DNA of 64,000 nucleotides from Desertivirga xinjiangensis (GTDB lineage Bacteria; Bacteroidota; Bacteroidia; Sphingobacteriales; Sphingobacteriaceae), in assembly GCF_024436435.1 (NCBI RefSeq), contig NZ_JAFMZP010000014.1:1-64000 (forward strand). Reading direction: 5' to 3'. Positions within the stretch are counted from its first letter, which is position 1. The number at the start of each line of letters is the position of its first letter. A model generated the notes under the pieces. It had not been told where the DNA came from, ran no database searches, and was given only the letters and a program-made list of their open reading frames with translations. Shown in pieces: positions 1-64,000 of this stretch. A program made the position numbers and the translations under genes.

Positions 1-111
1 TAAAGCTTTTTCCGTATAAGGCATTTGGCAAGTCTCTGGCAAGAGGCCCGGAAAGAGACCGAAAGGGGGCGCCCCTGCTTTGGGAAATGGAGCCGGGCGC
101 TTCGACAATTT

Positions 112-280
112 CCGAAGGTTTCCCGAAGCGGCTTCGCTTTTTTCCGAAGCCCTCCCGAACACTTCCCGAAGAAAGGGTAGGTTTTCCCGAACACTTCCCG
201 AAGAAACCCCGAAGCCTTCCGCTACCTGGGGATAATCTTTTACGAAGCTGTCCGCAAGACTTCCGGTACATTTGCCGAAG
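112..280. repeat. Degenerate CCGAAG repeat array with a 22-nt direct repeat
   Basis: The hexamer CCGAAG occurs seven times (starts at 112, 123, 144, 166, 198, 209 and 275). Two copies lie in a perfect 22-nt direct repeat, 153-174 and 185-206, with starts 32 nt apart. Several copies sit next to CTTCG, so small hairpins form, for example at 124-136 followed by a T run. Spacing is irregular, so this is neither a CRISPR array nor a clean tandem repeat. Function unknown. Confidence 0.7.
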
Positions 281-392
281 AACACTAGCGAATTTTGAGG
301 TAATGTTCAATTAAGTGTGTCAGCGTTCAAAAATCTGTGAGACGAGATTTGACATGAAGGACACGGCTAAAGAAATGCCAACCTGCGGGGTA

Positions 393-417
393 GTGCTCCT
401 AGTCCTCTCCTAGGCAC
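393..417. repeat. Small hairpin next to the large inverted repeat
   Basis: GTGC (393-396) pairs with GCAC (414-417) and CTAG (399-402) with CTAG (410-413), leaving a two-base bulge and a loop of about seven bases. No T run follows, so it does not look like a terminator. It adds to the secondary structure of the segment 390-575. Confidence 0.5.
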
Positions 418-436
418 AGTTCGATCTGCAAGGAAT

Positions 437-575
437 CTCCTACTGACCTCCCACTGATCTCCCTGGCCTGCCAGATCAAGCCCTGCGACCTCCTTGCGGA
501 AATCCGTTGGAAGCTCACAGGGAGATCAGAGAGCAAGCTGGGGAGGTCAGTAGCATTGCGAACACCGTATAGGAG
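437..575. repeat. Nested imperfect inverted repeat
   Basis: Three nested pairs of arms are visible: 437-442 with 570-575 (6 bp), 441-452 with 541-552 (12 bp, perfect) and 454-464 with 519-529 (11 bp, perfect). Only one base separates the two main blocks on the left, but eleven do on the right, so the folded stem has an asymmetric bulge. The central part, about 465-518, can form smaller stems. As RNA this would be a long hairpin of about 140 nt. No transposase or terminal duplication is seen. Confidence 0.65.
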
Positions 576-619
576 CAGGGTAGGAAAAGGCTTCTAAAGG
601 AGTTATTAAAATACAAGCA

Positions 620-1417
620 TTAAGCTACAACGCTCCTCTTTCTCTTCGAAATCCTTTTCACCTGGATTCTTTTCGGCCGTTCTTCCAGAGTCACTGGTAC
701 TGAAAGCAGGTCGCGTATCACAATGGAGGCGCACATGCCGCCAAAGGCTGCCGGGAGGTAAGATATCGTTCCATAAGCTGAACGCTTATAATTACTGCCA
801 TCTGTCATAATTAAAGAATCTAGGCGCACCTCTTCCAGTGAGAATACAGCTTTGATTCCATTGCTCACACCTAATCGTTTTGTCCTCTTGCGCACATATT
901 CGGCGAACCGACATTGATAGGTATCAAATAGATCAGTTACCCGAAGCAAAGATGGGTCAAATTTCCCTCCTGCTCCCATAGAACTCACCACACGCTGTCC
1001 GCTATGATAGGCTACCGACAGTAAAGTAACCTTGGGACTGATACTATCAATACAATCTACAACATAGTCAAACTGCGATTGCAGGATCTCGCGGCATTTT
1101 TCAGGAGTTAAAAAATCTTTAATTACATTAAGTTTCAGATCAGGGTTTATTGCCAAAAGCCGTTCTGCCATAATATTGGCTTTTGCTTCCCCATGATTTG
1201 TGGCCAATGCAGGCAGTTGCCGGTTGCGGTTTGAAGGATCAACCACATCGCCATCCACTATTGTCATTTCACCGACTCCCGCTCTGCAGATAAATTCCGC
1301 AGCAAAAGATCCCACACCACCGAGGCCAACAACTAACACGTGAGCCTTCTGCAATTTGTCAATACCATCTTCACCTACTAATAAGGCAGAACGCGACAGC
1401 CAAGCTAAATCAGACAT
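620..1417 (-). CDS. tcdA: tRNA threonylcarbamoyladenosine dehydratase (TcdA/CsdL)
   Basis: An E1-like (ThiF/MoeB fold) enzyme that uses ATP to cyclise the t6A base at position 37 of ANN-decoding tRNAs to ct6A. The protein has 265 residues, close to the usual ~268. The nucleotide-binding loop GLGGVG is at residues 31-36, the acidic end of the next strand (IVDGD) near 53-57, and the E1-type NRNRQ motif at 63-67. The tail is very basic. The gene lies 29 nt downstream of the TatD-like gene on the same strand, so the two probably share a transcript. The window also encodes a YrdC/Sua5 protein that makes the threonylcarbamoyl-AMP needed for t6A. Family assignment is firm; activity is inferred. Confidence 0.9.
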   Translation of the reverse strand: MSDLAWLSRSALLVGEDGIDKLQKAHVLVVGLGGVGSFAAEFICRAGVGEMTIVDGDVVDPSNRNRQLPALATNHGEAKANIMAERLLAINPDLKLNVIKDFLTPEKCREILQSQFDYVVDCIDSISPKVTLLSVAYHSGQRVVSSMGAGGKFDPSLLRVTDLFDTYQCRFAEYVRKRTKRLGVSNGIKAVFSLEEVRLDSLIMTDGSNYKRSAYGTISYLPAAFGGMCASIVIRDLLSVPVTLEERPKRIQVKRISKRKRSVVA

Positions 1418-1446
1418 TACAATAAAAAATTAAAATCATGAAGGCT

Positions 1447-2127
1447 TTAGACGCCTTCAACTAAACTCATACAATTCGCAAAAATAATGTCTTTCAATGT
1501 ATAGACAGGAATATTTTTAATTTCGGCAGCAACCTTATAGATCTTTTTAACAGGGATGTCTTTATCATCGGTTTCGAGGAAGAACCGGTCATCCGGAACA
1601 GTGTTTAATAGTTTAAATGCATTTGATCTGTTATTAAGTAAAGCTGCTCCGAAAGAAAGGTAGAAACCATGCAAAAGCAATTGTTTCAAAATATCTTCAT
1701 TATTATTAAAGCCATGCACTATTAGCGGAACGGAAGGATTAAGCCGCCTTTTAATAAGGATCAGTTCATTAAAACATCTTACACAATGTATAAGCAGAGG
1801 TTTCCTCGCATTCTCTGCAATATTTATTTGCTCTTCTAACACTAGTTGCTGCAGTTCTAAAGAAGGCCCTCGCAAGCGATCAAGGCCGCACTCCCCTATC
1901 AGTTTAACATTAGCGCTACCTGCAACTTCTTTTAGCTTTGCTAATTGTGCTTTTGTATTAGTATCGTTGATAAACCAGGGATGTATACCCACAGATATCC
2001 AATCTTCAAAACTGCCCTTTTCCAAAGCCATACATCCCTCCGGGGGAATTATCACATTATAAACCACCTTAGCTCCTCGCTGCCGTTTGTCTGAATGTGA
2101 ATGAAGATCGATCAGCGCAGCTCTCAT
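1447..2127 (-). CDS. TatD-family metal-dependent hydrolase
   Basis: An amidohydrolase-fold protein of the TatD group, which acts as a metal-dependent DNase or phosphoesterase. Visible metal-site motifs are H9-S-H11, GEC with E79, H114 in LIHC, H138 in VHGF, and D187 in the ETDD segment; SVGIHPW (46-52) is also family-typical. At 226 residues it is 30-40 shorter than ordinary TatD proteins, and the final motif reads ETDDKD rather than the usual ETDSPY, so it belongs to a diverged branch. It is the upstream gene of a pair with tcdA. Substrate unknown. Confidence 0.82.
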   Translation of the reverse strand: MRAALIDLHSHSDKRQRGAKVVYNVIIPPEGCMALEKGSFEDWISVGIHPWFINDTNTKAQLAKLKEVAGSANVKLIGECGLDRLRGPSLELQQLVLEEQINIAENARKPLLIHCVRCFNELILIKRRLNPSVPLIVHGFNNNEDILKQLLLHGFYLSFGAALLNNRSNAFKLLNTVPDDRFFLETDDKDIPVKKIYKVAAEIKNIPVYTLKDIIFANCMSLVEGV

Positions 2128-2224
2128 TACTTAAACATTTATCCAAAGATTAATAATATTCAGAATATAACGAATCTCAAATCTTCATTTCCCAATTTCA
2201 CATCTTCTTTCTATTTTCGTGCCG

Positions 2225-4009
2225 ATGGATAATTTTATAGTGTCGGCGAGGAAATACAGGCCGGCTACGTTTGAAAGCGTAGTTGGGCAACAGCACATTA
2301 CCAACACGTTAAAGAATGCCATCAAAAACAATCAACTTGCCCAGGCTTTCTTATTTTGCGGCCCCAGGGGTGTCGGAAAAACAACCTGTGCCCGTATTCT
2401 TGCCAAGACAATCAATTGCCAGAACCTAAGTCCGGAGATTGAAGCTTGTGGCGAATGTGAGTCTTGCCGCTCCTTTGCAAACGGAAACTCTTTTAGTATC
2501 CACGAGCTGGATGCTGCCTCCAATAATTCGGTAGATGATATTCGTAGCTTAATTGAGCAGGTTAGAATACCACCTCAAACCGGCAAATATAAGATCTATA
2601 TTATAGATGAGGTTCACATGCTTTCTCAGTCCGCTTTCAACGCGTTCCTGAAAACATTGGAAGAGCCTCCTTCTTATGCGATCTTTATTCTTGCAACCAC
2701 TGAAAAACATAAAATACTTCCTACGATTCTTTCCCGTTGTCAGATTTTTGACTTTAACCGGATACGAGTGGAGGACATGGCAAATCACCTGGCTTCTATC
2801 TCTAAAAAAGAAAGTATTAGCTATGATAATGATGGTTTGCATCTCATTGCTCAGAAAGCAGATGGTGGATTACGGGATGCATTGTCAATGTTCGATCAGA
2901 TCGTAAGTTTCTCGAATAGAAACGTTACGTACAAGGCAGTAATCGACAACTTAAACATTCTTGATTACGATTATTATTTCAAACTTACCGATGCCCTTTT
3001 GAAGGAGGACATTGCTGGAACTCTTTTGGTGTTTGATGATATCCTCTCGAACGGATTTGACGGAAACAACTTCATTGCAGGTCTTGCCTCACATTTCAGA
3101 AATCTCCTTGTGGGAAAAGATCCTTCCACGCTAAAGCTGCTGGAGGTAAGTGAGGGTATAAGGCAAAAATATCTGGAGCAATCTAGGGCAGCATCTGCTT
3201 CGTTTTTACTTTCGGGGCTAAACATTGCTAATCAATGCGACCTCAATTACAAAAATAGTAAAAACCAGAGGTTGCAGGTGGAGCTGGCTCTCATAAAAAT
3301 ATGCCACATACCATCAGCGTTAAATTTAACCTCTTCAATTTCTTCTGAAGCGGTAAAAAAAAAACCTGATACCTCAATAAAGCCTGAACCTGCAGCATCA
3401 ACGGATCTTGCTTCTTTAGCTCAACCGGCTCCAGCGAAACCGGTCGCAACTGCCGAGATAAAACAGCCACAAGCGCAGTCAATGCCTGCAGCGGCTCCTG
3501 CTCCTGTTGCAGAAAGACCCAGGATTTCCATTAAGCCCCTGACAGCTTCGGCTTCTATCATTCCTAACTTAAATGATTTATCCGGCAGCGTTTCGGCTGT
3601 TCAGGAAGACGAAGGGCCAAAATATGTTTCAGGGGATAGCCGGGAACATTTCAGCGCCGATCAATTTTTGCAGGAATGGAATAAGTATGCCGAAGATATT
3701 AAGCGTGCCGGTAAAATTAACCTTTTCACGTTAATGACAGCCAATTCGCCCTCTCTGCTTGACAACTATCAGGTGGAAGTTATTATTGAGAACAAAATCC
3801 AGGAAACACAATTAAGTGTTGAAAGGGTCGACTTGTTGAACTACCTAAGAGTGAAACTTAAAAACTTTGGGATAGATATTATCACTCGCCAGGTAGAGAA
3901 AACTGATAAGAGAAAGCTTTACACCTCTTCCGAGAAATATCAGCATATGGCAGAAAAAAACCCCAGTCTGGAAGATTTCAGACGGAGGTTTAATTTGAAT
4001 ATAGAATAG
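2225..4009 (+). CDS. dnaX: DNA polymerase III subunit gamma/tau
   Basis: The AAA+ clamp-loader ATPase that loads the sliding clamp. I take ATG 2225 as the start (594 residues), giving the family-typical N-terminus M-D-N-F-I-V-S-A-R-K; a GTG at 2219 would add two residues. Walker A GPRGVGKT is at 46-53, zinc cysteines at C65/C75/C78/C81, Walker B DEVH at 128-131 and the sensor/arginine-finger SRC at 170-172. The conserved part ends near residue 370. A low-complexity Pro/Ala/Lys linker follows, then a C-terminal tau-like domain. The linker begins with an A10 run (3355-3364) at which slippage would give a short gamma form. It is divergent from the TatD-tcdA pair and convergent with the acidic gene at 4033. 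Confidence 0.95.
   Translation: MDNFIVSARKYRPATFESVVGQQHITNTLKNAIKNNQLAQAFLFCGPRGVGKTTCARILAKTINCQNLSPEIEACGECESCRSFANGNSFSIHELDAASNNSVDDIRSLIEQVRIPPQTGKYKIYIIDEVHMLSQSAFNAFLKTLEEPPSYAIFILATTEKHKILPTILSRCQIFDFNRIRVEDMANHLASISKKESISYDNDGLHLIAQKADGGLRDALSMFDQIVSFSNRNVTYKAVIDNLNILDYDYYFKLTDALLKEDIAGTLLVFDDILSNGFDGNNFIAGLASHFRNLLVGKDPSTLKLLEVSEGIRQKYLEQSRAASASFLLSGLNIANQCDLNYKNSKNQRLQVELALIKICHIPSALNLTSSISSEAVKKKPDTSIKPEPAASTDLASLAQPAPAKPVATAEIKQPQAQSMPAAAPAPVAERPRISIKPLTASASIIPNLNDLSGSVSAVQEDEGPKYVSGDSREHFSADQFLQEWNKYAEDIKRAGKINLFTLMTANSPSLLDNYQVEVIIENKIQETQLSVERVDLLNYLRVKLKNFGIDIITRQVEKTDKRKLYTSSEKYQHMAEKNPSLEDFRRRFNLNIE
3355..3364 (+). promoter_or_regulatory. dnaX: Candidate transcriptional slippage/frameshift site in dnaX
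   Basis: Ten consecutive A residues encode the last base of a Val codon and Lys378-380. One extra A in the mRNA, or a -1 ribosomal shift, gives K-K-K-T-stop; one missing A gives a stop eight codons after the Val. Either product ends right after the ATPase/collar region, as a gamma subunit does. Thermus dnaX uses an A9 run for this purpose by transcriptional slippage. Confidence 0.55.
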
Positions 4010-4032
4010 TGTCTAGTTGATAAACTACACCT

Positions 4033-4497
4033 CTATTTCAGGAAGTCACGCTCGTCGGTGTCCCCGGATGCATCGTTCTTCGGGTATCCTTCTTCATCCA
4101 GATCATCCCGGTCGTCTTCCGGAGTATGAGCCAGCGCTTCATCCACCGGATCTAATTCCACGATTTTTCCGCTATCTATGTGCATACCAAATTCTGAGCT
4201 AATAGGGTCGGAAACTTCAGGCGAATCATTTGGCCGGTGATATTCATCGCCAACCGTCAGATTAGCTTCATCGAAATCAGAGTCAAAATCACTTCCGTTC
4301 CTTACAGAAGTTCTGTAGGGATCCGGATGATCGTAATCTTCATCTTTACTATCCACATCCAACTCAAAGCTATCCTCTTCTTCGTTAAACGACAGATCTT
4401 CTTTATTCACTTCTGCTCCCAGTTCATCTTTCATTCTTTTATCTCTATCCAGGTTCTCATCGTTGAAACCTGGATAAAACGAATTTTTCTGTGTCAT
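4033..4497 (-). CDS. Acidic hypothetical protein
   Basis: A 154-residue protein without a signal peptide, membrane segment or domain that I recognise. Composition is extreme: Asp and Glu dominate, with many D/E runs in the first 90 residues, so it is very acidic and probably disordered. The C-terminal half repeats motifs such as DEEGYP and TDERD near its end. It is convergent with dnaX (23 nt between the stops) and divergent from icd, so it is probably a single-gene transcript. Base composition matches the neighbours. I infer that it is a real gene from its length, the clean stop next to dnaX and a codon pattern like its neighbours; function unknown. Confidence 0.65.
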   Translation of the reverse strand: MTQKNSFYPGFNDENLDRDKRMKDELGAEVNKEDLSFNEEEDSFELDVDSKDEDYDHPDPYRTSVRNGSDFDSDFDEANLTVGDEYHRPNDSPEVSDPISSEFGMHIDSGKIVELDPVDEALAHTPEDDRDDLDEEGYPKNDASGDTDERDFLK

Positions 4498-4605
4498 TGG
4501 ATTTGTTTTTAATACTACTATAAAAGAAAAAAGAGCTTAGAAATGTTTTTACACTGTGCACACTTTTGAAATTCAATCAGGATCCTTCTGTTTTTGCAAA
4601 TTTTA

Positions 4606-4613
4606 TATCTTTG
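4606..4613 (+). promoter_or_regulatory. Candidate -7 element of the icd promoter
   Basis: TATCTTTG matches the Bacteroidota -7 consensus TAnnTTTG exactly. It lies 35 nt upstream of the icd ATG. A good -33 TTTG at the right distance is not evident, so only this half of the promoter is called. Confidence 0.45.
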
Positions 4614-4648
4614 GGCGGCTCAAATAAATACAAAAACTAAAAACAAAC

Positions 4649-5884
4649 ATGTCAATACAAAAAATCAAAGTAGCAAATCCGGTTGTAGAGCTGGATGGTG
4701 ATGAAATGACCCGCATCATCTGGAAGTTTATTAAAGACAAACTTATTCTTCCTTACCTGGAACTAGATATTAAATACTATGACTTAGGTATCGAATATCG
4801 GGATGAGACTAATGATCAGGTTACTGTTGATGCTGCAAACGCTATTAAGCAATATGGTGTTGGTATCAAATGTGCAACTATCACTCCGGATGAAGCCCGT
4901 GTTGAGGAGTTTGGTCTGAAGCAAATGTGGAAATCACCAAACGGAACTATCCGGAATATTCTTGATGGAACTGTTTTTCGCGAACCAATTGTAATGAGCA
5001 ACGTTCCCCGTTTGGTACCTAACTGGACTGCTCCTATCTGCATTGGCCGTCATGCATTCGGTGATCAGTATCGCGCAACAGATTTCGTTACCAAAGGAAA
5101 AGGCAAGTTAAAGATCACTTTTACTCCTGAAGACGGCGGAGAAGAGCAATCCTTTGAAGTATTTAACTTTAAAGGTGACGGAGTCGCCTTGGCAATGTAT
5201 AATACTGACGAATCTATCAAAGGTTTTGCTCACTCTTGCTTCAACACAGCATTGCAAAAAGGCTGGCCGTTATACCTTTCTACTAAAAACACCATCCTGA
5301 AAAAATATGATGGTCGTTTCAAAGATATTTTCGAAGAGATCTATCAGTCAGATTACAAAACCAAGTTCGAAGCCGCAGGTATCGTGTATGAGCACCGCTT
5401 AATCGATGACATGGTTGCGTCCGCTCTTAAATGGAATGGTAACTTCGTATGGGCTTGTAAAAACTATGATGGAGATGTTCAGTCGGATACTGTAGCACAA
5501 GGTTTTGGTTCATTAGGATTAATGACTTCCACGTTAGTTACTCCAGATGGTACAGTGATGGAAGCTGAAGCTGCTCATGGAACTGTAACCCGTCACTACC
5601 GCGAGCATCAAAAAGGACGTCCGACTTCTACGAACCCTATTGCGTCTATTTTCGCTTGGACAAGAGGTTTGGAGTTCCGTGGTAAATTAGACGGCAACCA
5701 GGAGCTGATCGATTTCTGCCATAAGTTAGAAGCGGTTTGTATCGAAACTGTAGAAAGCGGCAAGATGACCAAGGATTTAGCTATTTCGATAAAAGCTAAG
5801 GTAGAGCATGGTACAGACTATTTGTACACTGAAGAATTCCTTGAGGCTATCGACCAGAATTTAAAAGCCAAATTAGGCTATTAA
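4649..5884 (+). CDS. icd: NADP-dependent isocitrate dehydrogenase
   Basis: Oxidative decarboxylation of isocitrate to 2-oxoglutarate with NADP in the TCA cycle. The 411-residue protein is of the dimeric type found in eukaryotes and many Bacteroidota (type II), not the E. coli type. Typical segments are the N-terminal [12 protein letters not shown], the substrate loop with [22 protein letters not shown], and the metal-binding [22 protein letters not shown] lies in the NADP site. ATG 4649 follows a -7 promoter element by 35 nt, and an intrinsic terminator lies 22 nt past the stop, so this is a single-gene unit. Confidence 0.97.
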
Positions 5885-5905
5885 TATCTTTTTAGAACAG
5901 AAATA

Positions 5906-5930
5906 CCTCGCTGTAAAGCGGGGTTTTTTT
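5906..5930 (+). terminator. Intrinsic terminator of icd
   Basis: CCTCGCT (5906-5912) pairs with AGCGGGG (5917-5923) over a GTAA loop, with one G-U wobble. Seven T residues follow directly. Confidence 0.85.
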
Positions 5931-6051
5931 ATGCCTTAAAAAACTTAATCGAGAAAAATACGGTTTGTTTCATTGATTTATCAGCTAGCTTCACTATTTT
6001 TAAAATATTGGCTAATTGCCAGATTTAGAATTGACACAAATCTTTTTATCT

Positions 6052-6615
6052 ATGAAGTATCTTTTAGCATTTTCTCTACTTTCTCTCTTAGGCTTCTCCG
6101 CTTGCAACGATCGTGAACAGAAATTACGAAAAAGAGAGCTTGAACTAGTTGAGAAAGAGCAGAAATTACTGTTAAAAGAAAAAGAACTCGCGCTGAAAGA
6201 ACAGAACATTTTGACACGAGAGCGCCTCTTAGACACATCGAAAATTAATCTTGTTGATTCAGCAGCTTATAGTCCATTAATTATAGGAAGCTGGACTGTT
6301 ACCATGCGTTGTACAGAAACCGATTGCGCGGGGTCAGCTATCGGAGATGTTAAAAATGAAACATGGAACATCACCTACCAGAATGGAAGTTTTCTCTCGA
6401 AAGTGATAGTGAACGACAAGCTGGTAAGGATATATTCAGGAAAATATAATGGAAAGACACTTGACCTGACTGCGCAGCAGGATGAAACCGGAATGCCCCC
6501 CCAGGCAAAAATGGCGGTACAATTAAAGTTGATCAGTAAAAATAGAATGGAAGGACAGCGCATTATACAACGTCAAAATTGCAGAATTCTGTATGAACTA
6601 GAAATGACGAAGTAG
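6052..6615 (+). CDS. Coiled-coil lipoprotein, hypothetical
   Basis: A 187-residue protein starting at ATG 6052; a TTG at 6016 would put 12 residues in front of a perfect lipoprotein signal. Residues 1-18 form the signal with lipobox G-F-S-A-C, lipidated Cys18. Residues 20-60 are a charged heptad-like coiled coil rich in E, K and L with repeats of the KEKEL/REREL kind. The C-terminal part, after about residue 75, looks like a small beta-rich domain with two Cys in the TETDCAGS stretch. The antiporter gene starts 21 nt downstream, so co-transcription is likely. No known family recognised. Confidence 0.8.
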   Translation: MKYLLAFSLLSLLGFSACNDREQKLRKRELELVEKEQKLLLKEKELALKEQNILTRERLLDTSKINLVDSAAYSPLIIGSWTVTMRCTETDCAGSAIGDVKNETWNITYQNGSFLSKVIVNDKLVRIYSGKYNGKTLDLTAQQDETGMPPQAKMAVQLKLISKNRMEGQRIIQRQNCRILYELEMTK

Positions 6616-6636
6616 CAAGTTTAAAAAGAAAAACAA

Positions 6637-8787
6637 ATGATTTTACTATCAGATCTGGACCTCTCCCTTCCTTTAAAAAATCCTGTGGTTATTTTCTCAC
6701 TGGTACTTTTTATCATTCTTTTTGCCCCTATACTTTTCAATAAGATTAAAGTTCCACATATCATCGGTGTTATTCTTTCTGGTGTAATCATCGGGCCATA
6801 TGGCTTAAATCTTTTAGCTCGTGATAGTAGCATTGTGTTATTTGGCACTGTTGGCCTTTTATACATCATGTTTATGGCGGGACTTGAAATCGATATAGAA
6901 GAGTTTAAAAAAACACGTGTTAAAAGCTTCGTTTTCGGACTGTTTACATTTTTGATCCCGATCCTGTTGGGAAGCTTTGCAGCCTACTATGTCCTCGGCT
7001 TCAGTATTCCATCTGCTATATTGCTAGGAAGTATGCTTTCGTCACATACGCTGCTTGCTTACCCCATTGTAAGCAAGTATGGCATATCTCGTATCAGGGC
7101 CGTTACAATGAGTATTGGCGGAACGATAATCACCGATATTTTGTCGCTTTTGGTGCTGGCTATAGTAACTGGGATGACCAAAGGAGACATTGGTCCAGCT
7201 TTCTGGATACAACTTGTTATCGGCTGTATCGTCTTTGGGTTTGTCATTTTTTATATTTTTCCGCTCATTGCCCGTTGGTTCTTCAAAAGGTTCGATGATA
7301 ATATTTCCCAATACATTTTTGTATTGGCTATCGTCTTTTTAGGAGCCTTTCTTGCAGAAGTAGCAGGTTTGGAAGCAATTATCGGTGCATTCTTATCGGG
7401 GCTGGCTTTGAATCGATTTATTCCGCACTTATCACCCTTGATGAACAGGATAGACTTTGTTGGAAATGCATTCTTTATACCTTTTTTCCTCATAAGCGTA
7501 GGTATGCTCGTCGATGTGAGTGTTTTATTTAAGGGATGGGGTGCAATAACAGTTGCAGCTGTAATGATTTCACTCGCAATAATCTCAAAATTTATGGCCG
7601 CATGGTTTACGCAGAAGTCGTTCAAACTTTCAGTTAATGAAAGACAACTGATCTTCGGACTGAGTAATGCCCGTGTAGGTGCAACATTGGCTGTTGTGTT
7701 AGTGGGATATAACATCATTCTCGCTGAAACTCCCACTGGAGATCCCATCAGGTTACTTAGTGAGGATGTTCTTAACGGAGCGATTTTAATGATTCTCATC
7801 ACTTGTACCATCAGTTCCTTTGTAGTTGAAAAAGCGTCGCAAAAAATTGCTTTAAAAGAGGAAAGTGAAAGCATAAAGAATAACGACAACGATGAAAAGA
7901 TACTCATCTCACTTGCCTATCCTGACACCGTATCTGAGCTTGTCGATTTTGGATTGATGCTAAAACCAAAGAAAAGCCAAATTCCAGTTTATGGATTACA
8001 TATTGTCAGCGATGGCATTGATGACGGCAAAATGCATGCTACCGGAAAAAAGATGATGGATAAGGCTCTTAAACATGCGTCTGCAACCGAAAATACCATC
8101 ATTCCATTGACTCGCTTTGATGTTAATATTGCCAACGGTATTATCTATACCATAAAAGAACAGCGCATCACCGATGTATTGATTGGTCTACATAAGAATG
8201 CCGGGCTTGAGGATTTCTTCGGACCTGTTGCCCAAACAATCTTAAAGCGTACCCTTGAAACCATCTTCATCTATAAATCCGTACAGCCATTTAACACTTT
8301 GAAGCGAATGATGGTGGTAGTTCCACCTCAGGCTGAACATGAACCTGGCTTTCTTCACTGGCTTACCAAGCTTACCACTATTAGCAAAGAATCGGGGCTG
8401 CCAATCATCTTTTATGCGCATGAAGAAACCATTGAAGAGCTGGAAAGCCAATTGGATGGACGTCTCAAAGCTTCATTTTTTCCTTTTAATGAGTGGGAAG
8501 ACTTTCTCATCTTTACCCGTGAACTAAAGCCCAACGATCTGTTTCTTATCGTTACATCCCGCAAAGATCATAGGTCGTTTAGCCCCCAGTTAGATCGATT
8601 GCCATATTACCTTATCAATTATTTTAATAGCAACAGTTTTATTCTCCTTTATCCTAAACAACTAGACCTGACACTCGATATGGGACCCTCTCCGTCGATG
8701 GATACAAGTCTTATGGATAGTCTATCGGAAAAGATTAATGTGGTAAACAAAGCAGGCTCATTCTTCAAGCGTTTATTAAACAAATAA
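6637..8787 (+). CDS. CPA2-family cation/proton antiporter with C-terminal cytosolic domain
   Basis: A 716-residue inner-membrane protein. Residues 1-400 are strongly hydrophobic with about 12 membrane segments, matching the Kef/NapA-like (CPA2) fold; MAGLEIDIEEF (near residue 80) and EVAGLEAIIGAFLSGL (near 245) are family-typical. It exchanges Na+ or K+ for H+. From about residue 425 it is soluble. That part resembles universal-stress-protein-like tandem domains, instead of the TrkA-N domain of Kef proteins. It lies 21 nt after the coiled-coil lipoprotein gene and about 100 nt before manA. Which cation is moved cannot be read from the sequence. Confidence 0.9.
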   Translation: MILLSDLDLSLPLKNPVVIFSLVLFIILFAPILFNKIKVPHIIGVILSGVIIGPYGLNLLARDSSIVLFGTVGLLYIMFMAGLEIDIEEFKKTRVKSFVFGLFTFLIPILLGSFAAYYVLGFSIPSAILLGSMLSSHTLLAYPIVSKYGISRIRAVTMSIGGTIITDILSLLVLAIVTGMTKGDIGPAFWIQLVIGCIVFGFVIFYIFPLIARWFFKRFDDNISQYIFVLAIVFLGAFLAEVAGLEAIIGAFLSGLALNRFIPHLSPLMNRIDFVGNAFFIPFFLISVGMLVDVSVLFKGWGAITVAAVMISLAIISKFMAAWFTQKSFKLSVNERQLIFGLSNARVGATLAVVLVGYNIILAETPTGDPIRLLSEDVLNGAILMILITCTISSFVVEKASQKIALKEESESIKNNDNDEKILISLAYPDTVSELVDFGLMLKPKKSQIPVYGLHIVSDGIDDGKMHATGKKMMDKALKHASATENTIIPLTRFDVNIANGIIYTIKEQRITDVLIGLHKNAGLEDFFGPVAQTILKRTLETIFIYKSVQPFNTLKRMMVVVPPQAEHEPGFLHWLTKLTTISKESGLPIIFYAHEETIEELESQLDGRLKASFFPFNEWEDFLIFTRELKPNDLFLIVTSRKDHRSFSPQLDRLPYYLINYFNSNSFILLYPKQLDLTLDMGPSPSMDTSLMDSLSEKINVVNKAGSFFKRLLNK

Positions 8788-8888
8788 ATCAGTAGAGATA
8801 ACTTAAGCGAAACGATTTAGCAATGTTTAATCGTGCGTTCCTGCTTGTTCTTTTGTTTTTAAAATATATATTTGCCACAAAAAAAGAC

Positions 8889-9869
8889 ATGTCAACTCTC
8901 TATCCTTTAAAGTTTAAAACTATTTATAAAGATAAGATCTGGGGCGGCGAAAAAATAAACACTTATCTGGGAAAGGATTTTTCTCCTCTTCCAAATTGCG
9001 GAGAAACCTGGGAAATTTCCGGGGTTAAAAGTGATGTATCTGTTGTAGAGAATGGATCATTAGCCGGAAAGAGCCTGGATGCTTTGTTAACTAGTTTTAA
9101 ATCTGAATTGCTAGGTCAAAAAGTTTATGAAAGATTTGGAGACGAGTTTCCGCTCTTAGTTAAGTTTATTGACGCTAATGACGACCTGTCTATACAGGTT
9201 CACCCGGATGATAAGTTAGCCAAAGAACGCCATAATTCTTTTGGCAAAACAGAAATGTGGTATGTTATTCAGGCTGATGAAGGAGCGACATTGATCTCTG
9301 GTTTTAACCAACAAACGGATGAGAATACCTATCTGGAGAAGTTAAACACTGGAAAAATAAACGACATCCTTAATAAAGAAGAGGTGACAGCGGGCGATGT
9401 TTTTTTCTTGCCGGCAGGACGGGTGCATACTATCGGCAAAGGCTTGTTAATTGCTGAGATACAGCAAACATCGGATATTACTTACCGGATATACGACTTT
9501 GACCGCGTGGACGACAAGGGCAATAAACGTGAATTGCATACCCAGGAAGCCTTAGCAGCTATCGACTACAACGTATATCCGGAATATAAATCGTTATATC
9601 AAAAAAAGGTAAATGAACCTGTAGAAGTGGTTACTTGTGAATACTTTACTACTAACATCCTTGAGTTTACCGAAGCAACTGAGCGCGATTATTCAGCTAA
9701 GGATTCTTTCGTAATTCATGTCTGCGTGGATGGTGAATACATCTTAGAGTGCGATGATACTAAGCTTAAGGTAAAAATGGGAGATAGTATATTGATCCCT
9801 GCTACTGCAGGAAAAGTGGAGATGCAAACTACCAGTGGGTTTAAGATATTAGAAAGCTATATCGCTTAG
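8889..9869 (+). CDS. manA: Mannose-6-phosphate isomerase, class I
   Basis: A zinc enzyme interconverting mannose-6-phosphate and fructose-6-phosphate, feeding GDP-mannose synthesis. I choose ATG 8889 (326 residues), because the extra 22 residues from 8823 are hydrophobic and not part of this cytosolic cupin. Zinc ligands are visible as Q103 and H105 in IQVHPDD, E122 in KTEMW and H180 in GRVHTIGKG. The N-terminus KFKTIYKDKIWGG is typical of the short bacterial form. The gene stands alone between the antiporter and tamB. Assignment is firm. Confidence 0.93.
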   Translation: MSTLYPLKFKTIYKDKIWGGEKINTYLGKDFSPLPNCGETWEISGVKSDVSVVENGSLAGKSLDALLTSFKSELLGQKVYERFGDEFPLLVKFIDANDDLSIQVHPDDKLAKERHNSFGKTEMWYVIQADEGATLISGFNQQTDENTYLEKLNTGKINDILNKEEVTAGDVFFLPAGRVHTIGKGLLIAEIQQTSDITYRIYDFDRVDDKGNKRELHTQEALAAIDYNVYPEYKSLYQKKVNEPVEVVTCEYFTTNILEFTEATERDYSAKDSFVIHVCVDGEYILECDDTKLKVKMGDSILIPATAGKVEMQTTSGFKILESYIA

Positions 9870-10032
9870 CCCTGTTTTAAGGATTATAATACTACCAGAC
9901 TCTGTCCGTAGATTTTTTAAAAATAGATTTGGTAGCAGAATAACAGTTCAATCTATGCAACTAGTTTTGTTCCGAAACACCAATACGCAAAAAACGTTAA
10001 AATTCAAACATTTTCCCGCATTAAGCAATTTA

Positions 10033-10049
10033 TAAGGAGTTAATCCTTA
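10033..10049 (+). promoter_or_regulatory. Hairpin enclosing an SD-like sequence before tamB
   Basis: TAAGGA (10033-10038) pairs with TCCTTA (10044-10049) over the loop GTTAA. The left arm and loop contain AAGGAG, the only SD-like motif near the TTG start at 10055. Pairing would hide it. Confidence 0.35.
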
Positions 10050-10054
10050 TTTGC

Positions 10055-13000
10055 TTGAAAAATTACGGTATACTCTCACTAAAAATCATACTTTGGATAT
10101 TAGGAACTATTGTCTTCCTTATACTCCTGCTTTTTGTACTCATTAGAGTACCCGCAGTTCAGAACTTTGCCAGGGGAAAAGCTGTCAGCTTTTTGGAAAA
10201 TAAAATCGGTACTAAAGTTGAAATAAACCGGCTTAGCCTCGATCTGCCGAAGCTAATTGTTTTAGAGGACATTTATTTTGAAGATCAAAAAGGAGATACC
10301 TTACTGGCAGGTGATACACTAAAAGTTGATATCAGTCTTCTAAAACTGATGCAAAACACTGTCGAGATCAATGAAATAGATCTTCGAGGCATTACAGGGA
10401 ACATTCAGCGTACTCCTGATAGTGTTTTTAATTTTGATTACATCATTAATGCATTCGTAAGCGAACAGAAGAAACCGGCTCCGGTAGATACTGCTGCCGC
10501 GCCCATGAAGTTCTCGATCGACAAAGTAAATCTGGACAGGATTAGGATAAAATATAAGGATGCCCCTACTGCTAATGACGTCAGCATCTATCTAGGACAC
10601 TTCGATACCCGGATCAAGGAATTTAACCTCGACAGCATGAGATATAATATTCCGAAATTTAAGCTCTCTAATGTGAACGCGGTAGTTATCCAGGGCAAAC
10701 CTGCTGTAAAGGCAGACTCAGAAAGTGCGAATATTGTAGAAAGTCAGCAACCTTTAGATCTCGACTTTCATCTGGGCAGTGCGGAGATAGACCGTGTCAA
10801 AGTTAGTTACCAGAATGACGTGTCTGCACTTAAAGCAGACGTTAATCTAGGGGTTCTAAATGTTGAAACGGATAAGTTGGATATGAAAAACAAGGCAATT
10901 AGTCTGAACGACCTGAATCTTGACAACTCCTCTTTTCATATCACACTAGGAAAAAAAGAACAAGCTAAAATTGTTAAGAAAGAAGCAAAGGAAGAGGTTT
11001 CAGCTCAGGCAGATGTATGGAAGTTTACGTCATCTAACATTAATCTGAACAATAACAATCTTCGTTTCGATGATCAAAACATGCCGGTCCAACGCCGGGG
11101 AATGGACTATGGGCACTTGAATATTCAAAACCTTAGCCTTTCATTGGCAGATCTAGTGTATGCTCAGGACACTATTTCCGGCAATATCAAATCCGGCAGT
11201 ATGAAAGAAAAAAGTGGCTTTGACCTCCGTCGGCTTAGCACCTCTTTCTTTTATGGTAAAAATCAGGCCTATTTGAAGGATCTTTATGTTCAGACCAGTC
11301 AGACGCTCATTAGGAATGAGATTCAACTCGGATACAATTCCATTGAAAGCCTGACAAATAATCCAGGCGATCTAAGGGTTAATGCCAATCTGGATAATAG
11401 TCGCTTAGGCTTACGAGACGTTCTGGTGTTTGTACCAGGCCTTGCAGCCACTGAACCATTTAAGAGCCACTCTCATGAAGTTCTTAATATTAATGGCAGG
11501 GTAAACGGACAACTAAAGAACTTATCTATTCCTTCTCTCCAAATTTCTGGTTTTGGCAATACCAGCCTGAATGCTTCGGCTAAGATCACTGGATTACCCG
11601 ATATGAATAAAGCCTTCTTTGATCTGAACATCAAAAACTTTAATACCAGGAGCCGTGATATTTATGCCCTTGCTCCGGCCGGGGCAATACCCGCCAACAT
11701 TCGAATACCTGATGCGTTACGCTTAAACGGGACCTTCAAGGGTAGTATAAGTAGCTTTAATACTAATCTGAACTTAAACTCTACAGATGGGAGTGCTAAA
11801 GCTGTTGCTTTTGTTCAGAATGGGAAGACTATGCGATATAAAGCAGATGTCAAAGCATATAGCTTAAATGTAGGCCGGATAATCGGACAGGAAAAGACAA
11901 TGGGGAAAGTTTCCCTGGTGGCTAAAGTAAACGCCAGCGGCACCGATCCGAAGAAGATAAACGGAGCATTTAGCGGTAAAGTAATTCAAGCCCAATACAA
12001 CGGCTACAATTATCGCAACCTTTCAATGAAGGGTACAGCCCGGAATGGTTCTATTGCAGCAGTGGCCAACATGTCTGATCCTAACATTGCTTTTGATCTC
12101 AATGCAAAAGCTAATCTCAATAAAAAATATCCTGCCGTTGATCTAACCCTCGACATGGACAGTGTTAATCTTCAAAAGCTAAATTTCATGGCCGATGATT
12201 TTCGCTTCCGCGGAAAATTGGTTGCAGACCTTTCCACGGCAGATGTAGACTACCTGAACGGAAATATCCAGCTTACAGACGCGATAATTGTGCGTTCGGG
12301 ACAACGGATTCAACTCGATTCGGTGGATGTTACGTCTATGGCTTCGGCAGATAGCAACAGCTTAAAATTGCGGTCGGAAGTAATTAACGCTAATGTATCC
12401 GGGAAATATAAACTTACTCAATTAGCACCGGCCATCCAGTCGGTGATCAACAAATACTACTCTACCGGAGCAGTAAAAGCGCCTACCGTGCCGGATCAGC
12501 ATTTAACATTTACCGCACAAGTAATAAATGCGCCACTTCTCTCTCAATTTGTCCCAGACATAAAAGAAATGGCTACTGTAAACCTTAGCGGCAGTTTCGA
12601 TGGCAGAACCGGTCAGCTCAACGCTAATGCCACTGCACCAAGAATTGTTTATGGAAGTTACGACCTTAATAATCTGGTTTTGAAGGTAAACACAGCCAAC
12701 GATGCTATCAATTACTCTCTGGCGCTCAATCAACTGAACGCTTCACAGTTTAAACTTTTAAATACCTCAGTTACCGGGAATGTACAGAATAACATTCTCA
12801 GCACACGACTGGAGGTGAAGGATGCTAAGAACAAACAGCACTATTTACTTGCAGGTGCATTAAAAGCTAATGACTCCAGCTATGAGTTCAGCCTGAACAC
12901 GGACGGTGTGGTGCTAAACTATCAGCCCTGGACAGTGAGTTCTGACAATTTTATTCGTTTTGGAAGTGCAGGTATCATGGCGCAAAACTTCACCTTGTCA

Positions 13001-15088
13001 AGCGAAGGCCAGCAGCTGTCTTTAAATACCACCCCACCCGGTCTCAATAATCCTCTTGAGGTAAAATTCACCAACTTCAAAATTGAAACCTTAACAGAAA
13101 TAGCCCGGAAAGACTCGCTCCTGGTTGGAGGTACCATAAACGGCAATGCACTGGTTAGAAATTTACAGACCAGCGCTATTTTTACGTCTGACCTTACCGT
13201 CGGTGATTTCAATTATATGGGCGACACGGTGGGTAATATAGCACTAAAAGTAAATAACGAACGGGCAAATACCCTTGCGGCTAATATGTCTATTACTGGT
13301 CAGGGTAATGAAGTCAATTTAAATGGGTTCTACTATACTAACAACAGCAGCTTCGATCTTATTTTAGATATCGCTAATCTTAATTTAAAAAGTATCCAGG
13401 GCTTCACAATGGGCGGAATAAAAGATGCGAGCGGAAGTATAAACGGAAGATTAAATGTCAATGGAACTACATCCGACCCTAATGTAAACGGTGATGTCAA
13501 TTTCAATAATGCAGCGTTTAGAGTTGGAGTTTTGAATTCGCTTTATACGATCAAAGATGAACGTCTTACTTTTAATGACGAAGGAATTCGCTTTAACACA
13601 TTTACCCTTACCGACTCTGCAGGGAACACCCTCGCCGTAGATGGGTCGCTACTTACATCCAATTACCTTGACTATCGTTTCAACTTAGACGTAAGCGCCG
13701 ACAACTTTCAAGTACTAAGCTCGACTGCCCAAGACAATGAAATGTATTACGGTCAACTCTTTATAAACACCCGTCTTAGAATCCGGGGAGATATGGCGCA
13801 GCCGGAAGTTGATGGTAACCTGAAGGTGCTTAAGGGTACTAAATTCACTCTCGTACTTCCGCAAAGTGATCCGGGATTGGAAGAACGTGAAGGAATTGTT
13901 GAATTCGTAGATCTAAATAACCCTGAAAATAATACTGCTCTTACTTCTGCTCCAGACACCATCGAAAACTCAGCTTTGACAGGTATGAATGTAAACGCCA
14001 ATATTGAAGTGGATAAAGAGGCTGAGTTCAGCATTATTGTGGATCAGGGTACGGGAGATTTTCTGGAAGTAAGAGGCCAGGCGCAACTCAACGCAGGTAT
14101 AGACCCAAGCGGAAAAATAACACTGACAGGAAACTATGTTCTGGACGAGGGAGCATATGAATTATCGTTTAACTTTATACAAAGGAGATTCGACATCAGA
14201 AAAGGCAGCACAATTACCTGGACTGGCGATCCTATGCTTGCAGATATTGATGTGACGGCCGTTTATGTTGCTGAAACGGCCCCGATCGACCTGGTAGCAA
14301 ATCAGTTGGGTTCATCAACAGCTTCTGAGGTTAACATGTATAAACAACGTCTTCCATTTGAGCTTCTTCTCAATCTGAAAGGCGAATTGATGAAACCCGT
14401 GATTTCGTTTGACATTGACCTTCCGGAAAGAAATTACAACGTATCCAGTACGGTAATAACAACAGTTAACACCCGGCTCGACCAGCTTAAGACAGAGCCG
14501 TCCGAATTGAATAAACAAGCTTTTGCACTTGTGTTATTGAACCGCTTTATTTCCGATAATCCATTCAGCAGCAGTGCCGGCGGTACCAGTCCTGAATCAT
14601 TGGCCAGGCAAAGTGTTAGCAAACTGCTGAACGATCAATTAAACGATGTTGCCGGCGGCTTAATTGGAGGAGTAGACCTTAATTTCAATCTTGAGTCTAC
14701 CGATGACTATACCACCGGACAACTGAAAAACCGGACAGACTTAAATGTCACCGCATCAAAACGTTTAATGAATGATCGGATTAAGGTTTCCATCGGCAGT
14801 AATTTCGAACTCGAAGGTCCTCGCCAACCCAGACAGACTTCGAATAATGTAGCCGGAGATTTAGCCGTGGATTATCAGTTATCTAAAGATGGACGCTATA
14901 TGCTAAGAGCATACCGCAAAAACCAGTATCAGGTAGCTGTGGAAGGACAAGTTATTGAAACCGGCCTCGGATTCATTATTAACCTGGATTACAATCAGTT
15001 TAAAGAAATACTGGCACGTAAATCCGAAGAAGAAAAACAACGCCGCGACAAAGAAAAGGCAGAAAGAAAACTTGCAGCAGATGAGTAA
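10055..15088 (+). CDS. tamB: TamB-like translocation and assembly module protein (DUF490)
   Basis: A 1677-residue AsmA-like, bridge-type lipid-transfer protein. Residues about 7-30 form one N-terminal membrane anchor. The long middle is a repetitive beta-rich AsmA/TamB region, with recurring motifs such as LNLxxLxLxxSxF and VxGxxxL. The C-terminal TamB domain (about 1270-1640) carries G-x-L-x-G-x-Y-x-L-x-E-G-x-Y motifs. Known TamB proteins span the periplasm and partner with TamA in phospholipid and outer-membrane-protein traffic. The next gene overlaps by 8 nt and encodes the TamA-like barrel, which strongly supports the call. The start is TTG 10055; no in-frame ATG fits the anchor better. 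A small SD hairpin precedes it. Confidence 0.92.
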   Translation: MKNYGILSLKIILWILGTIVFLILLLFVLIRVPAVQNFARGKAVSFLENKIGTKVEINRLSLDLPKLIVLEDIYFEDQKGDTLLAGDTLKVDISLLKLMQNTVEINEIDLRGITGNIQRTPDSVFNFDYIINAFVSEQKKPAPVDTAAAPMKFSIDKVNLDRIRIKYKDAPTANDVSIYLGHFDTRIKEFNLDSMRYNIPKFKLSNVNAVVIQGKPAVKADSESANIVESQQPLDLDFHLGSAEIDRVKVSYQNDVSALKADVNLGVLNVETDKLDMKNKAISLNDLNLDNSSFHITLGKKEQAKIVKKEAKEEVSAQADVWKFTSSNINLNNNNLRFDDQNMPVQRRGMDYGHLNIQNLSLSLADLVYAQDTISGNIKSGSMKEKSGFDLRRLSTSFFYGKNQAYLKDLYVQTSQTLIRNEIQLGYNSIESLTNNPGDLRVNANLDNSRLGLRDVLVFVPGLAATEPFKSHSHEVLNINGRVNGQLKNLSIPSLQISGFGNTSLNASAKITGLPDMNKAFFDLNIKNFNTRSRDIYALAPAGAIPANIRIPDALRLNGTFKGSISSFNTNLNLNSTDGSAKAVAFVQNGKTMRYKADVKAYSLNVGRIIGQEKTMGKVSLVAKVNASGTDPKKINGAFSGKVIQAQYNGYNYRNLSMKGTARNGSIAAVANMSDPNIAFDLNAKANLNKKYPAVDLTLDMDSVNLQKLNFMADDFRFRGKLVADLSTADVDYLNGNIQLTDAIIVRSGQRIQLDSVDVTSMASADSNSLKLRSEVINANVSGKYKLTQLAPAIQSVINKYYSTGAVKAPTVPDQHLTFTAQVINAPLLSQFVPDIKEMATVNLSGSFDGRTGQLNANATAPRIVYGSYDLNNLVLKVNTANDAINYSLALNQLNASQFKLLNTSVTGNVQNNILSTRLEVKDAKNKQHYLLAGALKANDSSYEFSLNTDGVVLNYQPWTVSSDNFIRFGSAGIMAQNFTLSSEGQQLSLNTTPPGLNNPLEVKFTNFKIETLTEIARKDSLLVGGTINGNALVRNLQTSAIFTSDLTVGDFNYMGDTVGNIALKVNNERANTLAANMSITGQGNEVNLNGFYYTNNSSFDLILDIANLNLKSIQGFTMGGIKDASGSINGRLNVNGTTSDPNVNGDVNFNNAAFRVGVLNSLYTIKDERLTFNDEGIRFNTFTLTDSAGNTLAVDGSLLTSNYLDYRFNLDVSADNFQVLSSTAQDNEMYYGQLFINTRLRIRGDMAQPEVDGNLKVLKGTKFTLVLPQSDPGLEEREGIVEFVDLNNPENNTALTSAPDTIENSALTGMNVNANIEVDKEAEFSIIVDQGTGDFLEVRGQAQLNAGIDPSGKITLTGNYVLDEGAYELSFNFIQRRFDIRKGSTITWTGDPMLADIDVTAVYVAETAPIDLVANQLGSSTASEVNMYKQRLPFELLLNLKGELMKPVISFDIDLPERNYNVSSTVITTVNTRLDQLKTEPSELNKQAFALVLLNRFISDNPFSSSAGGTSPESLARQSVSKLLNDQLNDVAGGLIGGVDLNFNLESTDDYTTGQLKNRTDLNVTASKRLMNDRIKVSIGSNFELEGPRQPRQTSNNVAGDLAVDYQLSKDGRYMLRAYRKNQYQVAVEGQVIETGLGFIINLDYNQFKEILARKSEEEKQRRDKEKAERKLAADE

Positions 15089-17372
15089 AAGATCTATATA
15101 CTTTATTTTAATTCCCACGTTAATTGTCGCAGCGTGCAGCAGCACCAAATATGTGCCTGAAGGCGACTATCTTTATACCGGTGCAAGTGTAAAAATTGAG
15201 GATAAAAACATTAAAAAAAGGGAATCTAAAGCTCTCTCAGGAGAGCTGGAAGGAGTTTTACGGCCCAGGCCAAATTCAAGGTTTTTAGGAATCCCTTTTA
15301 AATTATGGATCTATAACTCTTTCGGAAATCCTAAAAAGGAAAAAGGACTCGGGAATAAGATCCGAAACAAATTCGGGCAGCCCCCGGTATTGTTTAGCTC
15401 TGTTAAGGTAGACTACAATCGAGATCTTGTGCAGAACCGGCTGGAAAACCGCGGATATTTTCGCGCAGAAGTTACAGCCGACAGCTCGGTGAAGAAAAAG
15501 ACAGCTAGCCTAACATATACTGCCATCCCCGGCCCTCAATATATGATCAACAGCGTACGTTTTGCCACTGACAGTTCATCATTAGGCAAGGCACTTGTGA
15601 GAACCTCCCGGAGAAGCTTTTTAAAAGTTGGGGAGTCTTATGACCTCGATGTTATCAAATCCGAACGAACTCGCATTGATAACCGGTTAAAAGAAAAAGG
15701 TTTCTACTATTTTAGCCCTGACCATATACTTATACAGGTAGACAGTAGTAATAACCAGCAGAAAGTTGATCTGGTTGTTAATGTAAAAGAGTCTATGCCC
15801 GAAAAGGCGAAACAAGTTTTTAACATCGAAAATATATACATCTATCCGAACTATAATCTTGCTGACGACTCTTTGAGTGTTGACTATGGGAAGCCTTACA
15901 AAGACTTTATTGTGGTAGACAGCACTAATCTCTTCAAACCACAGGTTTTTGAACGCACGATGTTCTTTCATAAAGGAGATATTTACAATCGAACGGATCA
16001 TAACATGTCTTTGAACCGCCTGGTGAATTTAGGCACCTTCAAATTTGTAAAAAATAAGTTTGTCGAGACTGCGGATTCTGAAGATAATAAGTTAGATACC
16101 TATTATTACCTGTCTCCCTATCCCAAAAAGTCATTACGAGCCGAGCTGTTGGGAAGAAATACTTCTGCAAACTTTAATGGGACGGAGATCAACATTAGCT
16201 GGCGAAACAGAAATGCTTTCAGAGGGGCAGAGCTGTTAACAATAAACGCCTACGCAGGAACAGATATACAAGTGTCTGGCGTGAACCAGGGCAATAATTT
16301 ATTACGTTTTGGAGCTGAGGCAAATTTGAACATCCCAAAATTGATAAGCCCTTTTAAATTTAACGCCTCAAGTGCTTTTATTCCCCGGACCAAGATCATG
16401 CTGGGTTACGATTTTTTAAACCGCAGGGAAAGTTATGCGCTTAATTCTTTCCGCACTTCATTTGGATATGTATGGAAAGAGGATGTTAAACGTGAGCATC
16501 AGCTAAACATATTTGCAGTCAATTACGTGCAACCGGCCAATGTAACGCCGGCGTACAGTGCGCTGGCCACTCCGGGAAGTACATTCGCCAAGGCCATTGA
16601 AAAACAGTTTATCATCGGTCCTAATTACAATTTCCTTTACACCAATACCGTTGAGACAAGAAAGAAGAATACCTTCTATGAAAACTTCAACATTGATCTG
16701 TCGGGTAATATCCTCGGACTGGCAATGGGTGCCAATTACAAGGATGGCGATACCGTGCAATTTTTAGGTGCTCGTTTTTCCCAGTATGTTAAGATAGAAA
16801 ATGATTTCAGACATTATTTTAATCTTGGTTATGGAAGCCAGATAGCAAGCAGGCTGATTACAGGCTATGGGCTGGCTTATGGTAATTCATCATCTTTACC
16901 TTTTATAAAGCAGTTCTTTATCGGTGGAACCAATAGCTTACGGGCCTTTAGGGCAAGGTCATTGGGCCCCGGAACAACAAACCCGGTAGTGGATAGGAAT
17001 GCCATCGCTCCTGATAGAACCGGTGACATCAAACTGGAATTTAACACAGAGTACCGCCCTAAGTTTAATAATATTCTCCGCGGTGCCTTATTTATTGATG
17101 CCGGGAATATCTGGTTGCTGAATGAGGACCCTCAAAACCCACAGCCCGGCGCCACTTTTAGCAAAGAATTCTTAAGTGAACTGGCTGTAGGTACCGGAGT
17201 TGGTTTACGCTTCGATCTGTCTTTCTTTGTATTGCGTACTGACCTGGCTTTTCCTATCCGAAAACCATGGCTCCCAAAAGGCGAACGCTGGGTATTTAAC
17301 GATATTGACTTTAGCAGAGATTGGCGTAAAGAAAACCTGGTATTTAACCTGGCCATTGGCTACCCGTTCTAA
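15081..17372 (+). CDS. TamA/BamA-family outer-membrane barrel lipoprotein
   Basis: A 763-residue Omp85 protein, partner of TamB. The start ATG 15081 overlaps the last codons of tamB (ATGAGTAA), typical of translational coupling. The longer frame from 14955 lies inside tamB and would bury the signal peptide. The N-terminus is a lipoprotein signal with lipobox V-A-A-C, Cys19, unlike proteobacterial TamA, but as seen in Bacteroidota. POTRA-like repeats cover about 30-370. The C-terminal half is the surface-antigen barrel, with a GG-x-N-S-L-R-A-F-R motif and a terminal Phe after IGYP. An intrinsic terminator follows at 17393. Confidence 0.92.
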   Translation: MSKRSIYFILIPTLIVAACSSTKYVPEGDYLYTGASVKIEDKNIKKRESKALSGELEGVLRPRPNSRFLGIPFKLWIYNSFGNPKKEKGLGNKIRNKFGQPPVLFSSVKVDYNRDLVQNRLENRGYFRAEVTADSSVKKKTASLTYTAIPGPQYMINSVRFATDSSSLGKALVRTSRRSFLKVGESYDLDVIKSERTRIDNRLKEKGFYYFSPDHILIQVDSSNNQQKVDLVVNVKESMPEKAKQVFNIENIYIYPNYNLADDSLSVDYGKPYKDFIVVDSTNLFKPQVFERTMFFHKGDIYNRTDHNMSLNRLVNLGTFKFVKNKFVETADSEDNKLDTYYYLSPYPKKSLRAELLGRNTSANFNGTEINISWRNRNAFRGAELLTINAYAGTDIQVSGVNQGNNLLRFGAEANLNIPKLISPFKFNASSAFIPRTKIMLGYDFLNRRESYALNSFRTSFGYVWKEDVKREHQLNIFAVNYVQPANVTPAYSALATPGSTFAKAIEKQFIIGPNYNFLYTNTVETRKKNTFYENFNIDLSGNILGLAMGANYKDGDTVQFLGARFSQYVKIENDFRHYFNLGYGSQIASRLITGYGLAYGNSSSLPFIKQFFIGGTNSLRAFRARSLGPGTTNPVVDRNAIAPDRTGDIKLEFNTEYRPKFNNILRGALFIDAGNIWLLNEDPQNPQPGATFSKEFLSELAVGTGVGLRFDLSFFVLRTDLAFPIRKPWLPKGERWVFNDIDFSRDWRKENLVFNLAIGYPF

Positions 17373-17392
17373 TTGATCCCCTTAATTTCTGT

Positions 17393-17429
17393 AAGGATGT
17401 TATCTTTCTTTAAGGTAGCATCCTTTTTT
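17393..17429 (+). terminator. Intrinsic terminator after tamB-tamA
   Basis: A 14-bp stem, 17393-17406 with 17412-17425, including two G-U pairs and a 5-nt loop, runs straight into T residues (17424-17429). Confidence 0.85.
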
Positions 17430-17563
17430 GTTTTGTGATTTCTGATTAGTGCCACCTGTGCCGGCCGTTCGATTCTTCTTGCAAAACTGCTTTCACTGAA
17501 TTAGATTTGAGGAGGAATAACCTAAACATAATCAGCTCTTAATAAAGGCCTTTATCACATAAC

Positions 17564-20377
17564 ATGACAGCATTACCGCACGCTTCTGTTTCTATCAGAT
17601 TCTTATTTGTCAGCTTCTTTCTTCTAATATATTCTTTTTCTGCAAGAGCTCAAACAAGCGCATCAAACACTGTTCCTGACATGCAGCGACTTGTTGCGGC
17701 GCTGGATACATTTAGCAAAAAGCTGCCTGCCGAGAAGCTATTTATCCATACCGACAAGCCCGGTTATATATCAGGAGATACACTGTGGTTCAAGGGCTAT
17801 CTCCTGGATGCGCAGACAGGCGCTTACTCCAGCCGCAGCGGACTGGTTTACCTGGAGCTTATCTCTGATAGTGGTGTGGTGGCTCAAAGGATATGTGTAC
17901 CGGCAGCGTTTGGTCTAACCTGGGGACAAATTATCCTCGACGAGACGATCAGCGAGGGTGCCTATTATTTACGTGCATACACTAACTGGATGCAGAATTT
18001 CGGAGAAGATACCTTCTTTAAAAAACGCTTTTACATAGCGAGTGCCGGTGAAGAGCAATGGCTGGTTACAGCACGGCATAGTTCAGCATTAAGCGACGGA
18101 AAAAAGCAAGTGTCGTTTGGATTGCAATTCAAAAAACAAAACAATGAGGCTATCGGCTTCAAAGAAATACAATGGCGTGTATTGGATGGACGTAAAACGC
18201 TCTCGAAAAGCACCGATGAAACACTCACCAGCAGCATTGAAGGTAAGTTCATCGCCCCCGCAAAAACCGGGAACACCTTAACTATAATTGCGCAGGACAA
18301 GAAAGATCCTAAACAAAAAGTGGTCATTCCGCTAAACGTCTTTGAACCCGAAGACATAGATCTGCAATTTATGCCTGAAGGAGGTCACCTGGTAGCCGGA
18401 CTACCTTCTAAAGTGGCTTTCAAAGCTGTCCTTCCTAATGGTAAAAGCACACCTGTCAAGGGAACCATTGTTGACAGTAAGAATAACGAAATTCTCAGTT
18501 TTGAAAGTTTACATAATGGCATGGGCGCGTTTGATATTGCCCCACAGGCGAATGAAACCTATTCAGCAAAATTAACACTGGCAAATGGCGCTACTAAATT
18601 GTATGCTTTACCTGCGATCAATCCTTCGGGGATCACAATTAAAGTTTTGAACCGGGCAGAGTCTGACTCCGTACGGGTGGCCGTTTTTTTAAGTGCCGAC
18701 TTACTTGATAACAAGACTTACCGGCTTACTGGCTTCTCACGAGGGCATATGTATTACGGGGCCAATTTTGCCGCGAACAAACAAAGGGTAAGCGGCCTGG
18801 TGTCAAAGCTGTCTTTTCCGACTGGGGTTGCCCATTTTACTGTATTTAACGACAAGGATCAGGCTGTTGCGGAGAGGCTGGTTTACATTGACCATAAAAC
18901 TAAACTCAATATCAATATCGGTTCAGCAAAGGCAAGTTACAAAACCAGAGATAGTATAGCACTTAACCTGCAGGTTTCTGATATGGCTGGTAAACCTGTA
19001 CAAGGCAGCTTTTCCTTATCTGTTACTGACGACTCGCAGGTAAATATCGACACGCTCGAGAATAATATTTTAAGCCAGTTTTACCTTTCTTCTGAACTAA
19101 AAGGTGCCATAGAGAAGCCAGCATATTATTTTACGGGAAGCCCGCAAGCCCATCACGCTCTTGACGTGTTGCTACTGACGCAGGGATGGGTTGGCTATAA
19201 CTGGAACGAAATATTTAAAGGCAAAAATACGCCGGTCTTTACTCCTGAACCAGGTCTGGCTGTAAGTGGTAAAGTTCTTAACGCTTTTAATAAGCCCGTT
19301 TCGAACTCTAAAGTTCTTTTGTTTGCCAGCGGCAAGCTCCGTCTGATAAGAGACACTGTTACCAATAATGCGGGACGTTTCTCGTTTGCAAATTTCCCAC
19401 CTGTTGATACCGTTTCATTTTTCGTACAGGCGAGAAACACCCGCGGAAAAAGCTTTAATGTGGGGCTTGAAATGGACGGCTTTAAACCTGCGAAGCCCTT
19501 TGTTTCTACCGAGCCTCCTTTAATTCCATGGTATGTTAATATGGACAGCACTACCTCAAATGTTATAAAAAACAGAAAAGATTATAAAGAATATATTGAA
19601 AAGCTAAATGGCCCCAATATGCTTAAGGATGTGATCATCACAGCCAAAAGAGCCATAAAAAACTCCAAAAATCTCAATGGTGCCGGTGAAGCTGACCAGA
19701 TCATAGACCTCGAACAGATCAGCAAATCCCCGACTTATTCTGTGCTAGACCTGTTGCAGAAACAAGTTAAAGGCTTTATGATAAAGACCAACAAAACGGG
19801 CAATCAATTCTTTTATGTTTACGATAAACGTGTGCGGTTCATAGTAGATGGAATAGACCTGAACCGGTTTTACGAGCCTACTGATTCGTCAGGATACAAT
19901 CAATATTATGAGTACATAAACTCTGCATTTTCGTCGCTTTCGCCGAGTGAGATCACCGGGATAGAGGTAATGTATAATATGGGCAATACCAGCAGGTACG
20001 ATTCTGAATTCCTGACATCGACCGAGCTAATGGGATTTCCTAACACTGCATATTTGGAAATCACCACTCGCTCTGGTAATGGAATATTTTTCAAAACGAC
20101 CCCGGGGATAGCCACATACAGGCCAATACCTATAACCACCGCCCGACAATTTTATCAGCCGCGCTATAATTCCTCAAACGTCGTTAAAACGCCTGATTAT
20201 CGCTCAACCGTTTACTGGCAGCCTCATATCTACGTGGATAATAACGGAACTGCCAGTACAAACTTTTATTCGGCAGATAAGCCTGGATACTACACTGTTC
20301 TCATCCAGGGCAGTAATATGGAAGGATTGTTAGGTTATAAATTTATTAAATTGAAAATTGAAGCACCAGGAAAGTAA
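17564..20377 (+). CDS. Large periplasmic/outer-membrane protein with MG2-like and TonB-plug-like domains
   Basis: A 937-residue exported protein with a signal peptide of about 30 residues ending S-A-R-A-Q. Residues 45-150 contain the macroglobulin-like (MG2) motif F-I-H-T-D-K-P-G-Y-I-S-G-D-T-L-W-F-K-G-Y. Residues about 565-640 look like a carboxypeptidase-regulatory (Ig-like) domain: SGKVLNAFNKPV then NNAGRFSF. Residues about 690-810 resemble a TonB-receptor plug (LKDVIITAKR, VLDLLQKQVKGF, RFIVDGID). No 22-strand barrel follows, so this is not a transporter. Bacteroidota have many such proteins; their role is unknown. The gene is convergent with the GIN lipoprotein gene, only 3 nt separating the stops. 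Confidence 0.8.
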   Translation: MTALPHASVSIRFLFVSFFLLIYSFSARAQTSASNTVPDMQRLVAALDTFSKKLPAEKLFIHTDKPGYISGDTLWFKGYLLDAQTGAYSSRSGLVYLELISDSGVVAQRICVPAAFGLTWGQIILDETISEGAYYLRAYTNWMQNFGEDTFFKKRFYIASAGEEQWLVTARHSSALSDGKKQVSFGLQFKKQNNEAIGFKEIQWRVLDGRKTLSKSTDETLTSSIEGKFIAPAKTGNTLTIIAQDKKDPKQKVVIPLNVFEPEDIDLQFMPEGGHLVAGLPSKVAFKAVLPNGKSTPVKGTIVDSKNNEILSFESLHNGMGAFDIAPQANETYSAKLTLANGATKLYALPAINPSGITIKVLNRAESDSVRVAVFLSADLLDNKTYRLTGFSRGHMYYGANFAANKQRVSGLVSKLSFPTGVAHFTVFNDKDQAVAERLVYIDHKTKLNINIGSAKASYKTRDSIALNLQVSDMAGKPVQGSFSLSVTDDSQVNIDTLENNILSQFYLSSELKGAIEKPAYYFTGSPQAHHALDVLLLTQGWVGYNWNEIFKGKNTPVFTPEPGLAVSGKVLNAFNKPVSNSKVLLFASGKLRLIRDTVTNNAGRFSFANFPPVDTVSFFVQARNTRGKSFNVGLEMDGFKPAKPFVSTEPPLIPWYVNMDSTTSNVIKNRKDYKEYIEKLNGPNMLKDVIITAKRAIKNSKNLNGAGEADQIIDLEQISKSPTYSVLDLLQKQVKGFMIKTNKTGNQFFYVYDKRVRFIVDGIDLNRFYEPTDSSGYNQYYEYINSAFSSLSPSEITGIEVMYNMGNTSRYDSEFLTSTELMGFPNTAYLEITTRSGNGIFFKTTPGIATYRPIPITTARQFYQPRYNSSNVVKTPDYRSTVYWQPHIYVDNNGTASTNFYSADKPGYYTVLIQGSNMEGLLGYKFIKLKIEAPGK

Positions 20378-20380
20378 TCG

Positions 20381-21106
20381 CTATTCTACACCCACAATTT
20401 TGCCGGATCCGCTTATTGACGAATTGACTTTGCCTGGATTGCCTTTGTAGCGTACACCGCCGCTTCCGCTGATATTTGCGTTAAGCTCATTGCTTACAAA
20501 GATCTCCAGGTTACCTGAACCGGAAATATTAACGCTGGCTTTTTCGGATACCAGGGGATAGCCATGTATCTTTCCTGATCCACTTATCTGGGCTTCGAAA
20601 TCAGAACAAGATCCCTCAATATAAACATCACCGCTGCCACTCACTTTGGCGGTGACCCAGTCACTTTCCGATTTCACACTGATTTTTCCTGATCCGGAAA
20701 GCTCTATATTGAGCTTCTCTGCATCAAAGATATCCTCTGTTTGGGCATTTCCAGAACCTGCAAGCCTTATTTCTTCCAATTGATCAGTGTACACCACGAA
20801 TTTAAAATCAGTATTCTTCAGACAACGGTCGCTGTAAATTTTCAACTTCCCGTCTTCAACACGGCTTTTTGCTTCCGCTATCTGGTTGGAGTTACCCTCT
20901 ATGACAATCCGGTTTTCCGGTGCCTTACGAATTATCAACTTGCCTTCCATCTGAAAATCAATCTTGGTAAACTCTGCCAGTGCCCTGCTTTGCGAGTCTT
21001 CGTCATCATTTCCTCTTATGCATGGACCAAAACCATTCTTATTGCATGCAGTAATAGTCAGAGAAATAAAGAGTAATAAAAGTGTATGGAAAACTTGTTT
21101 TTTCAT
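20381..21106 (-). CDS. GIN-domain (DUF2807) lipoprotein
   Basis: A 241-residue lipoprotein: signal with lipobox I-T-A-C, Cys21. The body is a head-GIN domain with a right-handed beta-helix: one AGSG and six SGSG turns recur at steps of about 17-22 residues (from LAGSGNAQ to ISGSGKIVG at the C-terminus). The family is found on Bacteroidota surfaces and has been called a putative auto-transporter adhesin, but no function is proven. It is the last gene of the sigma/anti-sigma/TonB-receptor operon, 11 nt after the receptor, so it is probably regulated with it. Confidence 0.87.
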   Translation of the reverse strand: MKKQVFHTLLLLFISLTITACNKNGFGPCIRGNDDEDSQSRALAEFTKIDFQMEGKLIIRKAPENRIVIEGNSNQIAEAKSRVEDGKLKIYSDRCLKNTDFKFVVYTDQLEEIRLAGSGNAQTEDIFDAEKLNIELSGSGKISVKSESDWVTAKVSGSGDVYIEGSCSDFEAQISGSGKIHGYPLVSEKASVNISGSGNLEIFVSNELNANISGSGGVRYKGNPGKVNSSISGSGKIVGVE

Positions 21107-21117
21107 ATGATAATTAT

Positions 21118-23772
21118 TTAAAATTCTATCCTGTAATAAAGAGAAGGTATCATTCCCGCCAGGGTAGCTTTCTCGATCTTATTTTTATCAGAGTTAAAAA
21201 ACTCTCCTAGTTCGTTGCGGCGATTCATAATGTTTTGGATATCCAGGAAAATGGCATGACTTAACTTTGGCCTGTTAATCCGGTAGTTCACGGAAAGGTC
21301 TAACCTAAAATATGGCGACGTTCTGATAGTATTTATTTGATCTTCGAAGACGGTTTGATAATCCTCTCTTAATGACTCTTCAAGGTTAATGGGCGTATAA
21401 GGACGGCCACCTGTATATACAACCTTTGTATTGATTCCAAATAAGTTTTTATTTGAGGATCCGGTCTTCCATTCCTTTCCGCTAACAATATTGCCTACAT
21501 AATTGCTGTTAAAATTCGTATTATATTTTTTGCCACTTAAGGGACTGAACTTAGAGTCAAAAAGAGAAGATGTAATAAGGAAATAATATCCCTGGCTCAA
21601 TGACTTCTCTAAGGTAAGCTCCAGGCCTGTGTTTGTTCCCTTCCCTTTGTTTGTGAGTGCACGATAATTACGGGCATAGATCATGTAAGCATCGGCACTG
21701 TTTATCGTTGAGAAGTTAACCGCCGGATCATTCGAAACAGGCACGTTAAAGAGATGCTGATAATAAGCTTCGGCTTTAAATTTTATACGATTACGGAAGC
21801 TTCTTTCATATCCGGCAACTATATGCAAGGCCTTTGATGGCGATAGCTCTCTGTTCGATTCAATAACTGTTCCATCAGGCAGCTCATTCCTGGCAAAATA
21901 AAAAGCCATAGGCTCCAGGCGACTATGCACTCCGGCCCCGAGGGAAACCTGCTGATTGGGCTTAATCCACCAGTTCAATCCGGCCCTGGGTTCAATGCTC
22001 ACAGTCTCGCTAAGGTTAAAGTAACTGGCATGTAAGCCGGAATTGACAGAGAGCTTATCGTTAAACTGGTGTTTCCATTGAACAAAAGACTCCTGGTTCC
22101 AGGCGCTACCCTGAGCTTGAAGTAAGTTGCTGAGCCTGTCAATCTGCTTTTTGTACACCAGCGAGTTAAGGTCGAAAGTAAGCAGTGAGCTAATTATACC
22201 GGCTCTGACTGTATTTTTAGAGTTTACCTTGTAATTGACAAGTCCGGAATACCGGAAGCTCTCATTAATGTAAGTATCCCGGCCGTAGGTACTTTTCTCA
22301 TACGTGTTACTAAGTGAATCTACATCATCAGTAATGCGGTTCCCAGAGTAAGACAATATATTTTTCAGATATATTTTTTTATTGAGGGAAAGCAGATGCT
22401 TTAGCCCTGCACTCCCTGAGTTGTACCCGAAGCGCCTGTCGAACTTATCGTCGAGACTTTCCCAAACAGTGTAGTCTCTCTCAGCTTGCTGTTTCTGGCT
22501 GCTTATCCCTCCTATCCCGAAAAGGGAAAAAGTCCCTGCAGTTTTTGTAGGGAAATTAAGATTAAACGCCAGATCCTGATAAATAGGCACTCTACCCTCA
22601 CCAGCCGGCGATATTCCCAATTGTTCAAGAATTCCAAGTGTGGAATAACGATAATTGATCAAATACGATGATTTACCGCCCTTTTTGAAGGGACCTTCTA
22701 CCGTCGCCTCAGTTCCCAGTAAACCAGCCATAAAAGCATATTCGTTTTTCTCTGTATTTCCCTTGCGGAATTGCAAGTCAAAGACGCCTGATAGTGCATT
22801 ACCATATTCTGCCGGGAAGGCTCCTGTAAAAAAATCTGAATTGGTTAACATACCGGAGCTGATCATACTGATACCTCCAGCCGAACTTCCCTCTTCTCCA
22901 AAATGATTGGGATTAATAATTTCTATCCCTTCCAAACGCCATTGTAATCCTTTAGAGGAATTTCCGCGAATAACGATATCATTGTTGATATCATTTCCGG
23001 CCGTTACTCCCGCAAAGCTTTGAGCCATCCGGGCTGGGTCAAATGCACTCCCTGCATAACGGCTGGTTTCTTCTGTTGAGAAAGAACGGGCGCTTACCGT
23101 TGCCATGTCATTCAATGGCCGTTGAACATCCTTATTAGCACTAACATAAACCACATTCAAATCTGTTATCGACTCAGTCAATGGTATCGTTAGAACAAGT
23201 TCCTTGCCCGAACTTACCAGCACCTGCGATATACTCGTCTTCTTATAACCCAAAGCTGAGAATTCAATTTCATGCCTGCCCACGGGAATACTTCTGAAAC
23301 GAAATTCGCCCTCTGAATTTGTGGATGTCCTTTTATCGGCGGAGGAAACCGCAACGGTTACTCCTGGTATCGGCATATTACTTTCTTTATCAATAACAAC
23401 TCCTCTAATGGTTTGAAAGAGAGACTTGGACGGTTCCTCAGAATCGGCCGTTCTCTTTGGATTAGGCTTCAAGATTATCTGCTCTCCTACTTGCTGCCAC
23501 TGCAAACCCGTTTCGATACAAAGTGCATTCAGGACGGAACTGAGCGGTTGAGCTTTTAGCCGGATGCTTATTTTCTTGTTTAGTTCCAGATCTGCATTGT
23601 TATATGAAAACCTGAGTTTATGACTTTTACCCAGATCCTCCAGGATATAAGATAGTCTTTGTTGATTATAGGCTACTGTAACTTTCTTCGCCAGTTTGTT
23701 CTGCGCAAAACTGCTTTGGGCAAAACATAGCATGGCCATAAAGAATATTATCTTTTTTAAAATACGTCTCAT
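21118..23772 (-). CDS. TonB-dependent receptor with STN and carboxypeptidase-like domains
   Basis: An 884-residue outer-membrane transporter-transducer. Order: signal peptide (1-23, ending S-S-F-A-Q); STN/secretin-TonB short domain (about 27-100), the signalling domain that contacts FecR; CarboxypepD_reg-like domain (about 117-200, IRGVVIDKESNMPIPGVTV); plug (about 215-330, with IVIRGNSSKGLQWRLEGIEI); barrel to a terminal Phe. It imports an unknown ligand, and binding probably signals through FecR to the ECF sigma factor encoded upstream. No SusD partner is present, so a classical glycan-uptake pair is unlikely. 18 nt after the FecR gene, 11 nt before the GIN gene. Confidence 0.92.
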   Translation of the reverse strand: MRRILKKIIFFMAMLCFAQSSFAQNKLAKKVTVAYNQQRLSYILEDLGKSHKLRFSYNNADLELNKKISIRLKAQPLSSVLNALCIETGLQWQQVGEQIILKPNPKRTADSEEPSKSLFQTIRGVVIDKESNMPIPGVTVAVSSADKRTSTNSEGEFRFRSIPVGRHEIEFSALGYKKTSISQVLVSSGKELVLTIPLTESITDLNVVYVSANKDVQRPLNDMATVSARSFSTEETSRYAGSAFDPARMAQSFAGVTAGNDINNDIVIRGNSSKGLQWRLEGIEIINPNHFGEEGSSAGGISMISSGMLTNSDFFTGAFPAEYGNALSGVFDLQFRKGNTEKNEYAFMAGLLGTEATVEGPFKKGGKSSYLINYRYSTLGILEQLGISPAGEGRVPIYQDLAFNLNFPTKTAGTFSLFGIGGISSQKQQAERDYTVWESLDDKFDRRFGYNSGSAGLKHLLSLNKKIYLKNILSYSGNRITDDVDSLSNTYEKSTYGRDTYINESFRYSGLVNYKVNSKNTVRAGIISSLLTFDLNSLVYKKQIDRLSNLLQAQGSAWNQESFVQWKHQFNDKLSVNSGLHASYFNLSETVSIEPRAGLNWWIKPNQQVSLGAGVHSRLEPMAFYFARNELPDGTVIESNRELSPSKALHIVAGYERSFRNRIKFKAEAYYQHLFNVPVSNDPAVNFSTINSADAYMIYARNYRALTNKGKGTNTGLELTLEKSLSQGYYFLITSSLFDSKFSPLSGKKYNTNFNSNYVGNIVSGKEWKTGSSNKNLFGINTKVVYTGGRPYTPINLEESLREDYQTVFEDQINTIRTSPYFRLDLSVNYRINRPKLSHAIFLDIQNIMNRRNELGEFFNSDKNKIEKATLAGMIPSLYYRIEF

Positions 23773-23790
23773 AATAAGTTTGATTGTCTG

Positions 23791-24774
23791 CTATTTCTTC
23801 TTTACAAGGTAGACAGAATCTGATTTCACAATTTTTACATCAAGCAAAGCTTCTAAAACATCGCTGACATCATTTAGCGAGGCATTATCAAACGAAGTGG
23901 TAATCCTTTGATTAAGAAGAGCTGAGTTTTCAAGTCGGAAGCTTATTTCATAAGCACCTTCCAGAGTTTTAATCACCTGAGAAACAGGTGAATTTTGAAA
24001 AGTCAGACTTTTATTCTTCCAGAAAAGAAAGTTTTGATCTTCATATGAACTTTTCGCCACGTACCCCTCTTTTGTAATCAGACCGGCATCCCCTGGCAAC
24101 AAAAAAAGCTCTTGCACAGGGTTGTCTTTCGACTTAAATGACACCTTACCGGTTACAACCGAGACTTTTATATTGCCCTCGTCCTCCTGCTTAATATTAA
24201 AGGAAGTTCCTAAAACCTGGGTAAGGGTTCTTCCGGTTGTAACTATAAAAGGCTTGTCAGGATTCCTTTTAATTTCGAAAAAGCCTTCACCTGTTAACTT
24301 CACTGTCCTTTGCTCGTCGCTGTTAAAGCTTTCTTCATAAGTCAAGGAACTATTGCTGTTGAGCCACACTTTCGAACCATCAGGCAAAATCAATTCCTTG
24401 TGCTGGCCAGCCAAAGTTTCTACCTCGATTAATCCACTGGTCGATAATTGTTTGTAGCTTAAAACACCAATTGTTAATACCAACAGAACCATAGCAGCGA
24501 TTTTAATCCATCTGAATGAATCAATTCTACGCACCTGGTCGTCTGTTTTTTCTACAGCGATTGTACTTCTGAGTTTCTGCCATGCGGCTCTGGTATCTAC
24601 TTTAAAATTTTCCGGATAATTTTTGGTCTTGTCCCAGGTATCCTGAAGCTCTTTGAGCAATTCGGCACGGACCGGATCGTCACCCAGCCATTCCAATAAT
24701 TCCTCTGTTTCTTCGAGAGAAAGTTCGTTGGAGACATACCTGCTCATTAAATTCCAGTATTTTTCGTCGCTCAT
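23791..24774 (-). CDS. FecR-family anti-sigma factor
   Basis: A 327-residue single-pass membrane protein. The N-terminal part (1-85) is the cytosolic sigma-binding domain with the Bacteroidota pattern LSLEETEELLEWL. A membrane segment lies at about 88-106. The periplasmic FecR domain (about 115-210) has LPDGSKVWLNSNSSLTYEE and the RTVKLTGEGFFEI block. DUF4974 (about 255-325), the C-terminal STN-like domain, ends SVYLVKKK. It sits between the sigma factor (60 nt upstream) and the receptor (18 nt downstream), the standard surface-signalling order. Confidence 0.94.
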   Translation of the reverse strand: MSDEKYWNLMSRYVSNELSLEETEELLEWLGDDPVRAELLKELQDTWDKTKNYPENFKVDTRAAWQKLRSTIAVEKTDDQVRRIDSFRWIKIAAMVLLVLTIGVLSYKQLSTSGLIEVETLAGQHKELILPDGSKVWLNSNSSLTYEESFNSDEQRTVKLTGEGFFEIKRNPDKPFIVTTGRTLTQVLGTSFNIKQEDEGNIKVSVVTGKVSFKSKDNPVQELFLLPGDAGLITKEGYVAKSSYEDQNFLFWKNKSLTFQNSPVSQVIKTLEGAYEISFRLENSALLNQRITTSFDNASLNDVSDVLEALLDVKIVKSDSVYLVKKK

Positions 24775-24834
24775 GCTTTAAACAATTACTGTTTATTAAT
24801 AAGACAGTACGGATGACCGATACCCTTACGTATA

Positions 24835-25410
24835 TTAGAAAAAAAATAGATTTATTAGAGATAATCCTGTAAGAAGCCAGGAACGAAGATGTTTGAGGGC
24901 TTTAGACATCTGGCCTTCAACAGTTTTCACAGAGATGTCTAACTTTGATGCAATTTCTTTGTAACTCAGCTGATCATAACGACTCAATATGAAAACCATC
25001 CGGCAAGCTTCTGGCAAGGCCTTAACTGCTGCTTCCACCCGCTGGTTCACCTCCTTTAAGGCCATGGCCTGCTCAACATCATTGACGTCTTCCATCGTTT
25101 CTGAGCCATAAAGGTCTTCACGCTTCAATGCATTCTTATATTTTTTGATGTAGTTGAGAGACTGGTTAATAGTACTTTGAAAGAGATATGCTTTGAGGGA
25201 TGAGGTAATGATTAAGCTGTCCCGTTTTTCCCAAAGCCTGTAAAAAACATCCTGCACGATATCTTCAGCGATATCCTTATCCTGAACGATCCGGAACGAG
25301 CTGGCACACAGCGACTGATAATTCACCTGGAAAAGTGCTTCAAATCCTGATATATCAAGCATTAGGGACATTTCGCTGTTATTGTCTTTGTTTAAATTAG
25401 TGACGAACAT
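24835..25410 (-). CDS. ECF RNA polymerase sigma factor (FecI-like)
   Basis: A 191-residue sigma-70 family protein of the Bacteroidota FecI-like group. Sigma region 2 lies at about 28-95 (IAEDIVQDVFYRLWEKRD) and region 4 at about 125-178, with the helix-turn-helix LSYKEIASKLDISVKTVEGQM. A hydrophobic tail ends in FFF. An internal ATG 39 nt downstream (25371) would give a start closer to region 2, so the start is uncertain. First gene of the sigma/FecR/receptor/GIN operon; it is divergent from mdh, with about 90 nt between. Confidence 0.92.
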   Translation of the reverse strand: MFVTNLNKDNNSEMSLMLDISGFEALFQVNYQSLCASSFRIVQDKDIAEDIVQDVFYRLWEKRDSLIITSSLKAYLFQSTINQSLNYIKKYKNALKREDLYGSETMEDVNDVEQAMALKEVNQRVEAAVKALPEACRMVFILSRYDQLSYKEIASKLDISVKTVEGQMSKALKHLRSWLLTGLSLINLFFF

Positions 25411-25500
25411 TACTTTTAAAACGCTACAATTTATCCCAAAAGATTCGATTACTATGTCATTTTTTTTAACTTAGGCAGAAATAACCTTTAAAAAAATCGA

Positions 25501-26439
25501 ATGAAAGTAACAGTAGTTGGAGCTGGAGCAGTTGGCGCAACTTGTGCTGATGATATAGCCAGAAAAGCATTGTCCGAAGAACTTATCTTATTAGACATTA
25601 AAGAAGGTTTTGCAGAAGGCAAAGCAATTGACATGATGCAAACAGCAGCTTTGCTTGGTTTTGACTCTAAGATCAGAGGAGTTACCAATGACTATGCAGC
25701 CACTGCAGACTCGAGCGTAGTTGTTATCACCTCCGGTTTACCCCGCAAACCCGGCATGACCAGAGAAGAGCTTATTGGCACCAACGCCGGCATAGTGAAA
25801 TCGGTAACAGAAAACATTTTAAAATATTCACCAAATACGATAATTATAGTAGTATCCAATCCGATGGATACTATGAATTATTTAACATTAAAGACCTCGG
25901 GGCTTCCTAAAAACAGGATTCTTGGCATGGGAGGCGCTTTAGATTCCGCACGTTTCAAATTTTATCTAAGTCAGGAACTTGGCTGTTCACCAGCAGATTT
26001 AAATGCTATGGTAATTGGTGGTCACGGTGATACTACCATGATTCCATTGATTAAACATGCAACGTGGAACAGCATCCCTGTAACCCAATTATTGAGTCAG
26101 GAACAACAGGATAAAGTAGTTGCAGCGACCATGGTGGGAGGTGCAACTTTAACTAAGCTGATTGGTACTTCTGCATGGTATGCACCTGGTGCAGGCACTG
26201 CAGTTATGGTTGAAAGTATCTTGCGGGATCAGAAAAAGCTGATTTCAAGCGGTGTTGCCCTGGATGGTGAATATGGACAGTCGGATATCTCCCTGGTAGT
26301 ACCAGTGGTTATCGGCAAAAACGGTGCTGAAAAGATCATTAACCTTCCTTTAAGCGCTGAAGAGCAGGCGGCCTTTAACAAGAGCGCGGACGCCGTACGT
26401 TCAATGAATAATGTTCTCACGGAATCAAATTTGATTTAA
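25501..26439 (+). CDS. mdh: Malate dehydrogenase (LDH-like type)
   Basis: NAD-dependent interconversion of malate and oxaloacetate. The 312-residue protein has the N-terminal nucleotide-binding loop G-A-G-A-V-G-A (8-14), acidic residue D36 (LLDIKEG), the substrate-binding R in the GLPRKPGMTREEL loop, the active-site D and R in ALDSARF, and the catalytic His in GGHGDTTM. These mark the [LDH-like] MDH group used by Bacteroidota. Only 27 nt separates it from the retropepsin-like gene downstream. Confidence 0.96.
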   Translation: MKVTVVGAGAVGATCADDIARKALSEELILLDIKEGFAEGKAIDMMQTAALLGFDSKIRGVTNDYAATADSSVVVITSGLPRKPGMTREELIGTNAGIVKSVTENILKYSPNTIIIVVSNPMDTMNYLTLKTSGLPKNRILGMGGALDSARFKFYLSQELGCSPADLNAMVIGGHGDTTMIPLIKHATWNSIPVTQLLSQEQQDKVVAATMVGGATLTKLIGTSAWYAPGAGTAVMVESILRDQKKLISSGVALDGEYGQSDISLVVPVVIGKNGAEKIINLPLSAEEQAAFNKSADAVRSMNNVLTESNLI

Positions 26440-26466
26440 TGGGTCTGCAGGCAAAAGCTGGATTAA

Positions 26467-26910
26467 ATGAACACCATTGAAGTCCCCTTAAACGTTTTAA
26501 ATCTTCATGATGACGGCTTCCATCTCTTGGTGGAAGTCGTTGTTTTTCATACGGTATTCAGAGCTGTTGTAGATACGGGAGCTTCGCGAACGGTTATAGA
26601 TAAGAATACTATTGAGGAATATATCGATCATGAGCACTTGCTGTTAAGTGACCGCTTGTCTACAGGCCTCGGAACTAACTCCATGGCAAGTTATAGTGTC
26701 GTTATTCCTGAGATCACTATAGGTGATCTGAAATTGCAACATTTTGAAGCTGCCGTGCTGGACCTTGCCTCAATTAATCATGCATATGAACAAATGGATG
26801 TTGGGCCGGTTATTGGCGTTATTGGCGGAGATATACTTATGAATTATGGAGCAATTATTGATTACTTCTCAAAAAAAATCTCATTTACTATTTCTCATCC
26901 TGATTGTTAA
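26467..26910 (+). CDS. Retropepsin-like aspartic protease domain protein
   Basis: A 147-residue cytosolic protein with one retroviral-type aspartic protease fold. The active-site triad is V-V-D-T-G-A-S (residues 36-42, catalytic D38), and the second hydrophobic-Gly element is GVIGGDILMNYG (about 117-128). One such domain must dimerise to be active. Similar single-domain proteins are common in Bacteroidota and uncharacterised. It sits between mdh and the truncated hemoglobin gene with short gaps, so a three-gene transcript is likely. Confidence 0.82.
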   Translation: MNTIEVPLNVLNLHDDGFHLLVEVVVFHTVFRAVVDTGASRTVIDKNTIEEYIDHEHLLLSDRLSTGLGTNSMASYSVVIPEITIGDLKLQHFEAAVLDLASINHAYEQMDVGPVIGVIGGDILMNYGAIIDYFSKKISFTISHPDC

Positions 26911-26942
26911 AAATCAGTTACGGGCTATTAATAATCACTGTG

Positions 26943-27353
26943 ATGAAAAAAGATATCGAAACCAGGGAGGATGTAGAAGTATTGGTAAATTCGTTTTATT
27001 CAAAGGTCCAGCAGGATGATTTAATCGGCCCCATCTTTAACGATGTAGCCAAAGTAGACTGGGCGTATCATTTGCCGAAAATGTATGATTTTTTTGAGAC
27101 AATAATACTTGGCCACAAAGGATTTAAGGGGAACCCTATGGAAACCCATTTTAAGCTCAACCGTGAGTTCCCCCTAAAACCAAAACATTTCGACCAGTGG
27201 AAATCTCTGTTCTTTGCAACGATAGATGAGCACTTTGAAGGACTGAACGCCTCGGAAGCGAAACAGAAAGCAGCGTCAATTGCCGACTTAATGTTTTATA
27301 AGATCAATAATCAGAACGCAGGTATTAATGTGCTTAAACACCCTAGGCGTTAA
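26943..27353 (+). CDS. Group III truncated hemoglobin
   Basis: A 136-residue heme protein. ATG 26943 is chosen; the TTG at 26904 overlaps the previous gene and adds 13 residues that do not fit the family. The sequence matches group III (trHbP-like) globins: FYSKVQQDDLIGPIFNDV at the start, then YHLPKMYDFFETIILG and the ETHFKL segment with the proximal-side His, then FDQWKSLFFATIDEHFEG. The role is uncertain (oxygen or NO chemistry). A bidirectional terminator follows, shared with gyrB. Confidence 0.88.
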   Translation: MKKDIETREDVEVLVNSFYSKVQQDDLIGPIFNDVAKVDWAYHLPKMYDFFETIILGHKGFKGNPMETHFKLNREFPLKPKHFDQWKSLFFATIDEHFEGLNASEAKQKAASIADLMFYKINNQNAGINVLKHPRR

Positions 27354-27371
27354 CAGCGCAAAAGCAACAAA

Positions 27372-27402
27372 AAAGGGGCTTAATTAAAAACTAAACCCCT
27401 TT
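27372..27402. terminator. Bidirectional terminator between the hemoglobin gene and gyrB
   Basis: AAAGGGG (27372-27378) pairs with CCCCTTT (27396-27402); the arms are flanked by A residues on the left and T residues on the right, so it can act on both strands. It lies between convergent genes. Confidence 0.7.
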
Positions 27403-27420
27403 CACTATTATAGCTAAAAC

Positions 27421-29400
<1,980 letters not shown>

Positions 29401-29401
29401 T

Positions 29402-29409
29402 CAAAAATA
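29402..29409 (-). promoter_or_regulatory. Candidate -7 element of the gyrB promoter
   Basis: On the minus strand this reads TATTTTTG, an exact TAnnTTTG match 22 nt upstream of the gyrB ATG. No -33 TTTG stands at the usual distance. Confidence 0.4.
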
Positions 29410-29540
29410 ACGATTTCGACTGGCATTAACGTTACTTGTTGAGAAAATAATGAGTTAAGTCACGAATTACCAGCGTTTGAATTTAATATAACAGCCCTCG
29501 GCAAACTCAAAGTTCCTCTTTCATACTTCAACCGAAAACT

Positions 29541-29548
29541 TATCTTTG
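29541..29548 (+). promoter_or_regulatory. Candidate -7 element of the OmpH-like gene
   Basis: TATCTTTG is an exact TAnnTTTG match 17 nt before ATG 29566. A partial -33 (TTTC) lies about 18 nt upstream. Confidence 0.45.
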
Positions 29549-29565
29549 CCTAAAATATTAAAAAG

Positions 29566-30162
29566 ATGAACAAGTCATTGTTAACACTTTCAAAAATAAG
29601 TGCAGGATTAATGTTTGCGGCTATTGTAGTTTCCTGCAATAAAGAACAACCGAAAACAAGCACTGCCGAAAGTAAAGCAGCTCCTGATAAGAAAACCGAG
29701 GAAATTGTATTTGTTAATTCCGACTCTTTAGTTGCAAATGCAGACTTTTACAAAGACATCAGAACCAAACTTGAAGCAAAATCAAAGAAGGCGCAAACCG
29801 ATCTTACCTCAAAGGGAAATGCATTTCAGAGAGAAGTTGCTGAATATCGTCAGAATGCTCAAACAATGAGTGCCGACCAAAGAGCAACAACTGAACAGCG
29901 CCTGGCCCGTAAACAACAGGAGCTTGAAGCGTTTAATCAAAATGCAAGTTCAGCCCTGGCTAATGAATCAGCTGCAGAAAACGAAAAACTATACGATAAA
30001 GTTGCGGACTATCTGAAAGGATATGCTAAGAAAAAAGGCTACAAGCTGGTTCTCACCTACTCTAAAGCTAACCCCTCTGTACTGTTCGCCGATGAAAGCC
30101 TTGACGTTACTAAAGAAGTAACAACTGGATTAAACGAAGCCTATAAGAAGGAGAAAAAATAG
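29566..30162 (+). CDS. OmpH/Skp-like lipoprotein
   Basis: A 198-residue lipoprotein: signal with lipobox V-V-S-C, Cys24. It is followed by a short disordered linker, then the OmpH/Skp pattern: a beta strand (IVFVNSDSL, about 48-56), a long charged coiled-coil hairpin (about 65-150) and a closing strand (YKLVLTYSKAN) after about 160. Skp is a periplasmic chaperone for outer-membrane proteins. Here the lipid anchor would hold it at a membrane, as in several Bacteroidota homologues. Divergent from gyrB; a hairpin follows the stop. Confidence 0.87.
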   Translation: MNKSLLTLSKISAGLMFAAIVVSCNKEQPKTSTAESKAAPDKKTEEIVFVNSDSLVANADFYKDIRTKLEAKSKKAQTDLTSKGNAFQREVAEYRQNAQTMSADQRATTEQRLARKQQELEAFNQNASSALANESAAENEKLYDKVADYLKGYAKKKGYKLVLTYSKANPSVLFADESLDVTKEVTTGLNEAYKKEKK

Positions 30163-30201
30163 TTTCAGCCCGTACTTTCTTTTATTTTTAATGAAATTTA
30201 C

Positions 30202-30230
30202 AAACCCCGGCTTTAAGCTGGGGTTTCCTT
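30202..30230 (+). terminator. Hairpin between the OmpH-like gene and the deaminase gene
   Basis: AAACCCCGGC (30202-30211) pairs with GCTGGGGTTT (30217-30226), one G-U included. The run after it (CCTTTT) is short, so it may terminate or attenuate. A second small stem, TTCCTT/AAGGAA (about 30225-30238), covers an SD-like sequence just before ATG 30241. Confidence 0.6.
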
Positions 30231-30240
30231 TTGAAGGAAT

Positions 30241-30723
30241 ATGGAAGATAGTAAACTACATGAGAAATTCATGAGAATCGCGATAAAGCTTTCTGAGGAT
30301 AACGTAAGCAAAGCTATCGGTGGTCCTTTTGGAGCTGTAATTGTAAAAAACGGAAAGCTCATCGCTAAAAGTGCTAACAAAGTAACTACCGAAATTGACC
30401 CAACAGCCCACGCGGAAATTTCAGCCATCAGAAAAGCAGCAAAAAAGCTTAAAACCTTCGACCTGAGTGATTGTGTTATTTACACAAGTTGTGAACCTTG
30501 CCCAATGTGCCTCGGAGCTATTTACTGGTCAAGGATATCAAAGATATATTATGCCAACACCAAACATGACGCATGTTTGGTAGGGTTCAATGATAAGTTT
30601 ATTTATGACGAGCTGAAGCTTTCTATTGAAAACAGAAGCGTACCACTAATTCAGATATTAAGAGAAGAGGCTAGTAATGCTTTTGAACAATGGAGATTAT
30701 CAGACCTTAAAATTGATTACTAA
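30241..30723 (+). CDS. Nucleoside deaminase, guanine-deaminase (GuaD) type
   Basis: A 160-residue zinc enzyme of the CDA fold. The zinc/catalytic motifs are T-A-H-A-E (about 58-62; zinc His and catalytic Glu) and S-C-E-P-C-P-M-C (about 81-88; two zinc Cys). Length and the C-terminal extension with HDACLVGFNDKFIYDEL resemble the Bacillus GuaD group (guanine to xanthine), rather than TadA. The gene starts only 14 nt after the preceding hairpin, so regulation through it is possible. It is convergent with the S4-domain gene. Confidence 0.82.
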   Translation: MEDSKLHEKFMRIAIKLSEDNVSKAIGGPFGAVIVKNGKLIAKSANKVTTEIDPTAHAEISAIRKAAKKLKTFDLSDCVIYTSCEPCPMCLGAIYWSRISKIYYANTKHDACLVGFNDKFIYDELKLSIENRSVPLIQILREEASNAFEQWRLSDLKIDY

Positions 30724-30738
30724 ACCCGATCTCTGGAG

Positions 30739-31164
30739 CTACTCGTCTTCATCAAACCAGCCTTCTGAATCCTGACTAACGTCATCGTCTAACAGATCAT
30801 CTATTTCTCTCCTGTCTTTTTTCGTTGGCCGCCCGGTTCCCCTGTCACGGCTTAGTACCGGAGAATGAAACGCCGACTTGAAAGCCTGGCGATGTTCGGC
30901 AGGCGTTAAATCCTCGTAAAAATTTACGGCAGTTTTTGCGTCAACCCGGTTATGGAGCAAGCCGCTAACTTTTAATTGCCTTTTCTCAATTCCTTTCGAT
31001 ACAAGATATACCTCACCAACCTTAACTTCTCTCGAAGCCTTGACATTTTGGCCATTAAGCTTTACCCGACCGGCTTTACAAGCCTCAGTCGCGAGTGTTC
31101 TTGTTTTAAAGGCACGTATCGCCCAAAGGTATTTATCAATTCTAAGCTTATCTTTATCCGACAT
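30739..31164 (-). CDS. S4-domain RNA-binding protein, Hsp15-like
   Basis: A 141-residue protein with an N-terminal S4 domain (about 7-65: LRIDKYLWAIRAFKTRTLATEACKAGRVKLNG split over two helices). It also has the basic middle and acidic tail (ending DDDVSQDSEGWFDEDE) of Hsp15-type proteins. E. coli Hsp15 binds free 50S subunits that carry nascent chains. The assignment is by family, and the acidic tail is longer than in E. coli. Convergent with the deaminase gene and divergent from dapD. Confidence 0.85.
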   Translation of the reverse strand: MSDKDKLRIDKYLWAIRAFKTRTLATEACKAGRVKLNGQNVKASREVKVGEVYLVSKGIEKRQLKVSGLLHNRVDAKTAVNFYEDLTPAEHRQAFKSAFHSPVLSRDRGTGRPTKKDRREIDDLLDDDVSQDSEGWFDEDE

Positions 31165-31266
31165 TTTGTGTAGAAGATTTAATGACTGACCACCACAGTT
31201 AGCAAACTAAGCCATTTGCTTACAAAACTCCTCAAAAAACCGTTACTTTGCCAAAAATTCTTATAA

Positions 31267-32085
31267 ATGATACCACAACTAAAAAAACAGATTGAAGAAG
31301 CTTGGGATAACCGTAACCTCATTACCTTCCCGGAATATGCAAACGCCATTGAAACAGTAATTTTAATGCTGGACAAAGGTGAGCTTCGCGTAGCTGAGCC
31401 TGTTGCTGGTGGATGGCATGTAAATGATTGGATTAAAAAAGCTGTGATTCTATATTTTCCAACCCAGAAAATGGAAGTTATAGAAGTAGGGCCCTTCGTT
31501 TTCCATGATAAAATGAAGCTCAAAACTAACTTTAAAGATCTAGGCGTAAGGGTTGTTCCGCAGGCTACAGCCCGTTACGGAGCATACTTGTCAAAGGGTG
31601 TAATTATGATGCCTTCTTATGTTAATATTGGCGCCTACGTTGATGAAGGAACGATGGTTGATACTTGGGCTACAGTTGGATCATGTGCCCAAATAGGTAA
31701 AAATGTTCACTTAAGTGGTGGCGTAGGTATTGGTGGAGTGCTTGAACCCGTACAAGCTGCACCGGTTATTATTGAAGACAATTGCTTCATCGGATCCAGA
31801 GCCATCGTCGTAGAGGGTGTACGGGTTGGACAAGAGGCTGTTTTGGGTGCGAATGTTTGCTTAACCGCTTCAACTAAAATAATTGACATCACCGGACCTG
31901 AACCTGTTGAATACAAAGGTACAGTTCCTCCCCGCTCCGTGGTTATTCCCGGCTCTTATACCAAAACATTTCCAGCCGGAGAATACCAGGTGCCCTGTGC
32001 CCTGATCATCGGTCAGCGTAAAGAGTCTACAGACAAAAAAACGTCTCTTAATGATGCTTTACGGGAGCATAATGTTGCCGTTTAG
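31267..32085 (+). CDS. dapD: Tetrahydrodipicolinate N-succinyltransferase
   Basis: Lysine and meso-diaminopimelate synthesis: succinyl-CoA plus tetrahydrodipicolinate. The 272-residue protein has an N-terminal alpha domain (1-105) with VAGGWHVNDWIKKA, then a left-handed hexapeptide beta helix (about 106-225; VNIGAYVDEGTMVDTWATVGSCAQIG), and the C-terminal VPCALIIGQR. A near-consensus -7 element, TTACTTTG, lies at 31243-31250, just upstream of the ATG. Confidence 0.96.
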   Translation: MIPQLKKQIEEAWDNRNLITFPEYANAIETVILMLDKGELRVAEPVAGGWHVNDWIKKAVILYFPTQKMEVIEVGPFVFHDKMKLKTNFKDLGVRVVPQATARYGAYLSKGVIMMPSYVNIGAYVDEGTMVDTWATVGSCAQIGKNVHLSGGVGIGGVLEPVQAAPVIIEDNCFIGSRAIVVEGVRVGQEAVLGANVCLTASTKIIDITGPEPVEYKGTVPPRSVVIPGSYTKTFPAGEYQVPCALIIGQRKESTDKKTSLNDALREHNVAV

Positions 32086-32100
32086 TTTTCTTTTATGAAA

Positions 32101-32147
32101 TAAAAGTTGTATATTTTAGAGCATTCACTCTGGGTATGCAACTTTTA
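32101..32147 (+). repeat. Structured palindrome between dapD and the glycosyltransferase gene
   Basis: Arms 32101-32113 and 32135-32147 pair over 13 bp with one G-U; the loop can form a smaller AGAG/CTCT stem. The T run is weak, so it may be an attenuator or a repeat of the kind seen between rpoB and rpoC. Both share an AAGTTG/CAACTT core. Confidence 0.5.
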
Positions 32148-32165
32148 AACTATTATTAAGTACTC

Positions 32166-33281
32166 ATGCATATTGGCTTTGATGGAAAACGAGCAATTCA
32201 AAATTTTACAGGACTGGGCAACTACAGCCGGTTTGTCCTGGATTTGCTTGCTCAATACTATTCAGAGCACCGGTACTCCTTATATGCAGCCAAACGTCCT
32301 CAAAACACGGTTAGTATCCCTGACAACGTCCATTTCAGGCATCCGGGTAGTCTAAGCAACCCGACTTTATGGAGAACACTGGGCATCGTGGGTGATCTGC
32401 GAAAAGACAAAATTGATCTCTATCATGGATTAAGTAACGAACTTCCGGTGGGTATTTCCAGATCCAAGATACCTTCGATCGTTACTATACATGATCTGAT
32501 CTTTCTGAGATTTCCGGAATTCTACCCGCTCATCGACCGAACGATATATAGGTATAAATTCCAGTATGCCTGCAAGAATGCCACAAGGATAATAGCAGTC
32601 AGCGAACAAACGAAATCAGATATAATAAGTTTCTTCAACATCCCGGAAAACAAGGTAGACGTAGTGTACCAGGGCTGTAATTCTATTTTTCAAACCACAG
32701 CTACTGAAGACGAAAAATTGATTATCCGGGGCGAATATGAGCTTCCGGCACGATATCTCCTGCAAGTGGGCACTATTGAAGAGCGTAAAAACCTGTTGTT
32801 GTCCGTAAGAGCTTTGAAAGCTGTTCCAGACGAAATCAAATTAGTGGTCATAGGACGCGAGACAGATTACGCCACAGAAGTCAAAGAATACATTGAAGCC
32901 AACCGATTACATAACCGGGTCGTTTTTCTAAAAAACGTTCCGTTAAAAGATCTTCCTGTGATTTACCAATGCGCAGAAGTATTTGTATATCCCTCGGAGT
33001 TCGAAGGCTTTGGCATACCGATAATAGAAGCACTTAATTCTGGCATTCCTGTGATTGCAGCAACAGGCTCATGTCTTGAAGAGGCAGGCGGACCGGGCAG
33101 CTGCTATGTACATCCTCAAGATGAGGTTCAGTTAGCATGGCATATCAATGGCATTATTAACAATCCATCTAAAAGGGAAGAAATGATAGAAGCTGGTTAC
33201 AAACATGTACAATGCTTTTCCGAAAAACATTTAGCTGCAAACTTAATGCACACCTATCAAAAGGCACTTACTAATGCTTAA
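32166..33281 (+). CDS. Glycosyltransferase, GT4/GT-B family
   Basis: A 371-residue cytosolic glycosyltransferase of the GT-B fold. The N-terminal domain has a Gly-rich loop (FTGLGNYSRF) and HDLIFLRFPEFYP. The C-terminal donor-binding domain has LLQVGTIEERKNL, VFVYPSEFEGFGIPIIEAL with the EX7E-type glutamates, then GIPVIAA. It resembles mannosyltransferases of capsule or LPS-like polysaccharide synthesis, but the donor and acceptor cannot be read. The tsaC-type gene overlaps by 8 nt, so translation is coupled. Confidence 0.88.
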   Translation: MHIGFDGKRAIQNFTGLGNYSRFVLDLLAQYYSEHRYSLYAAKRPQNTVSIPDNVHFRHPGSLSNPTLWRTLGIVGDLRKDKIDLYHGLSNELPVGISRSKIPSIVTIHDLIFLRFPEFYPLIDRTIYRYKFQYACKNATRIIAVSEQTKSDIISFFNIPENKVDVVYQGCNSIFQTTATEDEKLIIRGEYELPARYLLQVGTIEERKNLLLSVRALKAVPDEIKLVVIGRETDYATEVKEYIEANRLHNRVVFLKNVPLKDLPVIYQCAEVFVYPSEFEGFGIPIIEALNSGIPVIAATGSCLEEAGGPGSCYVHPQDEVQLAWHINGIINNPSKREEMIEAGYKHVQCFSEKHLAANLMHTYQKALTNA

Positions 33282-33840
33282 AAAAGAAATCGAAAAGGCT
33301 CTCGAAATCCTGAATGCGGGAGGAGTAATTCTTTATCCTACAGACACTATTTGGGGTATCGGCTGCGATGCAACTAACGAAGCTGCCGTTGAGCGCATAT
33401 TTAATATCAAAGGCAGAGATGCCGCCAAAAGCCTGATCGTTCTACTCGACACGGAAAACAAATTGGAGAGTTATGTAACAGAAGTTCCCGCCATCGCTTA
33501 CGACTTGATCGAGTACGCCGAAAATCCATTAACTATTATCTACTCCGGAGCGAAAAATCTGGCGAAAAATGTGATCCATGCAGATGGCAGTGTAGGGATC
33601 AGAGTGGCTAAACACCAATTTTGCCAGCAACTTATTCAGCGTTTCCGCAAACCTATTGTTTCTACTTCTGCTAATGTGAGTGGAGAACCAAGCCCAAAAA
33701 TATTCGGCGACATTTCAGCATCAATCCTTGAAGGTGTAGATTATGTAGTTAATTTCGAGCAGGATGTCACCTCCGAAAAACAACCTTCCACTATTATGAA
33801 ATTAGAGCCTGATGGCCGATTTGCCTTTATTAGGCGTTAA
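33274..33840 (+). CDS. tsaC: L-threonylcarbamoyladenylate synthase (YrdC/Sua5 family)
   Basis: Makes threonylcarbamoyl-AMP from Thr, bicarbonate and ATP for the t6A37 modification of tRNA. The 188-residue protein has the YrdC motifs: G-G-V-I-L-Y-P-T-D-T-I-W-G-I-G (about 15-29), N-I-K-G-R-D-A-A-K-S-L near 48-58, and S-T-S-A-N-V-S-G near 130-137. It has no C-terminal Sua5 extension, hence the TsaC length. The start overlaps the glycosyltransferase stop by 8 nt. Functionally it links to tcdA at 620. Confidence 0.93.
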   Translation: MLKKEIEKALEILNAGGVILYPTDTIWGIGCDATNEAAVERIFNIKGRDAAKSLIVLLDTENKLESYVTEVPAIAYDLIEYAENPLTIIYSGAKNLAKNVIHADGSVGIRVAKHQFCQQLIQRFRKPIVSTSANVSGEPSPKIFGDISASILEGVDYVVNFEQDVTSEKQPSTIMKLEPDGRFAFIRR

Positions 33841-33854
33841 TACAGACAAATAAT

Positions 33855-33862
33855 TATTTTTG
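33855..33862 (+). promoter_or_regulatory. Candidate -7 element of the cca promoter
   Basis: TATTTTTG fits TAnnTTTG and stands 44 nt before ATG 33907. No clear -33 partner. Confidence 0.35.
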
Positions 33863-33906
33863 CATCTATTGCTTTCTCTGAACGCAGGGCTTGCAATTGT
33901 TTTTTT

Positions 33907-35319
33907 ATGAAACAACATCTCGATTATCCGATATTTAGAAAACTTAGTGCGCTGGCTGAAAAAACAGGCACTGAAATTTATGTTATAGGCGGATATGTGA
34001 GAGATCTTTTTCTAAAGCGGGCGTCTAAAGACATCGATATTTTAGTGCTTGGAAACGGGATAGATTTCGCAGAGAAAGCCGCTGAGGCCCTAAGGGCTCA
34101 GGTTAATGTCTTTAAGAACTTTGGTACCGCGATGCTTCGCTTTGATGACCTCGAGGTGGAATTCGTAGGCGCCAGAAAAGAATCATACCGTTCAAATTCA
34201 CGAAAACCCGTAATTGAAAACGGAACACTAGACGACGACCAGAAGCGCCGGGATTTTACAATTAATGCCATGGCGCTTTCCCTGAATAAAAGTAGCTTCG
34301 GCGAGCTCCTTGATCCTTTCCAGGGTACAAGTGATCTGGAACACAAATTAATAAGAACCCCATTAAATCCCACGGAAACCTTTTCAGATGACCCTCTCAG
34401 GATGATGCGGGCGATTCGTTTTGCAAGCCAGCTAAACTTTGCTATAGAGGAGAGCGCATTCAAAGCTATAGAAGCTAATAAAGACAGGATAAAGATTGTT
34501 TCGGCAGAGAGAATCACCGACGAGCTGAATAAAATTATACTGTCGCCTAAACCCTCCCTAGGATTTAAACTCCTTTTTGACTCAGGGTTGCTGCATCTTA
34601 TATTTCCACAAATGACGGCTCTTTACGGCGTTGAGTATATAAAAGGAAAAGGGCACAAAGATAATTTCTATCATACCCTGGAAGTTTTAGATAATATTGC
34701 AGAACAAAGTGACGACCTTTGGCTTCGCTGGGCTGCAATATTACATGACATAGCTAAACCGGCAACCAAGCGTTTTGAAGAGAACCACGGCTGGACATTT
34801 CATGGTCATGAAGATAAAGGGGCGCGCATGGTTCCGAAGATCTTCAATCAATTAAAACTCCCCCTAAATGAGAAAATGAAGTATGTGCAGAAGCTGGTTC
34901 AGCTACATCTGCGACCAATTGTACTGGCACAGGAAGTCGTCACCGATTCGGCAGTAAGGCGGTTGCTGTTTGATGCGGGGGAAGATATTGATAGTTTAAT
35001 GATGCTTTGCCACGCAGATGTAACTACCAAAAACGAGTATAAAAAGAAAAAGTACCGTCAAAATTTTGAGCTTGTAAAGCAAAAGCTCAAAGATGTTGAA
35101 GAACGCGACCAGATAAGGAACTGGCAACCTCCCGTTTCAGGCAGCGATATTATGGAGACCTTTGGAATTCCAGCAGGCAAAGAAGTTGGTATAATCAAAA
35201 ACCAGATCAGAGAGGCAATTCTTGAGGGAGAAATAGGAAATACAAGAGAGGATGCTTTTCGGTACATGATTACGAAGGCAAAACAAATGGGACTCAGTCC
35301 GATAACTCATATAAATTAA
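33907..35319 (+). CDS. cca: CCA tRNA nucleotidyltransferase with HD domain
   Basis: Adds or repairs the 3' CCA of tRNAs; a class II polymerase of the poly(A) polymerase family. The 470-residue protein has the head domain motif G-G-Y-V-R-D-L (28-34), the metal-binding D42 and D44 of KDIDI, the RRDFTINAMA motif near 115, and the neck domain DDPLRMMRAIRFA near 160. An HD phosphohydrolase domain follows, with AAILHDIAKP near 280. All five tRNA genes in this window lack an encoded CCA, so this enzyme is needed for their maturation. Poly(A) polymerase is an alternative, but less likely. Confidence 0.93.
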   Translation: MKQHLDYPIFRKLSALAEKTGTEIYVIGGYVRDLFLKRASKDIDILVLGNGIDFAEKAAEALRAQVNVFKNFGTAMLRFDDLEVEFVGARKESYRSNSRKPVIENGTLDDDQKRRDFTINAMALSLNKSSFGELLDPFQGTSDLEHKLIRTPLNPTETFSDDPLRMMRAIRFASQLNFAIEESAFKAIEANKDRIKIVSAERITDELNKIILSPKPSLGFKLLFDSGLLHLIFPQMTALYGVEYIKGKGHKDNFYHTLEVLDNIAEQSDDLWLRWAAILHDIAKPATKRFEENHGWTFHGHEDKGARMVPKIFNQLKLPLNEKMKYVQKLVQLHLRPIVLAQEVVTDSAVRRLLFDAGEDIDSLMMLCHADVTTKNEYKKKKYRQNFELVKQKLKDVEERDQIRNWQPPVSGSDIMETFGIPAGKEVGIIKNQIREAILEGEIGNTREDAFRYMITKAKQMGLSPITHIN

Positions 35320-35396
35320 TAAAAACCAAACTTTATAATAAAACAGGCGTTAATGTTAGTCTAATTTTATTATTTCGCATAAAATTAAAATTGATC

Positions 35397-36035
35397 ATGG
35401 CTATTTACAGATTCCGGGTTTCTTTTGAAGATTACGATGATGTGATACGGGAAATAGATATAAAATCCACTCAAACATTTGAGGACTTACATATTGCCAT
35501 ACATAAGAGTACTGGTTATAATGCCGAGAAATCCTCCTCTTTCTATGTTAGTACTGATCAATGGATAAAGGGTGACGAAATTGCCTATTTACCCACCCAG
35601 CGCAAACTTGATCGTGGTGTCACTTTAATGCATGGAACTAAGCTTAACCGCTTTATAGATGATCCCCACCAAAAGTTTTACTATACATACAACTTTGACC
35701 GTCCCTTCGACTTTCACGTAGAGCTGATCAAGATCCTCGATCTGGAACAGGGAAAAGACTATCCTTCTTTATTTAGAAGTATGGGTGAAGCACCTAAACC
35801 AGCAGGGACTATTGTTGTCCCAGTGGGTGGCGGTGAAGAACCTGAAGATTTTGATTTCCTGAATGAGATGGAGTACGCTCCTGAAGACGCTGATGATCTG
35901 GAAAGCGTGGACGACCTTGGTATAGACGCACCTGAGGAAGAGGAAGAAGAAAAAGATGAATTTATGGATGAATTTTCCGATAATGACAACTTCGATTCCG
36001 AGGACTTTGGAAGCAACAATAAGGAAGATTACTAA
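35397..36035 (+). CDS. pRiA4b ORF-3-like protein
   Basis: A 212-residue protein with an N-terminal plasmid pRiA4b Orf3-like domain (about 1-125: YRFRVSFEDYDDVIREIDIKS split, then ALFEDLHIAIHK-like strands and KFYYTYNFDRPFDFHVELI). Databases also label it an IS1096 passenger (TnpR) protein, although no transposase is near here. The C-terminal 75 residues are almost all Asp/Glu and probably disordered. ATG 35397 is preferred to TTG 35391. It lies 45 nt upstream of miaA; a hairpin fills the gap. Role unknown. Confidence 0.8.
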   Translation: MAIYRFRVSFEDYDDVIREIDIKSTQTFEDLHIAIHKSTGYNAEKSSSFYVSTDQWIKGDEIAYLPTQRKLDRGVTLMHGTKLNRFIDDPHQKFYYTYNFDRPFDFHVELIKILDLEQGKDYPSLFRSMGEAPKPAGTIVVPVGGGEEPEDFDFLNEMEYAPEDADDLESVDDLGIDAPEEEEEEKDEFMDEFSDNDNFDSEDFGSNNKEDY

Positions 36036-36044
36036 AAAAAACGG

Positions 36045-36071
36045 TCATGACTAGGTTAAGCCTGGTCATGA
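36045..36071 (+). promoter_or_regulatory. Hairpin in front of miaA
   Basis: TCATGACTAGG (36045-36055) pairs with CCTGGTCATGA (36061-36071) over the loop TTAAG, with one G-U. No T run follows; the miaA ATG at 36081 begins 10 nt after the stem, so it could affect initiation or protect the transcript. Confidence 0.5.
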
Positions 36072-36080
36072 TCATACATC

Positions 36081-36992
36081 ATGGACTCTCCAAAAACCCT
36101 TATCGTGATTGCAGGCCCTACTGCAATAGGCAAAACGGATCTTGCCATAAAACTTGCCCTTCACTATAAAACAGAGATTATATCTGCGGATTCAAGACAG
36201 TTCTACCGCGAGATGACTCTTGGCACGGCAAAGCCGTCTGATCATGAGTTAGCCCAGGTAAAACATCATTTTATAAACTCTCATTCTATCGACCAGCCCT
36301 TCTCAGTTGGTGATTTCGAAACGGAGGTGCTGACACTTTTGGATGAGCTTTTTAAGCTTCATGACATTGTAATACTTGTTGGGGGTTCAGGCTTATTCAT
36401 TAAAGCTATAACTGAAGGTTTTGATGTTTTACCTAAAGCAGATATGGCGATACGGGAGAACTTGAACAAATTATTTGCGGAACATGGGATCAAAGCCCTC
36501 CAGGAGAAGCTTCTCGCGCTGGATCCGGGTTACTATCAGGAAGTAGATTTAAACAATCCTCAGCGCTTAATCAGAGCACTTGAGGTCTGTATCAGTTCGG
36601 GATTCCCGTTTTCTTCCTACCGGAAAAACGCCATTAATAAACGGAACTTCAATAGTGTCAAGATCTGTCTGAATACCGACCGGGAAACCCTGTATAGCCG
36701 AATAAATCTGAGAGTTGACCAAATGATTGAAAACGGGCTTATAGATGAAGTGAAAAGTCTTGTGCCATATCAGAACCTCAATGCACTAAACACCGTTGGA
36801 TATACTGAAGTATTTCAGTATTTAAAAGGTGAGATAACACTCACTGAGGCTGTTGAAAGTATCAAACAAAATACCCGGAGGTTTGCAAAACGTCAGCTTA
36901 CCTGGTTTAGGAAAGATAGCGGGTTTGCATGGTTTGAACCATGTGCGTTTTCTGAAATATTAGAGTACATATACGAAAGGACAAGACTTTAG
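36081..36992 (+). CDS. miaA: tRNA dimethylallyltransferase
   Basis: Isopentenylates A37 of tRNAs that read UNN codons (i6A). The 303-residue protein has the P-loop GPTAIGKT (12-19), DSRQFYREMTLGTAKP (about 37-52) with the substrate Asp, VGGSGLFIKA (about 98-107) and the C-terminal RRFAKRQLTWFR. Together with tcdA and tsaC, it makes this window rich in position-37 tRNA modification. A perfect 10-bp inverted repeat overlaps its stop and acts as a terminator. Confidence 0.95.
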   Translation: MDSPKTLIVIAGPTAIGKTDLAIKLALHYKTEIISADSRQFYREMTLGTAKPSDHELAQVKHHFINSHSIDQPFSVGDFETEVLTLLDELFKLHDIVILVGGSGLFIKAITEGFDVLPKADMAIRENLNKLFAEHGIKALQEKLLALDPGYYQEVDLNNPQRLIRALEVCISSGFPFSSYRKNAINKRNFNSVKICLNTDRETLYSRINLRVDQMIENGLIDEVKSLVPYQNLNALNTVGYTEVFQYLKGEITLTEAVESIKQNTRRFAKRQLTWFRKDSGFAWFEPCAFSEILEYIYERTRL

Positions 36993-37004
36993 CTTTGTCC
37001 TTTC
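36975..37004. terminator. Bidirectional terminator of miaA and the DUF3467 gene
   Basis: A perfect 10-bp inverted repeat, 36975-36984 with 36995-37004, lies across the miaA stop codon, with A-rich and T-rich flanks, between convergent genes. Confidence 0.65.
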
Positions 37005-37022
37005 ATATATGAATATTCGTTA

Positions 37023-37337
37023 CTAGGCCTGGGCCGTAGGTCCTCCGAAGTTAAGAGGTAACCCTCCGCCTTCTTCCTGCACATTCACTCTGCCATTTAC
37101 AGATTCAAACTTTTCAATATTATCGTCAAGGGCGTTCAATAGCCTCTTAGCGTGTTCAGGTGTAAGAATAATTCTTGACTTAACTTTTGCCTTCGGTACC
37201 CCAGGCATAACCCGTATAAAGTCGAGCACAAACTCGGTATTTGAATGGGTAATAATAGCAAGGTTAGAATATATTCCCTCAGCAATCTCCTCCGAGAGTT
37301 CTATATTAAGTTGATTTTCGTTGTTGTCAGGTTCCAT
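37023..37337 (-). CDS. DUF3467 protein
   Basis: A 104-residue cytosolic protein of the DUF3467 family: beta-rich, with EGIYSNLAIITHSNTEFVLDF and PGVPKAKVKSRIILTPEHAKRLL. In Bacteroidota it is regularly found just downstream of rpoC, as here (about 175 nt after the rpoC stop). The rpoC terminator stands between, so its transcription is partly separate. Function unknown. Confidence 0.85.
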   Translation of the reverse strand: MEPDNNENQLNIELSEEIAEGIYSNLAIITHSNTEFVLDFIRVMPGVPKAKVKSRIILTPEHAKRLLNALDDNIEKFESVNGRVNVQEEGGGLPLNFGGPTAQA

Positions 37338-37464
37338 AATGTAAATTTAACAAAGTCCCATTTAAAAGATCTCCGTATTTAGATTTTGTTCCAATACTGT
37401 CGAGTTACTGGGAAAAGTTTATAAATTAAGTACAATATGCGTAATTGTAATGTTTTAAAATGAA

Positions 37465-37489
37465 AAAGTCCCCCACGAGGGAGGACTTT
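37465..37489 (-). terminator. Intrinsic terminator of the rpoBC operon
   Basis: On the minus strand, AAAGTCCTCC pairs with GGGGGACTTT (one G-U) over CTCGT, and is followed by a T-rich run. It stands 25 nt after the rpoC stop. Confidence 0.85.
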
Positions 37490-37513
37490 AATTTTATAAA
37501 TAGCATCTATTTT

Positions 37514-40500
37514 CTAGGCTTCAACATCTTCATGTTTAGATGCCATTAGTTTGTCGTACTCTTCCTGAGATCCAACTATAATCCGATCGTAGCTACGCAG
37601 ACCAGTACCTGAAGGAATAAGGTGACCTACGATCACGTTTTCTTTCAGACCTAGTAAGTTATCGCGCTTACCACTGATTGCAGCCTCATTAAGAACCTTC
37701 GTCGTCTCCTGGAAGGATGCCGCCGAAATAAATGACTTAGTACCAAGAGATGCCCGGGTAATACCTTGCAGCAACGGACTAGAAGTTGCAGCAATTGCAT
37801 CTCTAGCCTCGGCCAGTTTCATGTCCTTACGCTTTAATATAGAATTTTCATCTCTAAGTTTACGTACAGAAATAATCTGTCCTGCCTTCAATGTAGTAGA
37901 ATCCCCTGGATCAGTGATTACTTTTTTGTCGTATATATCGTCGTTTTCGATAGTGAAATCCCAGCGGTCTACAGCGTCATTTTCAAGGAATCGGGTATCG
38001 CCCGGATCTTGAATTCTAACTTTCTGCATCATCTGATGTACGATAGTTTCAAAGTGCTTATCGTTGATCTTCACCCCCTGTAAACGGTATACTTCCTGAA
38101 TACCATTAACCAGGTATTCCTGAACCGCTGCAGGTCCTTTGATCGACAGTATGTCTGCTGGAGAGATAGAACCATCCGACAATGGCATACCAGCCTTCAC
38201 AAAGTCGTTATCCTGTACAAGGATGTGCTTAGAAAGTGGCACCAGGTATTTCTTGATTTGTCCGTCTTTAGACTCAATTGAAATTTCACGGTTACCACGT
38301 TTAACACCTCCCAAGGTTACCACACCATCAATCTCCGTTACAACAGCAGGATTAGAAGGGTTACGGGCTTCGAATAACTCCGTTACACGAGGAAGACCAC
38401 CGGTGATGTCACGGGTTTTACCAGTTGAACGAGGTATTTTAGCAATTATCTCGCCCATCTTGATCTTCACGCCTTCATCTACTGCGATATGAGCTCCTAC
38501 CGGAATGTTATAACCTTTTACAGTGCTTCCAGTGCTGTCCATGATCTTAATAACCGGATTTTTAGTCTTATCACGGGTATCGATGATCACCTTCTCTCTG
38601 TGACCTGTCTGGTCATCAGACTCTTCGCGGAAGGTAACACCTTCAATAACCGCTTCAAACTCAACTTTACCAGTGAACTCAGAGATGATAACAGCATTGT
38701 ATGGATCCCAGCTACAGATTCTGTCGCCTTTCGTTACTTTAATTCCTTCTTTTACGTACAAGTAAGATCCGTAAGGAATGTTATTAGTCATGATCACACG
38801 GCCTGAATTCGGATCAACGATACGGAACTCACCTGAACGGCCAAGAACAACATCAACAGGTCCTTCTTCGGTTTCGTATGGTACGGTTCTGATATTCTCG
38901 AATTCAATTACACCATCAAACTTGGCATTAATCTGCGATTCAGCAGCAATGTTAGATGCGGTACCACCCACGTGGAAGGTACGAAGTGTTAACTGAGTAC
39001 CAGGCTCACCAATTGACTGTGCAGCAATTACACCCACAGCTTCACCTGCCTGAACACGTTTACCGGTAGCAAGGTTACGTCCGTAGCAAAGAGCACAAAC
39101 ACCACGCTTGCTTTCGCACGTTAATACTGAACGAATCTCAATTCCTTCAAGTGCTGAATTTTCAATTCCAGCAGCAGTATCCTCATTAATATCCTGACCT
39201 GCTGCAACCAGCAGCTCATTAGAAATAGGATCGTATACATCATGAAGAGATGTTCTACCTAAAATACGATCATAAAGTGGTTCAACGATATCTTCGTTGT
39301 CTTTAAGAGCAGTTGTGAAAATCCCTCTTAAGGTCCCGCAATCTGTTTCCCCAACGATCATATCCTGAGCAACGTCATGCAAACGACGGGTTAAGTAACC
39401 AGCATCCGCTGTCTTCAACGCCGTATCCGCAAGACCTTTACGCGCACCGTGAGTAGAGATAAAGTACTCGAGTACCGAAAGTCCTTCTTTAAAGTTAGAA
39501 AGGATCGGGTTCTCGATAATTTCACCACCTGAACCGGATTTCTGAGGTTTTGCCATCAGTCCCCTCATTCCGCAAAGCTGACGAATCTGCTCTTTAGAAC
39601 CACGGGCACCAGAATCAAGCATCATATATACAGAGTTGAAACCCTGGTTATCTGTAGACAAGATCTCCATCACGTTTGCAGTTAAACGGTTGTTGATACG
39701 AGTCCAGATATCGATGATCTGATTGTAACGTTCGTTGTTAGTAATGAAACCCATATTGTAGTTATTCATTACTTCTTCAACTTCCTGACTTGCCTGACCA
39801 ATTAACTTAGCTTTAGCTTCAGGAATATTAAGATCCTGCAGGTTAAATGACAGGCCTCCGCGGAATGCCATTTGGAAGCCTAATTCCTTAATATCGTCAA
39901 GGAACTGTGCTGCACGGGCCATACCGGTATTCTTTACAACTTCACCGATAATGTCACGAAGAGATTTTTTAGTTAATAGCTCATTGATATAACCAACCTC
40001 TTCAGGAACATGCTGATTGAAAAGTACCCGGCCAACAGTTGTATCTATTAGTTTACTAACGATCGAACCGTCTTTCTCCTTAACTTTTGCTTTAACCTTA
40101 ATGAAAGCATGCAGGTCAACTTTTTTCTCATTGTAGCCAATGATCACCTCTTCAGCAGAGTAGAAAATCTGGCCTTCGCCTTTCATCACACGTTTATCGT
40201 CCGTTCTGCGGCCTTTAGTAATATAGTAAAGACCTAAAACCATATCCTGTGAAGGAACCGTAATCGGAGTACCGTTCGCAGGGTTAAGAATATTGTGTGA
40301 TGCAAGCATTAAAACCTGAGCTTCAAGAATAGCCGCATGACCAAGAGGTACGTGAACCGCCATCTGGTCACCGTCGAAGTCGGCGTTGAATGCAGTACAC
40401 ACTAATGGATGCAACTGGATAGCCTTACCTTCAACCAATTTTGGCTGGAAGGACTGGATACCCAAACGGTGAAGCGTAGGAGCACGGTTTAGTAATACAG

Positions 40501-41800
40501 GGTGTCCTTTGAGAACATTCTCTAATATATCCCAAACTAACGGATCCTTACGGTCTACGATTTTTTTTGCTGACTTAACTGTTTTAACCACACCTCTTTC
40601 GATCATCTTGCGAATGATGAATGGTTTGAAAAGTTCAGCAGCCATATCTTTTGGTAAACCGCACTCATGTAATTTAAGGTTCGGACCTACAACAATTACA
40701 GAACGGGCAGAGTAATCAACACGTTTACCTAACAAGTTCTGGCGGAAACGACCTTGTTTACCTTTCAGAATGTCTGAAAGAGATTTCAAAGCACGGTTAC
40801 CTTCAGTTTTTACCGCGTTTACTTTACGTGAGTTATCGAACAGGGAATCTACAGCTTCCTGTAACATACGTTTTTCGTTACGTAAAATTACCTCAGGAGC
40901 TTTGATCTCGATTAGTCTCTTCAAACGATTGTTACGGATGATCACACGACGGTATAGGTCGTTCAAATCAGACGTAGCAAAACGACCACCTTCCAAAGGA
41001 ACCAATGGACGTAATTCTGGTGGAATTACAGGAACGATCTTAACGATCATCCACTCTGGTTGATTCTCAATGTTGGCACGAGCACCGCGGAATGCTTCAA
41101 CAACCTGAAGACGTTTTAACGCTTCATTCTTACGTTGCTGAGATGTTTCATTCGCAGCCTGGTGACGAAGATCGTAAGAAAGCTGATCTAGTTCAATACG
41201 CTTTAATAACTCCTCCAGAGCTTCAGCACCCATCTTGGCAACAAACTTCTGAGGGTCTTTGTCATCAAGGTATTGGTTCTCTTTAGGAAGAGTATCTAAG
41301 ATATCAAGGTATTCTTCTTCAGTCAGGAAATCCATTTTAGAGATTCCGTCAGCTTCTTTAATACCTGGTTGAATTACAACGTAACGTTCGTAATAAATAA
41401 TAAGGTCTAGTTTTTTAGTGGGAAGACCCAGCAAATAACCGATCTTATTAGGTAAAGAACGGAAATACCAGATATGCGCAACAGGAACAACAAGGTTAAT
41501 GTGTCCCATACGCTCGCGACGCACCTTTTTCTCAGTTACCTCAACACCACAACGGTCGCAGACGATACCTTTATAACGAATACGTTTGTATTTACCGCAA
41601 TGACATTCGTAATCCTTAACCGGACCAAAAATGCGCTCGCAGAATAAACCATCACGCTCCGGTTTATAGGTACGATAGTTGATCGTTTCCGGTTTCAAAA
41701 CTTCACCACTTGAACGCTCAAGAATAGACTCCGGAGACGCTAAGCTGATGGTAATCGAGGTGAAGTTGCTTTTTATTTTATTATCCTTTTTATAAGACAT
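37514..41800 (-). CDS. rpoC: RNA polymerase subunit beta'
   Basis: The catalytic beta' subunit. The 1428-residue protein has the N-terminal zinc site CHCGKYKR...CDRCGVEVT, the active-site magnesium loop NADFDGDQM, the trigger-loop and bridge-helix region with [19 protein letters not shown], and the second zinc cluster [17 protein letters not shown]. Length and insertions are typical of Bacteroidota. It is 80 nt downstream of rpoB; that gap contains a palindrome. The start is the ATG after the AT-rich leader. Confidence 0.98.
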
Positions 41801-41831
41801 AGCTCTTTTTTTAAGTTAAAAGTTGAAAGTA

Positions 41832-41871
41832 TAAAGTTGAAAGCTGGGTTAACCCTAAACTTTCAACTTTA
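41832..41871 (-). repeat. Palindrome in the rpoB-rpoC gap
   Basis: Arms 41832-41843 and 41860-41871 match perfectly over 12 bp, and the loop holds GGGTTAACCC, itself a palindrome. Further AAGTTGAAAG copies lie at 41820-41830. It may be an intercistronic processing hairpin, or a mobile palindromic repeat. Confidence 0.6.
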
Positions 41872-41880
41872 AACTCTTAA

Positions 41881-44800
41881 CTAATCCAGTGTAATATCCA
41901 GTCCTAAACCTCTTAACTCGTGAACCAATACATTGAATGATTCAGGAACAGAAGGAGTTGGAAGAGTTTCACCTTTAACAATAGCCTCGTATGTTTTAGC
42001 ACGACCTACAACATCATCAGATTTCACTGTAAGGATCTCCTGAAGGATGTTAGCTGCACCAAATGCTTCCAGTGCCCAAACCTCCATCTCACCGAAACGC
42101 TGACCACCAAACTGAGCTTTACCACCCAATGGCTGTTGTGTAATCAATGAGTATGGTCCGATTGAACGTGCGTGCATCTTATCATCAACCATGTGACCTA
42201 ATTTCAGCATGTATATGATACCTACTGTGGTCGGCTGATCGAAACGCTCGCCTGTTAAGCCATTATATAAATATGTTCTGCCTGAAGCAGGTACACCCGC
42301 TTTAGCTACCCATTCTTCAACTTCTTCATGAGAAGCACCGTCAAAGATCGGCGTTGCGAACTTCATACCCAGCTCTTTACCTGCCCAGCCTAAAACAGTT
42401 TCGTAGATCTGTCCAAGGTTCATCCGGGAAGGTACACCCAGCGGATTCAGAACGATATCAACAGGCGTTCCATCTTCAAGGAATGGCATATCTTCATCAC
42501 GAACAATACGGGCAACAATACCCTTATTACCGTGACGTCCCGCCATCTTATCACCTACTTTCAACTTGCGTTTCTTAGCAATGTACACTTTGGCCATCTG
42601 AACAATTCCTGATGGAAGCTCGTCACCCACGCTGATTGCAAACTTATCACGTTTATATGCACCAAGCTCTTCGTTAAGCTTAATGTTATAATTATGAAGT
42701 AATTGCTTAATCAACTCATTTTTATCCTCGTCAGTGGTCCACTTAGTCGGATTAATGTTGGCGTACTCAAGCTCTACAAGCATCTTTTGAGTGAACTTTG
42801 CACCTTTAGGTACTAATAGCTCTTTGTATACATTAAATACTCCCTGAGAAGTTTTTCCATTTACAATGGTAAACAACTTATCGATCAAGGCATCCTTAAG
42901 CTGTTTTACAGCCCGGAAGTGTCCTGCATCAAGCTTATCCAGCGCAGATTTTTCTTCGGCTTTTGATGTCTTTTTAGCTCTGGAGAATAACTTAGTGTCA
43001 ATAACTACACCGTTGATAGAAGGAGGAGTTTTTAATGAAGCATCCTTTACATCACCAGCCTTATCACCGAAGATCGCGCGAAGCAGTTTTTCTTCAGGGG
43101 AAGGATCAGACTCTCCTTTCGGAGTGATCTTACCAATAAGAATATCACCCTCTTTAACTTCAGCACCAACCCGTATAATCCCGTTTTCATCAAGGTCTTT
43201 CGTAGCCTCTTCAGAAACGTTTGGAATATCTGGTGTTAATTCTTCCTCACCACGTTTGGTATCACGAACCTCTAATTCAAATTCCTCAATATGAAGCGAA
43301 GTAAAGATGTCCTGAGATACAACACGCTCAGAGATCACAATAGCATCCTCAAAGTTGAAACCTTGCCAAGGCATGAATGCCACTTTAAGGTTACGTCCAA
43401 GAGCAAGCTCTCCATCCTGAGTGGCGTAGCCTTCGCATAATACTTGACCTTTTTCAACTCTCTGACCTTTCTTAACGATCGGCTTCAGGTTGATACAAGT
43501 ACTCTGGTTGGTTTTCTTAAACTTAGTTAAACGGTATGACTTAGTTTCTCCTTCAAAAGAAACCAATTTATCGTCTTCATTTCTGTCGTAACTGATGCGT
43601 ATTTCATTGGCATCAACGTATTCAACCACACCGCTTCCTTCTGCATTGATCAATGTACGTGAATCGCGGGCAACACGACCTTCCAGACCAGTACCAACAA
43701 TAGGTGCTTCAGGACGAAGCAATGGTACCGCCTGACGTTGCATGTTTGATCCCATCAATGCACGGTTAGCATCATCATGCTCAAGGAACGGAATTAAAGA
43801 AGCCGCGATAGAAGTGATCTGATTAGGAGCAACGTCCATCAAATCTAAACGCTCTGGCTCAATAACCGGGAAATCACCTTCGAAACGTGCCTTTACATTC
43901 GGTGTTTCAAAGTGTCCCTCGTCGCTATATCTTGCATTTGCCTGGCCAATTGTTTTACCTTCTTCATCCTCTGCAGATAAATAGATAACCGGCTCTTCAA
44001 CAACAACACGGCCATTATCCACCTTACGGTAAGGGGTTTCGATGAAACCTAAATTGTTGATCTTAGCATGTACACATAGTGAAGAGATCAAACCGATGTT
44101 CGGTCCTTCCGGAGTTTCGATCGTACACAAACGACCGTAATGCGTGTAATGCACGTCACGAACCTCAAAACCTGCACGCTCACGGGAAAGACCACCTGGC
44201 CCAAGGGCAGAAAGACGACGTTTATGTGTGATCTCTGCAAGTGGGTTAGTCTGATCCATAAACTGTGACAACTGGTTTGTTCCGAAAAACGAGTTGATCA
44301 CAGAAGAAAGTGTACGAGCATTAATAAGATCCGTAGGCGTAAATACCTCGTTGTCTCGAATATTCATACGCTCGCGGATAGTACGCGCCATACGTGCCAA
44401 ACCTACACCGAACTGAGCATATAACTGCTCACCCACTGTACGTACACGACGGTTTGATAAGTGATCAATATCATCCACCTCAGCTTTTGAGTTGATCAAT
44501 TTGATCAGATACTTAACAATAGCGATGATATCCTGCTTGGTTAAAACCTTGGTCTCATCAGGAGTATCAAGTTTCAACTTGCGGTTGATACGGTAACGGC
44601 CTACATCACCTAAATCGTATCTCTTATCAGAGAAGAACAAACGGTCGATGATACCACGGGCTGTTTCTTCATCAGGTGGTTCAGCGTTACGCAGCTGACG
44701 GTAAATATGCTCTACCGCTTCCTTCTCGGAGTTAGATGTATCTTTTTGTAAAGTATTATATATAATTGAATAATCAGCGTTGCTGGAGGCATCATCCTTA

Positions 44801-45687
44801 GAAAGGATAACTGTTTTTACTCCGGCATCAATGATCATATCGATATGGTCATCTTCAAGTATGGTTTCCCTTTCAAGGATGATCTCATTACGGTCGATAG
44901 AAACCACCTCACCAGTATCCTCGTCTACAAAATCTTCTACCCACTTCTTAAGAACCCTTGCAGCAAGCTTACGTCCAACGAATTTCTTCAATCCGGATTT
45001 GCTTACTTTAACTTCGTCGGCCAGTTCGAACAACTCTAATATGTCTTTATCAGAATCGTAACCGATGGCACGTAATAACGTAGTGACAGGGAATTTCTTC
45101 TTACGGTCAATGTATGCATACATCACGTTGTTTACGTCTGTAGCAAACTCAATCCAGGACCCTTTGAAAGGAATAACACGGGCTGAATATAGCTTAGTTC
45201 CGTTGGTGTGACGGCTTTGTCCAAAAAACACGCCCGGGGATCTATGTAACTGGGAAACAATTACACGTTCAGCTCCGTTGATCACAAAAGTTCCCTTTGG
45301 AGTCATGTAAGGGATAGTACCCAAATACACATCCTGAACAATTGTTTCAAAATCTTCGTGCTCTTCATCATTACAAGACAAACGAAGTTTGGCTTTTAAC
45401 GGAACACTGTACGTTAAGCCACGCTCAATACATTCCTGTATATCATAGCGAGGCGGATCAATAAAATAGTCAAGAAACTCTAATACAAAGATATTTCTTG
45501 AATCAGAGATTGGGAAGTTTTCAGCAAACACTTTAAACAAACCTTCCGAATGACGGTTGTCTGAAGTCGTCTCTAACTGGAAAAATTCTCTGAAAGACTG
45601 CAGTTGCACATCCAGGAAATCGGGATAATCGATCACGTGTTTGCTGGTCGCAAAATTTACTCTTTCGCTTTGATTTTTGTTTGCCAA
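41881..45687 (-). CDS. rpoB: RNA polymerase subunit beta
   Basis: The beta subunit, 1268 residues. It contains the rifampicin-binding cluster [47 protein letters not shown] in several blocks (first residues around 470-515), the active-site [10 protein letters not shown] and the C-terminal [20 protein letters not shown]. The residues of the rifampicin pocket appear wild type (Q-F-M-D-Q, H, S-A-L). It is 148 nt downstream of rplL; a stable hairpin lies in that gap. Confidence 0.98.
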
Positions 45688-45783
45688 TGGATTAAGATTT
45701 TAGTTTAAACTAAACTGTGACTTATTTCGGGATTATCCCCAATCTTGTAAGTCAAACAAAAATGGGTACAATACAAATGGCAA

Positions 45784-45809
45784 TAGACCCCGACGAAAGT
45801 CGGAGTCTA
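45784..45809 (-). promoter_or_regulatory. Intercistronic hairpin between rplL and rpoB
   Basis: On the RNA strand, TAGACTCCGAC pairs with GTCGGGGTCTA, 11 bp with one G-U, around a 4-nt loop. No T run follows, so it is more likely an attenuator or RNase processing site than a full terminator, as is known from the rplL-rpoB gap of E. coli. Confidence 0.6.
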
Positions 45810-45835
45810 ATCCATTAATCTATTGAGTTAAGAGC

Positions 45836-46213
45836 TTACTTAATCTCAACAACAGCTCCTGCTTCTTCTAATTGTTTCTTCAAAGCTTCAGCTTCGTCTT
45901 TAGCAACACCAGCTTTTAATTCTTTAGGTGCACCGTCAACTAGATCTTTTGCTTCTTTAAGACCAAGACCTGTAAGATCTTTAACTAGTTTAACAACAGC
46001 TAATTTCTGACCACCAGCTTCTTTCAAGATCACGTCAAATGCAGTTTTCTCTTCTGCAGCAGCAGGAGCATCAGCAGCAGGACCAGCAGCAACAGCTACA
46101 GCCGCAGCAGCAGGCTCAATACCATATTCATCTTTTAAGATCTGAGCTAATTCGTTAACTTCTTTAACTGTTAAGTTTACTAATTGTTCAGCAAACGCTT
46201 TTAAATCTGCCAT
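45836..46213 (-). CDS. rplL: Ribosomal protein L7/L12
   Basis: The stalk protein bL12, 125 residues. N-terminal dimerisation domain (1-35, [16 protein letters not shown]), Ala-rich hinge (about 36-55), and the C-terminal factor-binding domain with [34 protein letters not shown] in pieces. Downstream of rplJ by 60 nt and upstream of rpoB. Confidence 0.97.
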
Positions 46214-46273
46214 TTTATTTAAATTTTAAAATTCAATACTTTTTTTAATTGTCAGAACTTTCAGGTGTCTGAC

Positions 46274-46792
46274 TTAACCTCTTTCTTGTAATGTTTTAAC
46301 TAATCCTGCGATAGTAGTTCCACCTGATTTAAGAGCAGAAACAACATTTTTAGCAGGCGATTGCAACAATCCGATGATCTCGCCAACAAGTTCCTCTTTC
46401 GATTTAAGCGTAGCCAGAGCATCAAGTTGATTATCTCCAACAAATACAGCTGTGTCGATGTAAGCACCTTTAACTAAAGGCTTATCATTACCTTTTCTTA
46501 ATTCTTTGATCAATTTTGCAGGAGCACTTGCTACTGTAGAAAAAAGAATCGTAGAAGAACCCTTTAACACACCGTTTAACTCAGGAGAATCAATTCCAGC
46601 AGCCTCAAAAGCCTTGCGGATAAGAGTGTTTTTTGCTACCTGAATAGAAATTCCGTTTTCGAAGAATTTACGGCGGATGTTGTTAATCTTAGCAACAGTA
46701 AGGTCAGAAGTATCAGTAATATAAAAATTACCGTATTCTTTGATCTGCTCGGTTAAAGCTTGAACAATTTCTTGTTTTTCTTCTTTTCTCAT
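46274..46792 (-). CDS. rplJ: Ribosomal protein L10
   Basis: Stalk base protein uL10, 172 residues, which binds 23S rRNA and L12 dimers. Motifs YITDTSDLTVAKINNIRR and VAKNTLIRKAF are present. Only 2 nt separate it from rplA, so there is no room for a classical L10 leader directly in front of this gene; if autoregulation exists, it must act elsewhere. Confidence 0.97.
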   Translation of the reverse strand: MRKEEKQEIVQALTEQIKEYGNFYITDTSDLTVAKINNIRRKFFENGISIQVAKNTLIRKAFEAAGIDSPELNGVLKGSSTILFSTVASAPAKLIKELRKGNDKPLVKGAYIDTAVFVGDNQLDALATLKSKEELVGEIIGLLQSPAKNVVSALKSGGTTIAGLVKTLQERG

Positions 46793-46794
46793 GA

Positions 46795-47493
46795 TTAGAT
46801 CCCCGCTACTGTTTTAGTTTCAATTTCAATTCCTGGGGACATAGTAGAAGAGATATGGATACTCTTAAAATATGTTCCTTTAGCTGATGATGGTTTTAAT
46901 TTTGATAGCGTTTGAAGAACCTCCAAAGCATTCTCATAAATCTTATCAGCAGGGAAAGATACTTTTCCTATTGAAGTATGGATGATTCCGGTTTTATCAA
47001 CCTTGAAATCAATCTTACCACCTTTAACATCAGTTACTGCTTTTCCTACTTCAGTAGTCACAGTTCCTGATTTAGGGTTAGGCATAAGGTTACGCGGACC
47101 TAAAATACGTCCAAGTCTACCTACTTTAGCCATCACACTAGGCATGGTGATAATGATATCCACATCGGTCCATCCACCTTCTATTTTGGCAATATACTCA
47201 TCCAGGCCAACGTAGTCTGCTCCTGCAGCCTTAGCTTCTTCCTCCTTGTCGGGAGTTACCAAAGCCAGAACGCGAACAGTTTTACCTGTACCATGAGGAA
47301 GGGTAGCAATACCACGTACCATTTGATTTGCTTTACGAGGATCAACGCCTAAACGAACGTCAATATCTACAGAAGCATCAAATTTCGTGGTAGTTACTTC
47401 TTTAACTAATGCAGAAGCATCTTGTAAAGAGTAAGACTTACCAGCCTCAATTTTGGATAGTGCCTTTTTTTGATTTTTTGTTAATCTAGCCAC
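46795..47493 (-). CDS. rplA: Ribosomal protein L1
   Basis: uL1 of the mobile L1 stalk, 232 residues. Typical blocks are [27 protein letters not shown] and [21 protein letters not shown]. Lies 22 nt downstream of rplK in the same operon. Confidence 0.97.
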
Positions 47494-47515
47494 TTTCTTA
47501 ACTGATTTGAATTAA

Positions 47516-47959
47516 TTAACTGTTCCAGGGAGCATTACCGGATACGGTAATCCCCATACTGCGTGCTGTACCGGCAACCATTTTCATGGCCGACTCAACA
47601 GTAAATGCATTTAAGTCAGGCATTTTATCTTTTGCAATGGTTTCCACTTGTTCCCAAGTAACCTGAGCAACCTTCTTACGGTTAGGCTCTGCAGACCCGC
47701 TTTTCAATCCTGAAACTTCCAATAGCTGAACAGCTACAGGAGGGGTTTTAATGATAAATTCGAATGACTTGTCAACATAGACAGTGATTACAACAGGCAA
47801 AATTTTACCTGGTTTATCTTGGGTACGCGCATTAAACTGCTTGCAAAACTCCATGATATTAACTCCTTTAGCACCTAATGCAGGTCCTACCGGAGGTGAT
47901 GGATTAGCAGCGCCGCCCTTGATTTGTAATTTTACTAACGCACCGACTTCTTTTGCCAT
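47516..47959 (-). CDS. rplK: Ribosomal protein L11
   Basis: uL11, 147 residues, of the GTPase-associated centre. N-terminal [15 protein letters not shown] and C-terminal [13 protein letters not shown] fit the family. It is preceded by a 124-nt gap after nusG in which a weak 7-bp stem (48030-48036 with 48063-48069) is the only structure that I see. Confidence 0.97.
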
Positions 47960-48083
47960 TTTAATTATTTATTTAGTACTTAATGTTAGTAGTGGAAGCA
48001 TGTAACATTTAAGATCTTGGTAGATTATGAGATAGTGAACTGAGATCTGAAATCCCGAATCAACTATCTATATATCTTTTATA

Positions 48084-48626
48084 TTATTCTTTTTCAACTT
48101 GCATGTAGTTGAGTTCCAGAGGGGTACGACGTCCAAAGATCTTAACCATAACTTTCAGTTTTTTCTTCTCTTCGTTTACCTCTTCAATTACACCTGAAAA
48201 TCCATTAAACGGACCGTCCATAACTTTAACGTTTTCGCCTACGTAATAAGGCACATTCATAGTTTCTCCCTGGGACGACATTTCATCGACCTTACCAAGG
48301 ATCCTGTTAACTTCCGCCTGACGCATAGGAACAGCATTACCGCCTTTATCGCCAAGAAATCCAATAACACTATTTACGTTCTTAATAATATGCTCCAATT
48401 CACCGTCAAGCGCAGCTTCGATCAGAACATAGCCGGGATAATAATTACGTTCCTTTGCAATTTTTTTCCCTTCGCGCATCTGATAATATTTTTCCATAGG
48501 GATCAAAACCTGAGGAATCAAATGCGAAATTCCAAGACGATTGATCTCGGATTCTAAATATTGTTTTACTTTCTTTTCTTTGCCACTAACAGCTCGTACT
48601 ACGTACCATTTCAGTTGATCACTCAT
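48084..48626 (-). CDS. nusG: Transcription termination/antitermination protein NusG
   Basis: 180 residues: an NGN domain (about 5-115, [29 protein letters not shown]) and a C-terminal KOW domain (about 125-178, [22 protein letters not shown]). It binds RNA polymerase and links it to the ribosome or Rho. Starts 10 nt after secE. Confidence 0.97.
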
Positions 48627-48636
48627 ACTTTACCTA

Positions 48637-48831
48637 TTAAGCAACTGATCCATAGAACAACTTCAAGCCGCCTCCAGCTAATTGGTCCATTACTAGGATA
48701 AGCAATGCAATAATTAATGAAGCAACAAGAACGATGACAGCTGAATTTTGCAATTCAGACCAGGTAGGCCAAGTAACCTTCTGGGTCATTTCATCGTACG
48801 ATTCTTTTATAAATTCAACTACGCTAGCCAT
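48637..48831 (-). CDS. secE: Preprotein translocase subunit SecE
   Basis: A 64-residue membrane protein, the short single-span form: amphipathic helix with ESYDEMTQKVTWPTWSELQNS (about 9-29) and one membrane span (about 32-55). Placed in the standard order before nusG and just downstream of tRNA-Trp. Confidence 0.95.
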   Translation of the reverse strand: MASVVEFIKESYDEMTQKVTWPTWSELQNSAVIVLVASLIIALLILVMDQLAGGGLKLFYGSVA

Positions 48832-48844
48832 TTTAAAGCTTTAG

Positions 48845-48915
48845 CACGGGAACAAGGATTCGAACCCTGATCAAAGGTTTTGGAGACCTCTATTCTACCG
48901 TTGAACTATTCCCGT
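48845..48915 (-). tRNA. tRNA-Trp (CCA)
   Basis: A 71-nt cloverleaf on the minus strand: acceptor ACGGGAA with TTCCCGT (7 bp), discriminator G, anticodon loop CTCCAAA with anticodon CCA, T loop with GGTTCGAATCC. No CCA end is encoded. It lies between tuf and secE. Confidence 0.95.
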
Positions 48916-48920
48916 GTATT

Positions 48921-48956
48921 AAAAAGCATAGTCTACAGTTGTGCAGACCATGCTTT
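48921..48956 (-). terminator. Intrinsic terminator after tuf
   Basis: On the minus strand a 14-bp stem, 48943-48956 with 48923-48936, including G-U pairs, with a 6-nt loop, is followed by T residues at 48925-48921. It separates tuf from the tRNA-Trp-secE-nusG transcript. Confidence 0.8.
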
Positions 48957-48967
48957 ATATTTTAATA

Positions 48968-50155
48968 TTATGCTAAGATCTCAGTTACCTGACCAGCACC
49001 TACTGTTCTACCACCTTCACGGATAGCGAAACGTAGACCTTTTTCCATTGCGATAGCGTTGATCAACTTAACAGTGATTGTAACGTTATCACCAGGCATA
49101 ACCATCTCTACACCTTCAGCTAGTGAAATCTCACCAGTTACGTCTGTAGTACGGAAATAGAACTGTGGACGGTATTTGTTGAAGAATGGAGTGTGACGAC
49201 CACCTTCAGCTTTTGATAATACGTAAACCTCAGCTTTGAAATCTGTGTGAGGAGTTACTGAACCTGGTTTACAGATAACCATACCACGACGGATATCAGT
49301 TTTCTCAATACCACGTAATAATAAACCTACGTTATCACCTGCTTCGCCTCTGTCTAGGATCTTACGGAACATCTCAACACCTGTTACAGTTGATTTAAGA
49401 TTTTCAGCACCCATTCCAAGGATTTCAACCGGCTCACCCGAGTTGATTACACCACGCTCGATACGGCCAGTTGCTACTGTACCACGACCAGTGATTGAGA
49501 ATACGTCCTCAACTGGCATCAAGAATGGAAGATCAGTCAAACGTGGAGGGATTGGAATGTAGTTATCTACAGCGTCCATTAACTCCATGATTTTAGCTAC
49601 CCAGCTTGCATCTCCGTTCAAACCACCAAGAGCAGAACCTTTGATTACAGGAATGTCATCGCCAGGGAAATCGTAGAATGATAGTAATTCACGAACTTCC
49701 ATTTCAACTAGTTCTAACAACTCAGGATCGTCCACCATGTCAACTTTGTTCATGAAAACAACAAGTGCAGGTACACCTACCTGACGAGCTAACAGGATGT
49801 GCTCACGAGTTTGTGGCATAGGACCGTCAGTAGAAGCAACCACCAAGATTGCACCGTCCATCTGAGCCGCACCAGTAACCATGTTCTTCACATAATCCGC
49901 GTGACCTGGACAGTCAACGTGAGCATAGTGACGGTTAGCTGTAGAGTACTCAACGTGTGCAGTATTGATAGTGATACCTCTTTCTTTTTCCTCAGGAGCA
50001 GAGTCGATTGAGTCAAATGAACGAGCCTCAGACAAACCAGCGTCAGCTAATACTTTCGTGATAGCTGCAGTTAAAGTAGTTTTACCGTGGTCAACGTGAC
50101 CGATAGTACCGATATTTAAGTGCGGCTTACTGCGGTCAAATTTTTCTTTTGCCAT
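48968..50155 (-). CDS. tuf: Elongation factor Tu
   Basis: The GTPase that brings aminoacyl-tRNA to the ribosome, 395 residues. GTPase motifs are G-H-V-D-H-G-K-T (about 18-25), DCPGHADY (about 80-87) and NKVD (about 135-138). Domain 3 ends [10 protein letters not shown]. It is 58 nt downstream of the tRNA-Thr (GGT) gene, and no terminator is visible between, so tRNAs and tuf are probably one transcript, as in the E. coli thrU-tyrU-glyT-thrT-tufB operon. Confidence 0.98.
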
Positions 50156-50213
50156 GTTTTTATACTAATTAGTAGGTTAATTTTATATTAATATACGAAA
50201 ATTAAAATCGCTG

Positions 50214-50285
<72 letters not shown>

Positions 50286-50349
50286 TTTTAATGCTAAACA
50301 GTTAACCACTAAGCCTAATGCTTAATAATTAACATACGATTAGCTCAAG

Positions 50350-50422
50350 AGCGGAAGACGAGGTTCGAACTCGCGACCTATAGCTTGGAAGGCTATCGCT
50401 CTACCAACTGAGCTACTTCCGC
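50350..50422 (-). tRNA. tRNA-Gly (TCC)
   Basis: 73 nt on the minus strand: acceptor GCGGAAG with CTTCCGC, discriminator T, anticodon loop CTTCCAA giving TCC. CCA not encoded. Confidence 0.95.
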
Positions 50423-50491
50423 TTGGTACAATGATTGCAATATATCAGAAAGAACTCTTTCCTAACAACACATTCAATCAAAGAGTAAAAG

Positions 50492-50572
50492 TGGGGGGAG
50501 AAGGATTCGAACCTTCGTAGCCGAAGCAACGGATTTACAGTCCGTCCCATTTGACCGCTCTGGTATCCCCCC
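50492..50572 (-). tRNA. tRNA-Tyr (GTA)
   Basis: 81 nt on the minus strand with a long variable arm, as class II tRNA-Tyr has: acceptor GGGGGGA with TCCCCCC, discriminator A, anticodon GTA in a CTGTAAA loop. CCA not encoded. Confidence 0.95.
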
Positions 50573-50642
50573 AGTTGTTTTTTTCGGATTGCGAAGGTAT
50601 AAATTAAATTACAACTTCCAAATTTGAATCAAAAAAAAACTG

Positions 50643-50715
<73 letters not shown>

Positions 50716-50845
50716 TTTTATAATTTAACTTTAAACGTTTTCAACCTGTTAAAGAACATTCCTTTTCTTCGTTTTCTTAACTTAAGAACCTCTCCGAAAG
50801 GGAATGCAAATCTACACAAATAAAACTCACCGCAAAATTTTTTTC

Positions 50846-50877
50846 AAAAAAAATCCGGAGGTTTAAAAACCGCCGGA
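50846..50877 (-). terminator. Intrinsic terminator of the rpsU-xerC-hpf operon
   Basis: On the minus strand TCCGGCGGT pairs with ACCTCCGGA (one mismatch), followed by T8 (50853-50846). It stands 29 nt after the hpf stop and separates that operon from the tRNAs. Confidence 0.9.
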
Positions 50878-50906
50878 AAAGCCCTCAACCTTGATTTATG
50901 GTCCTG

Positions 50907-51248
50907 CTAAAAAATGTCGACTGACGCCACTTCTTCTTTGTAATTATTGATACGAGTACGTGTCTTAGTTTTATGCTTATCAACCTGTCGTCTTAATGAT
51001 TCTATTGCAAGATCGGTAGCCTCTTCAAACGATTTACATTGCTCTTTGGCAAAGAGTTGCACACCCGGGATATTCAGTTTAATTTCAGTAATTTTATTCC
51101 CCTCGTCTTCTGTATTCTCCAACTTAAGATATACTTCGGCACTGATGATCTGATCAAAGAACTGATCCAGTTTATCAGCTTTTTTCTGAATGAAACCTAA
51201 AAGTTTCTTGTCTGCATCGAAATGAATAGATTGAACACTAATTTTCAT
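50907..51248 (-). CDS. hpf: Ribosome hibernation promoting factor
   Basis: A 113-residue short HPF/RaiA protein which binds the 30S decoding site and silences ribosomes in stationary phase. Start MKISVQSIHFDADKKL and the basic stretch RQVDKHKTKTRTR are typical. Its ATG overlaps the xerC stop by 4 nt (ATGA), so translation is coupled. The short length means it lacks the C-terminal dimerisation domain of long HPF. Confidence 0.93.
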   Translation of the reverse strand: MKISVQSIHFDADKKLLGFIQKKADKLDQFFDQIISAEVYLKLENTEDEGNKITEIKLNIPGVQLFAKEQCKSFEEATDLAIESLRRQVDKHKTKTRTRINNYKEEVASVDIF

Positions 51249-52144
51249 TTTTCCTCCTTGGTTAAAGCTCTTGGATGAGCCTGTCTATAAATTAATTTAA
51301 GTTTTTCAACGGAATTGTGGGTATACACTTGTGTTGCTGCCAGGCTTGCATGACCCAGCAGTTCTTTTATTGCGTTTAGATCAGCTCCATTATTTAACAA
51401 ACTTGTAGCAAAAGAATGTCTTAATACGTGCGGGCTTCTCTTTTGATTTGTCGAGATGTGTGACAGGTACTTCTTTACTATCTTATAAATAAATGCAGGC
51501 GTAGCAGCCCGTCCGGTATCTGTTACGATCAGGGAAGTTATACTTGATTCAAAAGAAATGTCTTTTTTCTCCTTTATATAACGGGTAACTAACTTCATAA
51601 GCGAAGCGTTTACCGGAACAAGCCGCTCTTTATTCCGTTTACCAATAATCCGGAAATATTGCTCGTAGTGATTTATATCTGAATGCTTAATTGCTACTAA
51701 TTCGGACAAACGCATGCCAGTGCCAAACAGAATTTCAAGAATCAGCCGGTCACGCAGCCCGGTAAAGTCTTTAGGGAACAGGTGCTCGCTATCCAGTAAG
51801 CTGTTCATCCTGGATTCTTCGATCACTACCGGAAGCTTTTTGGGGATTTTTGGCGACTGAACCTGTAATACCGGATTGTCTTCTACTAATTGCTCTCTCT
51901 GAAGAAATTTGTAAAAACTGCGTAGTGTTGATAATTTCCTGGTGATGGTTTTGGGTTGGCTTTTTGCGTCCATGAGTTCAACAAGCCATGACCGCACATC
52001 ATGATGCCCCACATCTGAAAACTGCCGGCTGCGTTTCGACAAGAAAGCCTCAAACTGCTGCAAGTCTTTTATGTATGCAGTGACAGTATGAGCTGAGAAT
52101 CGTTTTTCGTATCGTAAATAGTTATTAAAACGCTCTAAAAACAT
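51245..52144 (-). CDS. xerC: Tyrosine recombinase, XerC/XerD-like
   Basis: A 299-residue site-specific recombinase. SAM-like N-terminal domain (2-85) and catalytic domain: R145 in GTGMRLSE, K170 region, H239 and R242 in HVLRHSF, H265 in LGHASL and the nucleophile Y274. ATG 52144 is chosen over an adjacent TTG at 52147. Between rpsU and hpf this is the usual Bacteroidota chromosomal Xer protein (dimer resolution at dif), not a phage integrase. XerC versus XerD is not decided by sequence alone. Confidence 0.9.
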   Translation of the reverse strand: MFLERFNNYLRYEKRFSAHTVTAYIKDLQQFEAFLSKRSRQFSDVGHHDVRSWLVELMDAKSQPKTITRKLSTLRSFYKFLQREQLVEDNPVLQVQSPKIPKKLPVVIEESRMNSLLDSEHLFPKDFTGLRDRLILEILFGTGMRLSELVAIKHSDINHYEQYFRIIGKRNKERLVPVNASLMKLVTRYIKEKKDISFESSITSLIVTDTGRAATPAFIYKIVKKYLSHISTNQKRSPHVLRHSFATSLLNNGADLNAIKELLGHASLAATQVYTHNSVEKLKLIYRQAHPRALTKEEK

Positions 52145-52217
52145 CAAAACCTATTTGTATATCACTTAAAGCAATATACAAATAGGTTTGATATGAAAAA
52201 ATGATTTATGAAAAAAA

Positions 52218-52409
52218 TTAAACAGTCTCCTGGTTGAGAGTTTGTTTGTAAACAGCCTTCTTAACTACGTTACGGCGAGCTACAGATTTTTTTTCAAAAG
52301 CCTGACGGCTACGTAATTCTCTTAATACACCTGTTTTCTCAAATTTTTTCTTGAAGCGTTTTAGGGCTTTATCTAAAGATTCGCCGTCTTTTACGTTGAT
52401 AATGATCAT
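52218..52409 (-). CDS. rpsU: Ribosomal protein S21
   Basis: bS21, 63 residues, MIIINVKDGESLDKALKR at the start and a basic C-terminal half. In Bacteroidota ribosomes bS21 and partners cover the anti-SD end of 16S rRNA, so most mRNAs do not use an SD. This gene is unusual in carrying a complete SD, AGAGGAGGT, 7 nt before ATG 52409; in the published model, ribosomes lacking bS21 read it preferentially and refill the bS21 pool. A strong Bacteroidota promoter lies 34-62 nt upstream of the start. Confidence 0.97.
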   Translation of the reverse strand: MIIINVKDGESLDKALKRFKKKFEKTGVLRELRSRQAFEKKSVARRNVVKKAVYKQTLNQETV

Positions 52410-52416
52410 GTGTTAT

Positions 52417-52425
52417 ACCTCCTCT
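52417..52425 (-). promoter_or_regulatory. rpsU: Extended Shine-Dalgarno of rpsU
   Basis: On the minus strand AGAGGAGGT, complementary to the anti-SD CCUCCU with 7 nt to the ATG. It is the best SD in the window; the tuf, rpoB and icd leaders show none. Confidence 0.9.
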
Positions 52426-52442
52426 CGATTTTTTAAGGACTG

Positions 52443-52471
52443 CAAATTTAAGCAAATTATTGAGAATCAAA
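52443..52471 (-). promoter_or_regulatory. Promoter of rpsU-xerC-hpf
   Basis: On the minus strand TTTG (52471-52468), a 17-nt spacer, then TAAATTTG (52450-52443): an exact match to the Bacteroidota consensus. The expected start is near 52436, giving a leader of about 27 nt that holds the SD. Confidence 0.8.
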
Positions 52472-52524
52472 ACATTGATTTTAAAAATAATTGCGTTAGC
52501 AGTAAAAACATGTTTCAACCTTAT

Positions 52525-53556
52525 CTACAAAGAGTTACGGTGGGTAATTCTAAACGGAACTTCAACATGCCTCCTTGAGTTATCAAGTATCATTTTAGCT
52601 GCAATAGTGCCCATTTCATAAAAGTCAGTCGAAATAGTCGTAATTCCGTTCAGGATAATCTTCTTCAAAGGGGTTTCATTATATGAGATCACTCCTACCT
52701 CCTTGCCAACAACCAGCTTGGATGACATAATTTTTTCGATAAGGATAACAAGATCATTTTCCATCAAATTTATGTACACCTCTCCGGCGGCGATCAATTC
52801 ACTATCAATATCGGTTATCACTTTATGATTAAACGCATATTGCTGGCAAAAGCGAAGGAAACCTTTCTTTATTTCTTTTGGGTAATAACTCTTTTCGGGA
52901 AAGATTAATTTTATTGTATGGTATTTACTGAGAGCTTCCCTGGCTTGCTCTAAAGCACTGTAAATATCCCTTTCAAAGTTTTCATAAACAGCTGCATATT
53001 CGCCTTCCACGCCTGGAACTTTCTTATCAAGAAGAACTAGTTTTTCTTTCGGAATGGTATTAATGATCTCATAAGCGTTTTCACCACCTTCAATGAAATG
53101 CGGAATTACAACATAATGAGAATATCCATCCATTTTATTCCCCAGCAACTTCTTAAACAGTTTAACGTCATTATTGTAGATATAAAAATCTACTCCAACC
53201 TGCTCGCCCAGGGCAGATACAAAAGCGTCGTAAACCAGCTTTTTGTGAGAACTGAGTTTATTGAACAACAAGCAAATGCGCAGGGTTTGTCTGAAGTCTG
53301 TAGCCGTGATATAATAACCTTTGCCCGGGATAGAGCCCAGGACACCTAACTTTTTCAGGTATTTATATCCTTTCTCAGCTGTATCACGGGATATTTCTAA
53401 CTCATAGCTTAACTCATTGATAGATGGAAGCATATCATTCTTGTTGATCTTACCTCCTTCTATAGCTGCTAATATCGAATTGGTAAGCTGCAGATATTTT
53501 GGAGTAGCAGAGTATTCGTCAATATGTATATGCTCAAAAATCTTAGAAGGTTTCAT
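52525..53556 (-). CDS. GntR-family regulator with LacI-type sensor domain
   Basis: A 343-residue DNA-binding regulator. Residues about 8-75 form the GntR winged helix (NKNDMLPSINELSYELEISRDTAEKGYKYL in pieces, then IPGKGYYI). Residues about 85-343 form a periplasmic-binding-like sensor domain, found in Bacteroidota GntR proteins that control sugar genes. No sugar gene lies beside it, so its ligand and targets are unknown. It is divergent from the histidine kinase at 53890, with about 330 nt between. Confidence 0.86.
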   Translation of the reverse strand: MKPSKIFEHIHIDEYSATPKYLQLTNSILAAIEGGKINKNDMLPSINELSYELEISRDTAEKGYKYLKKLGVLGSIPGKGYYITATDFRQTLRICLLFNKLSSHKKLVYDAFVSALGEQVGVDFYIYNNDVKLFKKLLGNKMDGYSHYVVIPHFIEGGENAYEIINTIPKEKLVLLDKKVPGVEGEYAAVYENFERDIYSALEQAREALSKYHTIKLIFPEKSYYPKEIKKGFLRFCQQYAFNHKVITDIDSELIAAGEVYINLMENDLVILIEKIMSSKLVVGKEVGVISYNETPLKKIILNGITTISTDFYEMGTIAAKMILDNSRRHVEVPFRITHRNSL

Positions 53557-53889
53557 TGATGTCTTCAGAATTGGTTTCTAAGATATAAAGTTTTAGGCAG
53601 AAATGGCTTCATTAATGTTTCAGGTCTTCTCTGGACATCCTCATTATTGCGAATGTTTCCCGGGGAACAATGAAAAAGCGCGCCCTGAAAGCCCATAAGA
53701 AATAGGCACCGAACTAACTGAACCACTGGTACGATGATGAAATTAGGGGAACCGTATTGAAAAATTGGGGCGCGATTTACCCTTCCCATTTCACAACAGC
53801 ACCTTAAAATACAAGACTAGAACGAAATAAATATAAAAAGTATCAGATTCATGGCTTCATCTTTCCAATTCCCTCGAATTCAGTAAATA
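53557..53889. other. Intergenic region between the GntR and histidine kinase genes
   Basis: A 333-nt gap. The one open frame (53565-53789, minus) has no recognisable domain, an unusual composition (many R, P, F), no leader motif and nothing to suggest a gene. I see no strong palindrome or T run. It probably contains both divergent promoters. Confidence 0.5.
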
Positions 53890-55083
53890 ATGGTATTGAT
53901 TTTGTCTCGTTCGATTAACCATTATAATCAAGATTATTTTTTTGGCGGTATTATGGATGTAAAGGAACAAAAGCTTAGTCTTACAATTTCTGACGGCTTG
54001 CTTAAGAACTTAGAGGGGATGTTCTATAAACTAAGCTCCCCCCCGCAGCTCGCTATGATTTATGTCAGCAAGGTATGTGAAAGGATGACCGGCTATTCTC
54101 AGGAAGAATTGCTGACAATTGACTTTTTAGATATTATTTATCCAGACGACAGAGGCCGCATCCTTTTGCAATTTGAACGTGCACTAGGTGGTGAGCGTAT
54201 CAACAGTCTTGAGTATAGGATCATCTGCAAAGATGGAAAATTAAAATGGGTAAAGGACATTTCCCGTATTTCATATAAAGAGCAAGAAACTGGCGACATA
54301 GAAGGATATATTATCGACATTACAACTGAGAAAAACGAAAAAACAACCATAAAATCCCTGAAGCAACAACATGACGGACTGCTAACCGAACTGACTCATA
54401 AATACAACGAGCTGATGCAGTTTAACTACATTGTATCTCATAACCTCCGTTCACCTATAGCAAATATTATTGGACTTACAGAGATCATCAAATTTCACTA
54501 TGCTGATGAAGCATCGGAAACAGGTGAACTTATAAATTTTATTGCCGATTCAGCGCAGTCTATCGATACCGTTATTCAGGATCTCAACCTGGTTCTATCG
54601 TCCCGAAAACCTATGAATGAGAAGTTTGAAATGATCAGGCTAAATGAAATTATCAGCTCGGTAAAAAGCAATCTTAAAAAACAGATAAAAGAAAGCAGGG
54701 CAACGTTCAATATTGATATTCCAAAAGAATTAGATCACGTAAGATCCATAAAAAGTTACCTTCAGAGTATCTTCTATAACCTGATCAGCAACGCTATAAA
54801 GTATAGAAAAGAACGAATGGATCCCGCAATTTCTATCAAAGCAGACAAACAGGATACTTATCTCAAAGTGCAGGTTTCGGACAAAGGCCTGGGAATGGAC
54901 TTGAATAGCATCGGGGATAAGCTCTTTGGCTTGTATAAAAAATTTAACTTTGATAAAGAAGGCCGGGGCCTTGGACTACACATGACCAAAACCCAAATTG
55001 AGTCAATGGGAGGCCGTATAGAAGTCATCAGTGAGCCCGATGAAGGCTCTACGTTTACATTTTTTCTGCCCTTACTGTCTTAA
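53890..55083 (+). CDS. PAS-domain sensor histidine kinase
   Basis: A cytosolic histidine kinase, 397 residues as called from ATG 53890; ATG 53953 (376 residues) is equally possible because the first 21 residues are not conserved. PAS fold with PAC (about 38-150: YRIICKDGKLKWVKDISRI); HisKA dimerisation helix with the phospho-acceptor H184 in VSHNLRSPI; HATPase domain with N297 and N301 (NLISNAIKYRK), DKGLGM (331-336) and GRGLGL (358-363). No membrane segment or receiver domain and no response-regulator gene nearby, so it is an orphan kinase. Its stop is 1 nt from the stop of the convergent sulfatase-like gene. Confidence 0.9.
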   Translation: MVLILSRSINHYNQDYFFGGIMDVKEQKLSLTISDGLLKNLEGMFYKLSSPPQLAMIYVSKVCERMTGYSQEELLTIDFLDIIYPDDRGRILLQFERALGGERINSLEYRIICKDGKLKWVKDISRISYKEQETGDIEGYIIDITTEKNEKTTIKSLKQQHDGLLTELTHKYNELMQFNYIVSHNLRSPIANIIGLTEIIKFHYADEASETGELINFIADSAQSIDTVIQDLNLVLSSRKPMNEKFEMIRLNEIISSVKSNLKKQIKESRATFNIDIPKELDHVRSIKSYLQSIFYNLISNAIKYRKERMDPAISIKADKQDTYLKVQVSDKGLGMDLNSIGDKLFGLYKKFNFDKEGRGLGLHMTKTQIESMGGRIEVISEPDEGSTFTFFLPLLS

Positions 55084-55084
55084 C

Positions 55085-56947
55085 TTAATAATCCAGGTAC
55101 TGTTGGTAGACACTTTGCATATACGCTTTACCGTTCTTCAACAGATCTTCTTCCTCTTTAGAGGGCAAGTCCTGAGATCTGTAAATGATTTCTTTACCTA
55201 CATTATCAAATGACAACACCTGCTGACTGCTGTTTACAAACCCGAAACCGTTATCCCAGCTAAAAAAAGCATGGCCCGGAACGGCTGGATTTAAGAGGTC
55301 TTTACTCCAGTGGAAATTGGAATGTGGAATATTTAATTGATTGAAGATTGTAGAGGCTATGTCAGTCTGACTTCCCACCTTGTTTGCCTTCATTCCTCTG
55401 AACTCTGGTTTGATCACTTCACCAAAAAACAATAGAGGAATACGGTATCTGCGGGGGTCATAGATTTCATATTTATTTAAAGGCAAGCGGTGTCCATGGT
55501 CGGCCACAATCACAAAGAGAGTATTTTTATACCAGCTTCGTTTTCTGGCCTTGTCTATAAAACTTCCAAGACACGAATCAGTATAAAAGGCCGTACTTCT
55601 AAATTTGTTTTCTACTTCATCACCCTTAAATCGCGGCTGCACCGGCAATTCAAAAGGCTCGTGGTTTGTAAGGGTGAGGATCACTGAACAAAAAGGGGAC
55701 TTCGAACTAAGTTCCTTGTCCAGTAACCTATCGTACACAACATCATCGTACGCGCCCCATTTCGAGTTCATGTCCTTCTTATCAAAATTCGTTTTGTCCA
55801 CAAGGTCCAGACAGCCATTATTCAAAAGGTATGACTTAATGTTAGCAAACTCACTTTCTCCTCCATAATAAAAGGATGTGTGATAGCCATAGTTCAGCAG
55901 TGTCTCATAAACAGAAGGCAACTGAGCATTTTTAGAGTTTTCTTTGATGATGCTGCGAGTGGCCTGTGTCGGAAAACCGCTTAAAACTGATACGATGCCT
56001 CTATCGGTCCTGTCGCCTGAGGAATAAATATTATTGAAGTATATACCCTTTCTACCCAGTTCATCTATGACCGGAGCTGTGTTCTTTTCGCCACCCAAAC
56101 CCGCCACTAAATCAGCAGTAAAACTCTCTAATATGATAAAGACCAGGTTAGGCTGGTTAGACGACAGGATCTTGATGGTATTCGGCTCTTCTTTGGGATA
56201 TAAGTTGCTAACTGTACGCCTTGCCTCCTCTATTTTAGTATATTCAAACGGGTTCTTATTGTTTGAAATATTTTTGAAAGAGCGCATTAAAGCCCACTCA
56301 GTATTAACCGCCGCGTGATTTAAAACCGGAACAGAAGAATAGTATGCCATACTCTCATTCGCTGGCGCGAGTTGCCAGCCGCCCCGGATGGCTAGAAAGT
56401 TCAAGCCGAGGAGCAGCGGGGTCATCACTACTTTTAGTGCAATGGGGACGTTCTTAACAATGTGAAACTTCATTATCCTTCCGGAAAGGTAAAAGCCTGG
56501 AATAATTAAGATTGCAAGTACAAAAAGAGAAAGAAAAATCGGAGAAGATGCACTGCTCGCTATAGCTTCACCGGGAGTGCTAAATAGAAATTCAAAAGCC
56601 CTGTAATTGACCTTTGTGCCCCATTCGCGGTAAATATTAAAATTTATCACTGTAATAAGGGCACATATTACGATAAGGGCTTTAATGTATATCCGGAAAA
56701 TCCTATTTGATGGTCTTAATCCGGGAATATTCATAATGGCAAGAAAAGCCAGTAATGGCAGAATTGAAGCATAACCTAATGCCGACATATCAATTCTTAT
56801 CCCATGCCAAAAACTTTTGAGGATCTCCGCAAACGATATCCGCTGAAGTTTATTTCTAAAAATCAGCAAAAAGATCACTCTTTCGGCGAAGAAAAAGACC
56901 ATCCAGAAAATAAAATACCTGATGATGGCAAGCAGGTTTTTAAGCAT
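55085..56947 (-). CDS. LtaS/MdoB-like sulfatase-fold membrane protein
   Basis: A 620-residue inner-membrane enzyme of the alkaline-phosphatase superfamily. Five membrane spans in residues about 8-190, then a periplasmic sulfatase-type domain. The metal site shows E274 in LESFTADL, nucleophile T314 in SSGDRTDRG and V-A-D-H-G-H near 480. The family transfers phosphoglycerol or phosphoethanolamine to glycans or lipids (LtaS, MdoB, EptA relatives). Which substrate is used here is not clear, since Bacteroidota make no lipoteichoic acid. A promoter is recognised just upstream. Confidence 0.87.
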   Translation of the reverse strand: MLKNLLAIIRYFIFWMVFFFAERVIFLLIFRNKLQRISFAEILKSFWHGIRIDMSALGYASILPLLAFLAIMNIPGLRPSNRIFRIYIKALIVICALITVINFNIYREWGTKVNYRAFEFLFSTPGEAIASSASSPIFLSLFVLAILIIPGFYLSGRIMKFHIVKNVPIALKVVMTPLLLGLNFLAIRGGWQLAPANESMAYYSSVPVLNHAAVNTEWALMRSFKNISNNKNPFEYTKIEEARRTVSNLYPKEEPNTIKILSSNQPNLVFIILESFTADLVAGLGGEKNTAPVIDELGRKGIYFNNIYSSGDRTDRGIVSVLSGFPTQATRSIIKENSKNAQLPSVYETLLNYGYHTSFYYGGESEFANIKSYLLNNGCLDLVDKTNFDKKDMNSKWGAYDDVVYDRLLDKELSSKSPFCSVILTLTNHEPFELPVQPRFKGDEVENKFRSTAFYTDSCLGSFIDKARKRSWYKNTLFVIVADHGHRLPLNKYEIYDPRRYRIPLLFFGEVIKPEFRGMKANKVGSQTDIASTIFNQLNIPHSNFHWSKDLLNPAVPGHAFFSWDNGFGFVNSSQQVLSFDNVGKEIIYRSQDLPSKEEEDLLKNGKAYMQSVYQQYLDY

Positions 56948-56968
56948 TGAATCAATATTAATTTTATG

Positions 56969-56998
56969 CGAATGTAATACATTCTGCTTTGATTCAAA
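56969..56998 (-). promoter_or_regulatory. Promoter of the LtaS/MdoB-like gene
   Basis: On the minus strand TTTG (56998-56995), 18-nt spacer, then TACATTCG (56976-56969), 7 of 8 to the Bacteroidota -7. The start would be close to 56962, leaving a leader of about 15 nt before ATG 56947. Confidence 0.55.
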
Positions 56999-57120
56999 GC
57001 CTCCGCAAGAGTAGCCCAGCTAAGGGTATACAGAAGTCCGTTGCAAATCAGGCTGGACCATGAACGTTAAAAAGCACCAATTTTATTGTGTTATTTTACC
57101 CACTTAGCCGGGCAGCATGC
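56999..57120. other. Intergenic stretch before the aat remnant
   Basis: Between the LtaS-like promoter and the aat remnant I see no gene and no N-terminal aat sequence. No strong structure. Confidence 0.5.
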
Positions 57121-57481
57121 ATGAAAAACAAGCACACAATGCACATATCGTCAGCAGTTTACAATTCACATTCAAGATTAAAAACTAGGGATCGCGCACA
57201 GTATTGAGACCTATCAAAACGGAGTACTAGTAGGAGGCATTATAGGGTATGCCATAAATAGTTACTTTGCAGACATCACCTTCTTTAACACAGTTGATAA
57301 TGCCAGTAAAGCCGGATACTACTATCTCCTGCCAAAATTAAGGGAAGCTGGCTTTCAATTACATGATTCAGGATTTGGCAATAATTGGTTCAGCCAGTTT
57401 GGAGCAGTTGACATGCCAAGAGAAGAGTTTAAGATGAACTTAACGAAGGCAATAGTGAGCCCCGCTAAATTTACCAATTAA
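57121..57481 (+). pseudogene. aat: Decayed leucyl/phenylalanyl-tRNA-protein transferase (aat) remnant
   Basis: The C-terminal half of an Aat-like protein is readable in two frames. From 57121 the frame gives H-I-S-S-A-V-Y-N-S-H-S-R-L-K-T. At about 57181-57186, in an A-rich run, it shifts by one base and continues L-G-I-A-H-S-I-E to a stop at 57479-57481. Then come matches to Aat: L-V-G-G-I-I-G, V-D-N-A-S-K, L-H-D and F-G-A-V-D-M-P-R-E-E-F. E. coli Aat has LGHAHSIE, LVGGMYG, MENASK, LIDC and LGACEIPRRDY in the same order. The N-terminal half is absent, the catalytic Glu of GESMF is replaced, and no start codon precedes the second segment, so it cannot be functional. Confidence 0.75.
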
Positions 57482-57506
57482 GTTCCTGCCCTTCCTTTTT
57501 AATCTG

Positions 57507-58016
57507 CTACAAAAGGATCTGGAGAAAGACTTCCAAACTTAGTCGTTGACTAGCGGTTGGGGGAAGTTTCTTTAAACTTAGACATCGGATTACTCCGACA
57601 TTCCTTTGAGCATGGATCTTCTGAATAAAACGAAGAAGTGAATAATAATCGCCTTCGAAATTGAGCCGCTGGATAAGGTACTTGTCAGATTTTAGATAAG
57701 CGTCTTTAACCGGCAGTTCGGTCAATCTTACATTTTCCGCTTCAGCCAAAGCAGCTATTTCTGCAATTGCTCTCCCTCGAAACACCAAAGAATCGATCTT
57801 GTACTTGTTTATTATCCTGTCGAGATTCGTATTTTTTCTATTTAGATATTCAGGCTGGTAACTCAAATCTCCAAGAGTATCAAGTTTTCCCAACAGCTCC
57901 CTGTTCAGCATAAAGGCTTTCCATGTTTTTTTTAGTGCCAGCTGATAAGCAAGAAACATGAACAGCATTATCACGCCTGGTAGTATTAAAATCTTTGCTT
58001 TTTTTCTGTCAAACAT
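57507..58016 (-). CDS. GspM/PilO-like inner-membrane protein
   Basis: A 169-residue protein with a short cytosolic start (FDRKKAK), one membrane span (about 8-28), a coiled-coil stretch (about 30-80) and a small ferredoxin-like domain at the C-terminus, the architecture of GspM/PilO. Primary sequence similarity is weak; the call rests on architecture and on its place as the last gene of the secretion operon, 4 nt after the GspL/PilN-like gene. Confidence 0.6.
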   Translation of the reverse strand: MFDRKKAKILILPGVIMLFMFLAYQLALKKTWKAFMLNRELLGKLDTLGDLSYQPEYLNRKNTNLDRIINKYKIDSLVFRGRAIAEIAALAEAENVRLTELPVKDAYLKSDKYLIQRLNFEGDYYSLLRFIQKIHAQRNVGVIRCLSLKKLPPTASQRLSLEVFLQILL

Positions 58017-58020
58017 AGTT

Positions 58021-59232
58021 CTAGAAATTGATCAGCAACACGAATTCCCCGGTTTCCGACTCCTGGTTATAAGTGTAGCTCTCTAACTTTACCATTCTTA
58101 CCCAGGGAATCTTTTCCAACTCTGACATCCAGTTGTTCACCGGAACGATTCTTTTTGAGCTTCCCGTAATTTTGATAGTGCGGTCATTAAAAAGCACTTG
58201 CTGTAAATTTCTGCTTCCGGTAAGATCAAGCGGATTTATTGCAAGTTCATTCCAGCTCACTTCATCCGGAAGATTTAAAGCTAGCTGATCAATCAAAACA
58301 GCTTTATTATAATGACCATTCCATCCTAGTTCCTGCAGCTGAGCTTCTTTACTTTTTATCAGGCCAGCGAGGGCAGCATGTTCACGCGTACCGAATACCG
58401 AACGGTTCACACGGTTGCTCAGTTCCCTATTTTCAGCATTGACGCTCCAAAGCACCACCGAATTGATTAGCAGGATCACGAAAAACGCTAACAGCGCTCC
58501 TGCAACCGCAACCTTAGTACGTTTACTCGATATAAGTAATTTAAAATCTTTGTCCAACTGGGGCACATGAGCCTGTACTGTCTCTGCAAAATGGGCAAAG
58601 AGTAGCTGGAAGGCAGAAGAATAAGCCAATAATAACTGCTCCTCTAACACCTCATTTTCTATTTTCAGAGGGAACGGTGCATGCAACGAGCGATCATAAC
58701 GGTATGACTCCCAATCCAGCTCTTCAGTCCTGATTATTAAATGCCCGTCAAATATCAGAGTGTCACCATATACATTTAGCTGAGGAGCGATCATGTGGAC
58801 CGGAAATGGCCCAAGACTTAACATCAGAGGGTTTAAACCAAGGTTGCTGCATAGTGTTAGCCACCGGTCGGCCTCGGTTTTACGGATGACTGAGATAAAA
58901 GATCTGAGTCCCGAACGAAAGTTTTGAATATAGAAGTCATTCATATTTGCCCCCGGAAAACTTTGAGCAAACTGCAATGAGGTGAGAACCGAAGTATTTT
59001 CTATTTGCTTATGCAGCACCCCCTTTCCATTCAGGTTCAGAGCAATGTTTGCCTCTTTGGAAAAATAGTCACTGAGATCGTTCAAAGATTTTAAGCCGGA
59101 AACCTTCTTCACAAAGTCCAGCCGGTTCCTATGCCTTTGAATTTTACATGCTGACAGATCAATAGAGTTATCCATATTTATATGCAGGCTTAACCCAAGC
59201 CCAGAATACACCTGTAGAAATCGTTCAAACAT
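58021..59232 (-). CDS. GspL/PilN-like inner-membrane protein
   Basis: A 403-residue bitopic protein. Residues 1-235 form a cytosolic domain that could be a degenerate actin-like (GspL/PilM) fold; I see no intact nucleotide-binding motif. A membrane span lies at about 243-265 (AVAGALLAFFVILLINSVVLW). A periplasmic coiled coil (265-320) and a PilN-like ferredoxin fold with VSWNELAINPLDL and RIVPVNNWMSELEKIPWV follow. One chain thus holds what PilM and PilN do separately, as in GspL. 14 nt after the secretin gene. Confidence 0.7.
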   Translation of the reverse strand: MFERFLQVYSGLGLSLHINMDNSIDLSACKIQRHRNRLDFVKKVSGLKSLNDLSDYFSKEANIALNLNGKGVLHKQIENTSVLTSLQFAQSFPGANMNDFYIQNFRSGLRSFISVIRKTEADRWLTLCSNLGLNPLMLSLGPFPVHMIAPQLNVYGDTLIFDGHLIIRTEELDWESYRYDRSLHAPFPLKIENEVLEEQLLLAYSSAFQLLFAHFAETVQAHVPQLDKDFKLLISSKRTKVAVAGALLAFFVILLINSVVLWSVNAENRELSNRVNRSVFGTREHAALAGLIKSKEAQLQELGWNGHYNKAVLIDQLALNLPDEVSWNELAINPLDLTGSRNLQQVLFNDRTIKITGSSKRIVPVNNWMSELEKIPWVRMVKLESYTYNQESETGEFVLLINF

Positions 59233-59246
59233 ATGCTAACGGACCC

Positions 59247-61160
59247 TTAATAGATGATCGTTGGTTTAATAAATACAATGGTTACCACCTTCGAGCTGGA
59301 CTTAGTTTTGCTGCTGAAAATCCACTTCAGAACCGGAATACGGGATAATAATGGTACCCCTGACCCTCCGTCACTCTTCTCAGCCCGTTCAAGCCCACCC
59401 AACACGATCATATCCTCATTTCTGGCCCTGATAATAGATTCAAACTTGCTGTTAGAAGTTGGTGGAGGAGCATTATTAGGTGGAACTCCAATGAAGTCAG
59501 AGATATCCACCTTTATATTTAGTGTTACCTGATCGTCGCCAGAAACGATAGGCTTAATATTGATCGCCAAATTTGCTTCCACAGGCACATATTCGTCAGT
59601 AAAAATGTTTTGAGTACTGCCAAAAGAAGGAAACACATTTTGCTTTCTAATAAGGTAGTAGCGTTTAGAGCCGATACTTAAAGTTGCAGAATGGCCATTT
59701 AATGTAGACAGCTTGGGTACAGAGCGGACTTCAACATTATCATTTTCTTCCAGAGCGCTCAGTCCCACGTAAAAATTCGGAGTTACTCTCCCCAGATTCA
59801 CTGCGCTTAAGTTTCCAAGCCGGGATAGGAAATCGTTAATAGCTCTTGCCCCCAACGTGTAATCTATACCCGGCAGAACGGTCCCGCCAGTTTTTATACT
59901 GTCTGAGATTCCCGCTTTAATCCCTGTTTTCACGCTCCGGTTCTTACGGATGTCGATCAGATTTACTTCAATTAATACCAAAGGGACAAGCTGATCCAGT
60001 TGTTTAACAAAGGACGTGATCTCTTCAATCTGAGGTCTGGAGCCCGATAACAAAATGGTATTTTGCTCCCTAAATTCCCGTATCTCCACTCCTTTTCTCC
60101 ATTCGTTCGGAATCATTGCCTGGATAGTGTCTACAGAACGGTTCTGCAACTGCAGAACGCGGTTAGTTCTTAGTCCCTCAAGGTTTCGGTCACCAATGAG
60201 ATAAACATCATTTTCTATTTTATAAGTATAGTTTGTACCTTTTAAAAGTGATGTTAAAAATTGTTCATAGGTGATATCGTTAACAGTCGTAGAAATACTG
60301 TCTCTTATATCTGAGTAAAGAAAGAAATTTTTGCTAGCCTCCTGTGATGCAAGTCGTATCAGGTCGACTATTAATGCACCGCTGGCATCTATAGAAAGCA
60401 ATCTCTGCCCTTTATTATCCACTCGGCTCACAATACTCACCAACGACTCCGATCCGCTCAAAGGTTTAAACATTTTCCTTACAGCTGGCTTCTTATCAGG
60501 ATTAATAAAAACTTCTTCATTTTCCTTAAGAGCCTGAAAAATGTACACATCATCACTCGTTTTTAACAAATTGATTTCGTTTGCAAAAGCAAGCTTTTCC
60601 AACGCGGTTTCCAGAGGTGCTTCTTCAAAGAATCCACTTACTTTTTTATTAAAAAGAGAAGACGTAACCACAATGCTCTTACCTGTGATTTGAGATATCC
60701 GCCTTGCTACATCGGGAAGCGAATCATTACTTAGTTCCAGGCTCAGTAAGTTGGAATAACTATTGTAATTTGCCTTTATCTGCGGATTGAAGCTGTTTGT
60801 TCGTTGAACCTGAGTGATGGTTATGATAGAACCTGTCAGGCTTATACCCAAGTAATATTCTTTTGCCAGGAAAGTGAGAATGTTCAGAGGAGTCTCATTA
60901 TTAAAATTAGTATATACCTTAAAATTCAGTTTCGGATCGATGTTAAGGTTCAATTTGTTGGACTGCGCAAGAGCTCTCAAAAACTCTTTAACAGGAACCC
61001 CCGCTACTGATAACTGCACCTTCTGTTTTAATCCCGGGACAGTAGCCGATAGTTCATCCAGCTGTTTACGAATAAGTTCTACCCGGTCTTCCTGTGCTCT
61101 TACCGGGCAAAAAAGCGTAATCATTTGTATTAAAATAGTACATGTAAACAGTTTAATCAT
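59247..61160 (-). CDS. gspD: Secretin (GspD/PilQ family)
   Basis: The outer-membrane channel, 637 residues from ATG 61160. An upstream in-frame ATG at 61250 overlaps gspE by 80 nt and places 30 residues before a normal signal peptide (about 1-22, ending F-C-P-V-R-A). STN-type domain (about 40-110), two further N-type domains (about 120-310), N1/secretin-N (about 330-400, SVDTIQAMIPNEWRKG), then the secretin core with V-R-S-V-P-K-L-S-T-L-N-G and the C-terminal signature VPLLSRIPVLKWIFSSK. No pilotin or S-domain is evident. 10 nt after the ATPase gene. Confidence 0.88.
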   Translation of the reverse strand: MIKLFTCTILIQMITLFCPVRAQEDRVELIRKQLDELSATVPGLKQKVQLSVAGVPVKEFLRALAQSNKLNLNIDPKLNFKVYTNFNNETPLNILTFLAKEYYLGISLTGSIITITQVQRTNSFNPQIKANYNSYSNLLSLELSNDSLPDVARRISQITGKSIVVTSSLFNKKVSGFFEEAPLETALEKLAFANEINLLKTSDDVYIFQALKENEEVFINPDKKPAVRKMFKPLSGSESLVSIVSRVDNKGQRLLSIDASGALIVDLIRLASQEASKNFFLYSDIRDSISTTVNDITYEQFLTSLLKGTNYTYKIENDVYLIGDRNLEGLRTNRVLQLQNRSVDTIQAMIPNEWRKGVEIREFREQNTILLSGSRPQIEEITSFVKQLDQLVPLVLIEVNLIDIRKNRSVKTGIKAGISDSIKTGGTVLPGIDYTLGARAINDFLSRLGNLSAVNLGRVTPNFYVGLSALEENDNVEVRSVPKLSTLNGHSATLSIGSKRYYLIRKQNVFPSFGSTQNIFTDEYVPVEANLAINIKPIVSGDDQVTLNIKVDISDFIGVPPNNAPPPTSNSKFESIIRARNEDMIVLGGLERAEKSDGGSGVPLLSRIPVLKWIFSSKTKSSSKVVTIVFIKPTIIY

Positions 61161-61170
61161 CAGCTCTCTC

Positions 61171-62598
61171 TCAATAATTGAATAACAAAGGATAGATCTC
61201 TTCCAGTGAGGTCTCGCCCTGTTCAAACAGGAAAAATGCATTTTCAGCAAGCGTTTTAATTCCCCTTCTCCCGAGCGATTCTTTAACGTACATATTCTCG
61301 TTTTTTATTTCCATTGCCAGATCTTCGTCTACCGGTATTACCTCATACACGGCTTTTCGTCCATAATACCCTGTATAGTAACATTTTTCACATCCCCTGG
61401 GCATATAATGGGTTTCAACGACGTGAAACGGTATGAAGTGACGAGGATACAGGTCCTGGTCAAGTAAATGAGGTGTTTTGCAGTGGGGGCATAATAAACG
61501 TATTAAACGCTGCGCGGCTGTGGTATTCAGGGTATTGGCAACCAGGAAAGCTGGAATACCCATATCGATTAAACGCGATACAGTTCCCCAGGCAGAGTTC
61601 GTATGAATAGTGGAAAGTACCAGATGGCCTGTCAGAGCCGCTCTTATCGCCATATTCGCAGTTTCGGTGTCCCGAATTTCACCCACCATAATTACGTCGG
61701 GATCCTGACGTAAAAATGTCCTTAAGGCGGCAGCAAAAGTAAGCCCGATCGATTCTTTCAACTGAACCTGGTTAACCCCCTCGAGGGTGTACTCAACCGG
61801 ATCCTCAATGGTTAAGATATTGCGTGTCTCTTTATTAAGCAGCTTTAATGTCGCATATAAAGTTGTTGTCTTCCCAGAGCCGGTAGGACCACTTAACAGG
61901 ATAATTCCATTCGGTCGTCTGATCCCCTGCATAAAGTTCTCAAGATCAAAGTCTGAAAATCCCAGACTATTCAAGTCGATTTCGGTAGCATCATTACTTA
62001 GCAGGCGAAGAACAACCTTTTCACCATGAAGAGTTGGTAAAACCGATACCCGGATATCGAACTGTTTATCATGGAAATTAAAATTTATTCTACCGTCCTG
62101 GGGTAAACGTTTCTCCGAAATATCGAGGTTGGAAAGGATCTTTATCTTATTAATAAGCGCGGGGTAATTCTCCTTGTCAAGAAGGTATCGTTCTACCATT
62201 AAACCATCGATCCGGATACGAACACGACATTTTCTTTCATATGTCTCTATGTGTATATCACTGCTTTTTAAACCTTTAGCCTCGCCTATTAAACTGAGCA
62301 GGAAATCATCCGCATCGTACTGAGAATATAATTGAGTACCTCCGGATGCTGCGTTGTCTTTGATGTAGTATTTGGATAGAAGACGATTTGTTTCGACAAC
62401 CGGAAGAGGTTCCAGTTCGATATTATATCCCAGCAATACCTCCAGCTCAGACTGCAGGTTAGCCAGATTGGCAGAGTCTTCGCAATAGAGATACAACGTT
62501 TCACCTGTTCTCGCTTTTGGCAATATCCTGTAATGCCAGGCCTGGTCTTTCGTTAAAAGATGAATATTTTCGGTTACCAATATGATATCCTCAGTCAT
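61171..62598 (-). CDS. gspE: Type II secretion/pilus assembly ATPase (GspE/PilB)
   Basis: The assembly ATPase of a type II secretion or type IV pilus machine; 475 residues from ATG 62598, or 477 from ATG 62604. Counting from 62604: N1E-like domain (1-95), Walker A GPTGSGKT (239-246), Asp box region IEDPVEY (266-272), Walker B-type VGEIRD (307-312), His box LSTIHTNSAWG (330-340) and a zinc site C372/C375 with C405/C408. ATG 62598 overlaps the peptidase stop as ATGA. No GspE-specific XcpR-type N1 domain, so a PilB-like origin is also possible. Confidence 0.93.
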   Translation of the reverse strand: MTEDIILVTENIHLLTKDQAWHYRILPKARTGETLYLYCEDSANLANLQSELEVLLGYNIELEPLPVVETNRLLSKYYIKDNAASGGTQLYSQYDADDFLLSLIGEAKGLKSSDIHIETYERKCRVRIRIDGLMVERYLLDKENYPALINKIKILSNLDISEKRLPQDGRINFNFHDKQFDIRVSVLPTLHGEKVVLRLLSNDATEIDLNSLGFSDFDLENFMQGIRRPNGIILLSGPTGSGKTTTLYATLKLLNKETRNILTIEDPVEYTLEGVNQVQLKESIGLTFAAALRTFLRQDPDVIMVGEIRDTETANMAIRAALTGHLVLSTIHTNSAWGTVSRLIDMGIPAFLVANTLNTTAAQRLIRLLCPHCKTPHLLDQDLYPRHFIPFHVVETHYMPRGCEKCYYTGYYGRKAVYEVIPVDEDLAMEIKNENMYVKESLGRRGIKTLAENAFFLFEQGETSLEEIYPLLFNY

Positions 62599-63125
62599 AT
62601 CCATATTGCTAAGTGTTCCAACAGCCAGCTATCTCTTGTAAAGTCAATATTCTGATTGTGCCAATCCGTTATAAATACTCCGCAGAATAAAAACGCCTGC
62701 AGGCCTGCCAAGGGAATTTGCGAGCTCCGGGCATTCGTTAATAAGGACCAGCTTAACCAGATAAGTAATACTATGATCAGACTTGTGAGATAGAATAAAA
62801 CGAAGTTTAATGTAGAGAAATAAAAAGCAATACTTATCAGGAACAGGATATCACCCCATCCTATCAAGTCCTCAGTAAGCTCCATTCTCACGGCCCATTT
62901 GATTGAAAAATACAATTTCAGTAACAGGAACTGACTCATCAAAAAACATATATTTGCACCAGCTGTCTGGGCAAGCTCAGCCAAAACCTGGTTTTTAAGC
63001 ACATGATTTACTATAAAGAAGACTATCAGCAGTGGAAACCAAAAGGCATACACCAGGCGGCTCCTAATATCCTGCAAAGTAATGGCCAGCAGTATCGCGG
63101 GAATACAAATCGCAATAAACCACAT
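62595..63125 (-). CDS. Prepilin peptidase (A24 family, peptidase domain only)
   Basis: A 176-residue membrane protein with six predicted spans. The two catalytic aspartates of A24 peptidases are D19 in LQDIRSR and D92 in the G-W-G-D motif (89-92), a GxGD form. The N-terminal methyltransferase domain of full-length PilD/GspO is missing, so it cuts the leader, but may not methylate. Between the pseudopilin and ATPase genes; it ends overlapping gspE by 4-10 nt. The upstream gap (84 nt) has a palindrome. Confidence 0.82.
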   Translation of the reverse strand: MWFIAICIPAILLAITLQDIRSRLVYAFWFPLLIVFFIVNHVLKNQVLAELAQTAGANICFLMSQFLLLKLYFSIKWAVRMELTEDLIGWGDILFLISIAFYFSTLNFVLFYLTSLIIVLLIWLSWSLLTNARSSQIPLAGLQAFLFCGVFITDWHNQNIDFTRDSWLLEHLAIWI

Positions 63126-63142
63126 TGTTTTTATTTATAAAT

Positions 63143-63201
63143 TATAGGTTCTAAGTTGTATGTCTAGCCAGAAGCTTAAACTTATAACTTACAACCCTAT
63201 T
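63143..63201 (-). repeat. Imperfect palindrome between the pseudopilin and peptidase genes
   Basis: ATAGGTTCTAAGTTGTAT (from about 63143) is nearly the reverse complement of ATAACTTACAACCCTAT (to about 63201), with a loop of about 25 nt. It shares the AAGTTG core with the palindromes in the rpoB-rpoC gap and after dapD. Confidence 0.4.
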
Positions 63202-63209
63202 ATGACCAA

Positions 63210-63641
63210 TTAATCAGGCGTAACTTCTTTCAGGTTTTTATCCTGGTCAATTTCCCAAACATTAAAAGTTCCATTTCCATTAAAATCAACAACCGCCGTT
63301 GCCCTGGCTAAAAAACCTGTATTTGACGCCTGTACAACCTCAATCCTGTAATTCGCTTTTCCATCCTCACCCTCAGTACTTAACTTCTCCTGCAGAAAGC
63401 CTATCTCGTTGAGATCTGTACTATATTTAGATTTCTCATAGAAGAAATTTTTCTCCTGGGTGTGTAAATGCTCTAACTGGACTTTTGCTTCAGTAGATTT
63501 CGCTTTAGTAATTAAAGGAAGAAGATTAGGCAAAGCCAGCAGCACTAATATTCCGATGATCACCAAAACCACTAAAATCTCTGTCAGAGTATAGCCGGAA
63601 AGCTTCCGCTTTAGATAGATTGGACTGTTTTTCATTTTCAT
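63210..63641 (-). CDS. Type II secretion major pseudopilin, GspG-like
   Basis: A 143-residue prepilin. The leader of 16 residues ends K-R-K-L-S-G; cleavage after G16 gives Y-T-L-T-E with Glu at +5, the classic prepilin signature, followed by the hydrophobic helix ILVVLVIIGILVLLALPNLLP. The C-terminal domain ends with VVDFNGNGTFNVWEIDQDK, close to the calcium-binding loop of GspG pseudopilins. Other genes of the operon are transcribed just after it. A second in-frame ATG lies two codons on. Confidence 0.9.
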   Translation of the reverse strand: MKMKNSPIYLKRKLSGYTLTEILVVLVIIGILVLLALPNLLPLITKAKSTEAKVQLEHLHTQEKNFFYEKSKYSTDLNEIGFLQEKLSTEGEDGKANYRIEVVQASNTGFLARATAVVDFNGNGTFNVWEIDQDKNLKEVTPD

Positions 63642-63759
63642 AGTGATAGGTTATTAAGATAATAGCTTCGATCAAACTATTGTTTGGGGCAGAAAAATGT
63701 GAAAACTGTAACATTTTGTGCAAATCTTCCTTCTGCAATTCACACATGTTGGTCGGCGT

Positions 63760-64000
63760 TCAAAAGCTATTGCTCATCTGAAAGAGGGGCAGATACATGG
63801 CAATTAAAATGACGCCTACTACCAGTCCCAAAAAAATGATGATTAAAGGTTCTATCAAACTACTAAGTGTTGTTGTTTTGTATTCAACTTCTTCAATGTA
63901 TTGATCAGAGATCTTACTAAAGAAATAATCAAGTTTATTCGTTTCTTCGCCTACTTTTAGCAACATGACCATTTTTGGAGGATAAATTTTGAACTGTTGC
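63760..64000 (-). CDS. gspF: Type II secretion inner-membrane platform protein GspF/PilC (partial)
   Basis: Only the last ~80 residues are in the window; the frame stays open to the right edge at 64000, so the gene continues beyond. The visible part reads Q-Q-F-K-I-Y-P-P-K-M-V-M-L-L-K-V-G-E-E-T-N-K-L-D, then a helix and the membrane span EPLIIIFLGLVVGVILIAMYLPLFQMSN, the C-terminal end of the GspF family. It is upstream of the pseudopilin gene by 118 nt. Confidence 0.9.
   Translation of the reverse strand, partial: QQFKIYPPKMVMLLKVGEETNKLDYFFSKISDQYIEEVEYKTTTLSSLIEPLIIIFLGLVVGVILIAMYLPLFQMSNSF

Follow-up and report, generated by a model that had tools for sequence, protein, structure and literature searches.

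A probable type II secretion-like machine of Desertivirga xinjiangensis in a Bacteroidota lineage separate from the T2SS

The window analyzed here covers bases 1-64000 of an 83708-base contig in the Desertivirga xinjiangensis genome (5.5 Mb, 99.98% complete). Seven minus-strand genes at 57507-64000 belong to a gene run that probably encodes a type IV filament machine that is complete, lacks retraction and works like a type II secretion system (T2SS), the Bacteroidota system known from Cytophaga hutchinsonii, in a lineage separate from the T2SS. We favor a T2SS-like exporter because the full core lies in one tight run within a conserved two-block module, with a GspL-type fusion and a GspC/PilP HR fold, and because a single ATPase occurs without PilT, the trees are separate and, as indirect evidence, D, F and G mutants of C. 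hutchinsonii lose cellulose-bound outer-membrane proteins and adhere less (PMC5553014). Against this, the same genes would also be needed by a short rigid pilus. The locus is a complete and unremarkable representative of a Bacteroidota machine that is known but has been little studied, and that most likely functions as a T2SS does while lying outside the T2SS clade.

Gene run across the window edge

The earlier note had listed seven consecutive minus-strand genes (a partial GspF, GspG, an A24 peptidase, GspE, a secretin, a GspL-like and a GspM/PilO-like protein), and all of them were confirmed as open reading frames at that place and on that strand, tightly packed as described, with intergenic spacing of -14 to 118 bases. 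The same strand continues past 64000, in contig numbering that extends that of the window, with the rest of GspF and six further genes:

57507..58016, minus strand: GspM/PilO-like inner-membrane clamp protein, 169 aa (family profile against PDB; Pfam PilO in family members)
58021..59232, minus strand: GspL-like protein, 403 aa (Pfam PilN in family; AlphaFold model; PDB folds)
59247..61163, minus strand: secretin, 638 aa (Pfam Secretin and STN)
61171..62604, minus strand: GspE/PilB-family assembly ATPase, 477 aa, with a weak MshEN-like N-terminus (T2SSE)
62595..63125, minus strand: short A24 prepilin peptidase, 176 aa (Peptidase_A24; motifs)
63210..63641, minus strand: GspG-like major pseudopilin, 143 aa (N_methyl)
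63760-64902 (window part 63760..64000), minus strand: GspF inner-membrane platform, 380 aa (T2SSF)
64889-65503, minus strand: J-like minor pilin (contig, beyond the window)
65439-65807, minus strand: I-like minor pilin (contig, beyond the window)
65789-67090, minus strand: K, prepilin-like protein with a bactofilin-like domain (contig, beyond the window)
67087-67674, minus strand: MORN-repeat protein (contig, beyond the window)
67671-68165, minus strand: GspC/PilP-like protein (contig, beyond the window)
68167-69123, minus strand: Fn3-like lipoprotein (contig, beyond the window)

More genes had been anticipated beyond 64000, and they were found on the same contig from the GspF remainder through the lipoprotein. 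GspC and minor pseudopilins, which had been recorded as absent, both lie just upstream; since these parts sit just past 64000, the system is not reduced, and a minimal machine lacking them was an effect of the window edge. Just two gaps in the operon are of appreciable size, 63642-63759 (118 bases) and 63126-63209 (84 bases). They lie on either side of the gene for the major pseudopilin, for which a separate promoter or RNA processing is possible.

The run extends past the lipoprotein, with overlaps or gaps of at most 3 bases, into genes for an SCO1-domain protein, a HEAT protein and, at its head, a tyrosinase with a long N-terminal region (contig C5 69126-73629; L003:6126-10629). This linkage to the secretion operon was found only in this genome among the compared loci. 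We rejected the tyrosinase as a conserved substrate: relatives occurred in 2 of 60 related genomes, this one counted, and none adjoined the machine in other loci. Further upstream, also on the minus strand, L003:11553-19997 carries genes apparently for L-rhamnose/fucose use, as judged from open reading frames (a kinase, a sugar isomerase, an aldolase-dehydrogenase fusion, lactate-use iron-sulphur proteins and a transporter fragment). On the other side, 559 bases downstream of the operon, 55085-56947 (minus strand) encodes a sulfatase-family membrane protein (Pfam Sulfatase, 3.7e-37) with an LTA-synthase-like layout, a relative of which also adjoins the system in locus L085.

Core machine proteins

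Profile support was far beyond chance for GspE (T2SSE, 6e-127), the secretin (Secretin, 2.6e-33; STN, 9.6e-11), GspF (T2SSF, 1.4e-13 on the window fragment and 9.1e-45 on the full gene) and the pseudopilin (N_methyl, 3.5e-06), and weaker for the peptidase (Peptidase_A24, 7.3e-05) and the GspL-like protein. GspE scored 473.8 bits against TIGR02533 (T2SS GspE; cut-off 630.25) and 469.7 bits against TIGR02538 (PilB; cut-off 675.65). The secretin, for which the ATG at 61163 (638 aa) is a preferable start to the TTG at 61250, matched the MshL, GspD, PilQ and SctC models near-equally (119, 116, 108 and 103 bits, respectively), each score being far below its cut-off. The peptidase carries the catalytic-type motifs QDIRSR and GWGD and is without the N-terminal methylase part. 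The pseudopilin has a cleavage site G/YTLTE and a C-terminal acidic loop, DFNGNGTFNVWE, whose pattern D-[FL]-[DN]-x-[DN]-G was also found in aligned relatives. GspG binds calcium, and by analogy this loop may be a calcium site. A PHROGs search returned nothing beyond pilin N-termini.

Clamp proteins

The inner-membrane clamp proteins had been described as strongly diverged, and the profiles bore this out. The GspL-like protein matched the PilN profile exactly on the cut-off (9.8e-05), with 19 of 24 family members matching Pfam PilN. Its family profile had no relevant match in PDB, and its identity came instead from a fold search with the AlphaFold model (pLDDT 89), in which a cytoplasmic actin-like domain is followed by a single long helix across the membrane and a periplasmic ferredoxin-like domain. 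The best PDB matches were cytoplasmic domains of GspL (1.6e-07), followed by PilM, and the periplasmic part matched EpsL (TMt 0.69) and PilN. Since the cytoplasmic part has the GspL/PilM fold and the periplasmic part the EpsL/PilN fold, we regard this protein as a PilM-PilN fusion like GspL.

The 169-aa GspM/PilO-like protein had no profile match of its own and was recognizable only via its family, in which 7 of 24 members matched Pfam PilO (best, 3.8e-09) and whose profile matched the solved PilO of Myxococcus xanthus in PDB (5e-06). Proteins of the GspC-like family combine one membrane helix with a DPF motif and a domain of beta type. Its top twelve PDB fold matches were all GspC, PilP or GspB, with PilP nearly as close as GspC. 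As the E-values of these matches were 5e-03 or weaker, the assignment depends on their consistency and high Foldseek probability (0.94-1.00) and not on any single match. Together with T2SSC matches in 4 of 21 family members, the fold points to a GspC-like protein with an HR-type domain.

Minor pilins, K, lipoprotein and MORN protein

In the slot of GspK the run carries K, a protein outside the known GspK family, with a prepilin-like start without Glu5 and, in 16 of 23 family members, a bactofilin-like domain. At E < 1e-5, K matched 22 Bacteroidia loci, 7 loci from elsewhere in the phylum and one Zixibacteria locus, with zero matches in T2SS, T4aP or remaining loci, and Escherichia coli GspK gave the opposite pattern; absences in the anchor loci are soft because the simple ORF caller drops some genes in G+C-rich DNA. 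This distribution makes K a likely signature of the lineage. No GspH was found for the system.

The bactofilin-like ectodomain in place of the GspK domain is one of the points in favor of an adhesive surface pilus, short and non-retractile, in which K would sit at the tip, the filament would hold the cell to its substrate and protein effects would be secondary. We consider such a pilus unlikely, given the T2SS-like GspL-type fusion and GspC-type HR domain; further evidence on both sides comes from C. hutchinsonii (see below).

For the lipoprotein, the family profile matched only generic Fn3/Ig folds in PDB. Most members share C-x-[DE]-hydrophobic-hydrophobic-E after the lipobox, which partly resembles SDDFE, the surface-export consensus of Flavobacterium johnsoniae (PMC5080379); as a guess from this likeness, the lipoprotein could be surface-exposed.

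Distribution and the single ATPase

Across Bacteroidia the module recurs as two blocks, G-O-E-D-L-M and LIPO-C-MORN-K-I-J-F, which are joined, separate or inverted, in counts that include many loci incomplete at their ends. Its presence is patchy: a full-length assembly ATPase was found in 51 of 296 Bacteroidia genomes, this one counted, and in one sample the system was detected in 4 of 34 genomes of the same family and in neither of two genus mates. Among its named hosts are Mucilaginibacter, Pedobacter, Sphingobacterium, Tenacibaculum and Kordia.

Consistent with the earlier note, which saw no retraction ATPase, this 99.98% complete genome had one T2SSE ATPase among all 35 scored candidates and no PilT-like ATPase, and none was seen in the 296 Bacteroidia genomes, for each of which the best six candidates were scored. 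Beyond a partial ATPase in one genome (G505) and two full-length ATPases in another (G663), the sample gave no additional match above ~27 bits, where PilT is expected to score far higher. The two in G663 are at G663:C32:19044-20147 and G663:C19:27062-28186, and this genome possibly holds two copies of the system.

A retraction ATPase is used by most of the diderm DNA-uptake pili that have been studied, and its absence is one reason why a competence pseudopilus appears highly improbable to us. A secretin, a pseudopilus and a peptidase would be enough for DNA uptake, and the minor pilins have weak ComGE/ComGF-like matches; on the other hand, competence genes were not noticed among the open reading frames of the operon locus (L003) or its conserved neighbors, and mutants of the C. 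hutchinsonii system show cellulose phenotypes (PMC5553014).

Phylogeny of GspE, secretin and GspF

The trees comprised a GspE tree of 68 rows, a quick secretin tree and a GspF tree, with anchors chosen because their scores exceeded or approached the curated cut-offs for GspE or PilB, plus the Gsp and Hof proteins of E. coli K-12. In the GspE tree, Bacteroidia formed a single clade (100/99), which joined 13 phylum loci and one Zixibacteria locus in a larger clade (98/89); T2SS anchors had their own clade (98/87) and PilB anchors a third (88/88). The secretin tree recovered the same set on a long stem (100 SH-aLRT). In the GspF tree, Bacteroidia grouped with four phylum loci (91/87) on the T4aP side of a weak split, and the Zixibacteria row was placed elsewhere. 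GspE and the secretin (strongly) and GspF (more weakly) fall outside the T2SS clade. As the trees are unrooted for this question, they support separateness, not the nearest neighbor or the deep order of T2SS, PilB and this clade. In these trees, GspE and secretin, and more weakly GspF, group the Bacteroidia systems with other Bacteroidota apart from the T2SS, GspE and secretin adding the one Zixibacteria locus.

Two phylum loci initially classed as T2-like (L184 and L191) fell outside the clade in the GspE tree. An uncultured Cytophagales locus (L082) was placed inside it, in a set without CHU sequences. Non-Bacteroidia Bacteroidota had, besides the T2SS-like lineage, a second and long-branched PilB-like one (L178, L179 and L180).

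Separate clades for these proteins also argue against a canonical T2SS that has only evolved fast in Bacteroidota. Its core parts and architecture are alike, but GspE and GspF score far under the T2SS equivalog cut-offs, K replaces GspK, and an earlier phylogeny likewise separated the Cytophaga system (Denise 2019; PMC6668835), so that we give this explanation little credence. The earlier note had named, as an outcome that would count against an undescribed system, placement of every protein in a known T4aP or Com clade with the missing genes next door: the outcome was mixed, with the genes indeed adjacent but the proteins joining none of the known T2SS, T4aP or Com groups.

Relation to the Cytophaga system

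Contrary to the suggestion of the earlier note, the system is not undescribed, although the note's reading of a diverged operon of the T2SS/T4P family holds. Wang (2017) reported a 'putative T2SS' cluster in C. hutchinsonii (CHU_3191-3202) and listed homologues in F. johnsoniae, P. heparinus, O. splanchnicus and F. psychrophilum (PMC5553014), and the present locus contains the same kind of cluster, with D, E, F, G, an A24 peptidase, minor pilins and PilN/O/P-like clamp genes. A search for subsequent publications on the Cytophaga locus tags returned only the 2017 paper and its corrigendum. Judged by gene order, Wang's T2S-C (CHU_3194), L (CHU_3193) and M (CHU_3191) would fit L, M and C, and CHU_3192/Fjoh_0621/Phep_1106, skipped in Wang's Table 2, would fit the lipoprotein (PMC5553014).

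D, F and G mutants of C. hutchinsonii were impaired in cellulose use and adhesion and had fewer cellulose-bound outer-membrane proteins, with normal motility; their extracellular protein profile was almost unaltered and the affected proteins were porins, which are unlikely to be direct substrates (PMC5553014). Reduced adhesion to cellulose with bulk secretion barely altered speaks for an adhesive surface pilus; against it, electron microscopy revealed no visible change in the morphology of the D mutant (PMC5553014). Such a pilus is also favored by the finding that the so-called T2SS of Cytophaga always clusters with T4aP, branching apart from the T2SS; the system was proposed as a possible new secretion system that evolved from T4aP separately from the T2SS (Denise 2019; PMC6668835).

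Proposed mechanism and significance

For the T2SS-like exporter that we prefer, motifs suggest that the short A24 peptidase would process the pseudopilins. By homology, J, I and K would prime a short GspG pseudopilus, which would be driven up by the lone ATPase, bound to the GspL-like protein and working via GspF. The GspM-like and GspC-like proteins, whose folds were found here, would connect the inner-membrane platform with the secretin, through which folded periplasmic proteins would be expelled. The Fn3-like lipoprotein is probably in the outer membrane at the exit, where it may act as a secretin partner or surface receptor. A broader proposal, to which we give slightly less than even chances, treats these systems as a secretion-system family in its own right, found in Bacteroidota and neighboring phyla and distinct from the T2SS. 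The family would have a tip protein (K) and an outer-membrane lipoprotein of its own and, in Bacteroidia, would export surface proteins beside the T9SS.

New here are the trees of GspE, secretin and GspF, the T2SS-like anatomy (fusion, HR domain and no PilT) and recurrent components unnamed in 2017 (lipoprotein and MORN protein). Bacteroidota are known for the T9SS, and it is little appreciated that the ATPase of a second, pseudopilus-type exporter occurs in about one-sixth of the sampled Bacteroidia species. Whether the system is an independent protein secretion system was left undecided in 2019 (PMC6668835); the full parts list, a lineage beyond Cytophaga and the overlooked lipoprotein, K and MORN genes provide concrete genes for follow-up. 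If a separate origin is true, the GspL-type fusion and missing retraction would represent convergence towards secretion.

Comparison with known systems

The closest counterparts are the systems of Wang (2017), which like this one have D, E, O, G, F, minor pilins and three clamp genes in the same block order, unlike the proteobacterial operon; here, the GspC, L and M candidates were assigned by fold and family profile. With the proteobacterial T2SS (Gsp/Pul/Eps), the system shares D, E, F, G, I/J-like pilins, the L fusion, M, C with an HR domain, O and the lack of PilT. It differs in its separate tree clades, the bactofilin-like K ectodomain, the lack of a detected GspH, a peptidase without the methylase part and the additional lipoprotein and MORN genes. 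With the type IVa pilus, it shares E and F homology, the DPF motif and PilP-like fold of C and a PilO-like M, whereas it has no PilT, a fused rather than separate PilM-PilN, other minor pilins and an ATPase outside the PilB clade. Compared with the account of Denise (2019), in which Cytophaga was the representative (PMC6668835), the lineage described here extends over several families of Bacteroidia, Bacteroidota outside that class and one Zixibacteria locus.
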